Source: Acidihalobacter ferrooxydans (GTDB lineage Bacteria; Pseudomonadota; Gammaproteobacteria; DSM-5130; Acidihalobacteraceae). From it: a stretch of DNA of 64,000 nt. A program made the translations under genes and the position numbers. The DNA is taken from NCBI RefSeq assembly GCF_001975725.1, contig NZ_CP019434.1:1203041-1267040 (forward strand). The letters are read 5' to 3'. The notes under the pieces are model-generated. The model did no database searches. It worked only from the letters and a program-made list of their open reading frames with translations, and had not been told where the DNA came from. Of this stretch, positions 1 through 64,000 are shown in pieces. The first letter of the stretch is position 1, and the number at the start of each line of letters is the position of its first letter.

Positions 1-275
1 CCAGTGCGCTCATCGGAATCATCAGTCAAACATTGTTGCCGGATGTGCGCGGTGAAAAGCTGGTTCTTGCGCATGAGCTGATGTTGATGACGCCGGGCAT
101 TGCCAACTTGATTCGGCAGAACAAAATCCAGCAGCTTTCCGGAGCCATCGAAGAGGGGCGGTCCTCTGGCATGTGTACGCTTAACGATTCTTTGAACCGC
201 CTGGTCAGAGAGGGGCGCGTCAGCAAAACGGCTGCGTTTCGAGCCGCCTACACACGCGAGGGGCTGAACCTTTGA
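1..275 (+). CDS. PilT/DotB-type secretion ATPase, C-terminal fragment
   Basis: The reading frame is open from the window edge (codon boundary at base 3), so the N-terminus lies upstream. The visible ~90 residues resemble the C-terminal end of PilT/GspE-family ATPases: a conserved LLPDVRGEKLVLAHELM stretch, then TPGIANLIRQNK, then a Thr-Leu-Asn-Asp segment before the final helix. Such ATPases power pilus retraction or conjugation-type secretion. The Walker motifs fall outside the window. The stop codon overlaps the TTG start of the lytic transglycosylase, so the two are probably translationally coupled. Context (transglycosylase, pilin, recombinase) suggests the pilus module of an integrative element rather than the housekeeping pilT. 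Confidence 0.7.
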   Translation, partial: SALIGIISQTLLPDVRGEKLVLAHELMLMTPGIANLIRQNKIQQLSGAIEEGRSSGMCTLNDSLNRLVREGRVSKTAAFRAAYTREGLNL

Positions 276-742
276 AACGGGCGATAGTGATCGGAGCTTT
301 GTTGCTGACGCCCGTGTTAGCGCAGGCGCAGATGGCAAAACCAACCTGGCCGACCTACGCCTGTTTGATGCGTGCCGCACACGCCTATCACCTCAGCCCG
401 TGGGCCATCATCGGCATTATGAAAGCCGAAGGCGGCAAGCCGGGCCAAATCGTTCGCGATGCCAACGGCACTTTCGACATGGGGCCGATGCAGATCAACT
501 CGCTCTGGCTGCCGCGCCTGGCATCTCAAGGCATCACCGCGCAGGAGCTGGCCTCCAATGGCTGTTTGAACGTCAAGGTTGGAGCGGCCATTTTGCGGCT
601 CAACATCAACCAGGCCGGCGGCAATCTGGTCAAGGGAATCGGCTGGTATCACTCCCGCATACCCACACTGGCGCAGCAATACCGATTGCGCGTTTCACGG
701 CAGTTGGAACGCATCGCCAATACCCCATCGTCATCGAACTGA
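272..742 (+). CDS. Lytic transglycosylase (VirB1/R64 PilT-like)
   Basis: A 156-residue exported protein with a clear signal peptide (MKRAIVIGALLLTPVLAQAQ). The SLT-type transglycosylase fold follows: the catalytic glutamate is in the KAEGG motif near residue 53, followed by FDMGPMQIN and a C-terminal NVKVGAAIL. Lytic transglycosylases open peptidoglycan locally for a pilus or conjugation apparatus. The start is TTG and overlaps the upstream ATPase stop, which fixes it. Similar small transglycosylases belong to thin-pilus clusters of conjugative plasmids and ICEs. The function is well supported; the system it serves is inferred. Confidence 0.85.
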   Translation: MKRAIVIGALLLTPVLAQAQMAKPTWPTYACLMRAAHAYHLSPWAIIGIMKAEGGKPGQIVRDANGTFDMGPMQINSLWLPRLASQGITAQELASNGCLNVKVGAAILRLNINQAGGNLVKGIGWYHSRIPTLAQQYRLRVSRQLERIANTPSSSN

Positions 743-759
743 AGGACTGACTTTCAAAC

Positions 760-948
760 ATGGATGTAGCACGGAGCACGCGCGAAGACTTATGGACATT
801 GATTATCGATGCGGGCAAGGCCCCTTCCCTGGAAGACGCCGGGCGTATTTTGGCCGCCGGTCTTTCCGCGCTGGCTGTTGAAGAACCCCAAAACGACGTA
901 TTGCGCCAAGCGGCGCAGGATTGGTCATGGCTGATACCGCGAAAATAA
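760..948 (+). CDS. Small hypothetical protein of the integrative element
   Basis: A 62-residue protein with no motif I recognise. It is probably helical and acidic in the middle (EEPQNDVL). It starts 17 bp after the transglycosylase and overlaps the start of the HTH gene, which supports it as part of the same transcript. Its function is unknown. It could be a partner of the downstream HTH protein, but nothing in the sequence proves that. Confidence 0.45.
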   Translation: MDVARSTREDLWTLIIDAGKAPSLEDAGRILAAGLSALAVEEPQNDVLRQAAQDWSWLIPRK

Positions 949-1196
949 GTGACCTGCTCGAAGCACTGGACCGGTTGTCGCCGCGCATCCCTGTGCAAAT
1001 CGACTTGTGGTCGGTGCGCGAAATTGCCGCCTATCTCAAGCGCTCGGATGCAGTGGTACGTGACCGCATTGTAGCCATCCCGGATTTTCCGCCGGCGATT
1101 CGTCTGCCGACCGCCAGTGGTATTGGCCGCGGGCAACCACTATGGAAAGCGCGCGATGTTATCGCGTGGGCAGAGAACTATCAGGAACGCGATTAA
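927..1196 (+). CDS. AlpA/excisionase-like helix-turn-helix protein
   Basis: An 89-residue protein (ATG chosen at 927; an in-frame TTG lies at 921). The centre reads LWSVREIAAYLKRSDAVVRD, a MerR-like/excisionase winged-HTH with the WSVREIAAYL first helix. The tail GRGQPLWKARDVIAWAE matches AlpA-family proteins, where an arginine-rich loop precedes a W-x-x-x-D-V helix. Such proteins regulate integration or excision of mobile elements. The position between pilus-type genes and the integrase fits a directionality factor or element regulator, but the DNA target is not visible. Confidence 0.65.
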   Translation: MADTAKISDLLEALDRLSPRIPVQIDLWSVREIAAYLKRSDAVVRDRIVAIPDFPPAIRLPTASGIGRGQPLWKARDVIAWAENYQERD

Positions 1197-1203
1197 GGCA
1201 AAG

Positions 1204-1242
1204 GGTGACACTTTTGGTCACCTCATTGTCACTTTCTGACAA
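1204..1242. promoter_or_regulatory. Two tandem inverted repeats, candidate activator (PilR-type) sites
   Basis: Two perfect dyads lie upstream of the pilin sigma-54 promoter: GGTGAC/GTCACC with a 7-bp spacer (1204-1222) and TTGTCA/TGACAA with a 5-bp spacer (1226-1242). Every half-site contains GTCA or TGAC, giving repeated TGTC/GACA steps like those described for PilR enhancer sites. They sit about 50-90 bp upstream of the -24 element, a normal distance for an enhancer-binding protein. The protein assignment is inference. Confidence 0.5.
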
Positions 1243-1290
1243 TCAGCGAAGGAGGAAAAAAACAAAATACAACATCAAGCAACATATCTC

Positions 1291-1306
1291 TGGTACGGAA
1301 AATGCA
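1291..1306 (+). promoter_or_regulatory. Sigma-54 (RpoN) promoter of the pilin gene
   Basis: TGGTACG followed by GAAA and ATGCA matches the -24/-12 consensus TGGYACG-N4-TTGCW with one mismatch. The GG and GC dinucleotides are separated by the required 10 bp. Transcription would begin near 1317, giving a leader of about 35 nt before the pilin ATG with an AGAGG ribosome-binding site. RpoN control is typical of major type IV pilins. Confidence 0.8.
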
Positions 1307-1350
1307 ATAAATGAGTTTCTGTCACTCAACGTTAATTAAGAGGTTGTTCC

Positions 1351-1785
1351 ATGAAGAAAAATATGCAGCAGGGTTTCACCCTGATCGAACTCATGATTGT
1401 GGTCGCCATCATCGGCATCCTGGCCGCCATCGCGATCCCGATGTACTCGAACTACGTGGTCAAGTCCCAGGCGTCTGCCGGCCCGGTGGTCTCATCCGGC
1501 GCGCGCACCGCCGTCGCCGAGTGGTATTCGACCAAAGGCACTTTCACCGGGGCCAGCAATGCTTCATTGGGTCTGGCGTCACCGTCAAGTATTTCGGGCA
1601 AATATGTCAGCTCCGTGTCTGTCACGAACGGCAAGATCACCGTCACCTACAGCGGTAACACCAATACGGCGCTGTCCGGTAAAACGCTGGTCGAATCACC
1701 GTCTTCCAGCAATGGTTCGGTGCAGTGGTCGTGTACGGGTAGCACGGTCAACACGGCCAAGTACCTGGGATCGTTCTGCCAGTAA
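1351..1785 (+). CDS. pilA: Type IV pilin (PilA-like major prepilin)
   Basis: A 144-residue prepilin with a short leader (MKKNMQQG), a class III cleavage site between Gly8 and Phe9, and the hallmark [20 protein letters not shown] helix with Glu at mature position 5. The globular part is Ser/Thr/Gly-rich and ends in a disulfide loop (Cys128 and Cys143), as in type IVa pilins. A sigma-54 promoter and possible PilR sites lie upstream and a strong terminator follows, so it is a monocistronic unit. It sits next to an integrase inside the mobile element. It could be a pilus subunit for attachment, conjugation or DNA uptake. Confidence 0.9.
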
Positions 1786-1820
1786 AAAATGCCCCGCTAA
1801 GAAAAAAGACTATGTGCTTG

Positions 1821-1850
1821 ACCGCTATCCGTTTGGATGGCGGTTTTTTT
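1821..1850 (+). terminator. Rho-independent terminator after the pilin gene
   Basis: CCGCTATCC, a GTTT loop and GGATGGCGG form a 9-bp stem with one G-U pair, followed directly by seven T residues. It lies 36 bp after the pilin stop and just before the convergent integrase stop. Confidence 0.85.
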
Positions 1851-2859
1851 ATGCCAATTTATCGGCCAGATCCTCTACCTTGGGCGCGTAGTAGACGTTC
1901 TGCAGGATACGCAGGTCGCGGTGTCCACTGATACGCGCCAGCTCCATGACGTTGAAGACCTTCGAAAGCCGGGTGAGCGCTTCACGCCGCGTGTCGTGGA
2001 AATGCAAGCTGCGGATGTCCTGAAGAGGACCGTCGACGGCCAGACGCTCGCGAGCTCTTCTGAACAGGGCATCGAGCGAGGTGCTGGGCAGATTGAATAC
2101 ATGCGGGTGCTTGCCTGTGACCGGCCGCAGTTGTTCGATGATGCGCCGGGCTTGCGTCGAGAGCGGCACATCACGAGGATGGCCGTTTTTCGTCATTGGC
2201 AAATGCACATAGCGCTCATGCACATCATCCCATTGCAAGGCGCAAATCTCCCCGGCGCGCATCGCGGTTTCGCAGGCGAACAGGAAGGCGGCGCCAACAC
2301 GCGCCATGGCGGTCTCCGGAGCCCGGTCGGGCGAGTACCCCATCGTGAACAGCAACGCCTCGATTTCTTCCTCAGTCGGGCGCCGCGTGCGGGCCTGGGG
2401 AGACGCGGGCCGGCGCACGTCGGCCATCGGGTTGGTTTTGAGCCATCCCCATTCCTTGCGAGCGATTGTGCAGGCGTGGGAAAGAATGGTCATCTCTCGA
2501 ATGACGGTGCCGGCGCTCACTTGCTCAAGTCGCCGTTCCCGCCAGGCGGACAGGTCGGACGGGCGTAAATCCCGAAGCGGGATTTTGGCAATATCGGTGT
2601 CGCGCAAAATGACCTGGATCATCATGCGTTCCCGCCGGGCGCCGCGCTTACGAACCGAGACCTCATCGGCGTACCGATGCATCAGGTCTCCGAAGGATTT
2701 GTCAGGGATGTCCGCCGTGCTCTGCGTGTGGATCTTCGCTTCGGTCTGCGCCGCCCAAGCCTGGGCCTCTCGTTTGGTGGCGAAGGTCGCCGAGCGGCGC
2801 TGACCCTTCACGAACAATTCGGCTCGCCAGCGGGTTCCCCGTTTGCGGAAGGTTGCCAT
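1849..2859 (-). CDS. int: Tyrosine recombinase / integrase (Rci/HP1-like)
   Basis: A 336-residue site-specific recombinase. The N-terminus has an AP2-like arm-binding region (GTRWRAELFVKGQRRSATF) followed by a SAM-like core-binding domain (about residues 50-150). The catalytic domain shows Arg in ETAMRAGEI (about residue 201), HDTRR (about 291), His in SGHRDL (313) and Tyr in NVYYA (323). The TKNGHPRDVPLS strand resembles the R64 Rci shufflon recombinase and P2/HP1 integrases. Transcribed toward the pilin, with its promoter side facing the truncated DUF2062 gene, it sits at the element's end as integrases normally do. It most likely drives integration at the dyad in 2945-2967. Confidence 0.9.
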   Translation of the reverse strand: MATFRKRGTRWRAELFVKGQRRSATFATKREAQAWAAQTEAKIHTQSTADIPDKSFGDLMHRYADEVSVRKRGARRERMMIQVILRDTDIAKIPLRDLRPSDLSAWRERRLEQVSAGTVIREMTILSHACTIARKEWGWLKTNPMADVRRPASPQARTRRPTEEEIEALLFTMGYSPDRAPETAMARVGAAFLFACETAMRAGEICALQWDDVHERYVHLPMTKNGHPRDVPLSTQARRIIEQLRPVTGKHPHVFNLPSTSLDALFRRARERLAVDGPLQDIRSLHFHDTRREALTRLSKVFNVMELARISGHRDLRILQNVYYAPKVEDLADKLA

Positions 2860-2905
2860 AGGCTATCTCTATGCGTGTTACGCCAGAGCCAAGCATGCGC
2901 CAAAA

Positions 2906-3055
2906 TTACGCCATTTGCAAATAAGCTGCTGTTTTATAGTGTTGACGACCCCACAGGCTGGGGTCGTGCAGCAACGTGCCCAACCAACGCAGCGAACGGT
3001 GCTCGCGGATGCTGCGCGGGTCGGGAAGCAGGCGCCGAATCAGGTGTTTGGCCAT
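2906..3055 (-). pseudogene. DUF2062 gene truncated by element integration (N-terminal remnant)
   Basis: Read on the minus strand from the ATG at 3055, the frame gives MAKHLIRRLLPDPRSIREHR, then SLRWLGTLLHDPSLWGR. This is the conserved N-terminus of DUF2062 membrane proteins, in which HRSLRxLGxLLHDPxLW is followed by NRRSVA and membrane helices. Here the family sequence stops at LWG, and a dozen unrelated residues lead to a stop at 2906. The break coincides with a perfect dyad at 2945-2967. In Pseudomonas a DUF2062 gene diverges from comEC, exactly as here. I infer that the gene was cut by the integrating element; its 3' part should lie at the element's other end, outside this window. Confidence 0.75.
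2945..2967. other. Candidate att core site (8-7-8 bp perfect dyad)
   Basis: The arms ACGACCCC and GGGGTCGT flank a 7-bp centre. This is the geometry of a tyrosine-recombinase core, with two inverted binding arms and a 6-8 bp crossover region. It lies where DUF2062 homology ends and 86 bp from the integrase start codon. No T-run follows on either strand, so it is unlikely to be a terminator. Confidence 0.6.
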
Positions 3056-3122
3056 CTGTCAGTCGGGAGTGTACGCCGTGGCTGGGTTATGCCGCTCTAA
3101 CATAAGCTAACATGAATGGCTG

Positions 3123-3286
3123 GGAGCCTGTCGGGCTTGGTGGATCGTCGCGAGGCGGGTGGGGGATGGAGGCCAGTTTCATGGTCGTTTGAGGACAATG
3201 GTGGTTCTATTCGACGACAAAGAGCGTGTTGTGCGCCCATTATCCCCCTTGCCTCAGCCGATTGTTTCCAGCCCCGGCAGACTCCT
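3123..3286 (-). repeat. Dispersed repeat family B, copy 1 (inverted orientation)
   Basis: The reverse complement aligns along its whole length with the copies at 7570-7730 and 40774-40932. It opens with AGGAGTCTGCCGGGGCTGGA, carries the internal GATAATGGG motif and the GTCGAATAGAACCA block, and ends with the inverted terminal sequence CCAAGCCCGACAGGCTCC. It lies between the DUF2062 remnant and comEC and has no coding potential. The size and terminal inverted repeats suggest a MITE or a REP-like mobile palindrome. Confidence 0.85.
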
Positions 3287-3366
3287 GGTGTATAACGCCA
3301 GCAGGGTAATGTACGTCAAGGTATGCGCCGACATGCGCAGAAAAACACGGCGGAGGACGTTCGGCT

Positions 3367-5673
3367 ATGACGGCAACCGTGCGTGCGGCGATCGGCGTAC
3401 TGCTCGGGGTGGTCGCGGCGCAGCAGTTCACGCAGCTGCCTGCGCTCGCCTGGGCGTTGCTCCTGCTGCCTCTGGCGCTCGCTGCCTGGCGCTGGAGAGC
3501 TTTGCGTGTGCTGCTCTGGGTCGGGTTGGGTTGTGCCTGGGCCGTATGGCGCGCCGATCTGGTGCTCGGGCCGACCTGGCCGGTTTCGGCGATGAAACAG
3601 GATGTGGTCATAACGGGGCATATCAGCGGCATTGCGCAGACGTCCGGCAGGAGCGTGCGGTTTCGCTTTGCCGTCGATTCCGCCCGGTTGAAGGGGCGGA
3701 CATTGAGCCGGTTTCCTGCATTGGTGCGCTTGAGCTGGTACGGACGTCACCCGCAATTGCGCCCCGGCGAGCGCTGGCAACTCCGGGTGCGGCTCAAGCC
3801 GCCGACGGGATTCATGAATCCGGGTGGGTTTGATTACGAGGCCTGGCTGTTCCGGCACGGGGTGCGGGCAACGGGCTATGTACGACCCCACGGAGCGCAA
3901 CGCCTGCCGGGGTTGACGCTGACGCCGGCGGTGCGGCTCGACCGGCTGCGCTTCGATCTGGCGCAACGCGTGACGGCGGCGGTGCCCGATCCCGCGCAGC
4001 GCGGGGTGTTGCTGGCGCTGACGCTCGGCCTGCGCGACGGCATTTCGCAGGCACGATGGCGAACCCTGCTCGATACCGGCACCAATCATCTCGTCGCGAT
4101 TTCCGGCCTGCACGTCGGTCTGGTCGCGGGGCTGGTGTTGCTGCTGATGCGACGGTTGTGGTCGGCCGTGCCGGGGCTGGCGCTACTGTTCGCGGCGCCG
4201 CGGGCCGCGGCGGTGTTCGCGCTGGCTGCGGCGACGGCCTACGCCGCGCTGGCTGGTTTTTCGGTGCCGACGCAACGGGCTCTGATCATGCTGGCCGTCG
4301 GCCTGGGCGGCGTCTTGTGGTGGCGACAGGCACGTCCCGTGCAGGCCTTGTCGGTCGCCTTGCTGGTCGTGTTGGCGCTGGACCCGCTGGCTGTGCTGGA
4401 TGCCGGATTCTGGCTGTCGTTCGCGGCGGTCGCTGTGATTCTTTATGCGGTGTCGGGGCGCACGACTGGCGGCTGGCTGCACAATTGGGGACGCGTGCAA
4501 TGGGCGCTGCTGCTCGGCCTGCTGCCGCTGACGGTGCTGCTCTTTCAGCGCGCTGCGCCTATCGCGCCGCTGGCCAATCTGCTGGCGGTACCCTGGGTGG
4601 GGCTGATCGTCGTGCCGCTGGCCTTGCTCGGTACCCTGGCGTTGCTGGTCTGGCCAGCCGCGGGAGCGCTGCTGCTGCAACTGGCGGGCTGGGTGCTGAG
4701 CGGCCTGTGGCCGGTGCTGGATTTTTTCGCCGGTTTGCCCTGGGCGCATGTGCGTCTGGGCGGCGGCAGCGGCGTGGCGTTGGTTTTCGCCCTGCTCGGT
4801 GGCGCGTGGCTGCTGGCGCCGCGCGGTTGGCCAGCGCGCTGGGTCGGTGTCGTGCTGTTCGGGCCGTTGCTGTGGCCGCCGCCAATGTACCCGGCGCCCG
4901 GTACGTGGAGCCTCAGTCTGCTCGACGTGGGCCAGGGCATGGCGGCCGTGGTGCAAACCGCGCATCACACCCTGGTGTTTGACGCTGGCCCCCGTTACAG
5001 CGCGAATTTCAATGCCGGCGACGCCGTGGTCGCGCCTTACCTGCGCAGCCTCGGGCTGCGCCGCCTCGATATGCTCGTGGTGAGCCATGATGACAGCGAT
5101 CATAGCGGTGGAGTGGGCGCTGTGCTGGCCGCCTATCCGCGCACGCCGGTCGTGGCCTCCAATGCGTCGGCCTGGCCCGCTGCGCAGCCCTGTCATGCCG
5201 GTGAGGCGTGGACGTGGGACGGCGTGCGGTTCGAAATACTGTCACCTCTGTCGGATGCACAACGCGGACGCAACGACCGCAGTTGCGTGTTGCGCATCGC
5301 GGGCGATGGCGGCAGCGCGCTGCTGCTTTCCGACATCGAAACCCGCGCCGAACGCGCGCTGGTCGCGCATTGGGGCAAGCGTCTGGCCGCGCAGGTGATG
5401 GTGGTGCCGCATCACGGGAGCACCACCTCGTCATCGGCCGTTTTCCTCGATACCGTGCATCCGCAGCTCGCCTTGCTCAGCCGGGGGTTCGGCAACCGCT
5501 TCGGGTTTCCGAAACAGCCGGTGATGGCGCGTTATGCGCGCCGCGGCATTGCAATTGCCGATACCGCGCAGGAAGGCACGCTGACGGTGCGCTTCAGCCG
5601 GACCGAAGGGATGCGGCTGTTGCCTGGCTATCGGCAACGCGCGGGGCGTTACTGGAACCGCGCAGTGCACTAG
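3367..5673 (+). CDS. comEC: ComEC/Rec2 DNA internalisation channel
   Basis: A 768-residue polytopic membrane protein that moves single-stranded DNA across the inner membrane during natural transformation. The N-terminal part has hydrophobic segments and a DUF4131-type soluble domain. The Competence core follows, with HLVAISGLHVGLVAG around residue 245. A C-terminal metallo-beta-lactamase-like domain includes DVGQGMAAVV, VSHDDSDHSGG and VVPHHGS. Length and domain order are those of full ComEC. It stands alone, with repeat B upstream and repeat A starting at the stop codon. The ATG at 3367 matches the usual family N-terminus. Confidence 0.95.
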   Translation: MTATVRAAIGVLLGVVAAQQFTQLPALAWALLLLPLALAAWRWRALRVLLWVGLGCAWAVWRADLVLGPTWPVSAMKQDVVITGHISGIAQTSGRSVRFRFAVDSARLKGRTLSRFPALVRLSWYGRHPQLRPGERWQLRVRLKPPTGFMNPGGFDYEAWLFRHGVRATGYVRPHGAQRLPGLTLTPAVRLDRLRFDLAQRVTAAVPDPAQRGVLLALTLGLRDGISQARWRTLLDTGTNHLVAISGLHVGLVAGLVLLLMRRLWSAVPGLALLFAAPRAAAVFALAAATAYAALAGFSVPTQRALIMLAVGLGGVLWWRQARPVQALSVALLVVLALDPLAVLDAGFWLSFAAVAVILYAVSGRTTGGWLHNWGRVQWALLLGLLPLTVLLFQRAAPIAPLANLLAVPWVGLIVVPLALLGTLALLVWPAAGALLLQLAGWVLSGLWPVLDFFAGLPWAHVRLGGGSGVALVFALLGGAWLLAPRGWPARWVGVVLFGPLLWPPPMYPAPGTWSLSLLDVGQGMAAVVQTAHHTLVFDAGPRYSANFNAGDAVVAPYLRSLGLRRLDMLVVSHDDSDHSGGVGAVLAAYPRTPVVASNASAWPAAQPCHAGEAWTWDGVRFEILSPLSDAQRGRNDRSCVLRIAGDGGSALLLSDIETRAERALVAHWGKRLAAQVMVVPHHGSTTSSSAVFLDTVHPQLALLSRGFGNRFGFPKQPVMARYARRGIAIADTAQEGTLTVRFSRTEGMRLLPGYRQRAGRYWNRAVH

Positions 5674-5674
5674 T

Positions 5675-5917
5675 CCGAATAGTTCACCCGATCGCTGGCA
5701 AATACCGATTAATTTCTGATCAAAATAATAATTATGCGTATATCGGCAGGTGACGAACGGTTACCGGGCGAACGCTGGACGCGCCCTCGCACCGATCTGG
5801 CCGCCCTCCAGCGGTATTTTCTTCCTCATCAATAGGCTGGCTATTGATTCGGTCGCAAATCCACTGGCGAACGCCCAACTCGGCGCGATCATCGCGTCCC
5901 CGGGTGAAATATCCGGG
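5675..5917 (+). repeat. Dispersed TIR repeat family A, copy 1
   Basis: A 243-bp element that is nearly identical to 59648-59904. The ends are inverted: the left end reads CCGAATAGTTCACCCG and the right end CGGGTGAAATATCCGGG. The best-conserved part runs from GCGTATATC through a perfect TCAATAG/CTATTGA hairpin (5-bp loop) to the right end. It begins 1 bp after the comEC stop and ends 5 bp before the IS110-family element. A short open frame runs through it but is not protein-like. It is best viewed as a MITE or structured intergenic repeat. Confidence 0.85.
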
Positions 5918-5939
5918 CTGATATGTTTTGACCTGTCAA

Positions 5940-6282
5940 GCGGTGGGCATCACTACTGACGTTGCCTCATGGTGTTTGCCTGTTCATTTCGTCTGCTCCC
6001 ACTGTCATGTCAAGCGCCTTGGCTCAGGGCCTGTACGGCAGATTGCGACGGTGGATCATGCTGATATACGTGGATTGGTGACCACCTGACTTCACTGCGT
6101 CGCGGAGCTGGCCTTTCTCTAGCGTCAGGGATCATCGGCCGGGAGGCTCGTGTGAGATCGTCCCGTCATGGCCGATGCCGGTATAACCCAAACAAGGATT
6201 CTCCACACCGGCCGGGCAGACCCTGAGTCAAGGCGCCTGTCGTGCCTCCTCTACGGTAATGCGTGTGGCGTGCGCCACATGC
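5940..6282 (-). ncRNA. Candidate bridge/seekRNA region of the IS1111-like element
   Basis: This is the non-coding tail of the element. It contains nested dyads: CATCGGCC (6133-6140) with GGCCGATG (6170-6177), GGGA (6141-6144) with TCCC (6161-6164), and GCCGGT (6177-6182) with ACCGGC (6207-6212). Guide RNAs of IS1111-type elements are encoded downstream of the transposase, where this lies. No expression evidence or guide loops could be assigned from sequence alone, so exact ends are unknown. Confidence 0.35.
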
Positions 6283-7467
6283 TCATCGTGCCACCATGCC
6301 GTTCCCGGCCCCGAGGCGGGGCATCTCCTGGCGCACGATGTCCCAGATGAAGCCGGCCAGCTCACGGGCGATCGCCACACACACCCGTTTGACGTTCTTG
6401 CCCGCCTGGGTCAGGGTGCGGTAGCGGCCACAGAGTCTTTTCTGTGCCCGCCAGGCGATCGCCTTGGCCTGTTCCGGGGCCGCTTTGGCCTTGCGTTTGA
6501 GGTGCATCGTCTGACGCGCCGGGAACCGATAGCTCCAGGCACACTCCACCAGCATGCGGCGCGCATGGGCATTGCCGGTCAGGGTGATCGCGCCCTGGCG
6601 TCGTCGGCCGCCGCTGCTGTGTTCACTCGGCACCCGCCCCAGGTAGGCCATGAGCTGTTTGGGTGACTCGAAGCGGCTGATATCGCCAAGCTCCGCCAAC
6701 AGCACGATGGCGGCCAGTGTGTCGATGCCGCGCAAGGCCACCAGCGCATCCACCACCGGGGCCAATGACCAGTTCGGCAGGGCCTGCATCAATTGGGCGG
6801 TAAGATCGGCCACGCGTCGAGAGGCGGCCTTGACCGCGTCGATGTACTCCTGCAGCACCACCTGCAGCCAGGGTTGTTCGAAGCGGATCGATGCCATCCA
6901 GTTGAAGTGGGTCGCCGTCCAGCGTGTCTTGCCCGTGGGCCAGTGATGCCCGTGGCGCAACAAAAATCCGTTGAGCTGCTGGCGTGCCTTGCGCTCCTGA
7001 CCCTTCATGTCGTCCCGCGCCCGCGTCAGATCCCGCATCGCTTCCTGCTCGGCGTCCGGCACCCACACCGGCGTCAGTTCGCCAGCCCGTAACAGCCGCG
7101 CCAGCTTCAGCGCATCACGCCGGTCGGTCTTGACCCGCTCGCCCGCCTTCTTCGGAATCAGCGAAGGCGCCACCACCTGACAGTCATGCCCCGCCGCGAC
7201 CAGCCGCCGATACAATCCGTAACCACACGGGCCGGCCTCATAGCAAAACTGCAACAAGGCGCCCTCGAACTCGGCGCTCAGGCGATCCAGCCATCGGCTC
7301 ACCTTCTTCGGCTCATGGGCGATCTCTCCCCGGTACAGGGGTTCATCGCGCCCTGGCAGGGCGACCGCCACCGCAATCGTGTCCTTGTGAACGTCCAGTC
7401 CGACGTAGGCGGCATATCGCTCCGTCACGATCGGTGCCGAAGTCTGGTTTGCGCTATCCTCTTTCAT
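6283..7467 (-). CDS. IS110-family transposase (DEDD recombinase)
   Basis: A 394-residue transposase. The N-terminal RuvC-like DEDD domain shows Asp in VGLDVHKDT (about residue 24), Glu in CYEAG, and the pair in KTDRRDALKLA. The C-terminal Transposase_20 domain has the helix-hairpin-helix LRGIDTLAAIVLLAELGD and the catalytic serine region PSEHSSGG. These enzymes use a guide RNA to recombine element and target without leaving direct repeats. The frame is intact, and AGGAGGACAGG lies just before the ATG, so the copy may be active. Confidence 0.95.
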   Translation of the reverse strand: MKEDSANQTSAPIVTERYAAYVGLDVHKDTIAVAVALPGRDEPLYRGEIAHEPKKVSRWLDRLSAEFEGALLQFCYEAGPCGYGLYRRLVAAGHDCQVVAPSLIPKKAGERVKTDRRDALKLARLLRAGELTPVWVPDAEQEAMRDLTRARDDMKGQERKARQQLNGFLLRHGHHWPTGKTRWTATHFNWMASIRFEQPWLQVVLQEYIDAVKAASRRVADLTAQLMQALPNWSLAPVVDALVALRGIDTLAAIVLLAELGDISRFESPKQLMAYLGRVPSEHSSGGRRRQGAITLTGNAHARRMLVECAWSYRFPARQTMHLKRKAKAAPEQAKAIAWRAQKRLCGRYRTLTQAGKNVKRVCVAIARELAGFIWDIVRQEMPRLGAGNGMVAR

Positions 7468-7822
7468 GACCTGTCCTCCTCAATGTGGCTCTGTGGCGGG
7501 AGTGATTTCCCAACCCACCCCAACATAACCCACGTGCGTTGAGGTTGGGCAGGTCAAAACATCATGTCTAGGAGCCTGTCGGACTAGGAAAGAATCGGCT
7601 GCGGCGATGGGATAATGGGCCCGCAACCCGCTCGTTTTCGTCGAATAGAGCCACTCGTCGTCATAAAGACCGGGCTACTGACCTCCAGTTCCCACGCGCC
7701 TCGCGACTGTTCTCCAGGTCCGGCAGACTCGCGGAGCACATGTCGCGGCAGTTCCTGAGGCGCCGCCGAAGTGTGTATGATTCGGCCTCGTCGGGTACTC
7801 CTTAATAACGAGAGGCACACGC
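7468..7822. other. Intergenic region: IS end, repeat B, exbB leader
   Basis: It holds the promoter-side end of the IS (to 7562), repeat B copy 2 (7570-7730) and about 90 bp of exbB leader. The leader has an AGAGG ribosome-binding site before the GTG start and a weak TATGAT at 7776. I see no gene. Confidence 0.6.
7570..7730 (+). repeat. Dispersed repeat family B, copy 2
   Basis: 161 bp, running from AGGAGCCTGTCGGACTAGGA to the inverted end TCCAGGTCCGGCAGACTC. It shares GCGATGGGATAATGGGCCC and TCGTCGAATAGAGCCACTCG with copy 3. It is non-coding, lies between the IS and exbB, and may supply the upstream boundary or a transcript end. Confidence 0.85.
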
Positions 7823-8470
7823 GTGTTCGAGATTATAAAAGCTGGCGGCTGGCTGATGCTGCCGATCATTCTCGCCTCGATTCTGGCCCTGGCGATCGTG
7901 CTGGAGCGGTTCTGGACCTTGCGCCGTTCGACGATCATCCCGCCGGGGCTGCTGGATGAAACCCTGCGCCAGCTCAAAGCGGGCGAACTGGATGCCAAGC
8001 GCCTGCAGGCGATCGAGGCCGGCTCGCCGTTTGGCCGCATCCTCGCCACCGGCGTGCGCAACCGCAATCGCACGCACGAGCTGATGAAGGAGCGGATTGA
8101 GGAAACCGGCCGCCAGGTGATGCACGAACTGGACCGCTACCTCAACACCCTGGGCACCATCGCATCGGTGTCGCCACTGCTTGGTCTGCTTGGCACGGTA
8201 TTCGGCATGATCCGTGTCTTCACGGTGATTACCTCGGTCGGCGTTGGCAATCCGCATGTCCTGGCTGGCGGCATTGCCGAGGCTTTGATTACCACGGCAG
8301 CGGGTTTGTGCGTTGCGATACCTGCGTTGATCTTTCATCGCTATTTCAGGGGGTTGGTGACTCAACTCGCCGTGGAAATGGAAGATGGTGCGGTGCGGAT
8401 GGTCGATGGTCTGCGTGGCATGAAAAACGCCCGCAGCACCCCGCCGGCATCCAAGGGGGCCAAGCCGTGA
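7823..8470 (+). CDS. exbB: MotA/TolQ/ExbB proton channel family protein
   Basis: A 215-residue inner-membrane protein with a first helix (GWLMLPIILASILALAIVLERF), a cytoplasmic loop, and two C-terminal helices containing SVSPLLGLLGTVFGMI and the GIAEALITTAAGLCVAIPAL motif typical of ExbB/TolQ. With ExbD it forms the proton-driven stator that energises TonB-like transducers. The GTG start is supported by AGAGG 8 bp upstream. The stop overlaps exbD, and this pair sits directly before msbA, as in Pseudomonas and relatives, where it is often called exbB2/tolQ-like. Confidence 0.9.
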   Translation: MFEIIKAGGWLMLPIILASILALAIVLERFWTLRRSTIIPPGLLDETLRQLKAGELDAKRLQAIEAGSPFGRILATGVRNRNRTHELMKERIEETGRQVMHELDRYLNTLGTIASVSPLLGLLGTVFGMIRVFTVITSVGVGNPHVLAGGIAEALITTAAGLCVAIPALIFHRYFRGLVTQLAVEMEDGAVRMVDGLRGMKNARSTPPASKGAKP

Positions 8471-8904
8471 ATTTTTACCGACGGGAGCGCCGTGGCGAGG
8501 ATCTCGGCATCGATATCGCGCCGCTCATCGATGTGGTGTTCCTGCTGCTCATTTTTTTCATGGTCACCACGACGTTCGATCATGTGTCCGAACTGCGCAT
8601 CGTGTTGCCCAAGGCCTCGGTCAGCGATACGACCAAGGTTGCGCATGCCCTGACCTTGAGCATCGACCGTCGCGGCCATTATTACCTCGGTGGACGTGAA
8701 CTCGTGAACACTCAGACGATAACGCTTTATCGGGCCTTGCGCGCGGCTATCGCCGCCAAGGGAGAAGGCGACAAGACGCCGCTGATCGTGCGCGCCGACG
8801 CGAAGGCACCCTACCAATCGGTCGTGACGGCCATGGATGTGGCCACACAACTGGGCCTGTCACGCATGTCGATTGCCACCAACAAGACCGCGCCAGCTCC
8901 CTGA
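8467..8904 (+). CDS. exbD: ExbD/TolR biopolymer transport protein
   Basis: A 145-residue single-pass protein. The start is a GTG at 8467 overlapping the exbB stop (GTGA). The one membrane helix (IDIAPLIDVVFLLLIFFMVTTTF) carries the essential Asp in PLIDVVF. A periplasmic domain ends in VVTAMDVATQLGLSRMSIAT. It partners ExbB in the stator. The stop overlaps the msbA ATG (ATGA), so exbB-exbD-msbA is tightly coupled. Whether the pair serves TonB uptake or envelope assembly cannot be read from sequence. Confidence 0.9.
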   Translation: MNFYRRERRGEDLGIDIAPLIDVVFLLLIFFMVTTTFDHVSELRIVLPKASVSDTTKVAHALTLSIDRRGHYYLGGRELVNTQTITLYRALRAAIAAKGEGDKTPLIVRADAKAPYQSVVTAMDVATQLGLSRMSIATNKTAPAP

Positions 8905-10679
8905 TGTCCGCTCCAGCGTCAGCGAATGGGTTCGGCGTCTATCGCCGTCTGCTCACCGAGTCCCTGCGTTATTGGCCTTATCTGCTGCTGGCGATCATCG
9001 GCATGACGCTGACCGCGGCTACGCAGCCGGTGATGGCCGCATTGATGAAGCCGCTGCTGGACGGCAGCTTCGTGGAGCACAATCTGGCGACCATCACCTG
9101 GATTCCCGCGGTGCTGGTCGGTCTGTATCTGGTGCGCGGCATCGCCAGCTACATCGCCGCCTATTTCATGGCCTACGTTGGCACGCATGTGGTCATGGAC
9201 CTGCGCGGGCGCATGTTCGACCGCCTGCTGCACATGCCGGTGCGGTTCTTCGATAATTCGTCGTCCGGCGAGCTGCTGGCCAAGTTGACCTACAACGTCG
9301 AACAGGTCGCCGGTGCATCGACCAGCAGTTTCACCATTCTGATCCGCGACAGCATCACCGCGTTGGGTCTGCTGCTCTGGGTGTTCTACCTCAGCTGGAA
9401 ACTCAGCCTGATTTTCCTGGTGCTCTTCCCGATCATCGCCGGTATCACCGCCGCGGTAACCAAAATTTTTCGCCGCTTGAGTCACGGCATTCAGGATGTG
9501 GTTGGCGAGGTGACACATGTTTCGGAGGAGATGATCGAAGGGCAGCGCGTGGTCAAGCTGTTCGGCGGCGCGGCGTACGAGCAGGCCCGCTTTGACGATG
9601 TCAATCGCAGAAGCCGACTTTTGCGCCTGCGTTCGACCGCCACCGAAGCGGCCAGCCTGCCGCTCATGGAGTTCATCGCCTCCATCGGTATTGCTTTCAT
9701 CATCTATCTGGCGACGTCCGGTACGCTGCTGCAGACGATGAGTGTCGGCAGCTTCGTATCTTTTGTCACCGCCGTGTTGATGCTGATGGAGCCGCTGCGC
9801 CGACTGGCGCAGATCAACCCCACGCTACAGCGCGGCATTGCCGCCGGTGAGACGATTTTCGAACTGCTCGACGCCGAGCCGGAACGGGATCAGGGAAAGC
9901 AGCGTCTGGAGCGCGCCGAAGGGCGCATCGAGTACCGCGACGTCGAGTTCTGTTACGACCCGGCCAAGGGCAAAGTGCTGCAGAGCATCAACCTGAACAT
10001 CGAGCCGGGCGAGACGGTCGCGCTGGTCGGCCGCTCCGGCAGCGGCAAGAGTACGCTGATCAACCTGCTCCCGCGCTTTTATGAACTCGAACGCGGCGAC
10101 ATCCTGATCGACGGCGTGTCGATCGCAGACCTCGCGCTGGACAGCCTGCGCCGCCAGTTCACCTACGTCGGTCAGCAGGTCACGCTATTCAACGACACCA
10201 TCGCCAACAATATTGCCTACGGCGAGCAGGGTGGCGCGACGCGCGAGGAAATCATCGCGGCAGCACGCGCGGCACATGCCTGGGAGTTCATCGAAAAACT
10301 GCCGCAGGGGCTGGACACGCTGGTCGGCGAGAACGGCGTGCTGCTCTCCGGCGGTCAGCGCCAGCGTCTGGCCATCGCCCGCGCGCTGCTCAAGAATGCG
10401 CCGATTCTGATTCTTGACGAAGCCACCTCGGCGCTGGACACCGAATCCGAGCGTCACATCCAGGCCGCGCTGGAAACGCTGGTGCGCGGGCGCACCACGC
10501 TGGTCATCGCCCACCGCCTGTCGACCATCGAAAGCGCGGATCGTATCGTGGTCATGCACCAGGGGCGTATTGTCGAGATCGGCTCCCATGCCGAACTGAC
10601 GGCGCGCGACGGGGTCTACGCGCGTCTGCAACGCATGCAGTTTCAAGACAAGCCGCTGGCGGTCGCCGATGGGTCGTGA
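8904..10679 (+). CDS. msbA: Lipid A export ATP-binding/permease protein MsbA
   Basis: A 591-residue half-transporter with an N-terminal six-helix membrane domain and a C-terminal ATPase. Walker A is GRSGSGKST near residue 376, the signature is LSGGQRQRLAIARAL near 481, and Walker B is ILILDEATSALD near 502, with the switch His in VIAHRLST. MsbA flips core-lipid A across the inner membrane. Location before a WaaA-like gene, lpxK and kdsB supports the lipid A assignment over a drug exporter. The ATG overlaps the exbD stop. Confidence 0.95.
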   Translation: MSAPASANGFGVYRRLLTESLRYWPYLLLAIIGMTLTAATQPVMAALMKPLLDGSFVEHNLATITWIPAVLVGLYLVRGIASYIAAYFMAYVGTHVVMDLRGRMFDRLLHMPVRFFDNSSSGELLAKLTYNVEQVAGASTSSFTILIRDSITALGLLLWVFYLSWKLSLIFLVLFPIIAGITAAVTKIFRRLSHGIQDVVGEVTHVSEEMIEGQRVVKLFGGAAYEQARFDDVNRRSRLLRLRSTATEAASLPLMEFIASIGIAFIIYLATSGTLLQTMSVGSFVSFVTAVLMLMEPLRRLAQINPTLQRGIAAGETIFELLDAEPERDQGKQRLERAEGRIEYRDVEFCYDPAKGKVLQSINLNIEPGETVALVGRSGSGKSTLINLLPRFYELERGDILIDGVSIADLALDSLRRQFTYVGQQVTLFNDTIANNIAYGEQGGATREEIIAAARAAHAWEFIEKLPQGLDTLVGENGVLLSGGQRQRLAIARALLKNAPILILDEATSALDTESERHIQAALETLVRGRTTLVIAHRLSTIESADRIVVMHQGRIVEIGSHAELTARDGVYARLQRMQFQDKPLAVADGS

Positions 10680-11805
10680 TCCGCAGGGTTATGGCAGCGG
10701 TTGGTGGGCGGCGCTGAGTGCCGACAGACGCGATCGCCGCGCGGGCGCTGCGGCCCGCGCCAATGCACGCCGGGGCTATCTGCTGGCGCCCAAGGGGGAG
10801 GGCAAGGTGATCTGGTTCAAGGCCGGCGGCACAGCCGAGTCCGTGCTGCTCGCCTGCGAACTGCTCGGCGCATTGCGCGAAAAACGTCTCGACGTGCGTC
10901 TGGCGCTGACCTTCGAACGCGACGATGCCGACATCATCGAACCGCGCGTGCGCGGTCTGCGCAAGATCGGCCTGGGGTACGGACCGGGCGACCGGCCGGC
11001 GGCGGTGGCGCGCGTTATGGAGCGGCTGTCTCCCTTTGGCCTGATCCTGGTCGACACCGCACCGCGACCGAACCTGCTCAAGGCGGCGAGCGCCGCAGGC
11101 ACGCATGTCGTCGCCTTCAATACCGCGCCCGGCGCAGTTGCCGTAGAGGCGGCTTATCCGGTCGACGCGGCCCAGGCATCCGCCTGGATCGATGCAGGGC
11201 TGGCCGATGCAGTGGCCGAACCGGTCGATCCGCTGGCGCTGTTCGTCGAGGCTCAGGCCGACACCACGTTACACAGTCTCGTCGCCGCCGGGCAGGACGA
11301 CCTCAAGCTCTGGTGGTGGCACGGACCGGACACTGAACGCGCCGATTTCGTGCGCCGCTGGCGCGCCAGCACGCTTGCCGCCGACAGCGTGTTATTCGTC
11401 TCCGGCGATGCCTTCAACGTCGCGGTTGCCGACCTGCGCATCAGTGCCTGGGATCGCAGCGCGCTGCCGCCGGGCCGCGTGGTCGCGCTGGACGATTCGC
11501 GCTGGACAGCCGCCGTCGCCAGCGCCGTCGATGCCGGATATCTGGGCACCCCGCAGCGGCGCGTGTACTGGCAGGCACTGGCTGGCAACAGTGCGTTCTG
11601 CGTCGCGCCGACGCATCCGCTGGCTGACGCTCCGCTGCCGGTCGCGGCCGATGCGGACGCGGTCTTGCGCGATTGGTCGATGCTGCGCGAAGCGCCCGCT
11701 GCGGCGCGCCAGCGCGGCGACGCCGGCCGTCGCCGTTTCTGGGACGAACGGCGCCACGCCAAGCAAGTGATGGACGAATTCCTGCAGCGTGCTTTCGACT
11801 GGTAG
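10669..11805 (+). CDS. Divergent WaaA/KdtA-like glycosyltransferase
   Basis: A 378-residue protein whose N-terminal half follows the pattern of Kdo transferases (GT30). VIWFKAGGTAESVLLACELL replaces the usual IW-hAvSvGE stretch, and FGLILVDTAPRPNLLKAA matches the family PNLL region. The C-terminal half has a GT-B-like ending. The catalytic Glu of the SVGE motif may correspond to Glu in GGTAE, but the motif is not canonical. The gene overlaps msbA by 11 bp and precedes lpxK, so a role in the lipid A/Kdo pathway is likely. I infer either a diverged Kdo transferase or a related inner-core sugar transferase. Confidence 0.5.
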   Translation: MGRDPQGYGSGWWAALSADRRDRRAGAAARANARRGYLLAPKGEGKVIWFKAGGTAESVLLACELLGALREKRLDVRLALTFERDDADIIEPRVRGLRKIGLGYGPGDRPAAVARVMERLSPFGLILVDTAPRPNLLKAASAAGTHVVAFNTAPGAVAVEAAYPVDAAQASAWIDAGLADAVAEPVDPLALFVEAQADTTLHSLVAAGQDDLKLWWWHGPDTERADFVRRWRASTLAADSVLFVSGDAFNVAVADLRISAWDRSALPPGRVVALDDSRWTAAVASAVDAGYLGTPQRRVYWQALAGNSAFCVAPTHPLADAPLPVAADADAVLRDWSMLREAPAAARQRGDAGRRRFWDERRHAKQVMDEFLQRAFDW

Positions 11806-11843
11806 CCAGCGCCGGATGCCCCGCCTCGCGCCGGAACCCCCGC

Positions 11844-12833
11844 ATGTCGCTTGAACAACGCGTGCAGCAACTGTGGTCGCGCTGCGGGCCGGTATCCACG
11901 TTGCTGCTGCCCCTGTCCGCGCTCTATTGCGCCGTGGTCCGGCGCCGTCGCCATGCATTCCTCGCCGCACCGCCGCCAGCGCTGCCGGTGCCGGTCGTCG
12001 TGGTCGGCAATATCACCGTTGGCGGCACCGGCAAGACACCGATGACCATCGCACTGTGCGAGTGGCTGCGCGGGCAGGGCTGGCGGCCGGGCGTGGTGAG
12101 TCGCGGGTACGGCGGCAGTGGCGCGCGTGAGCCAAAAAGCGTACAGGCGCAAAGTCGCGCGAGCGAGGTCGGTGATGAGCCGCTGTTGATCGCGCTACGC
12201 GCGCAGGTGCCGGGGTGTGTGTGCGCCGATCGCATGGCCGCGGCGCAGGCGTTGCTGGATGCGCAAGCCTGCGACATCCTGATTGCCGACGATGGCTTGC
12301 AGCACTATCGTCTGCCACGCGATGTCGAGATTGCCATGCTCGACGGTCGGCGGCGCCTCGGCAATGGCCGCTGCCTGCCCGCCGGGCCGCTGCGTGAGCC
12401 GGCGATCCGCTTGCAGGCGGTCGATTTTGTGATTGTCACCGAGGGTCAGCCCGGCGCGGGCGAATACGGCATGGCCTTGCGTCTGGACGCTGCGTGGGCG
12501 CTGCGTGAGCCGACGCGGCGCCAGCCGCTGAGCTCATTCGCAGCGCAACCGGCGGTGCATGCGGTGGCCGGCATCGGCCACCCCGAGCGCTTCTTCGCGG
12601 CGTTGGAGGCCGCCGGATTGGCCATCGTTCGACATGCTTTTCCAGATCACCACGGCTTCGATGCCGACGATCTTGCCTTCGGCGATGACGCGCCGGTGCT
12701 CATGACTGAGAAGGATGCCGTAAAATGCCTGGACTTCGCGCCGGCCGCCTGCTGGGCGGTGCCGGCAACCGCTGATCTGCCGCCCGACTTTACGGACGCG
12801 CTCGCCGCACGCTTGAGGACGCACCATGGATAG
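11844..12833 (+). CDS. lpxK: Tetraacyldisaccharide 4'-kinase LpxK
   Basis: A 329-residue P-loop kinase that phosphorylates the 4' position of the lipid A disaccharide. After an N-terminal membrane-associated helix ([15 protein letters not shown]) come [15 protein letters not shown] (Walker A), VVSRGYGG, and [21 protein letters not shown] chose the ATG at 11844, which gives the standard family N-terminus; the longer upstream frame is not conserved in character. It overlaps the next gene by 8 bp. Confidence 0.95.
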
Positions 12834-13011
12834 AAAACTGCTCGACATTCTCGTCTGCCCGGTCACCAAGGGTCCACTCATTTACAACAAGGCGAATCAG
12901 GAATTGATTTCCAGATCGGCGCGGCTGGCCTACCCGATCCGCGACGGCATTCCGGTGATGCTGGAAGAAGAAGCGCGTCCGCTGACCCAGGAGGAGGTCG
13001 AAGCGCTGTGA
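12826..13011 (+). CDS. ycaR: Trm112 family protein YcaR
   Basis: A 61-residue Trm112-like protein, beginning [18 protein letters not shown] with [16 protein letters not shown] in the middle. This is the standard small protein between lpxK and kdsB. The single Cys (LVCP) replaces the paired cysteines of zinc-binding Trm112 relatives. It overlaps lpxK and kdsB at its ends, so expression is coupled. Its exact bacterial role is not settled. Confidence 0.9.
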
Positions 13012-13769
13012 GCTTCCGTGTCGTCATTCCGGCGCGCTACGCCTCGACGCGCTTGCCCGGCAAGCCGCTGCAGCCGTTGGCCGGGCGGCCGATGATCGCG
13101 CACGTATTCGAGCGCGCTTGCGCGGCGGGGGCGGACGAAGTGCTGGTGGCGACTGACGACCCACGCATCGCCGAGGCCTGCGCAACCTTCGGCGCGTCCG
13201 TGGCAATGACCTCGGCCACGCACCGCTCAGGCAGTGAACGGCTGGCAGAAGTCGTCACGCAGCGCGGCTGGCCTGACGACGCGGTGGTCGTCAATTTGCA
13301 GGGCGACGAGCCGCTTACGCCGCCGGCAGTGATCCGGCAGGTGGCCGAAGACCTGCTCGCGTTTCCCGAAGCGAGCGTATCCACGCTGTGCGCGCCGCTT
13401 CACAGCGCCGCGCAGCTCAACGATCCGCATACGGTCAAAGTGGTGCGTGACGCGGCGGGCTACGCACTGTATTTCAGTCGTGCGCCGATCCCCTGGGAAC
13501 GCGACGCGCTCGGCGCCGAAACGCGCGAAAGCCCTATCGGATGGCGCCATATCGGGCTGTACGCCTATCGCGCCGGCTATCTGCGCCGTTATGTCGAACT
13601 GCCCCCCTGCGCGCTGGAAGAGCTTGAAAAGCTGGAGCAATTGCGCGTGCTCTGGCATGGGGCACGGATCCATGTCGCCGAAGCCGTCGAGGTGCCGGGC
13701 CACGGCGTGGACACGCCGGACGACCTCGCGCTGGTCGAAGCGCTGCTCGCGCAACGCGCACACGGCTGA
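13008..13769 (+). CDS. kdsB: CMP-Kdo synthetase (3-deoxy-manno-octulosonate cytidylyltransferase)
   Basis: A 253-residue cytidylyltransferase that activates Kdo with CTP for lipid A core assembly. The N-terminus shows [17 protein letters not shown], the nucleotide-binding signature. VNLQGDEPL supplies the metal-binding Asp, and RAPIPWERD and [12 protein letters not shown] follow. The GTG start overlaps the ycaR stop. It ends the lipid A/Kdo run that starts with exbB. Confidence 0.95.
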
Positions 13770-13801
13770 AATTCGCACTGTCTGCGAGTCCGTTCCGCGC
13801 G

Positions 13802-13848
13802 TCTGACTGCGGCGAGAATCTGACTGCGGCGAGAAAAACATTCTCGCC
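13802..13848 (+). repeat. 17-bp tandem repeat with hairpin after kdsB
   Basis: TCTGACTGCGGCGAGAA occurs twice in direct tandem (13802-13818 and 13819-13835). The second copy's GGCGAGAA pairs with TTCTCGCC at 13841-13848 to form a perfect 8-bp stem with a 5-nt loop. No T-run follows, so it is a terminator-like hairpin at best. Confidence 0.6.
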
Positions 13849-14060
13849 CGATCATTCATCTGATGAAGCGCAGTTGAATGCGCCCTGAAGCACGGGGCAT
13901 TTTCTTTGTCGGACATCGCGAAACCATCCCGCGCACACAGACAATCCTTGCTGATTCCAACTCACTGTGCTTTTTTCACGGCGCCTGACAGGCCCCAGCG
14001 ATTATGATAAGGCGGTCGTGAGCATGACTTTCACGAGATTCATTCCAACGAGATCCACCC

Positions 14061-14606
14061 ATGAATGCACCCCGCGTATACGCTGTTGCGGCCCATCCTG
14101 CGCACGATTTCTCCAAACCGCCGCAGCGCGAAATCCGTCTGCTCGAAGGTCTGGGCGTGGAGGGCGACGCGCATTGCGGCGCCACTGTCCAGCACCGCTC
14201 GCATGCCCGGCGCGACCCCGGCAAGTCCAATTTGCGTCAGGTGCATCTGATCCACCACGAACTGTTCGCGGAACTGGCTGCACAGGGGTTCACTGTGGCG
14301 CCCGGCGCAATCGGCGAAAACGTCACCACCGAAAGTCTGGACCTGCTTGATCTGCCGGTCGGGACGGAGCTGACACTGGGCCCGACCGCCGTCGTGAGGC
14401 TGACCGGCCTGCGCAACCCGTGCCGACTGCTGGACCAGTTCCAACCGGGGCTGATGGCCGCCTTGCTGGAGCGCGATGCGCACGGCGACGTGTGGCGCAA
14501 ATCCGGCGTAATGGGCGTGGTGATCGCGAGCGGCACCGTGCGTCCCGGCGATCCGATCGATGTCCGTCTGCCGGCAGTGCCTCGGCGGCGGCTCGAACCT
14601 GTTTAA
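14061..14606 (+). CDS. MOSC domain-containing protein
   Basis: A 181-residue MOSC domain protein (related to molybdenum cofactor sulfurase C-termini). Landmarks are GLGVEGDAHCGATVQHR near the N-terminus, IGENVTTESLDL, and the conserved Cys in GLRNPCRLLDQF. Stand-alone MOSC proteins are thought to handle activated sulfur or Moco-related chemistry; the substrate here is unknown. The hydrolase gene follows after 7 bp and is probably co-transcribed. The preceding 291 bp contain only the tandem repeat/hairpin and no obvious gene. Confidence 0.85.
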   Translation: MNAPRVYAVAAHPAHDFSKPPQREIRLLEGLGVEGDAHCGATVQHRSHARRDPGKSNLRQVHLIHHELFAELAAQGFTVAPGAIGENVTTESLDLLDLPVGTELTLGPTAVVRLTGLRNPCRLLDQFQPGLMAALLERDAHGDVWRKSGVMGVVIASGTVRPGDPIDVRLPAVPRRRLEPV

Positions 14607-14613
14607 TCGGTCT

Positions 14614-15483
14614 ATGACGCACACGGATCGTCTGCTCGACACGCCACATGGACGCTTCGCCGTGCGCGATTATGGCGGCACGGGGCGCGACCTTCTGCTG
14701 GTGCACGGGACAGGCCATAACCTCGAAGTGTGGACGCCTGTCGCGCAACGGCTGAGCGCGGATTTTCATGTGCTTGCCTTCGATTTGCGTGGCCATGGCC
14801 TGACGGAGGTCGACTCGACCGATGCGGAGCGCTACTGGCGCGACATCGGCGACGTTGCCGCCGCCCTGCAACTCGATTGTCCCGTCTTGGTAGGCCACTC
14901 GACCGGCGCCTATGCCGTCACCGCCCATGCGGCCGCTGGCGGTGCCTGTGCCGGTCTCGTGCTGCTCGACGGTTTCGTACTCGACGCCCGCATGACGGCG
15001 GAGCAGGCTGCCGCCTGGCGGCTCGACCGCGAAAAGCCGTGGTCGCTCTATCGGTACGGCTGGCTGACAGATGAAGCCACCATGAACGTCTATATCGCAC
15101 AGCAGTGCGCACAGAGGGACGGACCCCATGCCGGAGTACCACCGGCGTTGATCAAGGCGTACCTGCGGCGGGCATTCAGCCGGCAGTCAGAGGGCTATGT
15201 GCGCCGCCCGACCCTGGACGACCTCGAAGCCGTCTGCCGCAATGACCCCACCGCAGCGATCTATCCGGCGCGGGAAATCTATGCGCAAGTGCGCGTGCCG
15301 ACGGTGTTCGTACTGGCCGGTGCCGGACCCTATGCGGCGCGTCGTGCGCAGATCGAAGCGCTTGCCGAGCAGGTAGGAGAGGGCTGGTTTACGCCGATTG
15401 AAGCAGGCCATAACCTGCACATGCAGGCACCCGAAGAAGTTGCTGCTTGTGTGCAGGCGCACGTTTCGGTGATGAGCGCGTAA
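14614..15483 (+). CDS. Alpha/beta-fold hydrolase
   Basis: A 289-residue alpha/beta hydrolase. The oxyanion loop is LLLVHGTGHNLEVW, the nucleophile elbow is VGHSTGAYAV (Ser around residue 98), and the late His is in EAGHNLHMQAPEEV. The acid is probably in the AGAGPYAARR strand region. The substrate is unknown. The ATG at 14614 gives a family-like start. It may form a two-gene unit with the MOSC gene. Confidence 0.85.
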   Translation: MTHTDRLLDTPHGRFAVRDYGGTGRDLLLVHGTGHNLEVWTPVAQRLSADFHVLAFDLRGHGLTEVDSTDAERYWRDIGDVAAALQLDCPVLVGHSTGAYAVTAHAAAGGACAGLVLLDGFVLDARMTAEQAAAWRLDREKPWSLYRYGWLTDEATMNVYIAQQCAQRDGPHAGVPPALIKAYLRRAFSRQSEGYVRRPTLDDLEAVCRNDPTAAIYPAREIYAQVRVPTVFVLAGAGPYAARRAQIEALAEQVGEGWFTPIEAGHNLHMQAPEEVAACVQAHVSVMSA

Positions 15484-15751
15484 ACCTGAATTTCTCTCTC
15501 TAAGGATTACCAGTCCTACATGACATCTTTGCTTGCCCCTGGGAAGGCTCACAATGTATTGGGAAAAGGTTGGCAATGTCATCCTTCGAATCGGTGAGTA
15601 CTGTGCTGATCAGCGGTGGCAAGCTGCCAGTGCGTGTGGCATTCCTCATGTATTTTCCATGCGCTTGACTGATTTTGTTTTATATTCAGCTTGTTAGGCC
15701 GTATTAAAAGCCAATTTTGAACTCCGAACCTTGAGTTGTTATGCTCCGGCC

Positions 15752-16714
15752 ATGACCGTTATTTCTCGATCGGATACGCCGGCTGTGCGTTTCGTCGATA
15801 TCGACGAAACGCACGCCGGACAGCGTCTCGACAATTTTTTGCTGGGCGAACTCAAGGGTGTCACGCGCAGTCTCGTCTATCGCATCGTGCGCAAGGGCGA
15901 GGTGCGGGTGAATAAGGGGCGGGCTAAGCCGACGTATCGGCTCGTCGCGGGCGACCGGGTTCGCATTCCGCCGCTGCGTCTTGCGTCGCCGGCGACGGGG
16001 GCGAAGTCCGTTGTACCGGCATCCATGGCGACGGCCCTGGATACCGCCGTATTGTATGAGGACGCGGAGCTGCTGGTTCTCGACAAACCCGCCGGGCTGG
16101 CCGTGCATGGCGGAAGTGGTCTGCGCTTCGGGGTGATTGAGTCGCTGCGCGAGTTGCGACCGCATACGCCGTTTCTGGAGCTTGCCCATCGGCTGGATCG
16201 CGAGACCAGCGGCGTGCTGGTGCTGGCAAAATCCCGGGGGATACTCGTGCAGTTGCATGCCCTGTTGCGCGAGGGGGGTATGCACAAGGAGTATCTCGCG
16301 CTGCTGGTCGGGGCTTGGCGGGGGGGCAGTCGCACGGTCGATGCGCCGCTTGCGCGCAGCGCACGACGTGGCAACGAGCGCCTTGTTGAAGTCAGCGAGG
16401 AGCAGGGTGCCGCCGCCGTCAGCCGGTTCCGGCCAGTGCGCCGCTGGCGGGAGCATACCCTGGTCGCCGTGGATATCGGCACCGGGCGCACGCATCAGAT
16501 TCGGGTGCATGCGGCAAGCCTCGGCTACCCTGTCGTCGGCGATGCGAAGTACGGTGATTTTGCGGCCAATCGCGGTGCGCGAGACAGGGGACTCAAACGG
16601 CAATTTCTGCATGCGGCGTCGCTGGCGTTTCAGGTGCCGGATTCGGGGCGCAAGTTCCGTTTCGAGGCACCGTTGCCGGAGGACTTGCAGGCGTACCTGG
16701 ACCGATTGGGATGA
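15752..16714 (+). CDS. rluC: 23S rRNA pseudouridine synthase RluC
   Basis: A 320-residue pseudouridine synthase with an N-terminal S4 domain (AGQRLDNFLLGELKGV and LVYRIVRKGEVRVNKGR) and a catalytic domain bearing HRLDRETSGVLVLAKS, where the Asp is the nucleophile. GTGRTHQIRVHAASLGYPVV is motif III. RluC modifies U955, U2504 and U2580 of 23S rRNA in E. coli. I chose the ATG at 15752. It overlaps the HAD gene by 4 bp; the rluC-HAD-yceF-yceD-rpmF-plsX neighbourhood matches E. coli, here with an inserted carboxylase pair. The rne gene that often diverges from rluC is absent. Confidence 0.92.
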   Translation: MTVISRSDTPAVRFVDIDETHAGQRLDNFLLGELKGVTRSLVYRIVRKGEVRVNKGRAKPTYRLVAGDRVRIPPLRLASPATGAKSVVPASMATALDTAVLYEDAELLVLDKPAGLAVHGGSGLRFGVIESLRELRPHTPFLELAHRLDRETSGVLVLAKSRGILVQLHALLREGGMHKEYLALLVGAWRGGSRTVDAPLARSARRGNERLVEVSEEQGAAAVSRFRPVRRWREHTLVAVDIGTGRTHQIRVHAASLGYPVVGDAKYGDFAANRGARDRGLKRQFLHAASLAFQVPDSGRKFRFEAPLPEDLQAYLDRLG

Positions 16715-17385
16715 ATTCGTATCGTCTACTGGTTTTCGATTGGGACGGTACGCTGATGGATTCCGAGGCGCGCATCGTCGCCTGCATGCGCAGCGCCGCC
16801 GCTGCGGTGGGCGCTGCCCCGCCGAGCACGGAAGCGGCACGCAGGATCATCGGACTCGGCATGCGTGAGGCGATTCTGGCGCTCTATCCGGCGGCGGACG
16901 ATGACTTTATCGAGCGCTTCGTGCGGGCGTACCGTGACCGCTTTCTGGGCGCGGATGCGACGCCACAGGTGCTGTTCGAGGGTGTGCCCGACATGCTGGC
17001 GGCGCTGGAAGAGGCCGGTTATCTGCTGGCCGTGGCGACCGGCAAGAGCCGCGCGGGTCTGGATCGGGTGCTGCGGCAGACCGGCTTGACCGGGCGTTTT
17101 CACGCAACCCGTTGTGCGGACGAAGCGTTCTCCAAGCCGCATCCGGCGATGCTGGAGGACGTGATGGAGCGCGTCGGCGCCGCCCCCCCGGAAACCCTGA
17201 TGATCGGTGATACGACCTTCGACCTGGAGATGGCGCACAACGCCGGCGTCGAGGCTGTCGGTGTCAGCCATGGGGCGCATGAGGTTGCGGCGCTGCTGCA
17301 GTGGCGACCGCGCACGATCCTGGATCGGATCGATGCGTTGCCCGCGTGGCTACGGGATCAGGATGAGGTGCCGACGGCCGTGTGA
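16711..17385 (+). CDS. HAD-IA family phosphatase (Gph-like)
   Basis: A 224-residue HAD hydrolase. Motif I FDWDGTLMDSEA is at the N-terminus, motif II is VATGKSR, motif III Lys is in FSKPHPAML, and motif IV is IGDTTFDLEMA. The helical cap after motif I is that of phosphoglycolate-phosphatase-like enzymes. The E. coli gene in this place is a Gph-like phosphatase as well. The start overlaps rluC (ATGA), and the 3' end overlaps the convergent maf gene by 28 bp. The substrate is not predictable. Confidence 0.9.
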   Translation: MNSYRLLVFDWDGTLMDSEARIVACMRSAAAAVGAAPPSTEAARRIIGLGMREAILALYPAADDDFIERFVRAYRDRFLGADATPQVLFEGVPDMLAALEEAGYLLAVATGKSRAGLDRVLRQTGLTGRFHATRCADEAFSKPHPAMLEDVMERVGAAPPETLMIGDTTFDLEMAHNAGVEAVGVSHGAHEVAALLQWRPRTILDRIDALPAWLRDQDEVPTAV

Positions 17386-17975
17386 AGCGTTGCTGGCGGC
17401 GGCACCGCGACGCCGACGGCGCGCAGCATCGTGCTCAGGCGAATCAGTGGGAGGCCGATCAGCGCGCTGGGGTCGTCGCCGCGCATGTGTTCGAGCAGGC
17501 TGGCGCCGAGGCCTTCGGATTTGACGCTGCCGGCGCAGTCATACGGGCGTTCGAGTGCCAGGTAGGTTTCGATTTCGGCGTCGTCGAGTGTGCGAAAGCG
17601 CACGTCGTAACTGACCACGTCGAGCTGGTGCGCCCCGCTTGCGCTGTCAAGGAGGCAGAGCCCGGTGTGGACGTACATCGACCGACCGGAAGCCGCCCGC
17701 AGCTGCGCCACGGCGGCAGCGTGATTACCGGGTTTGCCGATGATGCGTGCGTCGAGCACGGCGCATTGATCGGAGCCGATGATCAATGCGTCGGGATGCG
17801 CGGCGCCGAGCGCCTGTGCTTTGGCCAGGGACAGGCGGCGCACCATGGCCTGCGGCGATTCGCCGCGAACGGCGGTTTCGTCGATCTCCGGGGCTGCGCT
17901 GCAAAACGGCAGATGCAGACGCTGCAGCAGTTCGCGCCGATAGGGTGAAGACGACGCCAGCACCAGTTCGCGCAT
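17358..17975 (-). CDS. yceF: Maf/YceF nucleoside triphosphate pyrophosphatase
   Basis: A 205-residue Maf protein: LVLASSSPYRRELLQRL at the N-terminus, IDETAVRGE, IIGSDQCAVLD and IGKPG. The YceF subtype hydrolyses m7GTP and related modified nucleotides. The neighbourhood (rluC, yceD, rpmF, plsX) favours YceF over the dTTP/UTP-type YhdE. The start abuts the stop of the carboxylase gene (17975 shared), so it is probably the last gene of that minus-strand transcript. The tail converges with the HAD gene. Confidence 0.9.
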   Translation of the reverse strand: MRELVLASSSPYRRELLQRLHLPFCSAAPEIDETAVRGESPQAMVRRLSLAKAQALGAAHPDALIIGSDQCAVLDARIIGKPGNHAAAVAQLRAASGRSMYVHTGLCLLDSASGAHQLDVVSYDVRFRTLDDAEIETYLALERPYDCAGSVKSEGLGASLLEHMRGDDPSALIGLPLIRLSTMLRAVGVAVPPPATLHTAVGTSS

Positions 17976-19795
17976 CAGGCGATCTCGACCAGCGTTTCGT
18001 CAGGGTTTACCGCGTCGCCCTTGCTGACATAGATTTCCTCGATCGTGCCACCCACTGCGGCTTGAATTTCGGTTTCCATTTTCATCGCTTCGATGATCAC
18101 GATGGGATCGCCGGCCTTGACGGGCATGCCTTTTTCGACCAGCACCTCGGTCACGGTGCCGGGCATGGTGGTGGTGACCTGGCCGGGGCGCGTGGCGCGC
18201 GGACGCTTGCTGCCGGTGGCTGCTTTGCGCCGCGGGGCGGCGGTGTCGCCACCGGCTTCGGTCTCGTCGAGGATTTCCAGCATGATTTCCTCTGGGATGC
18301 CGTCGACGGTGACGTAGAACGGACGGATGTCGTCGCGTCGATGACCGCTGCCGGTGACCTTGATGTGGTAGGTCTCGCCATGCAGCGTGGCATTGAACTC
18401 GATGGGCGCGTGGTCTTGCGCGCTGGTCGAGTGGGGCGGTTCCAGCGGTTCCGGCACGAGGCGGCCCGCGGCTCTGGCCTTGAGAAATTCGCCACCGATT
18501 TCGGGGAACATGGCAAAGCTGAGCACGTCTTCTTCGGTCTTGGCCAGGTCGCCGGCCTGTTTGCGCAGGCTGTCCATTTCCGGCGCCAGCAGGTCAGCCG
18601 GGCGTACGTCGATGGCCTCCTGGTCGCCGATGGCCTTGCGCTGTACCACCGGGTTGATCCGCCCGGGTGGCTGGCCGTAGCGGCCTTGCAGGTAGAGTTT
18701 CACCTCGTTGGTGATGGTCTGGTAGCGCTTGCCGGTGATGACGTTGAGCACGGCCTGGGTGCCGACAATCTGCGAGGATGGCGTGACCAGCGGCGGATAG
18801 CCGAGGTCTTCGCGCACGCGGGGTATTTCCTCGAACACCTCGGCGAGCCGATCAAGGGCGCCTTGTTCGCGCAGTTGGTTGATCATGTTGGAAATCATTC
18901 CGCCGGGTACTTGATTGCTCTGCACGCGGGTGTCCATGCCGGTGAATTCGCTTTCGAACTGATGATATTTCTTGCGTACTTCGCGAAAGTAGGCGCCGAT
19001 GTCCTGCGCGAGTTCGAGGTCGAGCCCGGTGTCGTAGGGTGTGTCACGCAGGGCGGCGATCATCGCTTCGGTGGGTGCCTGGCTGGCGCCGCCGGCGAAG
19101 GCGGAGATCGCGGTGTCGATGTGTCGGCAGCCGTTTTCGATGGCCTTGAGAAGACACATTTCGGCTTGCCCAGAGGTGGCGTGGGTGTGCAGGTGCAGCG
19201 GCAGGTCGACCGCCTGGCTGAGGGCGGCGAACAGTTCGCCGGCGACCATCGGCGTAAGCAGACCGGCCATGTCTTTGACCACGATGCTGTCGCAGCCCAT
19301 GGCTTGCAGCGCCTCGGCATCGCGCAGAAACTGCTCCGTGGTGTGCAGCGGGCTGACGGTGTAGCTGATCGCGCCCTGGGCATGTTTGCCGGCGTCCTTG
19401 ACCGCGTCGATGGATGTGCGCAGGTTGCGCATGTCGTTGAGCGCGTCGAAGATGCGGAATACGTCCATGCCGTTGGCGGCGGCGCGGGCGACAAAGGCGC
19501 GCACCACATCGTCGGAGTAGTGCCGGTAACCGAGCAGGTTCTGCCCGCGCAGGAGCATCTGCAGCCGGGTATTGGGCAGCGCTTCACGTAATTGGCGCAG
19601 GCGCTCCCAGGGGTCTTCCTTGAGGAAGCGCAGACAGGCGTCGAAGGTGGCGCCGCCCCAGACCTCCAGCGACCAGTAGCCCATGCGGTCGAGGCGCGCG
19701 CAGGCGGGGAGCATGTCTTCGGTGCGCATGCGCGTGGCAATCAGGCATTGGTGTGCGTCGCGCAGGATGGTGTCGGTGATTTGGACCTGGGACAT
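17975..19795 (-). CDS. oadA: Biotin-dependent carboxyltransferase subunit (OadA / PycB)
   Basis: A 606-residue protein with an N-terminal TIM-barrel carboxyltransferase domain (VQITDTILRDAHQCLIATRM; metal-binding HLHTHATSGQ), a conserved PYC/OADA domain, and a C-terminal biotinyl domain where Lys in EAMKMETEI carries biotin. Such subunits act as the alpha chain of oxaloacetate decarboxylase or as the B subunit of pyruvate carboxylase. No OadB or OadG membrane subunit is present, and a biotin carboxylase gene lies 135 bp upstream, so pyruvate carboxylase (anaplerotic oxaloacetate synthesis) is the better reading. AGGA precedes the ATG. Confidence 0.88.
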   Translation of the reverse strand: MSQVQITDTILRDAHQCLIATRMRTEDMLPACARLDRMGYWSLEVWGGATFDACLRFLKEDPWERLRQLREALPNTRLQMLLRGQNLLGYRHYSDDVVRAFVARAAANGMDVFRIFDALNDMRNLRTSIDAVKDAGKHAQGAISYTVSPLHTTEQFLRDAEALQAMGCDSIVVKDMAGLLTPMVAGELFAALSQAVDLPLHLHTHATSGQAEMCLLKAIENGCRHIDTAISAFAGGASQAPTEAMIAALRDTPYDTGLDLELAQDIGAYFREVRKKYHQFESEFTGMDTRVQSNQVPGGMISNMINQLREQGALDRLAEVFEEIPRVREDLGYPPLVTPSSQIVGTQAVLNVITGKRYQTITNEVKLYLQGRYGQPPGRINPVVQRKAIGDQEAIDVRPADLLAPEMDSLRKQAGDLAKTEEDVLSFAMFPEIGGEFLKARAAGRLVPEPLEPPHSTSAQDHAPIEFNATLHGETYHIKVTGSGHRRDDIRPFYVTVDGIPEEIMLEILDETEAGGDTAAPRRKAATGSKRPRATRPGQVTTTMPGTVTEVLVEKGMPVKAGDPIVIIEAMKMETEIQAAVGGTIEEIYVSKGDAVNPDETLVEIA

Positions 19796-19930
19796 GGTTT
19801 TTTCCTAAGGGATGACTCGGGGTATGGTGACGCGAAAGACACTATAAAACGCATTGGCCACGGTGCGTGGTGCATGTGCCTGAATCTGAACCAATAAACG
19901 GATGTCTTTCACGCATGTCTGCGGCGCTCC

Positions 19931-21349
19931 TTACAGGCCGCGATGCGCGGCGATGACGGCGGCAATCACGGTGGCGAGTTCGGACGAAGAGCGCGTGACC
20001 GGGTAGTCGGTCAATTCCGGGTGCGCTTCGACGAAGCCGGTGTCGAAGTCGGCGGCAAGGAATTGCGGCGTCTGCAAAATCTGCTGGTGATAGGGGATCG
20101 TGGTCTTTACGCCATAAACACCGATGTCCTGCAGTGCGCGCTGGCCACGACGGACCAGCGCGTCCCAGTCCAGCGCCCAGACGACCAGTTTGGCCAGCAT
20201 GGAGTCGTAGTGCGGCGGAATGGTATAGCCGGTGTAGATCGCGGCATCGGTACGCACGCCGGGGCCGCCGGCGGCGAAATAACGGGTGATACGACCAAAG
20301 CTCGGCAGGAAATCGTTTTGCGGGTCCTCGGCGTTGATGCGAAATTCCATGGCGTAGCCGCGGCGCGTGATGTCCTGCTGGGCGAAGGCCAGCGGTGCAC
20401 CGCTGGCGATGTGAATCTGTTGTTGCACAAGGTCGATGCCGGTGATCATTTCGGTGACCGGATGTTCGACTTGCAGGCGGGTGTTCATTTCCATGAAGTA
20501 GAATTCACCGCTGTTATCGAGCAGGAATTCGACCGTGCCGGCGTTGGTATAGTCGACAGCCTGGGCGGCGCGCACCGCAAGTGTGCCGATGTGGGCCCGT
20601 TGGGCTTCGTCGAGTTGCGGCGAGGGGGCGATTTCGAGCAGTTTCTGGTGCCGGCGCTGAATCGAGCAGTCGCGTTCGAATAGATGTACGACATTACCGT
20701 GGTTGTCGCCGAGTATCTGCACCTCGATGTGGCGCGGATTGACCACGGCTTTTTCCATGAAAATTTCCGCTGAGCCGAAGGCCTTGGTCGCTTCGGAAAG
20801 CACGCGCGTGTAATTGCGGCGCAGGTCTGCGGGGGTGTCGCAGCGTCGGATGCCGCGCCCGCCGCCGCCGGTGGTGGCTTTAAGCATGACCGGGTAGCCG
20901 ATTTGTGTGGCCAGTTCCAGCGCTTCCTCGACGCTGTTCAGGTTGCCTTCGCTGCCGGGCACGACAGGCACTCCAGCGGCGATCATCGCGGCGCGCGCGG
21001 CGAGTTTGTCGCCCATGCGCTCGATCACTTCAGCGCGCGGGCCGATGAAGCGGATGCCGGCGCGTTCGCAGCGTCGCGCCAGATCAGGGTTTTCGGACAA
21101 AAAGCCGTAGCCGGGATGAACCGCGTCGCAGCCGGAAGCGCGCGCGATATTCACCATGCGATGCACACTCAGATACCCGGCCTGGCTATCAGGGCCGAGG
21201 TAATACGCTTCGTCCGCCTTCTTGACGTGCAGGCCGTGGCGGTCTGCATCCGTGTGTACGGCGACCGAAACGATGCCCAGTTCGGCGCAGGCGCGGATAA
21301 TCCGCACCGCGATCTCGCCGCGGTTGGCGATGAGGATTTTCCTGATCAT
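19931..21349 (-). CDS. Biotin carboxylase subunit (AccC / PycA)
   Basis: A 472-residue ATP-grasp enzyme: IRKILIANRGEIAVRIIRA at the start, HPGYGFLSENPDLA, KATTGGGGRGIR as the glycine-rich loop, FLEMNTRLQVEHPVTE-type catalytic strand (here FYFMEMNTRLQVEHPV), and MEFRINAEDP. It carboxylates biotin on the partner subunit. The pairing with the downstream OadA-like gene suggests PycA rather than the fatty acid AccC, which is normally next to accB. The ATG at 21349 is chosen because it gives the family start. Confidence 0.88.
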   Translation of the reverse strand: MIRKILIANRGEIAVRIIRACAELGIVSVAVHTDADRHGLHVKKADEAYYLGPDSQAGYLSVHRMVNIARASGCDAVHPGYGFLSENPDLARRCERAGIRFIGPRAEVIERMGDKLAARAAMIAAGVPVVPGSEGNLNSVEEALELATQIGYPVMLKATTGGGGRGIRRCDTPADLRRNYTRVLSEATKAFGSAEIFMEKAVVNPRHIEVQILGDNHGNVVHLFERDCSIQRRHQKLLEIAPSPQLDEAQRAHIGTLAVRAAQAVDYTNAGTVEFLLDNSGEFYFMEMNTRLQVEHPVTEMITGIDLVQQQIHIASGAPLAFAQQDITRRGYAMEFRINAEDPQNDFLPSFGRITRYFAAGGPGVRTDAAIYTGYTIPPHYDSMLAKLVVWALDWDALVRRGQRALQDIGVYGVKTTIPYHQQILQTPQFLAADFDTGFVEAHPELTDYPVTRSSSELATVIAAVIAAHRGL

Positions 21350-21401
21350 GCCCGGCCTTGGTTGTGTGATGGGGTGGTCATTACAGCGGCGGTATCCTGC
21401 C

Positions 21402-21455
21402 GGGAGTCTGTCGAATCCAGGAAGAATAGGCTGAGGTGTTGGGAGAACCAACGCA
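21402..21455 (+). repeat. Degenerate half of repeat family B
   Basis: GGGAGTCTGTCGAATCCAGG, then AAGAATAGGCTGAGGTGTTG, aligns to the left end of the family B copies with several mismatches. No matching right end is visible. It looks like a decayed or truncated copy upstream of the carboxylase gene. Confidence 0.4.
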
Positions 21456-21653
21456 TTTTCAGTCCGCCACGCGTGCTTGCCTGAGAATCGATTTGCTCCT
21501 GGTCCGCGCGCTCACTGCCCATTCCAGAGTTTCAAGCATGGCGTCGGCGCACGCAAAACGGCCCAAGCGTAGCTTGGAGCACCCATCAGGGCAACTACCC
21601 AGTGCCTGCGCAGTGTCGTTGTTTCGAGCGATTCGCTGAATGTCACAGTAATT

Positions 21654-21683
21654 TTGACAGCGCTTCATGCAGACACGTAAAAT
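21654..21683 (+). promoter_or_regulatory. Sigma-70 promoter of yceD-rpmF-plsX-fabH
   Basis: TTGACA (21654-21659) and TAAAAT (21678-21683) are separated by 18 bp. The start point would be near 21690, only a few bases before the yceD ATG, which has no Shine-Dalgarno sequence. This suggests a nearly leaderless message. Confidence 0.7.
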
Positions 21684-21692
21684 TGCCTGCTT

Positions 21693-22211
21693 ATGTCCGC
21701 TGCTCTGCCATTGCGTCTCGATCCGTTGAAGGCGGCCGATCAGGGACGGTCCTATCATGCGACGATCCCGCTGGTCGGGCTGGGACGCCTGGTGGATGCC
21801 TTGGCTGCGAACGGTGGCGATGTCGAGTGCGATTTCGCTTTCTATCGCGATACCGACGGTCGGCGCAAGCTCAAGCTGAGTTATCGGTCTGACTTGGTAT
21901 TGCGTTGCGAACGCTGTCTCGGGCCGCTGGATTACCGTGTCGAAGGTGAAAATGTGCTGCGCCTGGTGGATGCAGCCATGGAAGTGGCGGACGAGGACGA
22001 GGATGTGTTGCAAGTGGGCGACGACGGGATCCGCTTGCACGACGTGATCGAAGACGAATTGCTGTTGGCCCTGCCGCTGATCCCGCGCCATACTATTACT
22101 GATGACTGTGCGCCCGAAGCGCTGCGGTGGTTGAAGGAAACCGACGCGGATGCCGCGATTGAAACGCAAACGGCGAACCCGTTTGATATCCTGAAAAAAC
22201 TGAAACACTAG
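21693..22211 (+). CDS. yceD: YceD/DUF177 family protein (23S rRNA accumulation)
   Basis: A 172-residue DUF177 protein, encoded immediately before rpmF as in most proteobacteria and implicated in 23S rRNA accumulation. The conserved [10 protein letters not shown] (CxxC) and the later Cys in [11 protein letters not shown] are present. An acidic stretch ([16 protein letters not shown]) lies between them. The ATG at 21693 is the only reasonable start before the conserved region. It heads the rpmF-plsX-fabH operon. Confidence 0.9.
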
Positions 22212-22230
22212 AAGTATCGGAGAGTATAAA

Positions 22231-22419
22231 ATGGCTGTTCAACAAGTCCGCAAGTCCCGTTCGCGTCGCGATATGCGCCGCTCGCACGATGCGCTCAAGG
22301 CTCCGACGCTGTCGGTCGACCCGACCAGTGGAGAAACCCATCTGCGTCACCACATCACGCCCGACGGGTTTTATCGCGGTCGCCAGGTCGTCAAGCCCAA
22401 AGCCGTTGCCGAGGAATAA
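22231..22419 (+). CDS. rpmF: Ribosomal protein bL32
   Basis: A 62-residue basic protein, starting [20 protein letters not shown]. It is the zinc-free form of bL32: no CxxC pairs are present, as in enteric bacteria. A CGGAGAG ribosome-binding site precedes the ATG. Location between yceD and plsX is standard. Confidence 0.97.
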
Positions 22420-22476
22420 GTTGGGTCATGCCTCGGCGCGGCGCGCGCTGCGGTATTGCCCGGCCGGAGTCTGGTC

Positions 22477-23496
22477 ATGATTAAGATCGCATTGGATGCG
22501 ATGGGTGGCGACTTCGGCGTTCCGGTGACCGTGCCTGCCGCGGTCGAGGCGGTGCGCGTCAACGGGGGGCTTGAGCTGATTCTGGTCGGTGACGAGACGC
22601 AGGTGCAGACAGAATTGAAACGCCTTGGCGCGGCCAACGAGGCGCGTTTGAGCGTGCGTCATACGACGCAGACCGTTGGTATGGATGAGGCGCCGGCGCA
22701 GGCATTGCGCATGAAGAAAGATTCGTCCATGCGCGTCTGCGTGAATATGGTCAAAAGCGGTGAAGCCAATGCCTGCGTCAGTGCGGGCAATACGGGCGCG
22801 CTCATGGCAACAGCTAAGTACGTCCTCAAGACGCTGCCCGGAATAGATCGGCCTGCGATCTGCGCGCGCATCCCGGCCGTCAAGGGCCACACCTACATGC
22901 TCGACCTGGGGGCTAACCTGGACTGCTCGGCAGAACAGTTGCTCCAATTCGCGGTCATGGGTTCCGTGCTGGTGGCGGCGACAGAGCACAAGCCGCAGCC
23001 CAAAGTCGGCGTGCTCAATGTCGGGCAGGAAGACATCAAGGGCAACGACCAGGTTAAGGGCGCTGCCAAGCTGCTCGATGGCAGTGGCCTGAACTATATC
23101 GGCTTCGTTGAAGGCAACGACGTGTTTCTCAGCGATGTCGATGTCGTTGTCTGCGACGGGTTCGCGGGTAACGTGGCACTCAAAACCATGGAGGGTGCGT
23201 CGAAGACGATCGCGCATTTCCTGCGTGAGGAGTTTTCACGGAATTGGATGACCAGTATTTCCGCCGCTTTCGCCATGCCGGTGCTCAAGGCGTTGCGTCA
23301 GCGCATTGATCCGCGCAAATACAACGGTGCGAGTTTCCTGGGTCTGACCGGCATCGTGGTCAAGAGCCACGGTTCCTCGGATGCCGTCGCCTTGCGCAAC
23401 GCGATAGAGGTCGCCCGGCTGGAGGTCGAAGAGGACATCCCGCGGCGCATCGACTCTCAACTCGAAGCCTCGCTGTCGGCGCGGCGCACGGCATGA
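22477..23496 (+). CDS. plsX: Phosphate acyltransferase PlsX
   Basis: A 339-residue enzyme that makes acyl-phosphate from acyl-ACP for phospholipid synthesis. Landmarks are [16 protein letters not shown] at the start, [22 protein letters not shown], and [19 protein letters not shown] chose the ATG at 22477 to match the family N-terminus. It overlaps fabH by 4 bp (ATGA). Confidence 0.96.
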
Positions 23497-24464
23497 CGGT
23501 GTATTCGCGCATCGCCGGTACCGGCAGCCACCTGCCGGAAAAGGTCCTGACGAACCAGGATATCGCGCGCATGGTCGAGACGAGCGACGAGTGGATTACC
23601 GAGCGTACCGGAATCAAGAAACGCCATATCGTCGCCGAGGGCGAAACCACCTGCGATCTGGCCGAGGCCGCAGCGCGACGTGCGCTTGAGATGGCCGGTC
23701 GCAGCGCTAAGGATATCGACCTGATCGTGGTGGCCACGACCACGCCGGATCGTATTTTTCCGGGTACTGCGTGTCTGCTTCAGGCGCGTCTTGGCGCTCA
23801 GGGTTGCCCGGCATTCGACGTGCAGGCGGTTTGCACGGGGTTTATCTATGCGCTTGGCGTGGCGGATAAGTTCATCCGCAGCGGTTCAACGCGCTGTGCG
23901 CTGGTGATTGGTGCCGAAGCCATGTCGCGCATCATTGATTGGACGGACCGCGGCACCTGTGTGTTGTTTGGCGACGGGGCCGGTGCGGTCATTCTCGAGG
24001 CTAGCGAGGAGCCGGGCGTTCTGTCCACGCATTTGCATGCTGACGGTCGGTACGAAAAACTGCTGCACGTACCCTACGGTGTGTCGGATGGGCTCGACAA
24101 GGTCGAGGCCGGTCAGGCCAAGGTGCGCATGCGCGGCAACGAGGTGTTTCGCATTGCCGTCAATACCCTGGGGCGTATCGTCGACGAAACTCTCTTGGCC
24201 AATGGAATGCAGAAATCCGATGTGGACTGGTTGGTGCCGCATCAGGCCAATATCCGCATCATTCAGGCCACGGCACGCAAACTCGGGCTGAGCATGGATC
24301 GCGTGGTCGTGACCGTCGACCAGCATGGCAACACCTCGGCCGCCTCTGTGCCGCTGGCACTCGACGTGGCGGTGCGCGACGGCCGCATACAGCGCGGCGA
24401 GACTGTGCTGATGGAAGCGTTCGGAGGCGGTTTCACCTGGGGTTCGGCTATTCTGCGGTTCTGA
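23493..24464 (+). CDS. fabH: Beta-ketoacyl-ACP synthase III
   Basis: A 323-residue thiolase-fold enzyme that starts fatty acid synthesis by condensing acetyl-CoA with malonyl-ACP. The catalytic triad is visible: Cys in [12 protein letters not shown], His in [11 protein letters not shown], and Asn in [13 protein letters not shown]. The start overlaps plsX. The usual next genes fabD-fabG-acpP are missing; a CYTH gene follows instead. Confidence 0.96.
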
Positions 24465-24507
24465 TGGCTGTCGCAGGTTCTATTCATCGATCGCGAACGG
24501 GTGACGT

Positions 24508-24990
24508 ATGGCGAGCGAGATCGAGCGTAAATTTCTGATTAAGTCGGACGCCTGGACGGCGGCTGTTTCCCATAGCGTGCGCTACCGTCAAGGGTATTTA
24601 GGGCAGGTCGAGTCGAGTTCAGTGCGCGTGCGTGTCTCTGATACGGATGCTTATCTGAACATCAAGAGCGCCAGCCTGGGCATCGAACGGTTGGAATATG
24701 AATATACCATTCCGCTCGCCGATGCCCATGAAATGCTCGATCAGCTTTGTCGCCGGCCGTTGATCGAAAAAACCCGTCATTGGGTCGAGCATGCCGGACA
24801 TCGCTGGGAGATCGACGTGTTCGAAGGTGACAATGCCGGGTTGGTGGTTGCCGAAATCGAACTCGAATCGCCCGATGAAACATTTGAGCGGCCGGTTTGG
24901 CTGGGGGCGGAAGTATCGCACGAGCCGCGTTACTACAATGTCTGTCTCGTCGACCGTCCTTACAGCGTATGGAGCGAGGCGGAACGATGA
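24508..24990 (+). CDS. CYTH domain protein (inorganic triphosphatase/adenylate cyclase-like)
   Basis: A 160-residue CYTH protein. It begins with the ExExK signature (MASEIERKFLI) and continues with RYRQGYLG and VRVRVSDTDAYLNIK, which form strands of the triphosphate tunnel. Small bacterial CYTH proteins of this type act as inorganic triphosphatases or thiamine-triphosphatases; a cyclase activity is possible but less likely. The last 4 bp overlap the start of the uracil-DNA glycosylase gene. Confidence 0.9.
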   Translation: MASEIERKFLIKSDAWTAAVSHSVRYRQGYLGQVESSSVRVRVSDTDAYLNIKSASLGIERLEYEYTIPLADAHEMLDQLCRRPLIEKTRHWVEHAGHRWEIDVFEGDNAGLVVAEIELESPDETFERPVWLGAEVSHEPRYYNVCLVDRPYSVWSEAER

Positions 24991-25652
24991 GCGCGCAAGT
25001 TGCATTCGATCCTCGCTGCCGCCGCTGTCCGCGGCTGAGCGGATTTCTCGATCATGTCAAAGCGAAGTATCCCGCGTACCATTGCGCGCCGGTCGCCGCC
25101 TTCGGTGATCCGGCGGCGCGGCTGCTGATCGTCGGCCTGGCGCCGGGCATGCATGGCGCAAACGCCACCGGTCGGCCGTTCACCGGCGATTTCGCTGGCA
25201 TTCTGCTTTATCGTACGCTGCACCGCTATGGCTTCGCTACGAAGCCCGAGGTTACCGGCCGCGATGACGGGCAGGTGCTGACCGGCTGTCGTATTACCAA
25301 TGCGGTCAAATGCCTGCCACCTGAAAATAAGCCGATTGGCGCGGAAATCAACGCCTGCAACGATTACCTCGGCGCGGAACTGGCCGCACTGCCAACAGGC
25401 GCCTTGATTCTCAGCCTTGGCGGTATCGCGCACAAGGCCACGATACGTGCCCTGGGTTTGCGCCAGGCCGACTATCCTTTCGTGCATGCCGCGCAGTACG
25501 CCCTGCCGACCGGTCAGCACCTGCTCGCCTCCTATCATTGCAGCCGCTACAACACGCAGACTGGACGCTTGACCGAGATGATGTTCGACGCCGTGATCGC
25601 GCGCGCCAGAGCGCTGCTGGATGCTCCGCCGCCGTCCTGCGTCATCTCCTGA
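24987..25652 (+). CDS. Uracil-DNA glycosylase, family 5-like (UDGb)
   Basis: A 221-residue Fe-S uracil-DNA glycosylase. The N-terminal CRRCPRL supplies two cluster cysteines. The active-site motif reads LAPGMHGANATGRPFTGDFAG, matching the family 5 pattern, with TNAVKCLPP and the C-terminal SYHCSRYNTQTGRL. These enzymes excise uracil and some other deaminated bases. The ATG at 24987 overlaps the CYTH stop. A base-excision enzyme next to uvrC groups two DNA repair genes. Confidence 0.85.
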   Translation: MSAQVAFDPRCRRCPRLSGFLDHVKAKYPAYHCAPVAAFGDPAARLLIVGLAPGMHGANATGRPFTGDFAGILLYRTLHRYGFATKPEVTGRDDGQVLTGCRITNAVKCLPPENKPIGAEINACNDYLGAELAALPTGALILSLGGIAHKATIRALGLRQADYPFVHAAQYALPTGQHLLASYHCSRYNTQTGRLTEMMFDAVIARARALLDAPPPSCVIS

Positions 25653-25673
25653 CGTGCCCGCGGGGTGTCGATC

Positions 25674-27542
25674 ATGCCTTCAGAGGTGATCCAGCATGCA
25701 GGCAAACCCGCTACAGCGCTGCCCGGCGGTTTCGACCCCGCGCCGTTTCTCAAGACATTGACGCATCGCCCCGGCGTGTACCGGATGCTCGATGTCGGCG
25801 GTGTGGTGCTGTACGTTGGCAAAGCCAAGGATCTGAAGCAGCGCGTTTCGAGTTATTTTCGCAAGAACGTCTCCAGCGCGCGTATCCGCTCGATGGTCGC
25901 GCAGATCGCCGCGGTCGAGATCACGGTGACCAATACCGAAGCCGAGGCGCTGATTCTCGAAAACAACCTCATCAAGGCGCATCGGCCGCGCTACAACGTC
26001 CTGTTGCGCGACGACAAGAGCTACCCCTACATATACGTTTCGACAGCGGACCGTTTTGCGCGCATCAGTTTTCATCGCGGCAGCCGCAAGCATCCGGGGC
26101 GATTCTTTGGCCCGTATCCGTCTGCCGGAGCGGTGCGCGAGACCTTGAGTCTGTTGCAACGGCTGTTCCGGGTGCGCCAGTGCGAAGACAGTTTTTTCGC
26201 GAATCGCTCCCGGCCCTGTCTGCAATATCAGATCAAACGCTGTACCGCGCCCTGTGTCGGTTACATTGACGAAAAAAGTTACGCAGCCGATATGCAGCGT
26301 GCGGTGCAGTTTCTCGAAGGACGCTCGGATGAGGTCATCCACGACCTGGTGCAGGAGATGGAGCAAGCGGCGCAGGCGCTGGCATACGAACGTGCCGCGC
26401 AATTGCGCGATCAGATCGAAATGTTGCGCCAGATCAGTGCGCGGCAGTACGTCAGCGGCAGCGGCGAGCGCGATGTGGATATCGTGGCTGTGGCGAGCGA
26501 GGGCGGGGCGGTATGTGTTCAGGTATTTTTTATCCGTGGCGGACACAATCTGGGCAACAAGAGTCTGTTTCCGAGGGTTCCCGATGCGCTTGCACCGGGC
26601 GAGCTCATGCAGGGAGTTCTCGGTCAGTATTACCTGGAACACAAACCTCCGGGCGAGATCATTCTCAGTCACGCGCCGGTTGATCAGCCTCTGATGGAGG
26701 AAATGTTGACCGCCCAGGCCGGGCGCAGGGTCACGCTGAGCAGCACGGTGCGCGGCGAACGCGCGCGCTGGCTTGAGTTGGCGGAGCGCAATGCGCGTGA
26801 AGCGTTGCACGCGCGTAATGCATCCCGCGCTGGCGTGACGCGGCGCTTGGAAGCGCTGCAGGAGGCTTTGGAACTGGATGCACCTCCGGTGCGTCTGGAA
26901 TGTTTTGATATCAGTCACACACGCGGCGAGGCGACGGTTGCGTCCTGTGTGGTGTTCGGTAGCGAGGGGCCGGTCAAGGCCGACTACCGTCGGTTCAACA
27001 TCGAAGGCATTACACCCGGCGACGACTACGCCGCGATGCATCAAGCGCTGACCCGGCGTTACACGCGCCTGCGCGAGAACGAGGGTGTGCTGCCCGATGT
27101 CCTGCTGATCGACGGCGGGCGCGGGCAGGTGGCCGAGGCTGAGAAAGTGCTCACGCAGTTACAGATCGATCAGGTCATGATTGTCGGCGTCACCAAAGGC
27201 GAAGGACGCCGGCCAGAACTCGATACCCTCACCTTGAGTGGCGGCGGGGGAAGCTTGCGTCTGCCGAGTCACTCGCCAGCTTTGCATTTGGTTCAGCAGA
27301 TCCGCGATGAAGCGCATCGTTTTGCCATTACGGGTCATCGCCAGCGACGCACCAAGGCGCGAACCGGCTCCCCGCTGCAACAGATTCCAGGCCTGGGCCC
27401 GCGGCGTCGACAGCAGTTGCTCAAACATTTTGGCGGTTTGCGAAGCCTCACACGGGCGGGCGTGGATGAATTGGCGAGAGTGCCTGGTATCAGCCGATCA
27501 TTGGCGGAACAGGTATACGCCTATCTGCATCACGATACTTGA
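25674..27542 (+). CDS. uvrC: Excinuclease ABC subunit C
   Basis: A 622-residue dual-incision nuclease of nucleotide excision repair. The N-terminal GIY-YIG domain shows RPGVYRMLDVGGVVLYVGKA, and a Cys-rich stretch (RPCLQYQIKRCTAPCVGYI) follows. The UVR motif is around residues 210-245 (MEQAAQALAYERAAQLRDQI). The RNase H-like C-terminal nuclease includes CFDISHTRGEATVASCVVF and LIDGGRGQ, and tandem helix-hairpin-helix motifs end the protein. The ATG at 25674 is preferred over the GTG at 25665. Confidence 0.96.
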   Translation: MPSEVIQHAGKPATALPGGFDPAPFLKTLTHRPGVYRMLDVGGVVLYVGKAKDLKQRVSSYFRKNVSSARIRSMVAQIAAVEITVTNTEAEALILENNLIKAHRPRYNVLLRDDKSYPYIYVSTADRFARISFHRGSRKHPGRFFGPYPSAGAVRETLSLLQRLFRVRQCEDSFFANRSRPCLQYQIKRCTAPCVGYIDEKSYAADMQRAVQFLEGRSDEVIHDLVQEMEQAAQALAYERAAQLRDQIEMLRQISARQYVSGSGERDVDIVAVASEGGAVCVQVFFIRGGHNLGNKSLFPRVPDALAPGELMQGVLGQYYLEHKPPGEIILSHAPVDQPLMEEMLTAQAGRRVTLSSTVRGERARWLELAERNAREALHARNASRAGVTRRLEALQEALELDAPPVRLECFDISHTRGEATVASCVVFGSEGPVKADYRRFNIEGITPGDDYAAMHQALTRRYTRLRENEGVLPDVLLIDGGRGQVAEAEKVLTQLQIDQVMIVGVTKGEGRRPELDTLTLSGGGGSLRLPSHSPALHLVQQIRDEAHRFAITGHRQRRTKARTGSPLQQIPGLGPRRRQQLLKHFGGLRSLTRAGVDELARVPGISRSLAEQVYAYLHHDT

Positions 27543-27977
27543 AGCCGAAAACTCCCTTAGGCGATGTACCTTTACCTGGTCTCTGAATTCGCGGTGTGTA
27601 CTTGGCCCGGTGATGGCGTAGTCATGCCGCTGCAACATCCCTCGTGAACCCACAGATCAAGCAAGAGCACTTCCCCTGGTCTGGACGTTTCATAACCAGT
27701 GCTGATATCGCGCCGGATAGTGTTTTCACAAGGGACTACAGAAGGAGCGACGTATCGGTGATGACGACCGACCGAGGAAATATACCTTGTGGAATCAAGA
27801 CACCCGTGAGATCGGTGGTCGTGATGAAATATCCGGGTTAAACGTCACCCGCCATATGCATTGACAGCAGATGCGCGATGACGTTCAGGCATGATAGCTT
27901 GCATGCCAAAAAGCCCGACCGCACACTGACACGCGACAGGGGCGCTGAAACCCACTATCGAGTTCAATGGACCCAGG
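27543..27977. other. 435-bp intergenic region with a repeat A-like end fragment
   Basis: No convincing gene is present. A fragment at 27821-27837 (GTGATGAAATATCCGGG) matches the right end of repeat A, but no left end is visible nearby. The pgsA ribosome-binding site (AGGA) lies at the right edge. No strong terminator follows uvrC. Confidence 0.5.
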
Positions 27978-28526
27978 ATGATGCCCCTTAATATACCGAT
28001 GTTTCTGACTTGGCTTCGAATCGTTCTGATTCCTGTGTTTGTCGGTATTTTTTATGTGCCTTGGCATTGGGCCGCCCCGGTCAGTGCACTGGTATTCCTG
28101 CTGGCGGCGATCACCGATTGGGCAGATGGTTATCTGGCGCGCAAGTGGGATCAAACTTCTCGCTTTGGCGCGTTTCTCGATCCTGTCGCCGATAAACTCA
28201 TGGTTGCGGCGGCCTTGGTCATGCTGACGCAGGTCTATGCGTCGCCGTGGCTGACCGTGGCTTCGATCATTATCATTGGACGTGAGATCACCATATCCGC
28301 TTTGCGTGAATGGATGGCTGAGGTAGGTAATCGGGGTAAAGTTGCAGTCGCGTTCATCGGCAAGTTGAAAACAGCCACGCAAATGGTGGCACTGGTGCTG
28401 CTGCTCTACAGAAATCCGTTTCTGGGGATTGATCCACAACCCCTGGGCTTCATCTTGTTGTATGTTGCCGCCTTGCTGACACTGGTTTCGATGTTTAAGT
28501 ATCTTTCGGCGGCGTTCAAATCCTGA
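27978..28526 (+). CDS. pgsA: CDP-diacylglycerol-glycerol-3-phosphate 3-phosphatidyltransferase
   Basis: A 182-residue polytopic membrane enzyme of phosphatidylglycerol synthesis. The CDP-alcohol phosphotransferase motif is complete: ITDWADGYLARKWDQ followed by GAFLDPVADK. The N-terminus LNIPMFLTWLRIVLIPVFV is typical of PgsA. ATG at 27978 or 27981 is possible. The uvrC-pgsA-tRNA-Gly order is widespread in gammaproteobacteria. Confidence 0.95.
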   Translation: MMPLNIPMFLTWLRIVLIPVFVGIFYVPWHWAAPVSALVFLLAAITDWADGYLARKWDQTSRFGAFLDPVADKLMVAAALVMLTQVYASPWLTVASIIIIGREITISALREWMAEVGNRGKVAVAFIGKLKTATQMVALVLLLYRNPFLGIDPQPLGFILLYVAALLTLVSMFKYLSAAFKS

Positions 28527-28620
28527 TGCGGCGGCTTGACCGTTTTGCTCCGGTTGTATATCGTGCGCTGCCTGTTCGCTGCTGGGATGCGGGCAGGCGC
28601 GGAGATGTGAAGATATATTG

Positions 28621-28649
28621 TTGACACTTGATGATTGTCTAAATAGAAT
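28621..28649 (+). promoter_or_regulatory. Sigma-70 promoter of tRNA-Gly
   Basis: A consensus TTGACA (28621-28626) and TAGAAT (28644-28649) are separated by 17 bp, ending 12 bp before the mature tRNA. This is a strong stable-RNA promoter. Confidence 0.85.
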
Positions 28650-28661
28650 TTCCGGCTCAAT

Positions 28662-28737
<76 letters not shown>

Positions 28738-28745
28738 GATTTTTC

Positions 28746-28773
28746 AAAAAACCCCGGCCGTCCGGGGTTTTTT
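28746..28773. terminator. Bidirectional-looking terminator after tRNA-Gly
   Basis: CCCCGG and CCGGGG pair around a CCGT loop (28752-28767). Six A residues precede the stem and six T residues follow it, making a strong intrinsic terminator between the two tRNAs. Confidence 0.9.
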
Positions 28774-28799
28774 GTGTCGGATAGGGCCCATGTTATGAT
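28772..28799 (+). promoter_or_regulatory. Candidate promoter of tRNA-Cys
   Basis: TATGAT at 28794-28799 lies 27 bp before the mature tRNA, with TTGTGT 16 bp upstream as a moderate -35. It follows directly after the terminator, which implies that tRNA-Cys has its own start. Confidence 0.5.
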
Positions 28800-28826
28800 C
28801 CATGCGGTTCCTGATAAGTTTTTCTA

Positions 28827-28900
28827 GGCTGAGTGGCAGAGTGGTCATGCAGCGGCCTGCAAAGCCGTGTACGCCGGTTCGATTCCGACCTCAGCCTCCA
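28827..28900 (+). tRNA. cysT: tRNA-Cys (GCA)
   Basis: A 74-nt tRNA with encoded CCA (28898-28900). The acceptor stem GGCTGAG pairs with CTCAGCC, the anticodon stem GCGGC/GCCGT with loop CTGCAAA places GCA at 28859-28861, and the T loop is GTTCGATTC. Confidence 0.95.
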
Positions 28901-29029
28901 TACTCCAATCCCGGTTTGTTCCCGAATGTCCCGATGTCAGTGTACACGCTGACTTTTCATGCCGATTCTTCGCGCATATCCCGATATGGCGTGCACTTGG
29001 GCGGGATCTGTCTGCAAACCGGTGCGTCC

Positions 29030-29038
29030 TGCTAGAAT
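29030..29038 (+). promoter_or_regulatory. Extended -10 promoter candidate for prfB
   Basis: TG-C-TAGAAT is an extended -10 element about 60 bp before the prfB ATG. No good -35 is visible at 17-18 bp. Confidence 0.45.
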
Positions 29039-29096
29039 GCGCGATTTTTAGACATGCCGCCGCGGTGGCAAAACTACAAACAACTGGAAGTTCAGG

Positions 29097-30192
29097 ATGG
29101 AACTCAATCCGCTGTATCAACAGATCGCCGATCTGCAAGAGCGTTTGGGCGCTCTGAGGGGGTATCTTTGACGTCGATGGCAAGCGCGAACGTCTGGAAG
29201 AAGTCAACCGGGAACTCGAAGTACCGGATATCTGGGATAACCCCGAGCGGGCGCAAGCTCTGGGCAAGGAACGTGCACAGCTCGCAGGCGTCGTCGATAC
29301 CTATGCCGAATTGATCGGTGGGTTGGCTGACGCGCGCGAATTGCTTGAACTGGCCGAGGCCGAGGATGATGCCGAGACTGTGGTCTCGGTCGAGACTGAT
29401 TTGGCCGGATACGAAACCCGGGTTGCCGATCTTGAGTTTCGCCGCATGTTTGCCGGCGAAATGGACGCATCGAATGCCTTTCTCGATATTCAGGCCGGTT
29501 CCGGCGGTACGGAGGCGCAGGACTGGGCCGAGATGCTGCTGCGTATGTATCTGCGCTGGGGTGAGCGGCGTGGCTTCAAGACGGAGTTGATCGAGGTGTC
29601 GGAGGGCGAAGTCGCTGGCATAAAGAGTGCCACTGTGCGTTTCGAGGGTGAGTATGCCTACGGGTGGTTGCGCACCGAGACCGGCGTGCACCGTTTGGTA
29701 CGCAAGTCGCCGTTCGATTCGGGCAATCGCCGTCACACTTCATTCGCCGCGGTATTCGTCGCCCCGGAAGTGGACGATGACATCGATATCGAGATCAATC
29801 CGGCCGATCTGCGCGTGGATGTCTACCGCGCGAGCGGCGCCGGTGGCCAGCATGTGAACCGGACCGAATCGGCGGTGCGCCTGACGCACTTGCCGACTGG
29901 CCTCGTGACGCAGTGCCAGAACGATCGTTCGCAGCACAAGAACCGGGCGACAGCCATGAAGCAGCTCAAGGCCAAGCTGTATGAGTTGGAGATGCAAAAG
30001 CGCAGCGCCGAACAGCAGGCACAGGAGGACGCCAAGTCGGACATCGGCTGGGGCAGCCAGATCCGCTCCTACGTGCTGGATCAGTCGCGCATCAAGGACT
30101 TGCGCACCAACGTCGAGATCGGCAACACGCAGTCCGTGCTGGACGGTAACCTCGACCCCTTCATCGAGGCCTCGCTCAAGAGTGGGCTGTAA
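29097..30192 (+). CDS. prfB: Peptide chain release factor 2 (programmed +1 frameshift)
   Basis: RF2 terminates translation at UGA and UAA. The gene is split by the classical autoregulatory frameshift: 24 codons from the ATG at 29097 reach CTT, then in-frame TGA at 29169-29171. AGGGGG upstream acts as the internal Shine-Dalgarno, and the AGGGGGTATCTTTGAC context matches E. coli. Skipping T29169 continues at GAC (29170) to 30192, for about 364 residues in total. The downstream part has the codon-recognition SPF in [11 protein letters not shown] and the catalytic GGQ in [13 protein letters not shown]. It precedes lysS by 24 bp, as in E. coli. Confidence 0.97.
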
Positions 30193-30216
30193 GCCTCGTC
30201 AGGCACACGAATTGAC

Positions 30217-31710
30217 ATGAATGATCAAACACAATCCGACGAGAACAAGCTGATTGCCCAGCGCCGTGAAAAGCTGAGCAGGCTGCGCGAAGCCGGCGAG
30301 GCATTTCCCAACGATTTCCGCCGCGATGCGTTGGCCGGCGTGTTGCACGCAGAGTGCGATGCGCTTGGGGCTGAAGAGCTGGAAGCGCGCGGGCGGCGCG
30401 TGAGCGTAGCCGGGCGCATGATGTTCAAGCGCGTGATGGGCAAGGCGAGCTTTGCGCAGTTGCTCGATATGAGCGGGCGGATTCAGCTCTACCTGCAGCG
30501 TGATGTACTCGGCGAGGCTTATCAGGATTTCAAGAGCTGGGATGTCGGCGACATTGTCGGTGCCGAAGGGCTGTTGATGAAAACCAAAGCCGGCGAATTG
30601 AGCGTGCGTGTCGACAGTGTGCGGCTGCTGACCAAGTCGGTGCGCCCGCTGCCGGAGAAATTTCACGGTCTGACCGATCAGGAGGTGCGCTACCGCCAGC
30701 GCTATCTCGACCTGATCATGAACGAGCCGTCGCGGGCAACTTTTCGCCTGCGCTCGCGGATCGTGCAGTTTATCCGTGATTTCATGAGTGGCCGTGACTT
30801 CCTTGAAGTCGAGACGCCGATGATGCAGGTCATTCCGGGTGGCGCTACAGCGCGGCCCTTCGTAACCCATCACAATGCGCTCGATATGCCACTGTTTCTG
30901 CGCATCGCGCCGGAGCTGTACCTCAAGCGGCTGGTGGTCGGCGGTTTCGAGCGGGTGTTCGAGATTAACCGCAATTTTCGCAACGAGGGCGTCTCGACAC
31001 GGCATAACCCCGAGTTCACCATGCTGGAATTTTATCAGGCCTATGCGACCTACGAGGATCTGATCGATTTGACCGAAACGATGTTGCGCGAAATGGCGAT
31101 CAAGCTATTGGGCAAAACGCAGATCGATTACCAGGGCGCGGTCTACGACTTCGGCAAACCTTTCGCGCGATTTACGATGCGCGATGCGGTGTTGCACTAC
31201 AACCCTGAAATCAGCGCCGAACAGCTCGACGACCCGGCGCGACTGCGTGAGTGGGCGTTGGAGCTTGGGGTCGAGGTGAGGCCGGGCTATGGGCCGGGCA
31301 AGGTGCTGACGGAAGTCTTCGAAAAGACGGTCGAGCACCGTTTGATGGATCCCACCTTCATTACTGAGTATCCGACCGAGGTTTCGCCGCTGGCGCGGCG
31401 CAATACGCGCAATCCCGAGGTGACCGATCGCTTCGAGTTTTTCGTCGGTGGCCGTGAGTTGGCCAACGGTTTCTCCGAGCTTAACGATTATGAAGACCAG
31501 GCCGAGCGCTTCCGCAAGCAGGTCGAGGAGAAGGAGGCCGGCGACGAGGAGGCGATGCACTTCGATGCAGACTACATCCGTGCTCTGGAGTACGGTATGC
31601 CGCCGACGGCGGGTGAGGGCATCGGCATAGACCGTTTGGTGATGTTGTTTGCGGATGCGCCCTCGATCCGCGATGTGCTGCTGTTCCCGCATATGCGGCC
31701 GGAGCAGTAG
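30217..31710 (+). CDS. lysS: Lysyl-tRNA synthetase (class II)
   Basis: A 497-residue class II synthetase. The N-terminal OB-fold anticodon-binding domain includes [20 protein letters not shown]. Motif 2 is [20 protein letters not shown], and motif 3 is [20 protein letters not shown]. It charges tRNA-Lys. Co-directional with prfB. It ends 5 bp from the convergent ygfZ stop, with no visible terminator between. Confidence 0.97.
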
Positions 31711-31715
31711 TTTAC

Positions 31716-32774
31716 TCAGTCGGCGACCGTCAGCGGGTAGGGCGGATCGCTGACGGTAATGCGGGCGCCCTTGGCGGTATCGAGGCGCAGTTTGCCGGCC
31801 GATTCCGCCACGCTTTGAATCTGTAACACGGCCAGGCCTTCCACGCCGCCGTTCGGGTGGCGGTAGGCTTCCACCACGATGCCCACACGGCCGGGCTCAG
31901 TCATCGAGGTGTCGACGATTTCCTGTCCTGGCGCGCACGCATCCAGGTCGGCATGAAAGCGATACATGCGCCGCTTGAGCGTGCCCAGATACTGCATGCG
32001 GGCGACGATTTCCTGTCCAGGATAGCAGCCTTTGTTAAAACTCACGCCGCCGATCAGCTCCATGTTTGCCATCTGCGGCACGAAGGCTTCACTGGTGGCC
32101 GGGTAAATGGTCGGAATGCCGGCGAGCACATTGAGCAAGCCCCAGTTGGCTGCGCCGACCGGGGCGCCGCGAACGTTGAGTTTATCCCACAACCTCTGCA
32201 CCGCTTCGAGCTGACCGTAGATTTCAAAACGCGGATGAATGCCCGGTACACGCAATATATTCAGTTCAGGCAGGGTCAGCATGGCGTCCGGCGTGTCCGG
32301 CACATTGGCGCCGCCGAGTGCGTCGCGCAGTTCGCTCTCGGCATTGGGGCCTGACCAGCCAATCCGGGTCAGCGCTTCGTCGGCGTTTTCCAGTGTTACT
32401 TTGGAGCGCATCACGAACATCCGCAGCCGCTTGAGCGTCGGTTCGACCAGTGACTGGGGCAAACGCAGATAATAGGTGTCGCTGCGTTTGAACAAGCGAA
32501 AGTTCGCCAGCATCCGCCCCTTGGGCGTGCAGTAGCTGTTGAGCTGGCTCCGCCCGGCGTCCAGCTGGCTTACGTCATTGCTGAGCTGTCCCTGCAGAAA
32601 GGCGGTTGCATCCTCGCCATACACAGCAATCAGGCCATCGTGCGACAGGTCGCACAGCACATCACCCGCCGTGGTGACGCGCCGCTCGCGTTCCGGGTTG
32701 CCGAAACTTTCAACGCCCTGTTCGCCGAATTCGGCGCCCGCATCGGTCAGAAAATTCTTCCAGTCGTGATTCAT
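31716..32774 (-). CDS. ygfZ: tRNA-modifying/Fe-S maintenance protein YgfZ
   Basis: A 352-residue folate-binding protein related to GcvT that helps repair Fe-S enzymes. The signature motif is GVSFNKGCYPGQEIVARMQY, with the essential Cys in KGCYPGQE. The preceding domain shows LSHDGLIAVYGEDATAFLQGQ. The ATG at 32774 is taken rather than the TTG one codon earlier. It diverges from the sdh operon; in E. coli ygfZ likewise neighbours sdhE-ygfX, and it supports Fe-S enzymes such as succinate dehydrogenase. Confidence 0.93.
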   Translation of the reverse strand: MNHDWKNFLTDAGAEFGEQGVESFGNPERERRVTTAGDVLCDLSHDGLIAVYGEDATAFLQGQLSNDVSQLDAGRSQLNSYCTPKGRMLANFRLFKRSDTYYLRLPQSLVEPTLKRLRMFVMRSKVTLENADEALTRIGWSGPNAESELRDALGGANVPDTPDAMLTLPELNILRVPGIHPRFEIYGQLEAVQRLWDKLNVRGAPVGAANWGLLNVLAGIPTIYPATSEAFVPQMANMELIGGVSFNKGCYPGQEIVARMQYLGTLKRRMYRFHADLDACAPGQEIVDTSMTEPGRVGIVVEAYRHPNGGVEGLAVLQIQSVAESAGKLRLDTAKGARITVSDPPYPLTVAD

Positions 32775-32878
32775 CAATGCTCTCTCCGGTGTGCGCTTCG
32801 TGCGCAGTCCTTATCGGGCTATGGTAGTTGAATGGGGTACCGGGTGTCAGCGCAGTGACCGGAATTTCGGGAAGCAAC

Positions 32879-32887
32879 TGCTATACT
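32879..32887 (+). promoter_or_regulatory. Extended -10 promoter candidate for the sdh operon
   Basis: TG-C-TATACT is a near-consensus extended -10 element within the ygfZ-sdhC gap. The TGACCG at 32856 is a poor, distant -35. It would give a leader of about 135 nt before sdhC. Confidence 0.5.
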
Positions 32888-33027
32888 CTATCTAACGCTA
32901 AGCACAATGGCGGAACATGCAGGAGGTGGCCTCATGCATGTATGCACGACCGCGCAGATCCGTCTGAAACGCTGCTTTACCCCGATCTGGGCGAACATGG
33001 GTTCGCCTGTTATTCAAGGACGAGTAT

Positions 33028-33408
33028 ATGTCGTCAACGCAACGCCCCGTTTATCTCGATCTGCTCAAGATCAAGTTGCCGCTACCGGGGATGGTGTCGT
33101 TTGCGCACCGCGTCTCCGGGGCGCTGATGTTCCTGGGCATTCCCTTTGGACTTTATCTGTTGTCGCTCTCGCTTGATGGCCCCGCCAGCTTCGCGCAAGC
33201 GCGTGCCATTGCGACCAGTTGGTGGCTGTCGCCTGTGGTGATTCTGCTGACTTGGAGCCTGTGTCACCATTTGTTGGCGGGTATCCGTTTTCTGCTTATG
33301 GACATGGAAATCGGCGTGGGGAAAAAGGCAAGCCAGGGCAGTGCGATCTGGGTCGCTGAACTCGCACTCGTGCTTGCTGCGATTCTGCTTGTGGAGATTT
33401 ACCTATGA
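33028..33408 (+). CDS. sdhC: Succinate dehydrogenase cytochrome b556 subunit
   Basis: A 126-residue membrane anchor with three helices. The N-terminus has the family signature (RPVYLDLLKIKLPLPGMVSF and SFAHRVSGALMFLGI). The heme-ligand His region is WSLCHHLLAGIRFLLMD in helix II. It anchors SdhAB and binds quinone and heme b. AAGGACGAG precedes the ATG, and the stop overlaps sdhD. Confidence 0.95.
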   Translation: MSSTQRPVYLDLLKIKLPLPGMVSFAHRVSGALMFLGIPFGLYLLSLSLDGPASFAQARAIATSWWLSPVVILLTWSLCHHLLAGIRFLLMDMEIGVGKKASQGSAIWVAELALVLAAILLVEIYL

Positions 33409-33746
33409 GCAGTGGTCTGACTGGCTTGCGCGCCTGGATCGTTCAGCGCATCAGCGCGGCCTATCTAGGCGCCTTTTTTGTATTTGCCATCGGCGCGATG
33501 GCCTTCCATCCCCATATGAGTTACGCCCACTGGCGTGCCTGGCTCGGGAACCCGGTGCTGCTGCTGGCCACTGGTGTATTCGTGGTGCTGCTTTTGCTGC
33601 ATGCGTGGATCGGTGTGCGCGATATCCTGATTGACTATGTCCATCCCCTCTGGCTGCGCGTCACCGCGTACGGCCTCGTGATGATCTTCCTGCTCGGCTG
33701 TGGTTTGTGGGCCGCGCGGATTCTGCTGCAAGCGAGTGGTTTATGA
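33405..33746 (+). CDS. sdhD: Succinate dehydrogenase membrane anchor subunit
   Basis: A 113-residue three-helix protein. The family motif [16 protein letters not shown] carries the heme His and the quinone-site Asp-Tyr pair. [16 protein letters not shown] at the N-terminus is typical of SdhD. It overlaps sdhC and sdhA by 4 bp each. Confidence 0.95.
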
Positions 33747-35506
33747 GTCTGGTAAGAAGACGGTTTGACGCGCTGATCATCGGCGCCGGCGGCGCGGGCC
33801 TGCGCGCTGCGCTGCAACTGGCCCGCGCCGAGGCCAATGTGGCGGTGGTGTCCAAAGTGTTCCCGACACGCTCCCATACCGTGGCGGCGCAAGGTGGCGT
33901 CAATGCGGCGCTGGCCAACGTGGTGGAGGATAACTGGCACTGGCACATGTTCGACACGGTCAAGGGCAGCGATTACCTTGGCGATCAGGATGCTATCGAA
34001 TACATGTGCCGTGCAGCGCCGCAGGTGGTGTACGAACTCGACCATTTCGGCGTACCGTTTTCGCGTCTCGACGACGGCAATATTTACCAACGCGCCTTCG
34101 GAGGGCAGAGCCGCAACTTCGGCGGCGATCAGGCGGTGCGCACCTGTGCCGCGGCGGATCGCACCGGGCACGCCATTCTGCACAGCCTGTACCAGCAGAA
34201 CATTCGCGCCAAGACGCATTTTTTCGACGAGTACTTCGCCGTCGATCTCATTAAGGACGCCGAAGGTTTTGTGCTTGGCGCGTTGGCCTTCTCCATCGAG
34301 ACGGGCGAGCCGATTCTGATCGAGGCCAAGGCCACGCTGCTGGCGACTGGCGGCGCGGGGCAGATGTACCGTACCAACACCAACGCGCTGATCAACACCG
34401 GCGATGGTATGGCGATGGCGCTGCGGGCAGGCGTACCGTTGCAGGACATGGAGTTCATTCAGTTTCACCCAACCGGTATCGCCGGGCGCGGCATGCTCAT
34501 CACTGAGGGAGTGCGCGGCGAGGGCGGCTATCTGCTCAACAGCGATGGCGAGCGATTCATGGAGCGCTATGCGCCGCATGTCAAGGATCTGGCCTCGCGC
34601 GACGTGGTCAGCCGTGCGATCTACACCGAGGTCAAAGAAGGCCGCGGCTGCGGGCCAAACAAGGATCACGTGCTGCTCAAGCTGGATCACTTGGGCGCCG
34701 ACGTCATCAAGAGCCGCCTGCCAGGTATCCGCGATACCAGCATGACCTTTGTGCACGTGGACCCTATCGAACAACCGATTCCGATCTATCCGACCTGCCA
34801 TTACATGATGGGCGGCATTCCGACCAACCGGCACGGACAGGTGGTCGCGCCGGTGCGCGAGACCCCGGAGGAGCCGGTGCCGGGGCTGTACGCCGCGGGC
34901 GAGTGCGCCTGCGTGTCGGTACATGGCGCCAACCGGCTGGGTGGCAACTCGTTGCTCGATATCCTGGTTTTCGGTCGTGCCGCGGCCAACCACATGATTG
35001 AATTTCTTGCCGAACATCCGCACAACCGGCCGATCGACGAAGCCGCAGTCGATGCCGCGATGGCGCGACTGCAGCGATGGGACAAAAAAGGCGATGGTGA
35101 GAAGCCCGAGGTGCTGCGCGCCGAACTGAAAAAGGCGATGGAAGAACATGCGGGCGTGTTCCGGGAGGAAGCGTTGCTGGGCGAGGGCGTGAAAAAGGTG
35201 CGCGAAATTGCCGAACGCTTCAAGCATGCTACGCTGAGCGACCACAGCCGCGTATTCAACACCGCGCGCGTCGAGGCCATGGAAACCGAAAATCTTATCG
35301 ACTGCGCCATGGCCGCGTCCATGTCCGCGCATGCGCGGCAGGAAAGCCGCGGCGCGCATTCGCGCGTGGACTTCGAAAAGCGTGACGACGAGCGCTGGAT
35401 GCGGCACACGCTGTATTTTCTGGGAACGGATTCGCTGGATTACAAGCCAGTGCGCACGCGTCCGCTCACCGTCGAATCCTTCCCACCCAAGGAGAGGGTC
35501 TACTGA
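33743..35506 (+). CDS. sdhA: Succinate dehydrogenase flavoprotein subunit
   Basis: A 587-residue FAD protein that oxidises succinate. The dinucleotide-binding loop is [16 protein letters not shown], and the covalent FAD His is in [15 protein letters not shown]. The substrate-site segments are [14 protein letters not shown] and the C-terminal [15 protein letters not shown]. The ATG at 33743 matches the family start. Flavinylation would be assisted by the SdhE encoded downstream. Confidence 0.97.
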
Positions 35507-36207
35507 TGCGCTTTTCCATCTATCGCTACGACCCGGATAAGGGCGACAAGCCGCACATGCAGGACTACGAACTGCCCGACAAGGATGTCGAACCCGGCAT
35601 GATGCTGCTCGGCGCATTGCTCAAGCTCAAGGAGCAGGACGCCACGCTGAGCTTCCGGCGCTCCTGTCAGGAAGGTGTGTGCGGTTCCGATGGCATGAAC
35701 ATTAACGGCAAGAACGGTCTGGCCTGCATTACGCCGCTGAAATCGCTCAAGGAGCCGATCGAACTGCGGCCATTCCCCGGCATGCCGGTGATCCGCGATC
35801 TCATCGTGGACATGGAGAACTTTTACCGTCAGTACCGTGCGACCGAGCCGTACCTGCAGCTCAAGGATCCGGAACCTGAGGTCGAAATCAGGCAGACGCC
35901 TGAACAGCGCGCGAAGCTGGACGGCCTGTACGAATGCATTCTCTGCGGATGTTGTTCGGCGGCCTGCCCTTCGTACTGGTGGAATCCGGACAAATTCCTC
36001 GGCCCCGCCGCACTGTTGCAGGCTGCGCGCTTCGTGCGTGACAGCCGCGATCAGGCGACCGACCAGCGCCTCGATCAACTCGATGACGCCTACAAGCTCT
36101 ACCGCTGTCACAGCATCATGAACTGTGTGCAGGTCTGTCCGAAGGGGTTAAATCCGACCAAGGCTATCGGGCAGATCAAACACGCGATGCTCAAGAAGTC
36201 GGTCTGA
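35506..36207 (+). CDS. sdhB: Succinate dehydrogenase iron-sulfur subunit
   Basis: A 233-residue protein with three Fe-S clusters. The 2Fe-2S site is SCQEGVCGSDGMNINGKNGL plus a following Cys; the 4Fe-4S site is CILCGCCSAACPSYW; the 3Fe-4S site uses CHSIMNCVQVCPKGLNP and a Cys from the previous motif. Electrons pass from FAD to quinone through it. The start shares a base with the sdhA stop. Confidence 0.97.
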   Translation: MRFSIYRYDPDKGDKPHMQDYELPDKDVEPGMMLLGALLKLKEQDATLSFRRSCQEGVCGSDGMNINGKNGLACITPLKSLKEPIELRPFPGMPVIRDLIVDMENFYRQYRATEPYLQLKDPEPEVEIRQTPEQRAKLDGLYECILCGCCSAACPSYWWNPDKFLGPAALLQAARFVRDSRDQATDQRLDQLDDAYKLYRCHSIMNCVQVCPKGLNPTKAIGQIKHAMLKKSV

Positions 36208-36217
36208 GCACGCTCCT

Positions 36218-36466
36218 ATGGCTGAAGCAGACCGCCTGCGCTGGCGTTGCCGACGTGGCATGCGCGAACTCGACGAGTTGTTGATCCCGTTCTACGACAA
36301 CCGCTATGCTGGGCTTGATCAAGGCGAACGTTTAGCGTTCGAGCGTTTGCTTGAATACGCCGATCAGGTACTCTTGGAGGTATTGATGGAGCGCATGTCG
36401 CCCTCCGATCCGGATATTGCCCATGTCGTCGCCGAGATTCGTCGAACCGTTGTACCTGCAACCTAG
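36218..36466 (+). CDS. sdhE: FAD assembly factor SdhE (CptB)
   Basis: An 82-residue protein that promotes covalent attachment of FAD to SdhA. The RGMRELDELL segment carries the conserved RGxxE motif; FYDNRYAGLDQGERLAFERL is family typical. It sits in the sdh operon, directly after sdhB. Also known as the antitoxin half of the CptAB pair with YgfX. Confidence 0.93.
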   Translation: MAEADRLRWRCRRGMRELDELLIPFYDNRYAGLDQGERLAFERLLEYADQVLLEVLMERMSPSDPDIAHVVAEIRRTVVPAT

Positions 36467-36887
36467 GCCGTCACGCATGCTGGCCGGTTTTCTCGTGCTC
36501 GGTCATGTCACCGGCGCGGTCGCGTTGGCCTATATCGACGTACCGCCAGTGGTTCGTGTGCTGCTTGGCATGATCCTGGCGGCGAGCCTGTATCGCAATC
36601 TGCGTGTCTACGTCCTGTTCAATGCGCCGCGCAGCCTGTTACGACTGGTCTGGGAGGTGTCGGGCAAGTGGCGCGTGTGGGATGCATTCGGTCGTGAACA
36701 CGCAGCGACACTCGAGCCCGATTGTTTCGTCAACCCGAATCTGGTCATTCTCAGTCTCCGACTTGAGGGTCTGGGACGGCGCGCCGTGCTGCTGTTGCCG
36801 GATTCGTTGGATACCGAGGTTTTGCGTCGCTTGCGTGTACGTTTGCGGGCGGTGCGTAAGGAAAGGTCGCACGACGATGACGACTGA
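36423..36887 (+). CDS. ygfX: YgfX family membrane protein (CptA)
   Basis: A 154-residue protein with two adjacent N-terminal membrane helices (about residues 20-60) and a soluble domain ending LLLPDSLDTEVLRRLRVRLR, a YgfX family motif. YgfX (DUF1434) was described as a toxin affecting cytoskeletal proteins, with SdhE as antitoxin; a role in SDH assembly is also plausible. I chose the ATG at 36423, which overlaps sdhE by 44 bp; an ATG at 36477 is an alternative. Confidence 0.75.
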   Translation: MSSPRFVEPLYLQPRPSRMLAGFLVLGHVTGAVALAYIDVPPVVRVLLGMILAASLYRNLRVYVLFNAPRSLLRLVWEVSGKWRVWDAFGREHAATLEPDCFVNPNLVILSLRLEGLGRRAVLLLPDSLDTEVLRRLRVRLRAVRKERSHDDDD

Positions 36888-37308
36888 GCACCGGTTGAAT
36901 TTTCAGGCGATGGCTGAGATGCAGGGGCGTTTGGAAAGCCTGCTGCACCCCGATCCGGCGCATGTCTACAGTGAAGACGAACTCGACGCCATCGAGGAAG
37001 TCGATCCCGAACTGGCGCTACGCCTCGATCGCGCACAGACTATGGCGGCCCGTGAGGGCGAGAAGGTGGTTGCCGACGGGCCGATTGATCTGGACGTGGT
37101 GAAACAGGCCATCGAGGAATCGCGCCGCATCCTGCAGCAGGACGGTGGCGATATCGAATTCGTGGCGCTCGAAGGCCGCGTTGTGAAAGTGCGCTTCAAG
37201 GGGGCCTGCGTGGGTTGCCCGCGATCTGCGCTGGATCTTAAAAACGTTGTCGAACGTCTGGTGCGCAGTCGTGCTCCGGGCGTCGCAGAGGTAGCCAACA
37301 CGTTCTGA
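36877..37308 (+). CDS. NifU C-terminal domain-like Fe-S protein
   Basis: A 143-residue protein. Residues about 60-143 form a NifU C-terminal domain: AIEESRRILQQDGGDIEFVA followed by KGACVGCPRSALDLKNVVE, with the CxxC cluster-binding motif. The first 60 residues are acidic and unassigned. These domains deliver Fe-S clusters. It overlaps ygfX by 11 bp at the end of the sdh run, so it may help load SdhB. Confidence 0.85.
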   Translation: MTTEHRLNFQAMAEMQGRLESLLHPDPAHVYSEDELDAIEEVDPELALRLDRAQTMAAREGEKVVADGPIDLDVVKQAIEESRRILQQDGGDIEFVALEGRVVKVRFKGACVGCPRSALDLKNVVERLVRSRAPGVAEVANTF

Positions 37309-37385
37309 GCGACGAACGTGCCTGCAGCATTATCGGGTTCGCTGACGCAATAGGTCGGAATCCTTCACCACGGGCTCGGAATGGC

Positions 37386-37404
37386 CGCGCTTCGCCGAAG
37401 CGCG
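37386..37404. other. Hairpin between convergent nifU-like and pgm genes
   Basis: CGCGCTTC and GAAGCGCG form a perfect 8-bp stem with a 3-nt loop in the gap between convergent genes. No clean T-run follows on either side, so it is a possible weak transcript barrier only. Confidence 0.4.
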
Positions 37405-37481
37405 CACCGACAGTTTTCAGCCTGACTAACAGCCGGTTATGGGCCGGAAGCTACCGATGCGAAATGTGCACTTTCGCACCA

Positions 37482-39122
<1,641 letters not shown>

Positions 39123-39204
39123 TCAAGGCGCTACGAAAGGAATAGGGCAATATGCCGACGTTAGCAAATCAGCGCGGGCTTGTCCCTATGCTATGCTGCG
39201 AGCC

Positions 39205-39666
39205 ATGTTTGCCGACCTGAAAATGCCTGCCCATCTGACGATGAAACCCATCAGTTTCGCGGCCTTGATGGAGTTGTATGAACGCAATTACATCGCGTTG
39301 CGACGGTTGTGCCCGGTTTTCGATGATCTGACGGTGGCGAATGTCTCACGCGTGACCGGCGCCCCCCCGCTGCAGCTGCGTGTGCTCGAACGCAATCGTT
39401 ATACGACTACCCTGGAGCTGACTCAGCGCATTGGCCAGACCGGCCGCATACCGGTGCTTCCGCTGCGGGTATATCATGATGCCCGCCAGGCCGAGGTGCT
39501 GGTCGCTGGCGTGCATCCTGGAGGGTTGAACTGCGATCCCGGGGGCGGTGTCCGTCAGCGACAGCTCGGCGTCTGCTGGGAAGCCAATCTGTTTCTGCAT
39601 GACTGGTTGAGCCATTGCGTTGTTCAAGGACATCGGTTCGGCAAGTCCCCTGTCTCTGCGCGATAA
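39205..39666 (+). CDS. DUF1249 family protein (YqiB-like)
   Basis: About 153 residues. YERNYIALRRLCP near the N-terminus, the YTTTLELTQRIGQ segment and VYHDARQAEVL mark DUF1249, of which E. coli YqiB is a member. The function is unknown. The usual nudF neighbour is absent. The start is uncertain: ATG at 39205 is chosen, with 39193 as an alternative. Confidence 0.7.
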   Translation: MFADLKMPAHLTMKPISFAALMELYERNYIALRRLCPVFDDLTVANVSRVTGAPPLQLRVLERNRYTTTLELTQRIGQTGRIPVLPLRVYHDARQAEVLVAGVHPGGLNCDPGGGVRQRQLGVCWEANLFLHDWLSHCVVQGHRFGKSPVSAR

Positions 39667-39717
39667 GCGGTTTCACCCCGCTGCCAGCTCGTCGGTCGGA
39701 TGTGATAAATGACTGGC

Positions 39718-39747
39718 TTGATCCGCATGGCATTGGTGCATTAGAAT
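39718..39747 (+). promoter_or_regulatory. Sigma-70 promoter of iscR
   Basis: TTGATC (39718-39723) and TAGAAT (39742-39747) are 18 bp apart. The candidate IscR site starts at the end of this -10 element, so bound IscR would block initiation. Confidence 0.6.
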
Positions 39748-39770
39748 AGTTGACGAAAACACTCGGAAAT
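39746..39770 (+). promoter_or_regulatory. Type-1-like IscR binding site
   Basis: The 25 bp match the E. coli type 1 IscR consensus (ATASYYGACTRWWWYAGTCRR-STAT) at 21 of 25 positions by eye. The left half ATAGTTGAC is perfect, and the right half keeps A-TCGG and a final AT. It overlaps the -10/start region of the iscR promoter, as expected for feedback repression by holo-IscR. Confidence 0.6.
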
Positions 39771-39816
39771 AAGCTGCCGCATAGGGCAGCGTAGCGGTAG
39801 ACAGGTGGATGCAATT

Positions 39817-40278
39817 ATGAAACTTTCAACAAAAGGACGTTATGCGGTGACGGCGATGATGGATATCGCGATTCATGATGCGTCGGGTCCGGTAACGCTG
39901 GCGGATATTTCAATGTGTCAGGGTATTTCCCTGTCCTATCTCGAACAATTGTTCGCCAAGCTGCGCAAGTCGGGCCTGGTGGAAGGCGTGCGTGGTCCGG
40001 GTGGCGGTTATCGTCTTTCGCGTCCGGCAGAGGAGATCAGCATTGCTGCCATCATCGGCGCGGTCGATGAATCCAGCAATGCAGCGCGCTGTCAGGATGA
40101 GGATCGCTGTGTCACGCATCAGTTGTGGGATGAACTCAGTGATCGCCTGCACGGTTTTCTGGAGGGCATCACGCTGGATGAGTTCACGGCGCGTCCGGAT
40201 GTGCTCGAAATCGCCCGACAGCAGGACATCAAATACCGTCGCGAACACGAGGCGGACTTGCGTAAGTCCGCCGCCTGA
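39817..40278 (+). CDS. iscR: Fe-S cluster regulator IscR (reduced cysteine set)
   Basis: A 153-residue Rrf2-family regulator. The start MKLSTKGRYAVTAMMDIAIH and GISLSYLEQLFAKLRKSGLV plus RGPGGGYRLSRP are almost identical to E. coli IscR, including the recognition helix. The cluster loop is different: E. coli has Cys92, Cys98, Cys104 and His107, whereas this protein has only RCQDEDRCVTH, that is Cys92, Cys98 and His101, with six residues deleted. Cluster binding may therefore be altered or use another ligand. It precedes iscU by 40 bp. Confidence 0.92.
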   Translation: MKLSTKGRYAVTAMMDIAIHDASGPVTLADISMCQGISLSYLEQLFAKLRKSGLVEGVRGPGGGYRLSRPAEEISIAAIIGAVDESSNAARCQDEDRCVTHQLWDELSDRLHGFLEGITLDEFTARPDVLEIARQQDIKYRREHEADLRKSAA

Positions 40279-40318
40279 TTCGAAAGGTCCGCGAACACAG
40301 CATTTGGAGGAATTAATC

Positions 40319-40747
40319 ATGGCGTACAGCGACAAAGTGATCGATCACTACGAGAATCCCCGCAATGTGGGCGTACTGGACAAGGACGCGCAGGACGTGG
40401 GCACCGGGATGGTAGGCGCGCCGGCCTGCGGCGACGTGATGAAGCTGCAGATCAAGGTGGGCGCCGACGGCGTGATCGAGGACGCGAAGTTCAAGACCTA
40501 TGGCTGCGGTTCGGCGATTGCGAGTTCGAGTCTGTTGACTGAGTGGGTCAAGGGCAAGACGTTGGCCGAGGCAGGCGAGATCAAGAATACGCAGATTGCC
40601 GAGGAGCTGGCGTTGCCGCCGGTGAAGATCCATTGCTCGGTGCTGGCCGAGGATGCGATCAAGGCCGCGATTGCCAATTATCAAGAGAAGCATCAAGGAA
40701 AGCATCAGGGAAAGAGTGCTGCTGCAGAGCATAAAAAAAGCGCCTGA
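40319..40747 (+). CDS. iscU: Fe-S cluster scaffold protein IscU
   Basis: A 142-residue scaffold. It begins MAYSDKVIDHYENPRNVG and has all three cluster cysteines: GAPACGDV, TYGCGSAIA and KIHCSVLAEDAI, plus the LPPVK motif recognised by HscA. The C-terminal tail HQGKHQGKSAAAEHKKSA is longer and more basic than in E. coli. A TTGGAGG ribosome-binding site precedes the ATG. The usual iscS is missing between iscR and iscU, and iscA-hscBA-fdx do not follow. Confidence 0.95.
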   Translation: MAYSDKVIDHYENPRNVGVLDKDAQDVGTGMVGAPACGDVMKLQIKVGADGVIEDAKFKTYGCGSAIASSSLLTEWVKGKTLAEAGEIKNTQIAEELALPPVKIHCSVLAEDAIKAAIANYQEKHQGKHQGKSAAAEHKKSA

Positions 40748-41111
40748 ACAGCCAAACGTTATGGGAATGTGCTAGAAGCCTGTCGGACTTGGAAAGGATC
40801 GGCGGCGGCGATGGGATAATGGGCCCACACCCCGCTCTTTTCGTCGAATAGAACCACTCGTCCTCAAAAGACCGCGAAACTGGCCTCCATTCCCCACTCG
40901 TCTCGCTTCGGTCCTCCAAGTCCGACAGGCTCATAGCCCGCCATGTGCGGGCTTTATTTGTGTCTTTGGCAACAACAAAGATGTACGCCAGGGCCTTAAA
41001 ATCAGGCTCTTGTGCGCATTTATGCGCTGTAAACTGTGTTTTCGCCCGGTTTTTCCTTCCCTCGCGGTCGCTTGGGCGACAACGACAGCCTTGGTAATAA
41101 AATATCCGGGT
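40748..41111. other. 364-bp intergenic region with repeat B and repeat A-like fragment
   Basis: It holds repeat B copy 3 (40774-40932) and, at its right edge, AAAATATCCGGGTT (41100-41111), which resembles the right end of repeat A. No gene is visible. The rest of the isc genes, expected here, are absent. Confidence 0.6.
40774..40932 (+). repeat. Dispersed repeat family B, copy 3
   Basis: 159 bp bounded by near-perfect terminal inverted repeats: AGCCTGTCGGACTTGGA on the left and TCCAAGTCCGACAGGCT on the right. It contains GCGATGGGATAATGGGCCC and TCGTCGAATAGAACCACTCG. It follows iscU by 26 bp. The terminal pairing could also serve to end the iscRU transcript. Confidence 0.9.
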
Positions 41112-43100
41112 TCAATCTGATTTTCGCGTCTCGCGTACAGCCTGCATGAGTTGTCGCAAGCGGTGTGTCTGGCGTTTCGTATCGCCGCCTGCATACCGGG
41201 CTTGGGTGTACAAGGCGGCGATGCGCCGGGCGTGCTCGGCTTCCTGCGGCAGCTGTGCGGCAACGCGTTCAGCGAAATCGAGTGCGCCTTCGCTCGGTGC
41301 CGGGCGCAGTCCGCTACGAGCCAGCCGCCGCAGGTGGCGGCGGTAAAGACGGGTCGGCGCGTCGGCGGGTGCCGCCGAGCGCCGAAGCAAATCAATGCCT
41401 AATCCGAGCAGCATGAGCACGGCAATGCCGATGGCGATGTACAGGGCTTGTGCGATGCCGCCCGACTGCAATCCGATCCGCTGGAGGAAGGCGCGTTGTT
41501 GCTGGGGACCGAAGGCGACAATGGTCAGGTTCCAGAAATATTCAACGCTGTCCCAGCTCATGCTCAGAGTGTTGAACCAGTGCTGCACGAATCCGATATG
41601 CAGCCCTTCGCCGATCGTGGCAACACCGGGGCTGTTGGCCGCGCTGCGCTGCACGCGGCTGGCGGCGACGGCCGAGGTCGGGTCGATCCGGACCCAGCCT
41701 CGCCCCTGCAGCCAGACTTCTACCCAGGCATGCGCATTGGCCTGGCGGACCAGCAGGTAATGCAGAACCGGGTTCCATTCGCCGCCGGCGTAGCCCGCGA
41801 CGATGCGGGTGGGAATGCCGGCAGCCCGCATGAGCACGGCAAATGCGCTGGCGTATTGCTCGCAGAATCCCCGGCGAACCTTGAACAGGAAATCGTCGGT
41901 GATGTCGCCATGCAGTGGCGGTGGCCTTAATGTGTAGTAAAACGCGTGATCGTGGAAATAGGCGAGGGCGCGGTTGACGATGGCCTGCGGTGCCGGATCG
42001 GCGGCGCGCCAGCGTTCGGCCAGGGCGCGAGCCTGTAGGGCTACACCCGGCGGCAACTGCAGCGCAGCGCGCCGGGCGCCGGGCGCGAGCGTCGAGTCCA
42101 GTACGTAATGACTGGCCGCGCTGAGGGCAAATTCGCGCGTGCCGTCGATGAGGTTGTTGGCACGCAATACGTGGCCCGCTTCGAGTCGGGCGCGCGCGGG
42201 TGCCTGCAAGGGCATGTCGAGTGCGGGTATGGCGTGTCGATCACTGGCCTGCATGAGCAGGCTGTAATGCCGTATTTGCCCGGTTGGCTGCAAGTTTCCA
42301 GGGTGGGGTCGTGCGGACGGCGACTGGACCCAGCGGCGACCGTTGAAATGGTCCATGACGTACACGCGCCAGTACCGCGCATCATGTGCGGGCGGGGCGC
42401 CGGTAAAGGTGGCGCGGAAGGCGACGGCTTGTGAGGTTGCCAGCCTGGCGATGCTGCCTGGGGTGAGTTGGTTCGTGATGCCCGTGACGGCATTCTGGCT
42501 CTGCGCGGGTCGCCCCCAGAGGGGGCCTTCGATACGTGGAAACAGGGCGAACAACAGGAGCGTCAGCGGGATTGCAGCAAGAATGCGCAGCAGGCCGACA
42601 TAGCCGAGCGAGCGCCATCCAGGGGGCTGCGGTCCGGCGTGCAGTCGGGTCAGCAGCATGGTGACGAAGACGATCAGCGCGAGCGCATAGAGCACCCAGG
42701 GAATGGACTGATCGAACAGGAAGTGCGCGACGGCGAGTAGATAGGCGAGATAGATGACAACGATCAGATCGCGCCGGCTGCGGATCTCGAAACTTTTGAG
42801 GGCCGCAGCGAACAGCAGCATGGAAACGCCGGCATCGCGCCCGTTCAGCGAATGAAATTGCGCCAACACCGCAGCGGCCGCGCCGATCCCGAGCAGTACC
42901 AGCACCCAACTCCGCGGAGTGGGGCGGTTGCGCCACAGAAACAGCGCGCGCAGGCCAATTAAAAAGAGGGTGATGCCCGGTACCCAGAGCGGCAGTTCGA
43001 CGAGCAGCGGTGCGACCGTGGCCGCCTGCGCGGCGAGCAGGAGCGCGAAAATCATGCGCTGGTCGGGCGTCAGGGATGATGCAGGGGCACGGCGTTTCAT
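41112..43100 (-). CDS. DUF3488/transglutaminase-like membrane protein
   Basis: A 662-residue protein with several N-terminal membrane helices (DUF3488; about residues 15-190), a periplasmic transglutaminase-core domain and one further helix near residue 560 before a DUF4129-like tail. The catalytic triad is visible: Cys in VRRGFCEQYASAFA, His in ANAHAWVEVWL and Asp in WVRIDPTSA. Together with DUF58 and MoxR it forms a widespread trio of unknown function, perhaps a chaperone-protease system for envelope proteins. It overlaps DUF58 by 4 bp. Confidence 0.88.
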   Translation of the reverse strand: MKRRAPASSLTPDQRMIFALLLAAQAATVAPLLVELPLWVPGITLFLIGLRALFLWRNRPTPRSWVLVLLGIGAAAAVLAQFHSLNGRDAGVSMLLFAAALKSFEIRSRRDLIVVIYLAYLLAVAHFLFDQSIPWVLYALALIVFVTMLLTRLHAGPQPPGWRSLGYVGLLRILAAIPLTLLLFALFPRIEGPLWGRPAQSQNAVTGITNQLTPGSIARLATSQAVAFRATFTGAPPAHDARYWRVYVMDHFNGRRWVQSPSARPHPGNLQPTGQIRHYSLLMQASDRHAIPALDMPLQAPARARLEAGHVLRANNLIDGTREFALSAASHYVLDSTLAPGARRAALQLPPGVALQARALAERWRAADPAPQAIVNRALAYFHDHAFYYTLRPPPLHGDITDDFLFKVRRGFCEQYASAFAVLMRAAGIPTRIVAGYAGGEWNPVLHYLLVRQANAHAWVEVWLQGRGWVRIDPTSAVAASRVQRSAANSPGVATIGEGLHIGFVQHWFNTLSMSWDSVEYFWNLTIVAFGPQQQRAFLQRIGLQSGGIAQALYIAIGIAVLMLLGLGIDLLRRSAAPADAPTRLYRRHLRRLARSGLRPAPSEGALDFAERVAAQLPQEAEHARRIAALYTQARYAGGDTKRQTHRLRQLMQAVRETRKSD

Positions 43101-44041
43101 TCGATGCCACCGTGCAGCGCGAGCAGACGCAGGCAGGCGTGCCGATGCGCGAGACCCTGGGCGGGTTCGACACTGCGCTGCGGCAGGCGCAGTCCGTAGC
43201 GCAGCCCGTGGCGATCGGCGTCGAGCACCCAGCGGCAGAGAATAGACAGGCGTGTTTCGGAGTCATGGCCGGCCAGGGCCTGCCAGTCCAGCCAGATGTG
43301 TTCGGCGGCACGACCATGCAGCGATTTGCTGAGCAGTTCGTCGCTCCGCGCCGAGGCGCGCCAGGCGATGCGCCGTGGCGGGTCGCTGGAACGATAGGGC
43401 CGCAGGCCGTCGAAATCGTCCTCCTGTTCGCTGTGGCCGCGGTGTTCGCCGCTGCCGGTGGGGGCGGTCGGCATTGGCGGTGTCTGCGCGGCCGGTTTCG
43501 GGTACACGAGCAGGCGTGTGGTGTACGGGAGCAGTGACCAGGCGCGGAACAGGCCCAACGGATAGCGGGTGGTGATGCGCAGGGGTGGTAATGCCTGCAG
43601 GCCGCGTCGCATGCGCGGCAGCGGCAGATCGGCCGGTGCGTCTTCGATCGCGCTGGCGAGGACGCTGTCGGGCGCGGCGCGGGGTAAGTCCCAAACGAAT
43701 TCGAGTGCGCGGCGAGGACGCCCGTCGGTGTTGATGAGCACTTGCAGGCTGGCCGGGTGATCGGCGAACAGTTCAGCGGGCGGTAGTAGCGATACGCAGA
43801 GTCCGAGCAGATTGCGATGGGTTTGCCACATGGCGTTGGCGCCGATGCCGCCGAGCAGAAAGGTGAAGGCGAACATCATGTTGTTGTTGTAGTTCATGGC
43901 GAACAGCAGCAGCACGACGAGCAGCGCGGCATAGGCCAGACCGGCGCCGCTGGGGAGGATGAAAAGGCGGCGGCGGTCCAGGCAGACGCGATTGCCCGCG
44001 ATGGCCAGACGCGGGCCGGCCCAGCGCAATAGCCAGTTCAT
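43097..44041 (-). CDS. DUF58 domain-containing membrane protein
   Basis: About 314 residues. Two N-terminal helices (LFILPSGAGLAYAALLVVLL and MMFAFTFLLGGIGANAMW) precede a DUF58 vWA-like domain ending with LRPYRSSDPPRRIAWRASAR. DUF58 proteins pair with MoxR ATPases. The ATG at 44041 is chosen; a GTG two codons earlier would abut the moxR stop. The sequence is longer than some DUF58 proteins because of a central arginine-rich segment. Confidence 0.85.
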   Translation of the reverse strand: MNWLLRWAGPRLAIAGNRVCLDRRRLFILPSGAGLAYAALLVVLLLFAMNYNNNMMFAFTFLLGGIGANAMWQTHRNLLGLCVSLLPPAELFADHPASLQVLINTDGRPRRALEFVWDLPRAAPDSVLASAIEDAPADLPLPRMRRGLQALPPLRITTRYPLGLFRAWSLLPYTTRLLVYPKPAAQTPPMPTAPTGSGEHRGHSEQEDDFDGLRPYRSSDPPRRIAWRASARSDELLSKSLHGRAAEHIWLDWQALAGHDSETRLSILCRWVLDADRHGLRYGLRLPQRSVEPAQGLAHRHACLRLLALHGGIE

Positions 44042-44047
44042 GGGCAC

Positions 44048-44980
44048 TCAGGGCAGCGGTACACGCTGGAGCAGTTGCGCAAGCAGGTCGGGGGGCAAAG
44101 CGACGTCGCTTTCGGCAGCCAGCAGGCGATGACCGGCGATTGCCGGGAACACGGCCTGGATATCTTCAGGGACGAGATAGTCACGCCCGCGCAGCAGAGC
44201 AAGGCCGCGCGCCGCGCGCAGCAGGCCAAGGCCGGCGCGGGGAGAGAGCCCGAGGCGCAGCCGCGGGTCGGTGCGCGTGGCGGCGAGCAGCGCCTGCACG
44301 TAGTCGAGCAGCGGCGCTGCGGCATGGACGGCTTCGGCGGCGTGTTGCAGGCCGCGTAGCGTGCCGGCGTTGATGGAGGGCGTCAGTTCGGACAGCAAGT
44401 CGCGCCGGTCCCGGCCGGCGAGCAGGATGCGTTCGGCGGCGGCATCCGGATAACCCAGACTGATGCGCATCAGGAATCGGTCGAGTTGGGATTCGGGCAG
44501 CGGGTAGGTGCCGAGCTGCTGAACGGGATTTTGCGTGGCAATCACGAAGAACGGTTCGGGCAGCGGGTAGGTCTGCCCGTCGACGCTGATCTGCTGCTCT
44601 TCCATGGCTTCGAGCAAGGCGCTCTGTGCCTTGGGGGTGGCCCGGTTGATTTCGTCGGCCAGCAATACCTGGCTGAATATCGGGCCGGGATGGAAGCGGA
44701 AGCTGCCGGTGTCGCGGTCGTAGATCGACACGCCGATGACGTCGGCCGGCAACAGATCGCTGGTGAACTGTACGCGCTGGAACTCAAGCCCCAGGGCGCG
44801 CGCGAGGGTGTGTGCCAGGGTGGTTTTGCCGACCCCGGGCAGGTCTTCGATCAGCAGGTGTCCGCGCGCCAGCAGGCAGGCGACTGCGAGTTCGATCTGC
44901 GCCTGCTTGCCGAGGATGACTTGCCCGATCCGGCTGAGAACTTCGCTCAGGGTGTCGAGAGGTTTGCGCACGCTTGCCAT
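44048..44980 (-). CDS. MoxR family AAA+ ATPase
   Basis: A 310-residue AAA+ ATPase. Walker A is EDLPGVGKTTLAHTLAR, Walker B is VLLADEINRATPKAQSALLE, sensor 1 is FFVIATQNPVQQLGTYPLPE, and the C-terminal lid contains LGLSPRAGLGLLRAAR. MoxR proteins are thought to remodel or activate partner complexes through vWA proteins, here DUF58 7 bp downstream. Length and motifs are standard. Confidence 0.93.
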   Translation of the reverse strand: MASVRKPLDTLSEVLSRIGQVILGKQAQIELAVACLLARGHLLIEDLPGVGKTTLAHTLARALGLEFQRVQFTSDLLPADVIGVSIYDRDTGSFRFHPGPIFSQVLLADEINRATPKAQSALLEAMEEQQISVDGQTYPLPEPFFVIATQNPVQQLGTYPLPESQLDRFLMRISLGYPDAAAERILLAGRDRRDLLSELTPSINAGTLRGLQHAAEAVHAAAPLLDYVQALLAATRTDPRLRLGLSPRAGLGLLRAARGLALLRGRDYLVPEDIQAVFPAIAGHRLLAAESDVALPPDLLAQLLQRVPLP

Positions 44981-45097
44981 ACGGAGTGCCGTTGAAAGGT
45001 CTGGCTCGACAGCATAGGCAATTTGCGTTTTGAAGACGAGAGCACGCGCGCCACGAACAGCGTATGCGGCTGCTCCGGCATGACGGGCGGCGCAGGT

Positions 45098-45859
45098 TCA
45101 GTTCGCGTTGATGATGTAGAAGACGCCGATGATCACCAGGCCGATGATGATCAGCGACAGGCCGAAGTGTCTGCTGACGAAATCGACGACTTCAGCACGG
45201 GTGCGGTCGATTTCCGCGCGCCAGTTGAAGTACCGGCGCACGATGAGGATCAGGGCGATCAGGCCGGCGACGACCACCGCAAAGGCCGGGGCGTAGTTAT
45301 GCATCCAGCCTAGAATGGTGTCGAGATGGCGGCCGAAGAAGTAGCCGATGATGACGAATTCGCTGATGCCGATGATGACCGCGGGCGTGTTGAAGCGCAG
45401 AAACGTCACATAATCCAGACGAAAGATGCCGGCCATGGCGGGCGTGATCCAGGACAGCGGGCCGCTCAGGCGGGCGATGAACACGGCGAGGGCTCCGCGC
45501 CGGCGGAAAAATTCGATGCCCTTGTCGTAATTTTCGCGGTGTACCAGCCGCCCGACGAGCGGCCAGTGCTGGAGGCGCTCGAACAGGCCTTCGCCGTAAT
45601 GCCGACCCATCCAGTAGCTGGCGTTGTCGCCGAGAATGCCACCGATATAGAGTACGGCGATGACGCCGACGATGTTGAGCACGCCCATGCCGGCCAGCAA
45701 GGCACCGGTCAGAAAGAATACCTCACCGAAGACGACCAGGGAAAAGGGGATGACGGTCTCGAAAAACGCGCCGAAAAACAGCACGACATAGGCCAGGTGC
45801 TGATGGTCCTGCAGCAGTTTCAGCAGGTTGTCGATTGAAGAAAAATCAGCGAATGACAT
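45098..45859 (-). CDS. DedA family membrane protein
   Basis: A 253-residue polytopic protein of the DedA/VTT family: FETVIPFSLVVFGEVFFLTG near the N-terminus, GGILGDNASYWMGRHYG, and ARLSGPLSWITPAMAGIF in place of the usual F-R-F-x-P-G-x-R motif. C-terminal helices follow, including a last one that ends the protein. DedA proteins are lipid scramblases or flippases for undecaprenyl phosphate or phospholipids. The ATG at 45859 overlaps the end of the glycosyltransferase gene by 14 bp, so the two are linked. Confidence 0.85.
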   Translation of the reverse strand: MSFADFSSIDNLLKLLQDHQHLAYVVLFFGAFFETVIPFSLVVFGEVFFLTGALLAGMGVLNIVGVIAVLYIGGILGDNASYWMGRHYGEGLFERLQHWPLVGRLVHRENYDKGIEFFRRRGALAVFIARLSGPLSWITPAMAGIFRLDYVTFLRFNTPAVIIGISEFVIIGYFFGRHLDTILGWMHNYAPAFAVVVAGLIALILIVRRYFNWRAEIDRTRAEVVDFVSRHFGLSLIIIGLVIIGVFYIINAN

Positions 45860-47678
45860 CGTAGTTACGGCGGATTTTGAACCGGTTGGGCAGCAGGGCT
45901 TCGACGACCCAGCGCAGGCTTTGGCGCAGGTAGCCGCGGGCTTCAAAGCGGCGCGTCGAGCTTGCGACCTGGTTGGTCGGGACGAAGAAAAACCGCCCGT
46001 AGCGACGGCATTCGCGGATAAACGCGAGATCTTCGCTGAAGTTGAGTTCTTCGCGAAACCCGATGCCGCGGGCGATCGGCGTTCGGGCGAGCTGGATGGC
46101 GTAGGAGGTCTTGGTCAGTCGATGAATGATGTCGTAGACCGTGAACCAGGCGCGGGCGTACAGCCGTTTGTTGGGCTGCGGGCGGACTTCGGTGGTGCCG
46201 ACGCTGAGACCGTCGCCGCTGTGGCGATTCAGCCAGGTGTTGAGCTGGTGCAGGAAGTTCACGCCAAGACGTGTATCCGCATCGCAGAAAACAACCCACT
46301 CGGAATCGCCCGAGACCGCCGCGAGGCCGGCGTTCTTTGCGCGCGACACGCCCTTGTCGCTTTGCAGAACGCGGATGCGGCCCGCGCCATGCGAGGGGTC
46401 GTCGGCAATTCGTTGAGCGATTTCCAGCGTGGCGTCGGTCGAGCCGTTTTCGACCACGATGATTTCCATGCGGTCGGCGGGATAACGTTGCGCCAGCAGA
46501 CAACGCAGAGTGGGCTCCAGTTCGTCCTCCTCGTTGTGTGCCGGGATGACGATGGAGATGAAGTGCTTGCGCAGCAGGCTTTCCATGCTGGCGTTGATGC
46601 GGCGGAGCGATTCGGCGGTCCGCCAGGGCGGTTGGAACAGAGTGGTTTGCTGACAGGCGTCGAGGGTCTGGCCAAGTTCGCCCACCGCGTGCTGGTCGCG
46701 GGTGACGTAGTAGTCCTGACTGCTGAGGAAATACGCCAGATATTCCTGTTCGGTCTGATTCGGCGTGGGAATGAGCAGGGCGCGCTTGTCGTGTTCGACC
46801 AGATCCATGACCGTGGTGTAGCCCGCGCGGGAAACGACGCAGCGGGCGCGATTGAACAGCTCCTGCCGCAGTTGTCCGCTAGCGATGGGGTAAATTTCGA
46901 GACTTTCGCAGCGGTAGGTTTCGTACAGGGCGGCGTCGTCCTGAGCGTTGCCGAGAACGAAGACCTTGCGGCCCGGCAGTTTGCTCGCCTGGTCGAGTAG
47001 TTCGCGAATGAACGACCCTTTATGTTCGAGGAGATAGCCGCTGATCACGAACAGGTAATCGATATCCTGGGCGATTTCGAGGTGCGGGTAGGATGACAGC
47101 ACGCCGATAAAGCGATGCGGGCAGCGATGCAAATTCGGCGTATGCGCGAGATTGCCGGCCAGATTGGCATTCGGGCCGGCATAGTCAGGTATGAATAGAA
47201 GATCAAACTGCCGCAGGGCGGCGACGTTGACATGCTCGGTCAGCCAGGAGGTCTCGCGCAGCCATTTCGGCGGGATGAATGCGATCTGGTGCGAAAGTAC
47301 GAATGACGGAGTCCAGTGGCTGTGGAAGCCGTAACGCCCGTCGCTGAATATGAAATCGTAATCCGCGGCAATCGATTGAACGAAACGGTGTTCACGACGG
47401 ATGATGTACCAGGTTCGTAGCAGGTCAATGATCAGATACCCGTACAGGCGCCAGCCAGTGCCGCGTTCCAGCGGGGGATAATCGGCCATTTCCTGGAAGG
47501 TCACATGCGCTTCGCCGTCGAGTTCCATGCGCAGGAAGGCGAGCGCATTACCGGTCGAGATGATGGTTAGCTCATAACCGCGATTCAGATACTCGCGCAC
47601 CACCGCGAGACTTCGGGTGGCGTGGCCGAGTCCGAGCGAACTGATCGTGAACAGGGCGCGAGGCGTATAGGCAGACAT
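45846..47678 (-). CDS. Two-domain glycosyltransferase (GT-B/MurG-like plus GT2)
   Basis: A 610-residue fusion. Residues ~1-355 are a GT-B domain of the MurG/UGT type: ISSLGLGHATRSLAVVREYL at the start and the donor site LVEHDKRALLIPTPNQTEQE. Residues ~370-610 are a GT2 domain: FISIVIPAHNEEDELEPTL, VENGSTDATLEIA and VVFCDADTRLG (DxD-type). Both have intact-looking motifs, suggesting two successive sugar transfers. It heads the operon with DedA, MoxR, DUF58 and transglutaminase genes. The product is unknown; a lipid-linked or membrane glycolipid is a reasonable guess given DedA. Confidence 0.8.
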   Translation of the reverse strand: MSAYTPRALFTISSLGLGHATRSLAVVREYLNRGYELTIISTGNALAFLRMELDGEAHVTFQEMADYPPLERGTGWRLYGYLIIDLLRTWYIIRREHRFVQSIAADYDFIFSDGRYGFHSHWTPSFVLSHQIAFIPPKWLRETSWLTEHVNVAALRQFDLLFIPDYAGPNANLAGNLAHTPNLHRCPHRFIGVLSSYPHLEIAQDIDYLFVISGYLLEHKGSFIRELLDQASKLPGRKVFVLGNAQDDAALYETYRCESLEIYPIASGQLRQELFNRARCVVSRAGYTTVMDLVEHDKRALLIPTPNQTEQEYLAYFLSSQDYYVTRDQHAVGELGQTLDACQQTTLFQPPWRTAESLRRINASMESLLRKHFISIVIPAHNEEDELEPTLRCLLAQRYPADRMEIIVVENGSTDATLEIAQRIADDPSHGAGRIRVLQSDKGVSRAKNAGLAAVSGDSEWVVFCDADTRLGVNFLHQLNTWLNRHSGDGLSVGTTEVRPQPNKRLYARAWFTVYDIIHRLTKTSYAIQLARTPIARGIGFREELNFSEDLAFIRECRRYGRFFFVPTNQVASSTRRFEARGYLRQSLRWVVEALLPNRFKIRRNYDVIR

Positions 47679-48292
47679 CGTGTGTGTGTTATGCCGATGC
47701 TAAGGATGTGGTTAACGCCAGTCTTGCCAAGGGCGGATTTCGCGTATTGAACATATTCGTTCTGATCTGTATGAATGGAGTGCCCCGGAAGGGGTCTGAA
47801 CCTCGACCTGCCCCTTAGTGAAGTGCTGATTGAGTGATGAACGTCGAGCAATCAGCCGGGGGGCGTTTTGAATCCGCTCTTTCCCTGACGCCGGTGCGCG
47901 CGTGCATAGTTGGTCAGCCGTTCCTCAGGTGAGGTAAACCCGGATACGCCATTTAGCGATGCGCTCATGCTTTATTTTTGAATCCAGAGGGAATTTTCTT
48001 CGTTCGGGCATAGGGCAGGCTATGCCGCTCACTCGGAGGATTCCCTGTGAATACAGATTTCCGCACGATTTTTTACCGCCTGACGGAGCATCCGGCCAAT
48101 TCTGGGCGAAGAATAACATGCGTGAAGAGGTCGGCGAATAGGGTGACGATTACTCGTAGGACATCAGGGCGGGGGTGAGCATGCCTTCGCCTGGCCCTTT
48201 GCGGGCGGCCGAATCTGTTCGGCCCGGTGCATGTCCAATGGCCGTATGCGGGGTTGCGGAGGCCGCATCAGCCCGATGCGGTCGGGTGCGGA
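47679..48292. other. 614-bp intergenic region with a long hairpin
   Basis: No convincing coding sequence is present on either strand. The region contains the long imperfect palindrome at 47985-48049, described separately, and a CCCC-GGAA-GGGG mini-hairpin near 47793. It separates the glycosyltransferase 5' end from the 3' end of folD; both genes are on the minus strand, so the operon promoter for the glycosyltransferase is expected near 47700. Confidence 0.6.
47985..48049. other. Long nested palindrome, candidate structured RNA or repeat
   Basis: The outer arms CAGAGGGAAT and ATTCCCTGTG pair at 9 of 10 positions. The inner arms GGCATAG and CTATGCC are perfect around a GGCAGG loop. The 12-14 nt between them pair partially with G-U steps. 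The result is a ~65-nt rod-like hairpin in a gene-free stretch. No T-run follows. No second copy is seen in this window. Confidence 0.5.
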
Positions 48293-49156
48293 CTACTCCG
48301 GGCTGCGTTGGCGCCGGGTGTAGGCGCTGAGTGTGTTCTGCAGCAGCATTGCGCGCGTCATGGGGCCGACGCCGCCCGGCACCGGGGTTATTTTGCCGGC
48401 GCGTTCACGGGCCGTGGCAAACTCCAGGTCACCCGTGACCCGTCCGCTTTTGTCGCGGTGCATGCCGACATCGATAACGGTCGCGCCCGGTTTGATCCAG
48501 TCGCTGTTGACGATACCGCGTTTGCCAACGCCTACCACGAGGATGTCGGCAGACTCGACGTAAGGCCGCAGGTTGCGGGTGAATCGATGGCAGATGGTCA
48601 CCGTGGCGCCGGCCAGCAGCAACTCCAGTGCCATCGGTCTGCCTACAATGTTGGAGGCGCCGACGACGGTCGCATGGCGGCCTTTGTATGTCTCGCCGGC
48701 GCGGTCGAGCAAGTGAATGATGCCGTACGGGGTACAGGGGCGCAGCGTGGGCAGGCGCAAGCTCAGCCGGCCGACGTTATAGGGATGGAATCCGTCCACG
48801 TCCTTCGTTGGCGAAATGCGTTCGATCACCGTTTCGGTGTCAATGTGCTGGGGAACCGGTAGCTGCACAAGGATACCGTCGACTGTGTCATCGGCGTTCA
48901 GACGGTCGATGAGGTCGAGCAATTCGTGTTGCGTGGTCTGGGCGGAGAGCAAATGCGCCTGCGAGGTAAAACCGACCTGCGCGCAGTCTTCGCGCTTCTT
49001 GCGCACGTAAATCTGCGAGGCAGGGTCTTCGCCAACCAGAATCACGGCCAGCCCCGGTATGCGCTGGCCTTTGGCACGGAGATTTTCGACTGCATGGGTG
49101 ATTTCGTCGAGCAGGAGGCCTGCTTCGGCTTTGCCGTCGATAAGCGCGGCGGTCAT
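48293..49156 (-). CDS. folD: Bifunctional methylene-THF dehydrogenase/cyclohydrolase
   Basis: A 287-residue FolD. The first domain shows [20 protein letters not shown] with the active-site Lys and [15 protein letters not shown]. The NADP-binding domain has [18 protein letters not shown] and the C-terminal [19 protein letters not shown]. It converts methylene-THF to formyl-THF in one-carbon metabolism. It stands as a single gene. Confidence 0.97.
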
Positions 49157-49497
49157 TGGCGCGTGTCCTCAGGATTGCAGGGTGATGCGATGTCAGCACT
49201 CGTTGTGAAACATCGAGGCCAGGAGCCTGTCGGACTTGGAAAGGATAGCTGCAGCGATGGGATAATGGGTCCCTTTTCCGCTCGCCTCGCGTCGATCTTC
49301 CAAGTCCGACAGACTCCTTGGTGAGGCGCGATTCTCGCACTTACCCCCCGATACCAGCAAGCCGGCAGTTGGAATGGCGCGTTGATAGCGTGTGATGCTT
49401 TTTCGCGCCCGGCGCGCCGTCTGCAGAACTTCGAGAAACTGACAATGCGAGAAATAGACCTGCATGCGTAATTGTTACGCCAGAGCGGGCGGCCGTT
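49157..49497. other. 341-bp intergenic region with short repeat B
   Basis: It contains repeat B copy 4 (49221-49318), which lies in the folD leader. The remainder shows no gene and no clear terminator for the FUSC gene that ends at 49498. Confidence 0.6.
49221..49318 (+). repeat. Dispersed repeat family B, short copy 4
   Basis: 98 bp with very well-kept inverted ends: AGGAGCCTGTCGGACTTGGA on the left and TTCCAAGTCCGACAGACTCCT on the right in pieces. The left half, including GCGATGGGATAATGGG, is intact; about 60 bp of the centre found in other copies is missing. It looks like an internal deletion derivative, as commonly seen for MITEs. Confidence 0.88.
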
Positions 49498-51723
49498 TCA
49501 GGCGGAATCGCTTGCAGCGGGAGGTTTCGAGCGCGTGCTCTTTGCTTTGTGCTTGTCAACGAGCAGGTTCAAACACGCTGGATACAACGCCGTGAGATCG
49601 GTTGCGATTTTGCGCAGCAACGGTTCGAGCAGTAACTGCTGGCCAAGGTCGTGCGCATCCGGATCGAAGGGGGCCGCGTCACACAAGGCCGAATGGGCCG
49701 TTTCGAATGCGCTGATATCGGGCTGTTCCGCGCCGGGGTTTTCAAGATACGCGCTCATCTGGTCGAGCGTCGTCAACAGGGCTTTTGTCCAGATGCGCAA
49801 GGTGTGCTCGGGATAGGCGCGCAGCGGTGTGCCGAGATGCCCGGCCACGGCATTGAGATGGCGTGCCAGGCGGTTGTTGTAGAGCGTCGCACTGGTCACT
49901 GCGGTTACATCGATGCCGCGATGCGCGGGTTCGGCGCAAAAGCTCTGGCGGGAAAGTTCGAGATTGACCGCTTCAAGTTCGCTCAGGCGGCGCAATTCAT
50001 GCGTGTGTTGGTCGAATGTTCCGCCCGCGAGCAAGCCGTCGAAAACGGCCTGCGCGAAATTCCGGTTGGCGCGCAGCGCCTTCGAGACTTGCATGGGTAA
50101 TCGTTCACGCTGCCAGATTGGCCAGAGTACATACGCGGCGCCCATCGCCAGCGCCGCGCCACCCAGCGTGTACGCGATTCGTGCGAAGATTTCCGTGTAC
50201 GTGTTCGCGGCAAGCAGATGCAGCAGAAGTATGATGAATGGCGTTAGAAAAGCCACGCCCCAGGCGTAACGATCCTGCCAGAACCAGACCGTGAAAAAGA
50301 TCAGCGGCACGAGCAGCCATCGAATAATGGAGTCATCGGGTACCAGTATAAAGAGGATGCCGGCGAAGAGGACACCGGCGAGCGTACCCAGCGAGCGTTG
50401 CAAGGCACGCCCCCGGGTATCGCTGAATTCGGGTTGCAGGATGACGAGTACGGTCAGTGGAATCCATAACCCGTCCGGCAATTTGAACAGCGTGTAAACG
50501 AGTATGCCCAGCGCGCTGGTCAGGCTGAGGCGCGCGGCGTGGCGCAGCAGCAGCGAGTGGCGGTCGAAGTTGGAGCGCAGTGCGCTGCGGCCGCGCTGCA
50601 ACAGGTCGAGCAGGTATACGCGCGGCAACAGACGCTCGGCCCATCCATGCTCCGGCCCGAACAGTTGCGTCAGGGTCTCGCTGGCATTGAGCAGGTGCTG
50701 GCGGATGCGTTCCAGCAGTTGCCGGGCCTGTTCGAGCCGGGTCTGCAGTTCCAGCTCACCTGAATTGCCGGGCTGCACGTCGGCCAGCTGTGCGCGCAGG
50801 GTGTTGAGTTGTCGCGTGCTTGCTTCCAGATCGATATTTCCGCGCCCCTGTTCGAGCACCTGTCCCAGTTGCAAGACCGTTTCACGGATGCCGTCGATGG
50901 CTTGATGATAGGCGCGCAGGGCCGATTGCAGGGCGGGATTGTCCGGCGCATGTGGTTCTGGTCCGAGTTCGGCCAGGCTGACGGCACTGGCGCCGATGCG
51001 GGCCGCCGCGCGGGTCAACAGAAACAGGCGCGGCGGCGAGAAACGACTGCCATCGATGGCTCCGTCGATAGTGCCGATGGCCGCGCGGGTCTGCTCGATT
51101 TTTTGGCGCAGGGCCTGATAATGACGCATGAGCACGGCTTCATCGGCCCGATTGGCGCAACATGCGGCGCCGTGGAGCAACGCGGCGGCTTCGCTGAAGC
51201 ATTGCGCCAGTTCGTGTTCGTAGCGCTTGTAAGGATGCAGACTCCAGGCCGACAGGGCCAGTAACAGCGCCCAGGCCGCCCCGAGCGCCACGGCGCCACT
51301 TTGCTCAAATAGGGGAATGGGCGTTGCAGCGAGGGCGGTTCCAATCAGGAATGCGATGCCGCTGGTCATGCCCAGCGCGGCAATATGCTGGCCGAAACTT
51401 CGCGACATGCCGATAACAAAGCCCAGGCCAGCCATGCCCAGGGTTGCCGCCCACCAGTGGTGCATAAGTATGCCACCCAGGGCGACGCTGAGCGGCAACA
51501 GAACGCAGGCGAGCATCAACGTCAGCATGCGGCCACGATAGGAATTGCCGACATCGCCCAGGGTGCCGAGCAGAGCACCGATGCCGATCAGCAGGCCGAA
51601 GCTGGAGTGGCCCACGGCGTGGAATGCCAGCAAGGGCACGCCGATGGCGAACATGCCGCGCACGGCCTTGGCGGTCTGCAGGGCATCGGGTAGCGCCGAA
51701 ATCCATTCATGGCGTGTACGCAT
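49498..51723 (-). CDS. FUSC/YccS family inner-membrane protein
   Basis: A 741-residue protein with two clusters of membrane helices (about residues 20-165 and 400-530) separated by a long soluble helical region. This is the duplicated layout of FUSC/YccS proteins. KLPDGLWIPLTVLVILQPEF in the second cluster and LQRSLGTLAGVLFAGILFIL are typical. Relatives include the p-hydroxybenzoic acid efflux component AaeB, so efflux of an organic anion is possible. The C-terminal tail is Lys-rich (VDKHKAKSTRSKPPA). No partner gene is adjacent. Confidence 0.8.
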   Translation of the reverse strand: MRTRHEWISALPDALQTAKAVRGMFAIGVPLLAFHAVGHSSFGLLIGIGALLGTLGDVGNSYRGRMLTLMLACVLLPLSVALGGILMHHWWAATLGMAGLGFVIGMSRSFGQHIAALGMTSGIAFLIGTALAATPIPLFEQSGAVALGAAWALLLALSAWSLHPYKRYEHELAQCFSEAAALLHGAACCANRADEAVLMRHYQALRQKIEQTRAAIGTIDGAIDGSRFSPPRLFLLTRAAARIGASAVSLAELGPEPHAPDNPALQSALRAYHQAIDGIRETVLQLGQVLEQGRGNIDLEASTRQLNTLRAQLADVQPGNSGELELQTRLEQARQLLERIRQHLLNASETLTQLFGPEHGWAERLLPRVYLLDLLQRGRSALRSNFDRHSLLLRHAARLSLTSALGILVYTLFKLPDGLWIPLTVLVILQPEFSDTRGRALQRSLGTLAGVLFAGILFILVPDDSIIRWLLVPLIFFTVWFWQDRYAWGVAFLTPFIILLLHLLAANTYTEIFARIAYTLGGAALAMGAAYVLWPIWQRERLPMQVSKALRANRNFAQAVFDGLLAGGTFDQHTHELRRLSELEAVNLELSRQSFCAEPAHRGIDVTAVTSATLYNNRLARHLNAVAGHLGTPLRAYPEHTLRIWTKALLTTLDQMSAYLENPGAEQPDISAFETAHSALCDAAPFDPDAHDLGQQLLLEPLLRKIATDLTALYPACLNLLVDKHKAKSTRSKPPAASDSA

Positions 51724-52133
51724 AATGGATCGAGAATGCCCTTTCCATAGCGCTGGTTCAACTCAAACAAACCACTAGAAGCGGGGTCCTTGCTTGCTCT
51801 TTGAACCCACAGCTTTTTTGCGCGTGGATTGGGCTGCGATACCGCGTTCTTAAGAAAAAAATCTTTTAATACAGTGAGATGATGAATCGTCAGTTGTGTT
51901 GATGGAGTATCTGAGTTCAAGGCGAATGAAGCGCGATGGGATGACGGATTGCGACCTCATTCCGGCTCATCGCGGTCATTTTTCATATTCGATAGGCACT
52001 TGGGCGCGAACCCTATTCTGCGTATGAAATGATTGCGCGTGAAATGACTTGACTTTAAAGCTAACTATAGGCTTTAGACTACATCTCATTCCGATGAAAC
52101 GTATTCCGGTCGGAGCCGAAGCACGAGGACATC
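51724..52133. other. 410-bp intergenic region: copper operon promoter
   Basis: The region between the divergent FUSC and merR genes. The right part carries the MerR-type promoter (52049-52080). The left part is AT-richer than its neighbours near 51850-51880, with no gene or clear terminator. Confidence 0.6.
52049..52080 (+). promoter_or_regulatory. MerR-type promoter/operator of the copper operon
   Basis: TTGACT (52049-52054) and TAGACT (52075-52080) are separated by 20 bp, the overlong spacer that MerR-family activators correct by DNA distortion. A dyad TAAAGC/GCTTTA with a 9-bp centre lies in the spacer (52056-52076). It lies 53 bp before the merR ATG and would drive the regulator and copA together. 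Confidence 0.75.
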
Positions 52134-52544
52134 ATGGATAAATTGCTCACTATTGGCGCCCTGGCGCGTACCGAACGACTGGCACCAGAGACGCTGCGCT
52201 ATTACGAACGCGTCGGGCTGATCGAGCCGACCCGTCGCACCGCATCGAACTATCGTCTGTACGGGCCGGAGGCCAAGCGGCGGCTGCGTTTCATCCGCCG
52301 CGCCCAGACGCCGGGTTTTTCGCTGGCCGAGATCGGTGAGCTGCTTTCTCTGCACGCCCGGCCCGAAGCGGACATGGGCGCGGTCAAGGCGTTGACAGAG
52401 GAAAAGATCAGCGATATCGACCAGAAAATCGCGGATCTGCAACGTATGCGGGCGGGGCTCGATGCGCTGGCCGGGCAATGTCCCGGTCACGGTTCCACCG
52501 CCGAATGTCCGATTCTGGGCGCACTCTTGAGGGAGGATCAGTAA
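52134..52544 (+). CDS. MerR-family heavy-metal (copper) regulator, CueR-like
   Basis: A 136-residue regulator. The winged-helix start is [27 protein letters not shown], with a dimerisation helix and a metal loop [10 protein letters not shown] (Cys116, Cys125, with His119). E. coli CueR has Ser77 in the helix; the aligned residue here is Met81 (PEADMGAVK). The loop is one residue longer than in CueR. These features leave metal choice open, but co-transcription with copA and copper proteins points to copper. The stop overlaps the copA start (TAATG). Confidence 0.85.
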
Positions 52545-55009
52545 TGGATGCGAGTGTACCGCTCAAGACGCTGCAAATCGATGTCGAAGGCATGACGTGC
52601 GCCTCCTGCAGTGCGCGCGTGGAGCGCGGACTCAATAAATTGCCGGGCGTGGTCGAGGCGGGCGTGAACCTGGCCACCGAGCGCGCCGAACTGCGTTTCG
52701 ATCCCCGGCAACTGGATGCCAATCGCATCGTCGAAGCGATCCGTGAGACCGGTTACACGCCGGTGAGCGCCGAGGTCGATCTAGCGGTCGAAGGCATGAC
52801 GTGTGCCTCCTGCGTGGGCCGGGTGGAACGCGCGCTCAAACGTGCTTCAGGCGTGTTGGAGGCCACGGTGAACCTGGCCACCGAGCGCGCCCACGTGCGT
52901 TATCTGCCGGCCATGACCGATCCGGCGACACTCGCCGCCGTTGTGGCCGAAGCCGGCTATGCAGCGCAGCCGGTCGGCGAAACCGGTGTGGATGAGAACC
53001 AAAAGCGCCGCGATTCATTGCGCGCGATGGGCCGGGATGTCGCCATCGCAGCCAGTCTGGCCGTGGTCATTATGGTGCTGTCCATGGGTGGCGCTTTCAT
53101 TCCTGCTTTCGAGCATGCGCTGCAGGCGTCCAGCCCGTTTGCGCATTTCTGGGACTGGGTGCAGTGGGTGCTTGCGAGCGTGGTGTTGTTCGGCCCGGGG
53201 CTGCGGTTTTTCCGCCCGGGCTGGATTGCCTACCGGCATCTGTCACCGGATATGAACTCCCTGGTTGCCACCGGTACCGGCGCGGCCTGGGCCTATAGCA
53301 CGCTGGTGCTGCTCGCTCCGATGCTGTTCCCGGCGGTGGCGCGGCATGTGTATTTCGATTCGGCGGCGGTGGTGATCGCGGCGGTTTTGTTTGGCAAGTA
53401 TCTGGAAGAGCTGGCCAAGGGCCGCACCTCGTCGGCCATTCGCAAGCTGGTCGGGTTGCAGGCCAAGACGGCGCGCCGGCTGCAGGCTGACGGGTCGGAA
53501 GTGGAGGTGCCGATGGCCCAGTTGCGTGTCGGCGATCGCGTGGCGGTGCGCCCGGGCGAGCGTATTCCGGTGGATGGTCAGGTGGTCGAGGGAAGTGCGC
53601 ATGTGGACGAGGCGATGCTTACCGGCGAGCCGCTGCCGGTGTCCAAGACGGTGGGCGACACGGTGGTGGGTGGCACCGTGGATCAGGACGGGCGGTTGGT
53701 GATCGAGGCTGCCTCGGTTGGCCGTGACACGGTACTGGCGCAGATCATCAAGCTGGTTGAAAGCGCGCAGACCGGCAAGTTGCCGATCCAGGGCGTGGCC
53801 GACCGCGTGGTGCGCATCTTCTCGCCGGTGGTGATTGTCATCGCCGTCGCTGCCTTTAGCGTGTGGCTGCTGCTCGGCGCCAACATCAGCGTCGCGCTGG
53901 TGGCGGCGGTGGCGGTGCTGGTGGTGGCCTGTCCCTGCGCCATGGGGCTGGCCACGCCGGCGGCGATCATGGTTGGGACCGGACGCGCGGCTGAACTGGG
54001 GGTGCTGTTCCGCAAGGGCGAAGCACTGGAGACGCTCTCGCATGTGGACACGGTGCTGTTCGACAAGACCGGCACCCTGACCGAGGGCCGGCCAACGCTG
54101 GGTGTGGTCGAAGGGCCGCAGGCGGATCTGGCGCTGCGTCTGGCAGGCGCGCTGGAAGCGGCATCCGAGCACCCATTGGCGCGGGCCATCGTCGCAGCAG
54201 CGCAGGAGCGCCAGCTGGAACTGCCCAGCGTTAAGGACTTCAAGGCCGTCGCCGGTTACGGTATCGAGGGTTGCGTCGAAGGCCAGCAGGTGCGGGTCGG
54301 CGCGCGCCGTTTCATGGACCGCGTAGGGATCGACCTCGGCGCGCTGGCGGAACGGGCGGCGGCGCTTGAAGCTGAAGGCAGTACGGTGGTGTTCGCCGCC
54401 GCCGATGGTCAGGTGTTGGGGTTGCTGGCGATCGCCGACCGCATCAAGCCCGAGGCGCGTGCGCTGGTAGGCGCCTTGCGTGATCGCGGCCTGCGCGTGG
54501 CCATGGTCACCGGGGATGCGCGCCGCACCGCCGAGGCGGTGGCCGCCAGTCTCGGCATCGGGGACATCCACGCCGAGGTGCTGCCGCAGGACAAGGCCCG
54601 CGTGGTCACCGAACTGCAGCAGGCTGGTCGGCGGGTGGCCTTCGTCGGCGACGGCATCAACGACGCCCCGGCGCTGGCGCAGGCCGATGTGGGCATTGCG
54701 TTGGCCAGTGGTACTGACATCGCCATTGAAGCTGCGGATGTGACCCTGACCCACGGCCAGCTCGGTGAGGTGGTCACCGCACTGGATGCAGCGCGCAAGA
54801 CGCTGGGCAATATTCGCGGCAATCTGTTCTGGGCATTTTTCTACAACATTCTGCTGATCCCGATTGCTGCCGGTGTGGCTGCGCCACTGGGTATCCACCT
54901 CAGCCCGATGCTGGCCGGAATCGCTATGGGGCTGTCGTCGATCTTCGTGCTCGGCAACAGCCTGCGTCTGAAGCGTCTGCATGCCTGGCAGGCTGCGGTC
55001 GCCGGATAG
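52544..55009 (+). CDS. copA: Cu(I)-exporting P1B-type ATPase CopA
   Basis: An 821-residue P-type ATPase. Two N-terminal HMA domains each carry GMTCASC (Cys19/22 and Cys87/90). The transport motif [10 protein letters not shown] is near residue 463, the phosphorylation site [11 protein letters not shown] near 507, the nucleotide-domain HP in SEHPLARAI, and the hinge [10 protein letters not shown] near 702. This set defines Cu(I) exporters (P1B-1). It pumps copper out of the cytoplasm. The ATG at 52544 overlaps the regulator stop; GGGAGGA is the ribosome-binding site. Confidence 0.96.
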
Positions 55010-55058
55010 TTCATTCATTCCAGGACATCTGGATTCAACCGAAAAGGAGTCATTAGCC

Positions 55059-55457
55059 ATGAGTCGAATCGTTTTTTCCGTTACCAGTCCCAACGACTAC
55101 GCCAGCACCGTGGAGCAGGTCACCGAAGCGCTCAAGAGCGAAGGGTTTGGCGTGCTCACCAGCATCGATGTGGCCGCCACGCTCAAGGCCAAGCTGGATG
55201 TAGAACACCGGCCTTACGTCATTCTCGGTGCCTGCAATCCGCATTACGCCCATCAGGCGCTGGAAGCAGTGCCCGATATCGGCGCGCTGCTGCCCTGCAA
55301 TGTGGTGGTGCGTGAGGAAGACGACGGCCGCGTCAGCGTGGTGTTCATGGATCCCGAATCCGTGCTGGGGCTGATCGCCGATCCAGCCGTCGAGAAGGTT
55401 GGCCATGATGTGGCCGAAAAGTTGCAGCGCGTGGCCGACGCCGTGGGCAAGGCCTGA
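55059..55457 (+). CDS. DUF302 domain-containing protein
   Basis: A 132-residue DUF302 protein. The family motif is [20 protein letters not shown] followed by [10 protein letters not shown], with two conserved cysteines, and [12 protein letters not shown]. The function is unknown; DUF302 genes recur near copper and sulfur metabolism genes. The ATG at 55059 follows an AAAAGGAG ribosome-binding site. The two Cys may bind copper, which is inference only. Confidence 0.85.
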
Positions 55458-55492
55458 ACGTTTATCCCATCCACGAAATCCAGGAGACGAAC

Positions 55493-55699
55493 ATGAGCAC
55501 AATCAATCTGAAGATCACCGGCATGACCTGCGAGCACTGCGTGCGTGCCGCCACCAAGGCGCTCGAAGGCGTGTCCGGCGTGGACAAGGCCGAGGTCACG
55601 CTGACCCCGGGTAGCGCTGTGGTGCACGGCGCGGCCGACCCGCAACAACTGATCGCAGCGGTCAAGGAAGAAGGCTACGACGCCGAGGTGCAGGGCTAG
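55493..55699 (+). CDS. copZ: Copper chaperone CopZ (HMA domain)
   Basis: A 68-residue single HMA domain with ITGMTCEHCVRAATKALEG (MxCxxC) near the N-terminus and a ferredoxin-like fold. It delivers Cu(I) to CopA or the regulator. It lies 3 bp before the glutaredoxin-like gene, so the two are co-expressed. Confidence 0.93.
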   Translation: MSTINLKITGMTCEHCVRAATKALEGVSGVDKAEVTLTPGSAVVHGAADPQQLIAAVKEEGYDAEVQG

Positions 55700-55702
55700 G
55701 TC

Positions 55703-55942
55703 ATGGCCGAGGTGTTGCTTTACACCAGCCCGGGCTGTCCGGACTGCGCTGCGGTCAAGCGTTATCTCGACGCGCGAGGTATCGCCTACGAGGAACGGGA
55801 TGTGACCGCGCCGGGCATGGCCGAGCAGGCCAAATCCCGCTACGGGGTGCGCGTTGCGCCGATCACCGTGATCGATGGCGAGGCGCTGTACGGCACGTTC
55901 GCCGATCAGAAGCCGCGGCTGGACGCTGCGTTCGGCGGCTGA
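55703..55942 (+). CDS. Glutaredoxin-like protein (CPDC motif)
   Basis: A 79-residue thioredoxin-fold protein: LLYTSPGCPDCAAVKRYLDA with the CxxC active site, and the cis-Pro in RVAPITVIDG. It resembles NrdH/glutaredoxin. In this operon it probably keeps the cysteines of CopZ or the regulator reduced, or helps release copper; this is inference from location. Confidence 0.88.
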   Translation: MAEVLLYTSPGCPDCAAVKRYLDARGIAYEERDVTAPGMAEQAKSRYGVRVAPITVIDGEALYGTFADQKPRLDAAFGG

Positions 55943-55963
55943 ACGCCGACTCACACGAGGAAA

Positions 55964-56716
55964 ATGGAAATGAACAGGAAATTCATCAAGCGATGTGCGC
56001 TGGCCGCCACCTGCGTCGCGCTCGCTGTCCCGCCTGTATTTGCCCAGGGCATGATGGGCGGCGATAACGGTGTCACGGGAAACGGAGCCGGCGGTCAGGG
56101 GCCGGGCATGATGGGCGGAGCCGGCGGGAGTGGTTACGGCTCGGCAAACGGATCAGGCGTTGCTCAGGGTCCCGGCATGATGGGCACGGTCAACAACCGG
56201 CCCGTGGCCCCCGGCTGGGGCGGCGCCACCTGGGATTATGCGCAGGTGAAACGCTATCTGGCTGCTTCGGAGGCGGACGGCCGCGCCGAGGGCAAGCGCG
56301 TGGTGTTCCAGGGGCATGCTGTGACCATCGACATGGTGGCGGTGCAACCCGGGCATCCCGACACCACCTTCGAGGTGCATGGCATCACCAATCCGACTCT
56401 GGTGGTGCCGGCCGGCGCGACCGTGCATCTCAATCTTGTCAACATGGACTACGGCAACAACATGGAACACGGCGTGATTATCACCCGGGTGCCGCCGCCG
56501 TATCAGCGTAACCTCATGATGCAGACCGGCACCGGGCTGGCCGGCATCGCGCCACCGATTCCGTGGCGCAGCAAGAAAGCGCTGAGTCAGTCGCTGTTCG
56601 CCGCTGCCGGCACCACGTTCACCACGCCGACCCGGCCCGGCGTCTACTGGTATGTCTGCCAGACGCCGGGGCATGCCGAGAAAGGTATGTACGGCAAGTT
56701 TGTGGTCGTTGGATGA
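55964..56716 (+). CDS. Rusticyanin-like periplasmic blue copper protein
   Basis: A 250-residue exported protein: the signal peptide ends at VPPVFAQ. A Met/Gly-rich linker with three GMMG motifs (residues ~28-70) precedes a cupredoxin domain resembling rusticyanin. Shared features are the WDYAQVKRYLAAS entry, the FEVHGITNPTLVVPAGATV strand, and the C-terminal YVCQTPGHAEKGMYGKFVVV. The type I copper ligands are His169, Cys232, His237 and Met242, with the C-x4-H-x4-M spacing of rusticyanin. Rusticyanin carries electrons from iron oxidation; in this operon a role in copper binding or in donating electrons to the multicopper oxidase is also possible. Confidence 0.85.
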   Translation: MEMNRKFIKRCALAATCVALAVPPVFAQGMMGGDNGVTGNGAGGQGPGMMGGAGGSGYGSANGSGVAQGPGMMGTVNNRPVAPGWGGATWDYAQVKRYLAASEADGRAEGKRVVFQGHAVTIDMVAVQPGHPDTTFEVHGITNPTLVVPAGATVHLNLVNMDYGNNMEHGVIITRVPPPYQRNLMMQTGTGLAGIAPPIPWRSKKALSQSLFAAAGTTFTTPTRPGVYWYVCQTPGHAEKGMYGKFVVVG

Positions 56717-56726
56717 GGATACGAGG

Positions 56727-56996
56727 ATGCCATATGGAAACGGACCGGAAGGATTTTTCGGTGCAATGTGGGGGATACCGATCATGGGATTTCTGATCAT
56801 GCTGGCGGTGCTGGCCGCCGTAGTCTGGGTGATCGTCGCGGTCGGACGTTCGGCCTGGAAGGGGCGCGAGGCACCTCCGACGCTGCCGCGCCACGATAGT
56901 GCGCTCCAAGCCCTGCGCGAACGCTACGCGCGCGGCGAGATTGATCACGACACCTTCGAGCGCATGCGCCGGGAGCTGGAACGCGCTGGTTCCTGA
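56727..56996 (+). CDS. SHOCT domain membrane protein
   Basis: An 89-residue protein with one membrane helix (IMGFLIMLAVLAAVVWVIVA) and a C-terminal SHOCT motif (ALQALRERYARGEIDHDTFERM). The ATG at 56727 is chosen; the first residues are Gly- and aromatic-rich. SHOCT proteins accompany many metal-related loci but have no defined activity. Confidence 0.85.
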   Translation: MPYGNGPEGFFGAMWGIPIMGFLIMLAVLAAVVWVIVAVGRSAWKGREAPPTLPRHDSALQALRERYARGEIDHDTFERMRRELERAGS

Positions 56997-57035
56997 TCAA
57001 GCAATCAAGAAAGGCACGAGTGACGAATTTAAACC

Positions 57036-57722
57036 ATGGACTCTACTTATTTAAACTGGATTGCCTGGATCGCATTGATTTCGGGCATTGTTTCAGCCAT
57101 TGCCATCGTGGTGGATATTTTTTCGGGTCGACGCCAGTCGATGAAGATCATGGAAATCACCTGGCCGGTCACCGGGCTGTACATGGGGCCGTTGGGCTGG
57201 TGGGCTTATGTGCGCTTCGGAAGAGCGCAAAAGGTCGGAACCTCAGATCATGGTGACCATGAGGACAAGCCAAAGAAGCCCTTCTGGCAAAGCGTATTTG
57301 TCTCGGTGACCCATTGCGGAGGGGGTTGCACCATCGGTGACATCATTTCCGACACCGGCCTCTACCTGAGTGGTCTGGTGCTGTTTGGATCCTCTCTGCT
57401 GACCTCCTATACGTTCGATTTTGCCTTGGCGTTCATTATTGGCATTTTGTTTCAGTATCTACCGATCCGGGCTATGGGTGAGACAAGCCGCTGGCGCGCG
57501 CTGGTCAAGGCGGTCAAGGCGGACGCCCTGTCGTTGATTTCTTTCGAGATTGGTCTGTTCGGCTGGATGGCCCTGGTGCAACTGGTCTGGTTCGCGCCTG
57601 GCCTGAACGCTGCAGATCCGCTGTTCTGGTTCATGATGCAGGTCGGTATGACTGTGGGTTTTATCACCGCCTATCCGACCAACTGGTGGTTAGTCAGAAA
57701 GGGCATCAAGCACGGCATGTAA
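57036..57722 (+). CDS. DUF4396 membrane protein
   Basis: A 228-residue polytopic protein with about six helices. The family hallmark THCGGGCTIGDIISD (two cysteines in GGGC context) lies mid-protein, preceded by a His/Asp/Lys-rich loop (SDHGDHEDKPKK). Helices after it contain PIRAMGETSRW. DUF4396 proteins are found with copper oxidases; transport or sensing of copper is possible, not shown. Confidence 0.85.
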   Translation: MDSTYLNWIAWIALISGIVSAIAIVVDIFSGRRQSMKIMEITWPVTGLYMGPLGWWAYVRFGRAQKVGTSDHGDHEDKPKKPFWQSVFVSVTHCGGGCTIGDIISDTGLYLSGLVLFGSSLLTSYTFDFALAFIIGILFQYLPIRAMGETSRWRALVKAVKADALSLISFEIGLFGWMALVQLVWFAPGLNAADPLFWFMMQVGMTVGFITAYPTNWWLVRKGIKHGM

Positions 57723-57827
57723 TGAAAGACCTGCGGAGTTGTTCGCAGAGCCGGTTTCAGCACGTCAATGGGGTTGTTGATTTACTGACGCAGCGCCGAT
57801 TATTCACTGATTATTGAGGACTTTGTC

Positions 57828-59459
57828 ATGAATCGATCCGAAGACATAGATCATATGCGCCGGCGTCTGCTGCTGCAGGGCCTTGCCGCTGGCGGTGCGC
57901 TGGCTGTCGGGCTGGGGCCGCGTGCAGCGCAAGCGCAAGGCGGCATGATGGGCGGCATGATGGGGGGCGCACAGAATGTGGCCGCGGCCGGTTCCGGCGT
58001 GTTCTCGCGTACGCTGCCGGTGCCGCCGCCGCTGCACGGGCAGGCTGATGCGCAGGGCGTGTTGCACTATGCCTTGCGTGCCGGGAGCGGTCACAGCGAA
58101 CTGATCGGCGGGGTGCGCACACCGACCTGGGGCTACAACGGCGCGCTGCTTGGCCCCACCCTGCGAATACCGCGCGGCAAACCCGTGCAGATGCATATCA
58201 CCAACGGCTTGGGCGTGCCCACCACCCTGCACTGGCACGGCGCCCAGGTGCCGGGAAAGGTGGACGGCGGGCCGCATAACCTGATCGCGCCCGGCGCCGT
58301 GTGGGCGCCGGCCTTCACGCTGGGCCAGCCGGCCGGGACGCTCTGGTACCACCCGCACCCCCACACGTATACCGGCCCGCAGGTGTATGCCGGGCTGGGC
58401 GGTTTCCTGCTCATCGATGATGGCGAGGATGCGCGGCTCGGCTTGCCGCATACCTACGGCGTGGACGACCTCCCGCTGGCGCTTCAGGACCGGCGCCTGG
58501 ATGCTTCCGGGCACCTTGTCTACATGAACCGGATGCCGGACATGATGGGCATGAAAGGCGACCGTTTCCTGGTCAACGGCGTCGAGCAGCCCCATGCCGA
58601 GGTGCCGGCCGGCTGGTTGCGCCTGCGCCTGCTCAACGCATCCAACGAACGAATTTACCATCTGGCCGTTGCCGACGGGCGTGAATTTCATGTGATTGCC
58701 GGCGATGCGGGTCTGCTGGAACAGCCGGTGCCGCTACGCAGTCTGCTGCTCGCACCGGCCGAACGCGCCGAGATCGTGGTCGATCTGCGTCGCGAGCAGG
58801 GGCGCTCACTGGTGCTGCGCAGCGATTCCGGAGCGGTCGTGCCGGGCCTCTATAGCATGCCTATGCCCGTCGATGCCTATGATCGCGGACGTTTCGATCT
58901 GCTGCAACTGCGCGTCGGCGCGCCGTCGGGCCTGTCCGCCCGCCTCCCGGAACGGCTGGTGCCTGCGCCAACGCCGCGCGCAGACGAACCCGCCCGTGGT
59001 TTTGTACGGAACGGCATGAAGGGCGGCGGCATGATGGGCATGATGGGGATGATGCGCGGCGGCTCCGGTGGCCGCGCGGCGGATGGCCCCGGCGGTATGA
59101 GCATGGGCATCGGCGGGCGTGACCTGTTCGCTATCGACGGACGCTACATGCGCATGAACGTGATCGACGTCAAGACGGCGCTTGGCCGCACGGCGCTGTG
59201 GCGCGTACACAATCGCAGCACCATGGCGCATCCGTTCCATGTGCATGGCACGTCCTTTCTCATCCGCAGCCGCGATGGCAACGCACCGCCGGCACACGAA
59301 CGCGGCTGGAAAGACGTGGTGCTGGTACGCCGCGGCGAGACCGTCGAACTGCTCGCGCCCTTCCATCACCGCGCCGGCGCCGCTCATCCCTACATGTATC
59401 ACTGTCATATCCTCGAACACGAAGACAACGGCATGATGGGGCAGTTCACCGTAACCTGA
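57828..59459 (+). CDS. cueO: Multicopper oxidase, CueO-like
   Basis: A 543-residue oxidase with a Tat signal (MRRRLLLQGLAAGGALAVG). All copper motifs are present: HWHG (His135, His137), WYHPHPH (173-179), HPFHVHG (468-474) and HCHILEHEDNGMM (525 onward), covering the trinuclear site and T1 copper. Met-rich segments GGMMGGMMGG and GMMGMMGMMRGG recall the CueO methionine loop that binds Cu(I). It oxidises periplasmic Cu(I) to Cu(II). It lies 105 bp after DUF4396 and may belong to the same operon or have its own promoter. Confidence 0.95.
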   Translation: MNRSEDIDHMRRRLLLQGLAAGGALAVGLGPRAAQAQGGMMGGMMGGAQNVAAAGSGVFSRTLPVPPPLHGQADAQGVLHYALRAGSGHSELIGGVRTPTWGYNGALLGPTLRIPRGKPVQMHITNGLGVPTTLHWHGAQVPGKVDGGPHNLIAPGAVWAPAFTLGQPAGTLWYHPHPHTYTGPQVYAGLGGFLLIDDGEDARLGLPHTYGVDDLPLALQDRRLDASGHLVYMNRMPDMMGMKGDRFLVNGVEQPHAEVPAGWLRLRLLNASNERIYHLAVADGREFHVIAGDAGLLEQPVPLRSLLLAPAERAEIVVDLRREQGRSLVLRSDSGAVVPGLYSMPMPVDAYDRGRFDLLQLRVGAPSGLSARLPERLVPAPTPRADEPARGFVRNGMKGGGMMGMMGMMRGGSGGRAADGPGGMSMGIGGRDLFAIDGRYMRMNVIDVKTALGRTALWRVHNRSTMAHPFHVHGTSFLIRSRDGNAPPAHERGWKDVVLVRRGETVELLAPFHHRAGAAHPYMYHCHILEHEDNGMMGQFTVT

Positions 59460-59647
59460 GCACGCGCGGTCCTGCTGTGCGCACTGACAAGGAGGCCGGG
59501 TGGGGATGAGGAAATGGAGAAACATCCGGGTCTACGCCATGCACAGCAGAACAAAATCTGATTCTGCCATAACGCCCCCCATCGTACTGCGCCATTCCCG
59601 GCCGACTGATCGGTTTGCGGACATGGGGGGCGCCACCAAACAGCCAT

Positions 59648-59904
59648 CCCGAATATTTCACCCGGTCGCTGTAAAATACTGATAAATCATACGGATTAAT
59701 TACTGATCAAAAAAAGAATTGTGCGTATATCAGCAGGTGACGAACGGTTACCGGGCGAACGCTGGACGCGCCCTCGCACCGATCTGGCCACCCTCCAGCG
59801 GTATTTCCTTCCTCATCAATAGGCTGGCTATTGATTCGGTCGCAAAGCCACTGGCGAACGCCCAGCTCGGCGCGATCATCGCGTCCCCGGGTGAAATATC
59901 CGGG
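59648..59904 (+). repeat. Dispersed TIR repeat family A, copy 2
   Basis: 257 bp. The left end CCCGAATATTTCACCCGG and right end CCGGGTGAAATATCCGGG form terminal inverted repeats. From GCGTATATC onward it differs from copy 1 at only a few positions. It includes the TCAATAG/CTATTGA hairpin. Left of that the copies are less similar, and this one is longer by an insertion near 59675. Confidence 0.9.
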
Positions 59905-59911
59905 TTGATTG

Positions 59912-59926
59912 GGTATGAGTCATACC
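59912..59926. promoter_or_regulatory. Palindrome upstream of aapJ
   Basis: GGTATGA and TCATACC form a perfect 15-bp palindrome with a single central G, 166 bp upstream of the aapJ ATG. It could be a regulator binding site; no regulator is assigned. Confidence 0.35.
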
Positions 59927-60092
59927 GATTTTCTGATCTGATTTCCTGCTCGGTTGACGTTCGCGCTGCCGCATGCGTGGTTTACAAGGAACCAAAAACC
60001 CGCTATTACTAGCAAATCGCTGCATAAAAAAGGCTATGAAAGCCTGCGGCGGGGGCTGATTGAATACAATAAAACTTGAAGGGGATTACAAC

Positions 60093-61115
60093 ATGCAAAT
60101 CGTCAAGATTGTGGCCGCAGGCGTGGCCATCGTGGGTATGAGCGTCGCTGCCAATGCTCATGCCGGCAAGACCTTCGACTCCGTGAAGGCCAAGGGCTAT
60201 GTGCAGTGCGGTGTCGGCACCGGCTTGCCCGGTTTCTCCAGCGTCGATAGCAAGGGTCAGTACACCGGGCTGGATGTCGATGTATGTCGGGCCGTGGCCG
60301 CCGCCATGTTCGGCGACGCGAATAAAGTGCGTTATACACCGTTGACCGCCAAGGAGCGCTTCACCGCGTTGCAGTCGGGCGAAATCGACATTCTGTCACG
60401 CAACACCACCTGGACCATGACGCGCGATACTTCGCTGGGTCTGACCTTTGCCGGCGTGAATTACTACGATGGTCAGGGTTTTCTGGTGAAAAAATCGCTC
60501 GGTGTGACGAGTGCAAAGGAACTCGCCGGCGCGACCTTTTGTATCCAGGCGGGCACCACCACGGAACTGAATCTGGCGGACTATATGCGTTCGCATCACA
60601 TGAAGTATCAGGCAGTGACCTTCGATACCTCGGACGCGACCTCCAAGGCGTTCGATAATGGCCGCTGCGATGTGCTGACCTCGGATCAGTCTCAGCTCTA
60701 TGCCTTGCGCACGCAGCTCAAGAATCCTGAGGGTGCGATGGTGCTGCCCGAAGTCATCTCCAAAGAGCCGTTGGGCCCGGTGGTGCGTTCCGATGATACC
60801 CAGTGGTTCAATCTCGTGAAGTGGTCGCTGTTTGCCATGAAGAACGCAGAGTGGCTGGGCGTGACCTCCAAGAACGTTGCCGAGATGAAGAAGAGCAACA
60901 ATCCGAACATCCAGCGCCTGCTCGGGACTTCCGGCGAGTTCGGCAAGATGATCGGCGTGTCCAATGCCTGGGCCTACGACATCATCTCCCAGGTCGGCAA
61001 CTACGGTGAGTCCTTCGAGCGTAATGTGGGTATGGAATCGCCGCTCAAGATCAAGCGCGGTCTCAATGCGCTGTGGACGCAGGGCGGCATCCAGTACGCA
61101 CCTCCGATCCGCTGA
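60093..61115 (+). CDS. aapJ: General L-amino acid ABC transporter, substrate-binding protein AapJ
   Basis: A 340-residue periplasmic binding protein. The signal peptide ends near ANAHAGK. The mature N-terminus KGYVQCGVGTGLPGFSSVD and YTGLDVDVCRAVAAAMFGD are family typical, as is RNTTWTMTRDTSLGLTF. It captures a broad range of L-amino acids. A hairpin with a T-run follows before the permease gene, which would favour high binding-protein levels. ATG at 60093 is preferred to an upstream TTG. Confidence 0.92.
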   Translation: MQIVKIVAAGVAIVGMSVAANAHAGKTFDSVKAKGYVQCGVGTGLPGFSSVDSKGQYTGLDVDVCRAVAAAMFGDANKVRYTPLTAKERFTALQSGEIDILSRNTTWTMTRDTSLGLTFAGVNYYDGQGFLVKKSLGVTSAKELAGATFCIQAGTTTELNLADYMRSHHMKYQAVTFDTSDATSKAFDNGRCDVLTSDQSQLYALRTQLKNPEGAMVLPEVISKEPLGPVVRSDDTQWFNLVKWSLFAMKNAEWLGVTSKNVAEMKKSNNPNIQRLLGTSGEFGKMIGVSNAWAYDIISQVGNYGESFERNVGMESPLKIKRGLNALWTQGGIQYAPPIR

Positions 61116-61128
61116 TCGCGGCACGGTC

Positions 61129-61157
61129 GCGGGGGCATGGCGCCCCCGCACTTTTTT
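61129..61157 (+). terminator. Intercistronic hairpin/attenuator after aapJ
   Basis: GCGGGGGC and GCCCCCGC form a perfect 8-bp stem around a 5-nt loop, followed by AC and six T residues. It lies between aapJ and aapQ. Partial termination here is a common way to make more binding protein than permease. Confidence 0.85.
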
Positions 61158-61178
61158 CATATTTTCGCAGCGGAACTT

Positions 61179-62354
61179 ATGAGCAACCACCAAGCGAGCG
61201 CTACACCCTGGTGGCTGAACCAGCGGATACGCGGCTGGATCGCGCAGCTGCTGGTCATCGCCTTCGTCGCCGGTTTCTTCACCTTCGTGGCCTACAACAC
61301 GCAGGTGAACATGCAGGCCCGGGGCATCAGCAATTCGCTGAGCTTCTTCGGTCAGGAGGCGGGTTTCAGCGTCATTCAGTCGCTGATTCCCTACAGTTCG
61401 AGTTCGACCTACGGGCGCGTGTTCCTGGTCGGTCTGTTGAACACGCTGTTTGTTTCGGTCATCGGCATTATCTTCGCTTCGTTGCTCGGGCTCGTTATCG
61501 GTATTGCCCGATTGTCATCCAACTGGCTGCTGGCCCGGCTGGCTGGCGCGTTCATCGAGACTTTCCGCAACATTCCGCTGCTGCTACAAATATTTTTTTT
61601 CTATTTCGCTGTCATGCAGGTGCTGCCGACCGCCCGGCAGAGCTTCGATCTCGGCGGGCTGTTCTTTTTTAATAACCGAGGCGTTTATCTGCCGCGCCCC
61701 GTGCCTGAGCCGGCATTCTGGGCGGTCGTGATCGCTTTTGTCGTCGCCATCGGCGGTGTCATCTGGCTGCGCCGCTGGGCGCGTCGCCGCCAGGAAGAGA
61801 CCGGACAGCCGTTTCCGGTATTCTGGGGCGGATTCGGCCTCATTATCGGTTTGCCACTGATCGTATTCTTCCTTGCCGGCATGCCGCTGGGATGGAGTGT
61901 GCCGCAGTTGCGCGGGTTTAATTTCCAGGGTGGCCTGGTGGCAATTCCCGAGTTCACCGCGTTACTGCTCGCACTGACGATCTATACCGCAGCCTCGATT
62001 GCTGAAATCGTACGCTCGGGCATTCTCTCGGTCAGCCACGGGCAGACCGAGGCGGCACGTTCTCTGGGGCTGCCGAATCAGCGCGTGCTGCAACTCGTGG
62101 TGCTGCCGCAGGCCTTGCGCGTAATCATCCCGCCGGTCACCAGCCAGTACCTTAATCTGACCAAAAATTCTTCGCTGGCGACAGCCATCGGTTATCCCGA
62201 TCTGGTGTCGGTATTTGCCGGCACTGCGCTGAACCAGACCGGTCAGGCCGTGGTCATCATCGGCATCACCATGGGTGTCTACCTCACTATCAGTCTGAGC
62301 ATCTCGCTGTTGATGAATGTGTACAACCAGCGCGTGCGGCTCGTGGAAAGGTAG
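61179..62354 (+). CDS. aapQ: General L-amino acid ABC transporter permease AapQ
   Basis: A 391-residue polytopic permease. The N-terminal region is FTFVAYNTQVNMQARGIS, and the EAA loop is EAARSLGLPNQRVLQLVVLPQ. FIETFRNIPLLLQIFFFYF is conserved in His/Glu/Gln-type permeases. It forms a heterodimeric channel with AapM. The ATG at 61179 matches the family start. Confidence 0.93.
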   Translation: MSNHQASATPWWLNQRIRGWIAQLLVIAFVAGFFTFVAYNTQVNMQARGISNSLSFFGQEAGFSVIQSLIPYSSSSTYGRVFLVGLLNTLFVSVIGIIFASLLGLVIGIARLSSNWLLARLAGAFIETFRNIPLLLQIFFFYFAVMQVLPTARQSFDLGGLFFFNNRGVYLPRPVPEPAFWAVVIAFVVAIGGVIWLRRWARRRQEETGQPFPVFWGGFGLIIGLPLIVFFLAGMPLGWSVPQLRGFNFQGGLVAIPEFTALLLALTIYTAASIAEIVRSGILSVSHGQTEAARSLGLPNQRVLQLVVLPQALRVIIPPVTSQYLNLTKNSSLATAIGYPDLVSVFAGTALNQTGQAVVIIGITMGVYLTISLSISLLMNVYNQRVRLVER

Positions 62355-62363
62355 GAAATCGAA

Positions 62364-63467
62364 ATGGCTTACGTGCTCAAGGATAATCACCCGGATCTGC
62401 CGCCACCACGTAGCGAGGTGGGCGTGGTCGGCTGGCTCCGCCGCAACCTGTTTTCGACCTGGTACAACTCGCTGTTCACCCTGGTGACGCTGTACCTGCT
62501 CTACCGTGCGATTCCGCCCTTTATCGACTGGGCTCTTATCCAGGCGCATTTCAGCGGCACCAGCCGTGCGTCATGCACGGGCGGCGGTGCCTGCTGGGTA
62601 TTCATCGGCGACCGCCTGCCGCAGTTTTTTTATGGATTCTATCCTGCCGCGGAGCAGTGGCGGGTCAACATCGGCTTTGCCGTCATTGTGCCGCTGTTGG
62701 CTTATCTGCACCTGCCGCGCGCGCCGGGCAAGCTGTGGGTTGGCGTGTTCACGCTGTTTGTCTATCCGATCCTTGCCTTTTTCCTGTTTTCCGGTGGGCT
62801 CTTCGGCCTGACGTACGTGCCGACCACGCAGTGGGGCGGTCTGATGCTCACACTGATTCTGGCCTTTGCCGGTATCGTCGCCGCACTGCCGCTCGGCGTG
62901 TTGCTGGCGCTGGGTCGGCGCTCAAAGCTGCCTATCCTGCGCAGCGTGTCTGTCGTGTTTATCGAGGTGTGGCGTGGCGTGCCGCTGATCACCGTGCTGT
63001 TCATGTCCTCAGTGTTATTGCCGCTGTTCATGCCGGCCCATGTCGAGGTGGATAAGCTGCTGCGTGCGCTCATTGCCATCGCACTGTTCCAGTCGGCCTA
63101 TATTGCCGAGGTGGTGCGCGGCGGTCTGCAGGCCATTCCCAAGGGGCAATTCGAGGCCGCCGATGCGTTGGGCTTGTCCTACCCCAAATCGATGGCGCTG
63201 ATCGTCATGCCGCAGGCGCTGAAAATCGTGATTCCCGGCATCATCGTGACCTTCATCGAGTTGTTCAAGGACACCAGTCTGGTTGTCATTATCGGCTTGA
63301 TGGACCTGCTCGGCATCACCCAGGCTGCGCTCAACGATCCCAAGTGGCTGGGTTTTGCCATCGAAGGGTATCTGTTCGCCGGCCTGATTTACTGGATTTT
63401 CTGTTTCGGCCTGTCGCGTTACGGGCTGTTCCTGGAAAACCGTTTCCACACCGGCCACCGCCGCTGA
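62364..63467 (+). CDS. aapM: General L-amino acid ABC transporter permease AapM
   Basis: A 367-residue permease. It has FIEVWRGVPLITVLFMSSVL and the EAA loop FEAADALGLSYPKSMALIVM. It begins 9 bp after aapQ. Its N-terminal extension with extra helices is the normal AapM layout. Confidence 0.93.
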   Translation: MAYVLKDNHPDLPPPRSEVGVVGWLRRNLFSTWYNSLFTLVTLYLLYRAIPPFIDWALIQAHFSGTSRASCTGGGACWVFIGDRLPQFFYGFYPAAEQWRVNIGFAVIVPLLAYLHLPRAPGKLWVGVFTLFVYPILAFFLFSGGLFGLTYVPTTQWGGLMLTLILAFAGIVAALPLGVLLALGRRSKLPILRSVSVVFIEVWRGVPLITVLFMSSVLLPLFMPAHVEVDKLLRALIAIALFQSAYIAEVVRGGLQAIPKGQFEAADALGLSYPKSMALIVMPQALKIVIPGIIVTFIELFKDTSLVVIIGLMDLLGITQAALNDPKWLGFAIEGYLFAGLIYWIFCFGLSRYGLFLENRFHTGHRR

Positions 63468-63492
63468 GCCCTCAGTCATCGAGATTACTGCC

Positions 63493-64000
63493 ATGACGCC
63501 AGCATCCACCAGTACCGCCACAGGCGAAACCGTTATCCGCATCCACGAACTGCACAAGTGGTACGGCGAGTTTCATGTGCTCAAGAACATCAATCTCGAA
63601 GTCGCCCGGGGCGAGCGCATTGTCGTCTGCGGACCGTCCGGCTCGGGTAAGTCGACCATGATCCGCTGCGTCAATCGCCTGGAAATTCATCAGCAAGGTA
63701 TCATCGAAGTCGACGGTATCGAACTCGGGGAGAATCTCAAGAACATCGAGACCATCCGTAGCGAGGTCGGCATGGTGTTTCAGCACTTCAACCTGTTTCC
63801 GCATCTGACCGTGCTGGACAATTGTACGCTGGCCCCGATGTGGGTCCGCAAGCAGCCCCGGCGCGAAGCAGTCGAGGCGGCCATGCAATATCTCGAACGC
63901 GTGGGAATCGCGGAGCAGGCGAAAAAATTCCCGGGCCAGTTGTCCGGCGGTCAGCAGCAGCGCGTGGCCATCGCCCGCGCGCTGTGCATGCACCCGAAGG
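63493..64000 (+). CDS. aapP: General L-amino acid ABC transporter ATPase AapP (partial)
   Basis: The first 169 codons are present, and the window then ends. Walker A is CGPSGSGKSTMIRCVNRLE, the Q-loop is GMVFQHFNLFPHLTVLDN and the signature is LSGGQQQRVAIARAL. It energises AapQM. The frame is open to base 64000, so Walker B is outside. It starts 25 bp after aapM. Confidence 0.93.
   Translation, partial: MTPASTSTATGETVIRIHELHKWYGEFHVLKNINLEVARGERIVVCGPSGSGKSTMIRCVNRLEIHQQGIIEVDGIELGENLKNIETIRSEVGMVFQHFNLFPHLTVLDNCTLAPMWVRKQPRREAVEAAMQYLERVGIAEQAKKFPGQLSGGQQQRVAIARALCMHPK

Follow-up and report, generated by a model that had tools for sequence, protein, structure and literature searches.

The locus

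The window analysed here is the whole 64-kb stretch G000:C1:1203041-1267040 of a single-contig 3.45-Mb genome (100% estimated completeness). At its left-hand end a conjugation gene, a pilin gene and a tyrosine recombinase gene are followed by a perfect inverted repeat and the beginning of a DUF2062 gene. Features are given below with window coordinates and strand where one applies.

1..2959: right-hand end of a 146,847-bp integrative conjugative element (ICE; element A), the remainder of which (G000:C1:1059146-1203040) lies left of the window
272..742 (+): TrbN-like lytic transglycosylase, a conjugation accessory (family match)
921..1196 (+): 91-aa ORF, possibly excisionase-like (a guess; no family match)
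1351..1785 (+): type IV pilin of element A (family match)
1849..2859 (-): tyrosine recombinase (integrase), 336 aa (Phage_integrase, 3.8e-19)
2920..2928 (+): possible arm-type integrase site AATAAGCTG, with related repeats near the other end of the element
2945..2967: attR, where the right-hand end of the element meets the host; a perfect 8-7-8 dyad made of element half-site, overlap and host half-site
2947..2952 (+): element half-site GACCCC at the integrase end; the same half-site ends a sibling element, B, elsewhere
2953..2959 (+): ACAGGCT, the putative 7-bp overlap, repeated unchanged at the left junction (G000:C1:1059146-1059152)
2960..2965 (+): half-site contributed by the host, GGGGTC (GACCCC on the opposite strand), within DUF2062
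2953..3055 (-): 5' fragment of the split gene, holding roughly the first 35 codons of DUF2062; its 3' part lies 146.8 kb to the left

A DUF2062 gene split by 146,847 bp

As a sequence-only reading of the window had noted, the minus-strand frame from 3055 encodes the N-terminus of a DUF2062 protein as far as DPSLW (MAKHLIRRLLPDPRSIREHRSLRWLGTLLHDPSLW) and then departs from it; that reading proposed an integrative element inside the gene, bounded at 2945-2967. A DUF2062 profile search of the genome located the missing C-terminal part on the minus strand of the same chromosome (G000:C1:1058757-1059152), where it begins ..SLWHLNRRSISGG, exactly at the point at which the window copy stops. A total of 146,847 bp separates the two parts; removing it, from one overlap to the other, brings them together in frame and restores a 177-aa DUF2062 reading frame, cut by the insert after codon 35. 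The rejoined protein is 59% identical to that of a congener (G001), whose orthologue is uninterrupted, carries no insert and reads HDPNLWHFNRRS at the insertion point. Both junctions, the rejoined gene and an uninterrupted orthologue together document flanking att sites and an empty site, and the proposed element and its boundary are borne out. The host gene is inactivated, as had also been predicted, since it is split without restoration and the genome has just one further match to the DUF2062 domain, a distant paralogue in an open frame of 288 aa (40.6 bits). Within the literature collection searched, no paper mentions DUF2062 together with integrative conjugative elements, or together with an integrase and insertion.

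Gene content of element A

The recombinase adjoining the junction belongs to the Phage_integrase family and carries R-K-HxxR-H-Y-like motifs (TAMRAGE, TKNG, HDTRRE, SGHRDL, NVYYAP), in agreement with the sequence-only reading; its start codon is roughly 90 bp away from the overlap in attR, placing the recombinase at one end of the element. The insert also encodes a relaxase (MobH, 260.9 bits against a curated cut-off of 200) and a coupling protein (SXT_TraD, 516.7 bits against 366), together with a P-type type IV secretion system (T4SS) cluster comprising VirB4/TrbE, TrbL/VirB6, VirB8, CagX/VirB9 and TrbI/VirB10 (Pfam and NCBIfam). By this gene content the insert is an ICE, predicted to be self-transmissible. 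The MobH relaxase and SXT-family TraD of element A, as well as a MobI-like protein of element B, recall the SXT/R391 and IncA/C mobile elements, whereas the T4SS core of element A matches P-type TrbE/TrbG/TrbI/TrbL, and its integrase and insertion site differ from theirs.

Element A also holds a ribonucleotide reductase small-chain gene (G000:C1:1157390-1159432), with a 1317-aa ORF just downstream, and three 431-aa ORFs sharing an N-terminal sequence (MPNRKVTYRLYPNTEQEARLQDMLG...; G000:C1 1115366, 1170719 and 1180136), which are probably copies of an insertion-sequence gene.

Architecture of the two junctions

The right-hand dyad reads ACGACCCC-ACAGGCT-GGGGTCGT and is perfect in an 8-7-8 arrangement, as originally described, or 9-5-9 if the loop-closing A-T pair is counted. 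Read along the plus strand, the host gives way to the element at the left junction as GGTGCC-ACAGGCT-GGCACC, and the element to the host at the right junction as GACCCC-ACAGGCT-GGGGTC. The arms are therefore unlike at the two ends (GGTGCC/GGCACC and GACCCC/GGGGTC), and the junctions have 11 bp in common (CC-ACAGGCT-GG). A conventional long att repeat was considered for element A and rejected, as the parallel direct repeat covers only these 11 bp. The central ACAGGCT is host-native, specifying codons S-L-W of DUF2062. The sequence-only reading had taken the dyad for the att core and suggested a search for a second copy: the 7-bp centre does recur beside a DUF2062 fragment, but the full 23-bp dyad has no second copy in the genome. 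The dyad is instead a hybrid site, made of one element half-site, the 7-bp overlap and one host half-site, and not a pre-existing att core.

The 64-kb window contains eight dyads with 9-bp arms, where a shuffled sequence has about 3.7, which is only a modest enrichment; within the 196 bp around the junction, however, so good a dyad is rare, arising in 29 of 3000 shuffles. Because such dyads are not rare across the window, it is the second junction, rather than the dyad by itself, that provides the evidence for integration. Repeats related to the possible arm-type site AATAAGCTG (AAYAAGTTA, AAGAAGTTG and AAGAAGCTG) occur at most 125 bp from the other end of the element.

Sibling elements in the same genome

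Four relatives of the integrase occur elsewhere in this genome: full copies in elements B (96% identical), C (92%) and D (90%), and a partial copy in element E (64% identical over the first 177 aa). Three of these lie at tRNA 3' ends, namely tRNA-Leu(CAA) for C, tRNA-Arg(CCT) for D and tRNA-Asn(GTT) for E. The second end of E was predicted from the displaced tRNA 3' end in its integrase-end flank and afterwards located, giving direct repeats of the tRNA-Asn(GTT) 3' end (CGAGTCC-GCGCTGG-GGAGCCA) 28.9 kb apart. For C and D, a search over about 145-150 kb revealed no distal end, and their cores have no second exact copy anywhere in the genome.

Element B (79,099 bp) lies inside an AraC-type regulator gene, which likewise rejoins in frame. 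Its junctions, oriented as in A, are GTTGCC-TATTGAT-GGCACC and GACCCC-TATTGAT-GGAGAC. Thus A and B have both element half-sites in common, and their element ends are 88-96% identical, while their 7-bp overlaps are unrelated, agreeing at two of seven positions; in each element the overlap is the same at both ends and native to the host gene. The MobI-like protein noted above is encoded within G000:C1:2577009-2656114; the few B proteins searched included no recognisable T4SS component. A 1.4-kb stretch of ICE A (1131500-1132908) is related to B and contains the same ORF. Element B may be mobilised by A.

A tRNA-end signature

Elements A and B both have half-sites of the form CGACCCC-N7-GGCACCA, which is the T-arm/acceptor layout of a tRNA. 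A survey of 369 gammaproteobacterial genomes gave 20 occurrences of the pattern TTCGACCCC-N7-GGCACCA; 16 fall in complete tRNA-Leu or tRNA-Arg genes, and the other four in tRNA-Leu 3' ends that are split or truncated. The genome studied here has no exact copy; its tRNA genes contain near matches. The rejoined DUF2062 gene, read on its own strand, contains CGACCCC-AGCCTGT-GGCACC, an exact match to both half-sites, and we infer that it carries the tRNA-Leu/Arg 3'-end signature by chance. The bases ATTAACG come after GGCACC at the distal ends of A and B and also after an unoccupied tRNA-Leu(UAA) gene (G000:C1:2070340), an agreement reflecting either chance or an excision scar.

Integrase relatives in named metagenome-assembled genomes (MAGs), with 64-74% identity across the matched part, also adjoin tRNA-Leu(UAA), and of the six relatives identified in named genomes not one is inserted in DUF2062. 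In one of them (G059:C48, about 1080-1523) the tRNA-Leu(UAA) gene is split, with the integrase relative at its 3' end; the interruption is a probable group I intron, judging by a match of 45.1 bits that falls under the family's gathering score of 50. An earlier assignment of such flanks to rnpB was rejected in favour of this split tRNA. The distal end of the G004 relative was not found within about 180 kb. No other strain or relative proved to have element A at a tRNA; the closest relatives from outside this genome are 67% identical.

By its close relatives (C, D and E in this genome, and those in MAGs) the integrase belongs to a group targeting tRNA 3' ends, while element A itself, rather than sitting in a tRNA gene and restoring it, splits DUF2062. 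The original contrast between this site, early in a protein gene, and the usual targets of such integrases can therefore be refined: the site is most likely a secondary or mimic site for an integrase of the tRNA-end group, and not a different kind of target.

Half-site polarity

When element and host half-sites are aligned in inverted polarity, they match at 12/12 positions in A and 9/12 in B; parallel alignment gives 6/12 for both. Against background, the probability of nine or more matches is 0.0009 per site, and 12 was reached by no background site. Because the alignment in A is inverted, both of its junctions are palindromic rather than direct repeats. The half-sites of B probably align inverted too, and those of E are parallel, giving its direct repeat.

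Probable secondary-site integration at a tRNA mimic

The sequences of the two junctions place an ICE inside DUF2062 with the same putative 7-bp overlap at each end. The explanation we favour, with a probability of roughly 0.85, is secondary-site integration of a tRNA-end-targeting ICE at a coding-sequence mimic. An integrase of the group that uses the tRNA T-arm/acceptor end (TTCGANNCC-N7-GGCACCA) would have entered a host whose tRNAs lack an exact match to the half-sites CGACCCC...GGCACCA, and would have recombined instead at the chance mimic in DUF2062. If the integrase binds the two half-sites symmetrically, half-site polarity would not set orientation, and the element could have gone in the opposite way round from an insertion at a tRNA. 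Every junction would then pair a host half-site with an identical element half-site, yielding a palindrome. Counting against this explanation are the host-native 7-mers present at both junctions of A and of B, where overlaps that differed beforehand should have left different ones, the lack of any known strain or relative with the element at a tRNA, and the missing distal ends of C and D.

A less probable account, which we consider unlikely, is that DUF2062 is a proper, evolved attachment site, possibly with the integrity of the gene regulated through its restoration on excision. The attB and attP half-sites do match at 12/12 positions (14/16 with longer arms), and insertion early in a gene has precedent, other integrases inserting at the 5' end of dusA (PMC4482086) and SXT being cited as inserting in prfC (in PMC2297512). 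However, sibling B, whose attP half-sites are identical, is inserted in the unrelated AraC-type gene; the half-sites are those of tRNA-Leu/Arg; the match is inverted, whereas co-evolved attP and attB sites would be expected to produce a direct repeat as in E; and DUF2062 is not the site of any of the six relatives in named genomes. Far less probable is an origin of the junctions in homologous recombination, deletion or assembly error. Nothing speaks for it directly, although the region contains transposase genes and other repeats, and it is at odds with the completeness of the single-contig assembly, with the in-frame rejoining of both A and B in the same CC-N7-GG geometry beside sibling integrases, and with the tRNA direct repeat of E. 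That the dyad is an independent terminator or operator hairpin, as its perfect 9-5-9 form and its position upstream of the integrase might suggest, is the least credible alternative: half of it codes for DUF2062 once the gene is rejoined, and B lacks such a dyad at the same place despite a conserved element side.

Comparison with known systems

Secondary-site integration of this sort is an event of a known kind, of which a few details are unusual. ICEBs1 of Bacillus subtilis similarly combines a primary tRNA-Leu site and short inverted repeats around a 7-bp spacer with secondary insertions in protein genes, in either orientation, one gene having been hit both ways (PMC3715440). The half-sites of element A, in contrast, match almost perfectly but inverted. 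Moreover, in ICEBs1 a mismatched spacer, as in mmsA, leads to different spacers at the two ends (PMC3715440); this expectation does not hold for A or B, each of which has the host's own 7 bp at both junctions. SGI1 resembles element A in its tyrosine integrase, its 7-bp overlap within imperfect inverted core repeats and its use of a second chromosomal site, but its sites share most of an 18-bp core (PMC2297512), whereas those of A and B share half-sites only. Unrelated crossover regions may be tolerated by Tn916 and Tn1549, whose spacers vary among copies (PMC5871717), and the element A group may by analogy tolerate heterology; Tn1549, however, targets TTTT-n6-AAAA-like sites (PMC5871717) rather than tRNA 3' ends.

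What is unusual, then, is that the overlaps of A and B are unrelated and each host-native at both ends. Either they matched the target before insertion or they were converted to host sequence later. Rewriting of the overlap at each insertion is plausible, given that such similar element ends flank such dissimilar overlaps. We raise only tentatively, and think it rather doubtful, that the integrase selects targets by half-sites alone, ignoring overlap and polarity and leaving the target's 7 bp at both junctions. If so, the element's overlap would be rewritten with every insertion, and a tRNA-specific ICE could come to occupy coding sequences resembling the ends of tRNA genes. With five sibling elements or remnants at five sites, three in tRNA genes and two in protein genes, this one genome offers a compact natural experiment on the escape of a tRNA-specific integrase into protein genes, and the base-pair maps of the A, B and E att sites make rules of half-site, overlap and orientation directly testable.

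More distantly related integrases (CP109682, PAN70, TRS1 and G004; 42-56% identical) are preceded by near-palindromic cores, among them GGTGCC-TCGGGAG-GGCACC and GGTGCG-CTCGGCG-GGCACT, the second of which overlaps the sequence annotated as a putative attP in phage TRS1.

Follow-up and report, generated by a model that had tools for sequence, protein, structure and literature searches.

A rusticyanin-type cupredoxin of a separate clade in a copper gene cluster of Acidihalobacter ferrooxydans, with a probable role in copper tolerance

Results

The copper gene cluster and its promoter

In the window, the whole 64,000-nucleotide stretch of Acidihalobacter ferrooxydans DNA that was analyzed, we detected nine same-strand genes, encoding a CueR-like regulator, CopA, a DUF302 protein, CopZ, a glutaredoxin, a cupredoxin, a SHOCT-domain protein, a DUF4396 protein, and a CueO-like oxidase (Table 1). 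The intergenic gaps range from -1 to 105 bases, computed with the DUF302 start at 55053 and the SHOCT start at 56718, that is, 6 and 9 bases before the starts read from the sequence. On the regulator, the NCBIfam ZntR and MerR models score almost equal to the CueR model. The cupredoxin gene is located between copZ-grx and the oxidase gene on the same strand, as stated in the initial annotation, with the SHOCT and DUF4396 genes preceding the oxidase.

Long-spacer promoters with an internal dyad are the layout of MerR-family promoters. The likely CueR-type promoter has the perfect dyad TAAAGC-N9-GCTTTA (52056-52076, found by eye) within its spacer. With up to two mismatches allowed, this pattern has three matches in the 64 kb (0.65 expected), and a match with 0 mismatches at the promoter only; an automated inverted-repeat search around the promoter returned 0 pairs. 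The sister locus (L003) carries TTGACC-N20-TATACT at the same place, with the 20-base spacer kept and the dyad not the same.

Table 1. Features of the copper gene cluster and of the cupredoxin gene (window positions)
Feature	Positions	Strand	Basis
Likely CueR-type promoter, TTGACT - 20 bp - TAGACT	52049..52080	+	upstream of cueR; inferred function
cueR-like MerR regulator	52134..52544	+	NCBIfam CueR 6.6e-33, under cut-off
copA, Cu(I)-exporting P-type ATPase, two HMA domains	52544..55009	+	Pfam, NCBIfam
DUF302 protein	55059..55457	+	PF03625 7.4e-28; start read from sequence
copZ, CopZ_AFE_1862 family	55493..55699	+	NF047957 101.5 bits, cut-off 85
Glutaredoxin-like protein (grx)	55703..55942	+	PF00462 8.1e-15
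Rusticyanin-type cupredoxin of the copper clade (main finding)	55964..56716	+	profile and structure search, tree, alignment, model
Predicted signal peptide, residues 1-27	55964..56044	+	read from sequence by eye
Met/Gly-rich segment with three GMM triplets, residues 28-80; putative Cu(I)-binding region	56045..56203	+	sequence, low pLDDT
Rusticyanin-fold domain, residues 84-249	56213..56710	+	VIA-align to 1a3z; ligand conservation
Copper ligand H169	56468-56470	+	alignment
Copper ligand C232	56657-56659	+	alignment
Copper ligand H237	56672-56674	+	alignment
Copper ligand M242	56687-56689	+	alignment
Small membrane protein with SHOCT domain	56727..56996	+	PF09851; start read from sequence
DUF4396 membrane protein	57036..57722	+	PF14342 8.5e-42
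CueO-like multicopper oxidase	57828..59459	+	PF07732, PF07731; NCBIfam CueO 441 bits, cut-off 525

Protein anatomy and predicted fold

The cupredoxin open reading frame is real and encodes 250 amino acids; a chance reading frame was ruled out by the fold and the conservation. A Met/Gly-rich segment (residues about 28-80), with the motifs FAQGMMGG...GPGMMGG...GPGMMG and six Met only, separates the signal peptide from the cupredoxin domain; it is also present in copper-clade relatives. The segment was initially described as a tail, a misplacement, since it is N-terminal. Its resemblance to the Met-rich segments of the oxidase (a GGMMGGMMGG N-terminus and a GGGMMGMMGMMRGG insert) was borne out by a count over the 69 non-overlapping window ORFs (20,149 aa), in which 9 of 10 GMM triplets fall in the cupredoxin (3) and the neighboring oxidase (6).

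According to the AlphaFold2 model, built from 29 sequences, residues 25-46 and 48-70 have pLDDT below 50 and are predicted to be disordered, and pLDDT is mostly above 88 over residues 91-250. The type-1 copper set (H169, C232, H237, M242) with C-x4-H-x4-M spacing is exactly the one first proposed, and all four ligands are invariant in 29/29 rows of the alignment of relatives.

The closest solved structures are all rusticyanins: 1a3z was the top match of the structure search (1.3e-22), followed by auracyanin B as the next kind (5e-5), and the identity to rusticyanin structures is 37-39% over 150-153 aligned residues. VIA-align of the model against 1a3z gave Z 25.3 (rmsd 1.1, 150 residues aligned), while the best non-rusticyanin chain reached Z 12.5, and Foldseek concurs. 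The N-terminal rusticyanin extension is present in the predicted fold. A plastocyanin or azurin type was ruled out, with weak matches only in profile searches, structure searches, and VIA-align.

The NCBIfam rusticyanin model TIGR03095 matches the protein at 96.2 bits (cut-off 146.7). This cut-off is uninformative here because the ligand-bearing rusticyanins of sister species miss it as well (106-143 bits, all under the cut-off); it is passed in 0/5 genomes, namely the own and four sister genomes. The sulfocyanin model TIGR03094 (NCBIfam) gave 29.6 bits, below its cut-off of 168.4; the Pfam SoxE match of 28.1 is above its own cut-off of 21. The CopI models NF047895 and NF051440 did not match the protein at E up to 0.01.

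Phylogeny and hallmarks of the copper clade

The maximum-likelihood tree (53 rows, midpoint root) omits L102, which is nearly identical to L103, L122, a gene already represented by L008, the second L120 copy, and the broken copies of G002 and L119. Also omitted are 5 of the 36 matches from the order of G204, which had no locus; for L006, only the cupredoxin part was used. Canonical rusticyanins, among them the A. ferrooxidans protein and the rus products of the three other Acidihalobacter, form a group of 22 rows (support 90/77), and together with a pair of ligandless homologues they reach 99/96; this pair is long-branched and possibly misplaced (tree program warning). The copper side holds 29 rows (99/96), made up of a copper clade of 13 rows (94/86) and the f163/f183 branch of 16 rows (96/89), and the window protein belongs to an 8-row clade (100/97). 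The window cupredoxin and the rus-operon rusticyanins thus stand on opposite sides of a 99/96 branch. The possibility, raised at the outset, that the protein belongs to another cupredoxin clade was checked and found no support, the nearest solved structures all being rusticyanins, but it forms a separate branch and is not a moved iron gene. A recent duplicate of the rus-operon gene was ruled out by the tree and by an identity of 24-37% with the paralogues, both ligandless and canonical.

The copper-clade hallmarks are NMDYGxxMxH, Met clusters, and loss of the Ser86 equivalent. Ser86 of rusticyanin tunes the potential and the acid stability of the protein; Ser occupies this position in 5/5 canonical rows versus 0/12 copper-clade rows. 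At position -2 relative to the first His, 10/12 copper-clade rows carry a Met (M167) versus 0/5 canonical ones. All 12 copper-clade rows of the 29-row alignment have 2-4 Met between the first His and the Cys, a weak difference from canonical rows (Mann-Whitney p 0.06), three of the five of which have three Met.

Compared with A. ferrooxidans Rus (1a3z / 1rcy), the window protein shares the fold with the N-terminal extension, the four ligands, and the C-x4-H-x4-M loop. It differs in its separate clade and its Met/Gly-rich arm; ahead of the first ligand it carries NMDYGxxMxH and an insertion of two residues, Ser86 is replaced by Gly, and its gene is located in a copper cluster with no cox genes nearby.

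Gene neighborhoods of the relatives

Neighborhoods were compared within 6 kb (for CopA, an alignment of at least 200 aa) between 16 copper-clade entries, which include broken copies, duplicate contigs, and two pairs on the same contig, and 21 others (14 f163, 2 f183, and 5 canonical entries). CopA was detected for 8/16 copper-clade entries versus 0/14 f163, 0/2 f183, and 0/5 canonical entries (Fisher p 3e-4 for 8/16 versus 0/21, descriptive, as the genomes are related and the rows not independent); the other 8/16 lack CopA within 6 kb, some owing to short flanks. DUF302 and SHOCT genes were each found near 8/16 copper-clade entries versus 0/21 others, the SHOCT gene also near copper-clade relatives in three other lineages, and the DUF302 protein is a possible partner of the copper-clade cupredoxin. 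For cox genes the counts are 0/16 copper-clade versus 3/5 canonical entries. The window cupredoxin has no cox or Cyc2 match within 6 kb and the rus-operon homologue lies elsewhere in the genome, in agreement with the first reading that this is not a rus-operon gene.

The 14 f163 loci have a conserved neighborhood in which no copper gene was found, so the copper linkage is not general to the whole copper side. We also observed that the f163 branch (L101-L115) has C-x4-H-x5-M spacing, a short Met-rich N-terminus, and a pyridine-nucleotide-disulphide oxidoreductase nearby. At the f183 locus L099:5753-7752 (G880/G881 loci L099 and L100), a CopC gene is followed by a fusion of CopD, a Met-rich linker, and a rusticyanin domain; L100 has the same fusion, judged by length and sequence.

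A multicopper oxidase gene is located within 6 kb of 4/16 copper-clade entries versus 0/21 others. This bears on whether the cupredoxin is a copper chaperone loading the neighboring CueO-like oxidase, as proposed for CutF and CutO (PMC8456105). The two genes share the cluster and the GMM-rich motifs, and both are kept in the sister MAG (L003), which has the same cluster minus DUF4396. Against this, the oxidase accompanies only those 4/16 entries, the Thioclava (L006) and Acidiphilium (L004) loci show none within 6 kb, and in G002 the oxidase gene is open while the cupredoxin gene is broken; we consider loading of the oxidase improbable. The same low count does not favor the initial suggestion that the protein shuttles electrons from the oxidase reaction.

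Rusticyanin is an electron carrier, and with its rusticyanin fold and full type-1 site, in a genome that has a cox cluster, the protein could in principle oxidize Cu(I) and pass the electron to a respiratory or multicopper oxidase, so that detoxification would be wired to respiration. However, no redox partner gene was detected beside the copper-clade members (the cox count above), and CueO-type oxidases reduce O2 themselves and use it directly, so we give such a shuttle little credence.

Distribution and broken copies

The copper clade is rare and patchy. At E up to 1e-12, with canonical rusticyanins included, 5/369 genomes of the own class had a match; further counts were 1/397 in the own phylum sample, 1/111 in the phylum of the Deinococci genome, 7/347 in the family of the Acidiphilium genome, 18/57 in the order of G204 (canonical ones included), and 1/394 in the family of Thioclava. 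The plasmid records searched gave no match. Further relatives were found in Acidiphilium-related genomes and in one Deinococci MAG, which has three copies. The Thioclava atlantica relative (L006) is frameshifted, and its axial Met is changed to Ile. The G002 orthologue (L041:6778-8398, G002:C3) is interrupted by a transposase gene with an integrase core, and the upstream copA is split into two ORFs. G002 also has a CopI-like gene.

Comparison with CopI

Strong CopI matches (E < 1e-20) were detected in G002, G003, G004, the Thioclava genome, and G881. Among the 16 genomes searched, such a match is present in 4/4 that lack an intact gene of the copper clade or sister branch versus 1/12 with one (Fisher 0.003, descriptive, few independent lineages), as if CopI and the copper-clade cupredoxin stand in for each other. 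The Acidihalobacter CopI-like protein (g2, L029) matches the CopI models under the cut-off, a multicopper oxidase gene lies some 3 kb from its own, and its His/Met-rich segment (by eye) is in the loop corresponding to the one after the first His. The internal His/Met-rich segment of CopI is reported, in the available portions of PMC13308877, to be crucial for resistance.

Like CopI (R. gelatinosus; Acidihalobacter L029), the window protein is a periplasmic-type cupredoxin with the type-1 ligand set, encoded near copper resistance genes, and with further Met-rich sites, one N-terminal and one following the first His, where copper binding is presumed. Unlike CopI, it belongs to another cupredoxin family, with the rusticyanin fold and Met/Gly-rich rather than His-rich sites.

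The host iron chain

The own genome (G000) has only two TIGR03095 matches, as does the sister G001. The second one, the rus-operon homologue with which comparison was initially suggested, is L036:13317-14090 (G000:C1, about 331,316-332,089; G001 counterpart L025), placed after ctaB in the cox cluster, the position that rus occupies in Acidihalobacter (PMC10654088). All four ligands are lost, with Gly, Ser, Asn, and Gln (own) or Glu (G001) at the ligand positions. The ligandless homologue is apparently kept, because the reading frames are open in both species and the proteins are 58% identical. Two further cupredoxin-like proteins (by eye), L036:5275-6207 on the minus strand and L036:7797-8468, are encoded around the own cox cluster and have no Pfam match.

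The Cyc2 of G003, used as a query, gave no match in G000 or G001 at E up to 10 and two genes each in G002, G003, and G004. As no second ligand-complete rusticyanin was detected in the genome, the window cupredoxin is the only one detected. The V8 (DSM 14175) assembly has four gaps, about 6 kb in all (PMC5477407); the sister G001, however, shows the same Cyc2-less, ligandless pattern.

These results weigh on the proposal that the window gene encodes the iron-oxidation rusticyanin of A. ferrooxydans. The species oxidizes iron, its rus operon genes are stated to be present (PMC5477407), and the other of its two TIGR03095 matches is ligandless; the rus-operon statement fits the cox cluster but not a working rusticyanin. 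On the other side stand the lack of a detected Cyc2, the copper-type cluster, and the tree position outside the iron rusticyanins. In addition, in-situ spectroscopy of strain 14175 supplied with iron showed neither a cytochrome c signal nor a rusticyanin-like one (PMC5143472), which speaks against the copper-cluster gene as the iron carrier, at least for cells grown on iron. An iron-oxidation role is, in our estimate, very improbable.

Discussion

We suggest that the window protein, with its rusticyanin scaffold, acts in the periplasm as a CopI-like cupredoxin for copper tolerance, which would capture and transfer Cu(I), rather than as an electron carrier of iron respiration; we assign this reading as a whole a probability of roughly 0.6. 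At the level of sequence and model, the protein is of an exported type with intact ligands and a predicted disordered arm, encoded in a copper cluster and belonging to a clade repeatedly linked to copper genes. A putative copper function is well supported by this context, and a role in copper tolerance is highly probable. Copper protection is most likely, and not iron electron transport, because of the copper cluster and the own branch of the protein. The idea of recruitment to copper handling, voiced in the initial annotation together with the rusticyanin likeness that the fold and the nearest family bear out, is backed by the phylogeny, the copper context, the Met clusters of the clade, the lack of a Cyc2 match, and the lack of a second ligand-complete rusticyanin.

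The individual Cu(I) capture-and-transfer steps are proposed tentatively, at a little under even odds; the small number of Met in the arm, six, weighs against the overall reading. Met sulfur still binds Cu(I) at acid pH. CueR would turn on the cluster in response to copper and CopA would export Cu(I); periplasmic Cu(I) may be caught by the Met-rich arm together with the Met loop (M184 and M185 by the LMM motif, with M167 beside the first His) and handed on to the type-1 site, where it would be either buffered or oxidized to Cu(II) in parallel to the CueO-like oxidase.

The relationship between rusticyanin and copper is already in print. Rus and AcoP of A. ferrooxidans were considered possible copper-resistance determinants (Navarro et al. 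2016, as relayed in the accessible parts of PMC5328820 and PMC6803676), and copper induces rusA and rusB in A. ferrivorans (PMC7463520, text available in part). The Rus/AcoP proposal resembles ours in that a rusticyanin would bind excess periplasmic copper; the difference is that iron-operon proteins with double duty are meant there, and a dedicated copper-cluster gene of another clade is found here. In Sulfobacillus thermotolerans Kr1, a rusticyanin is encoded in a plasmid-like region with copZ, copA, and csoR (accessible portion of PMC6803676), which likewise unites a rusticyanin-type gene and copper efflux genes in one region; unlike here, the host is Gram-positive. In the literature searched, chiefly non-subscription and in part available only as partial text, we found no report of a rusticyanin gene in a cueR-copA-copZ-cueO cluster and no description of the copper clade, the CopD fusion, or the V8 ligand loss.

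A wider reading, which we regard as unlikely, is a copper-substrate branch of rusticyanins, in which the type-1 site would oxidize Cu(I) delivered by the Met-rich arm and which would be fused to CopD in one sister lineage; A. ferrooxydans would then have this protein as its only copper-bearing rusticyanin and an iron chain with no Cyc2 and with a conserved ligandless rusticyanin. If true, iron and copper rusticyanins would be two specializations of one ancestor.

Genes annotated as rusticyanin serve as markers of iron oxidation. This clade points to copper defense as another possible role for genes of the rusticyanin fold, so such annotations can mislead. The odd published spectrum of A. ferrooxydans can be tied to concrete gene losses, and the published proposal of copper protection of acidophiles by rusticyanin gains a dedicated test case in the copper clade.
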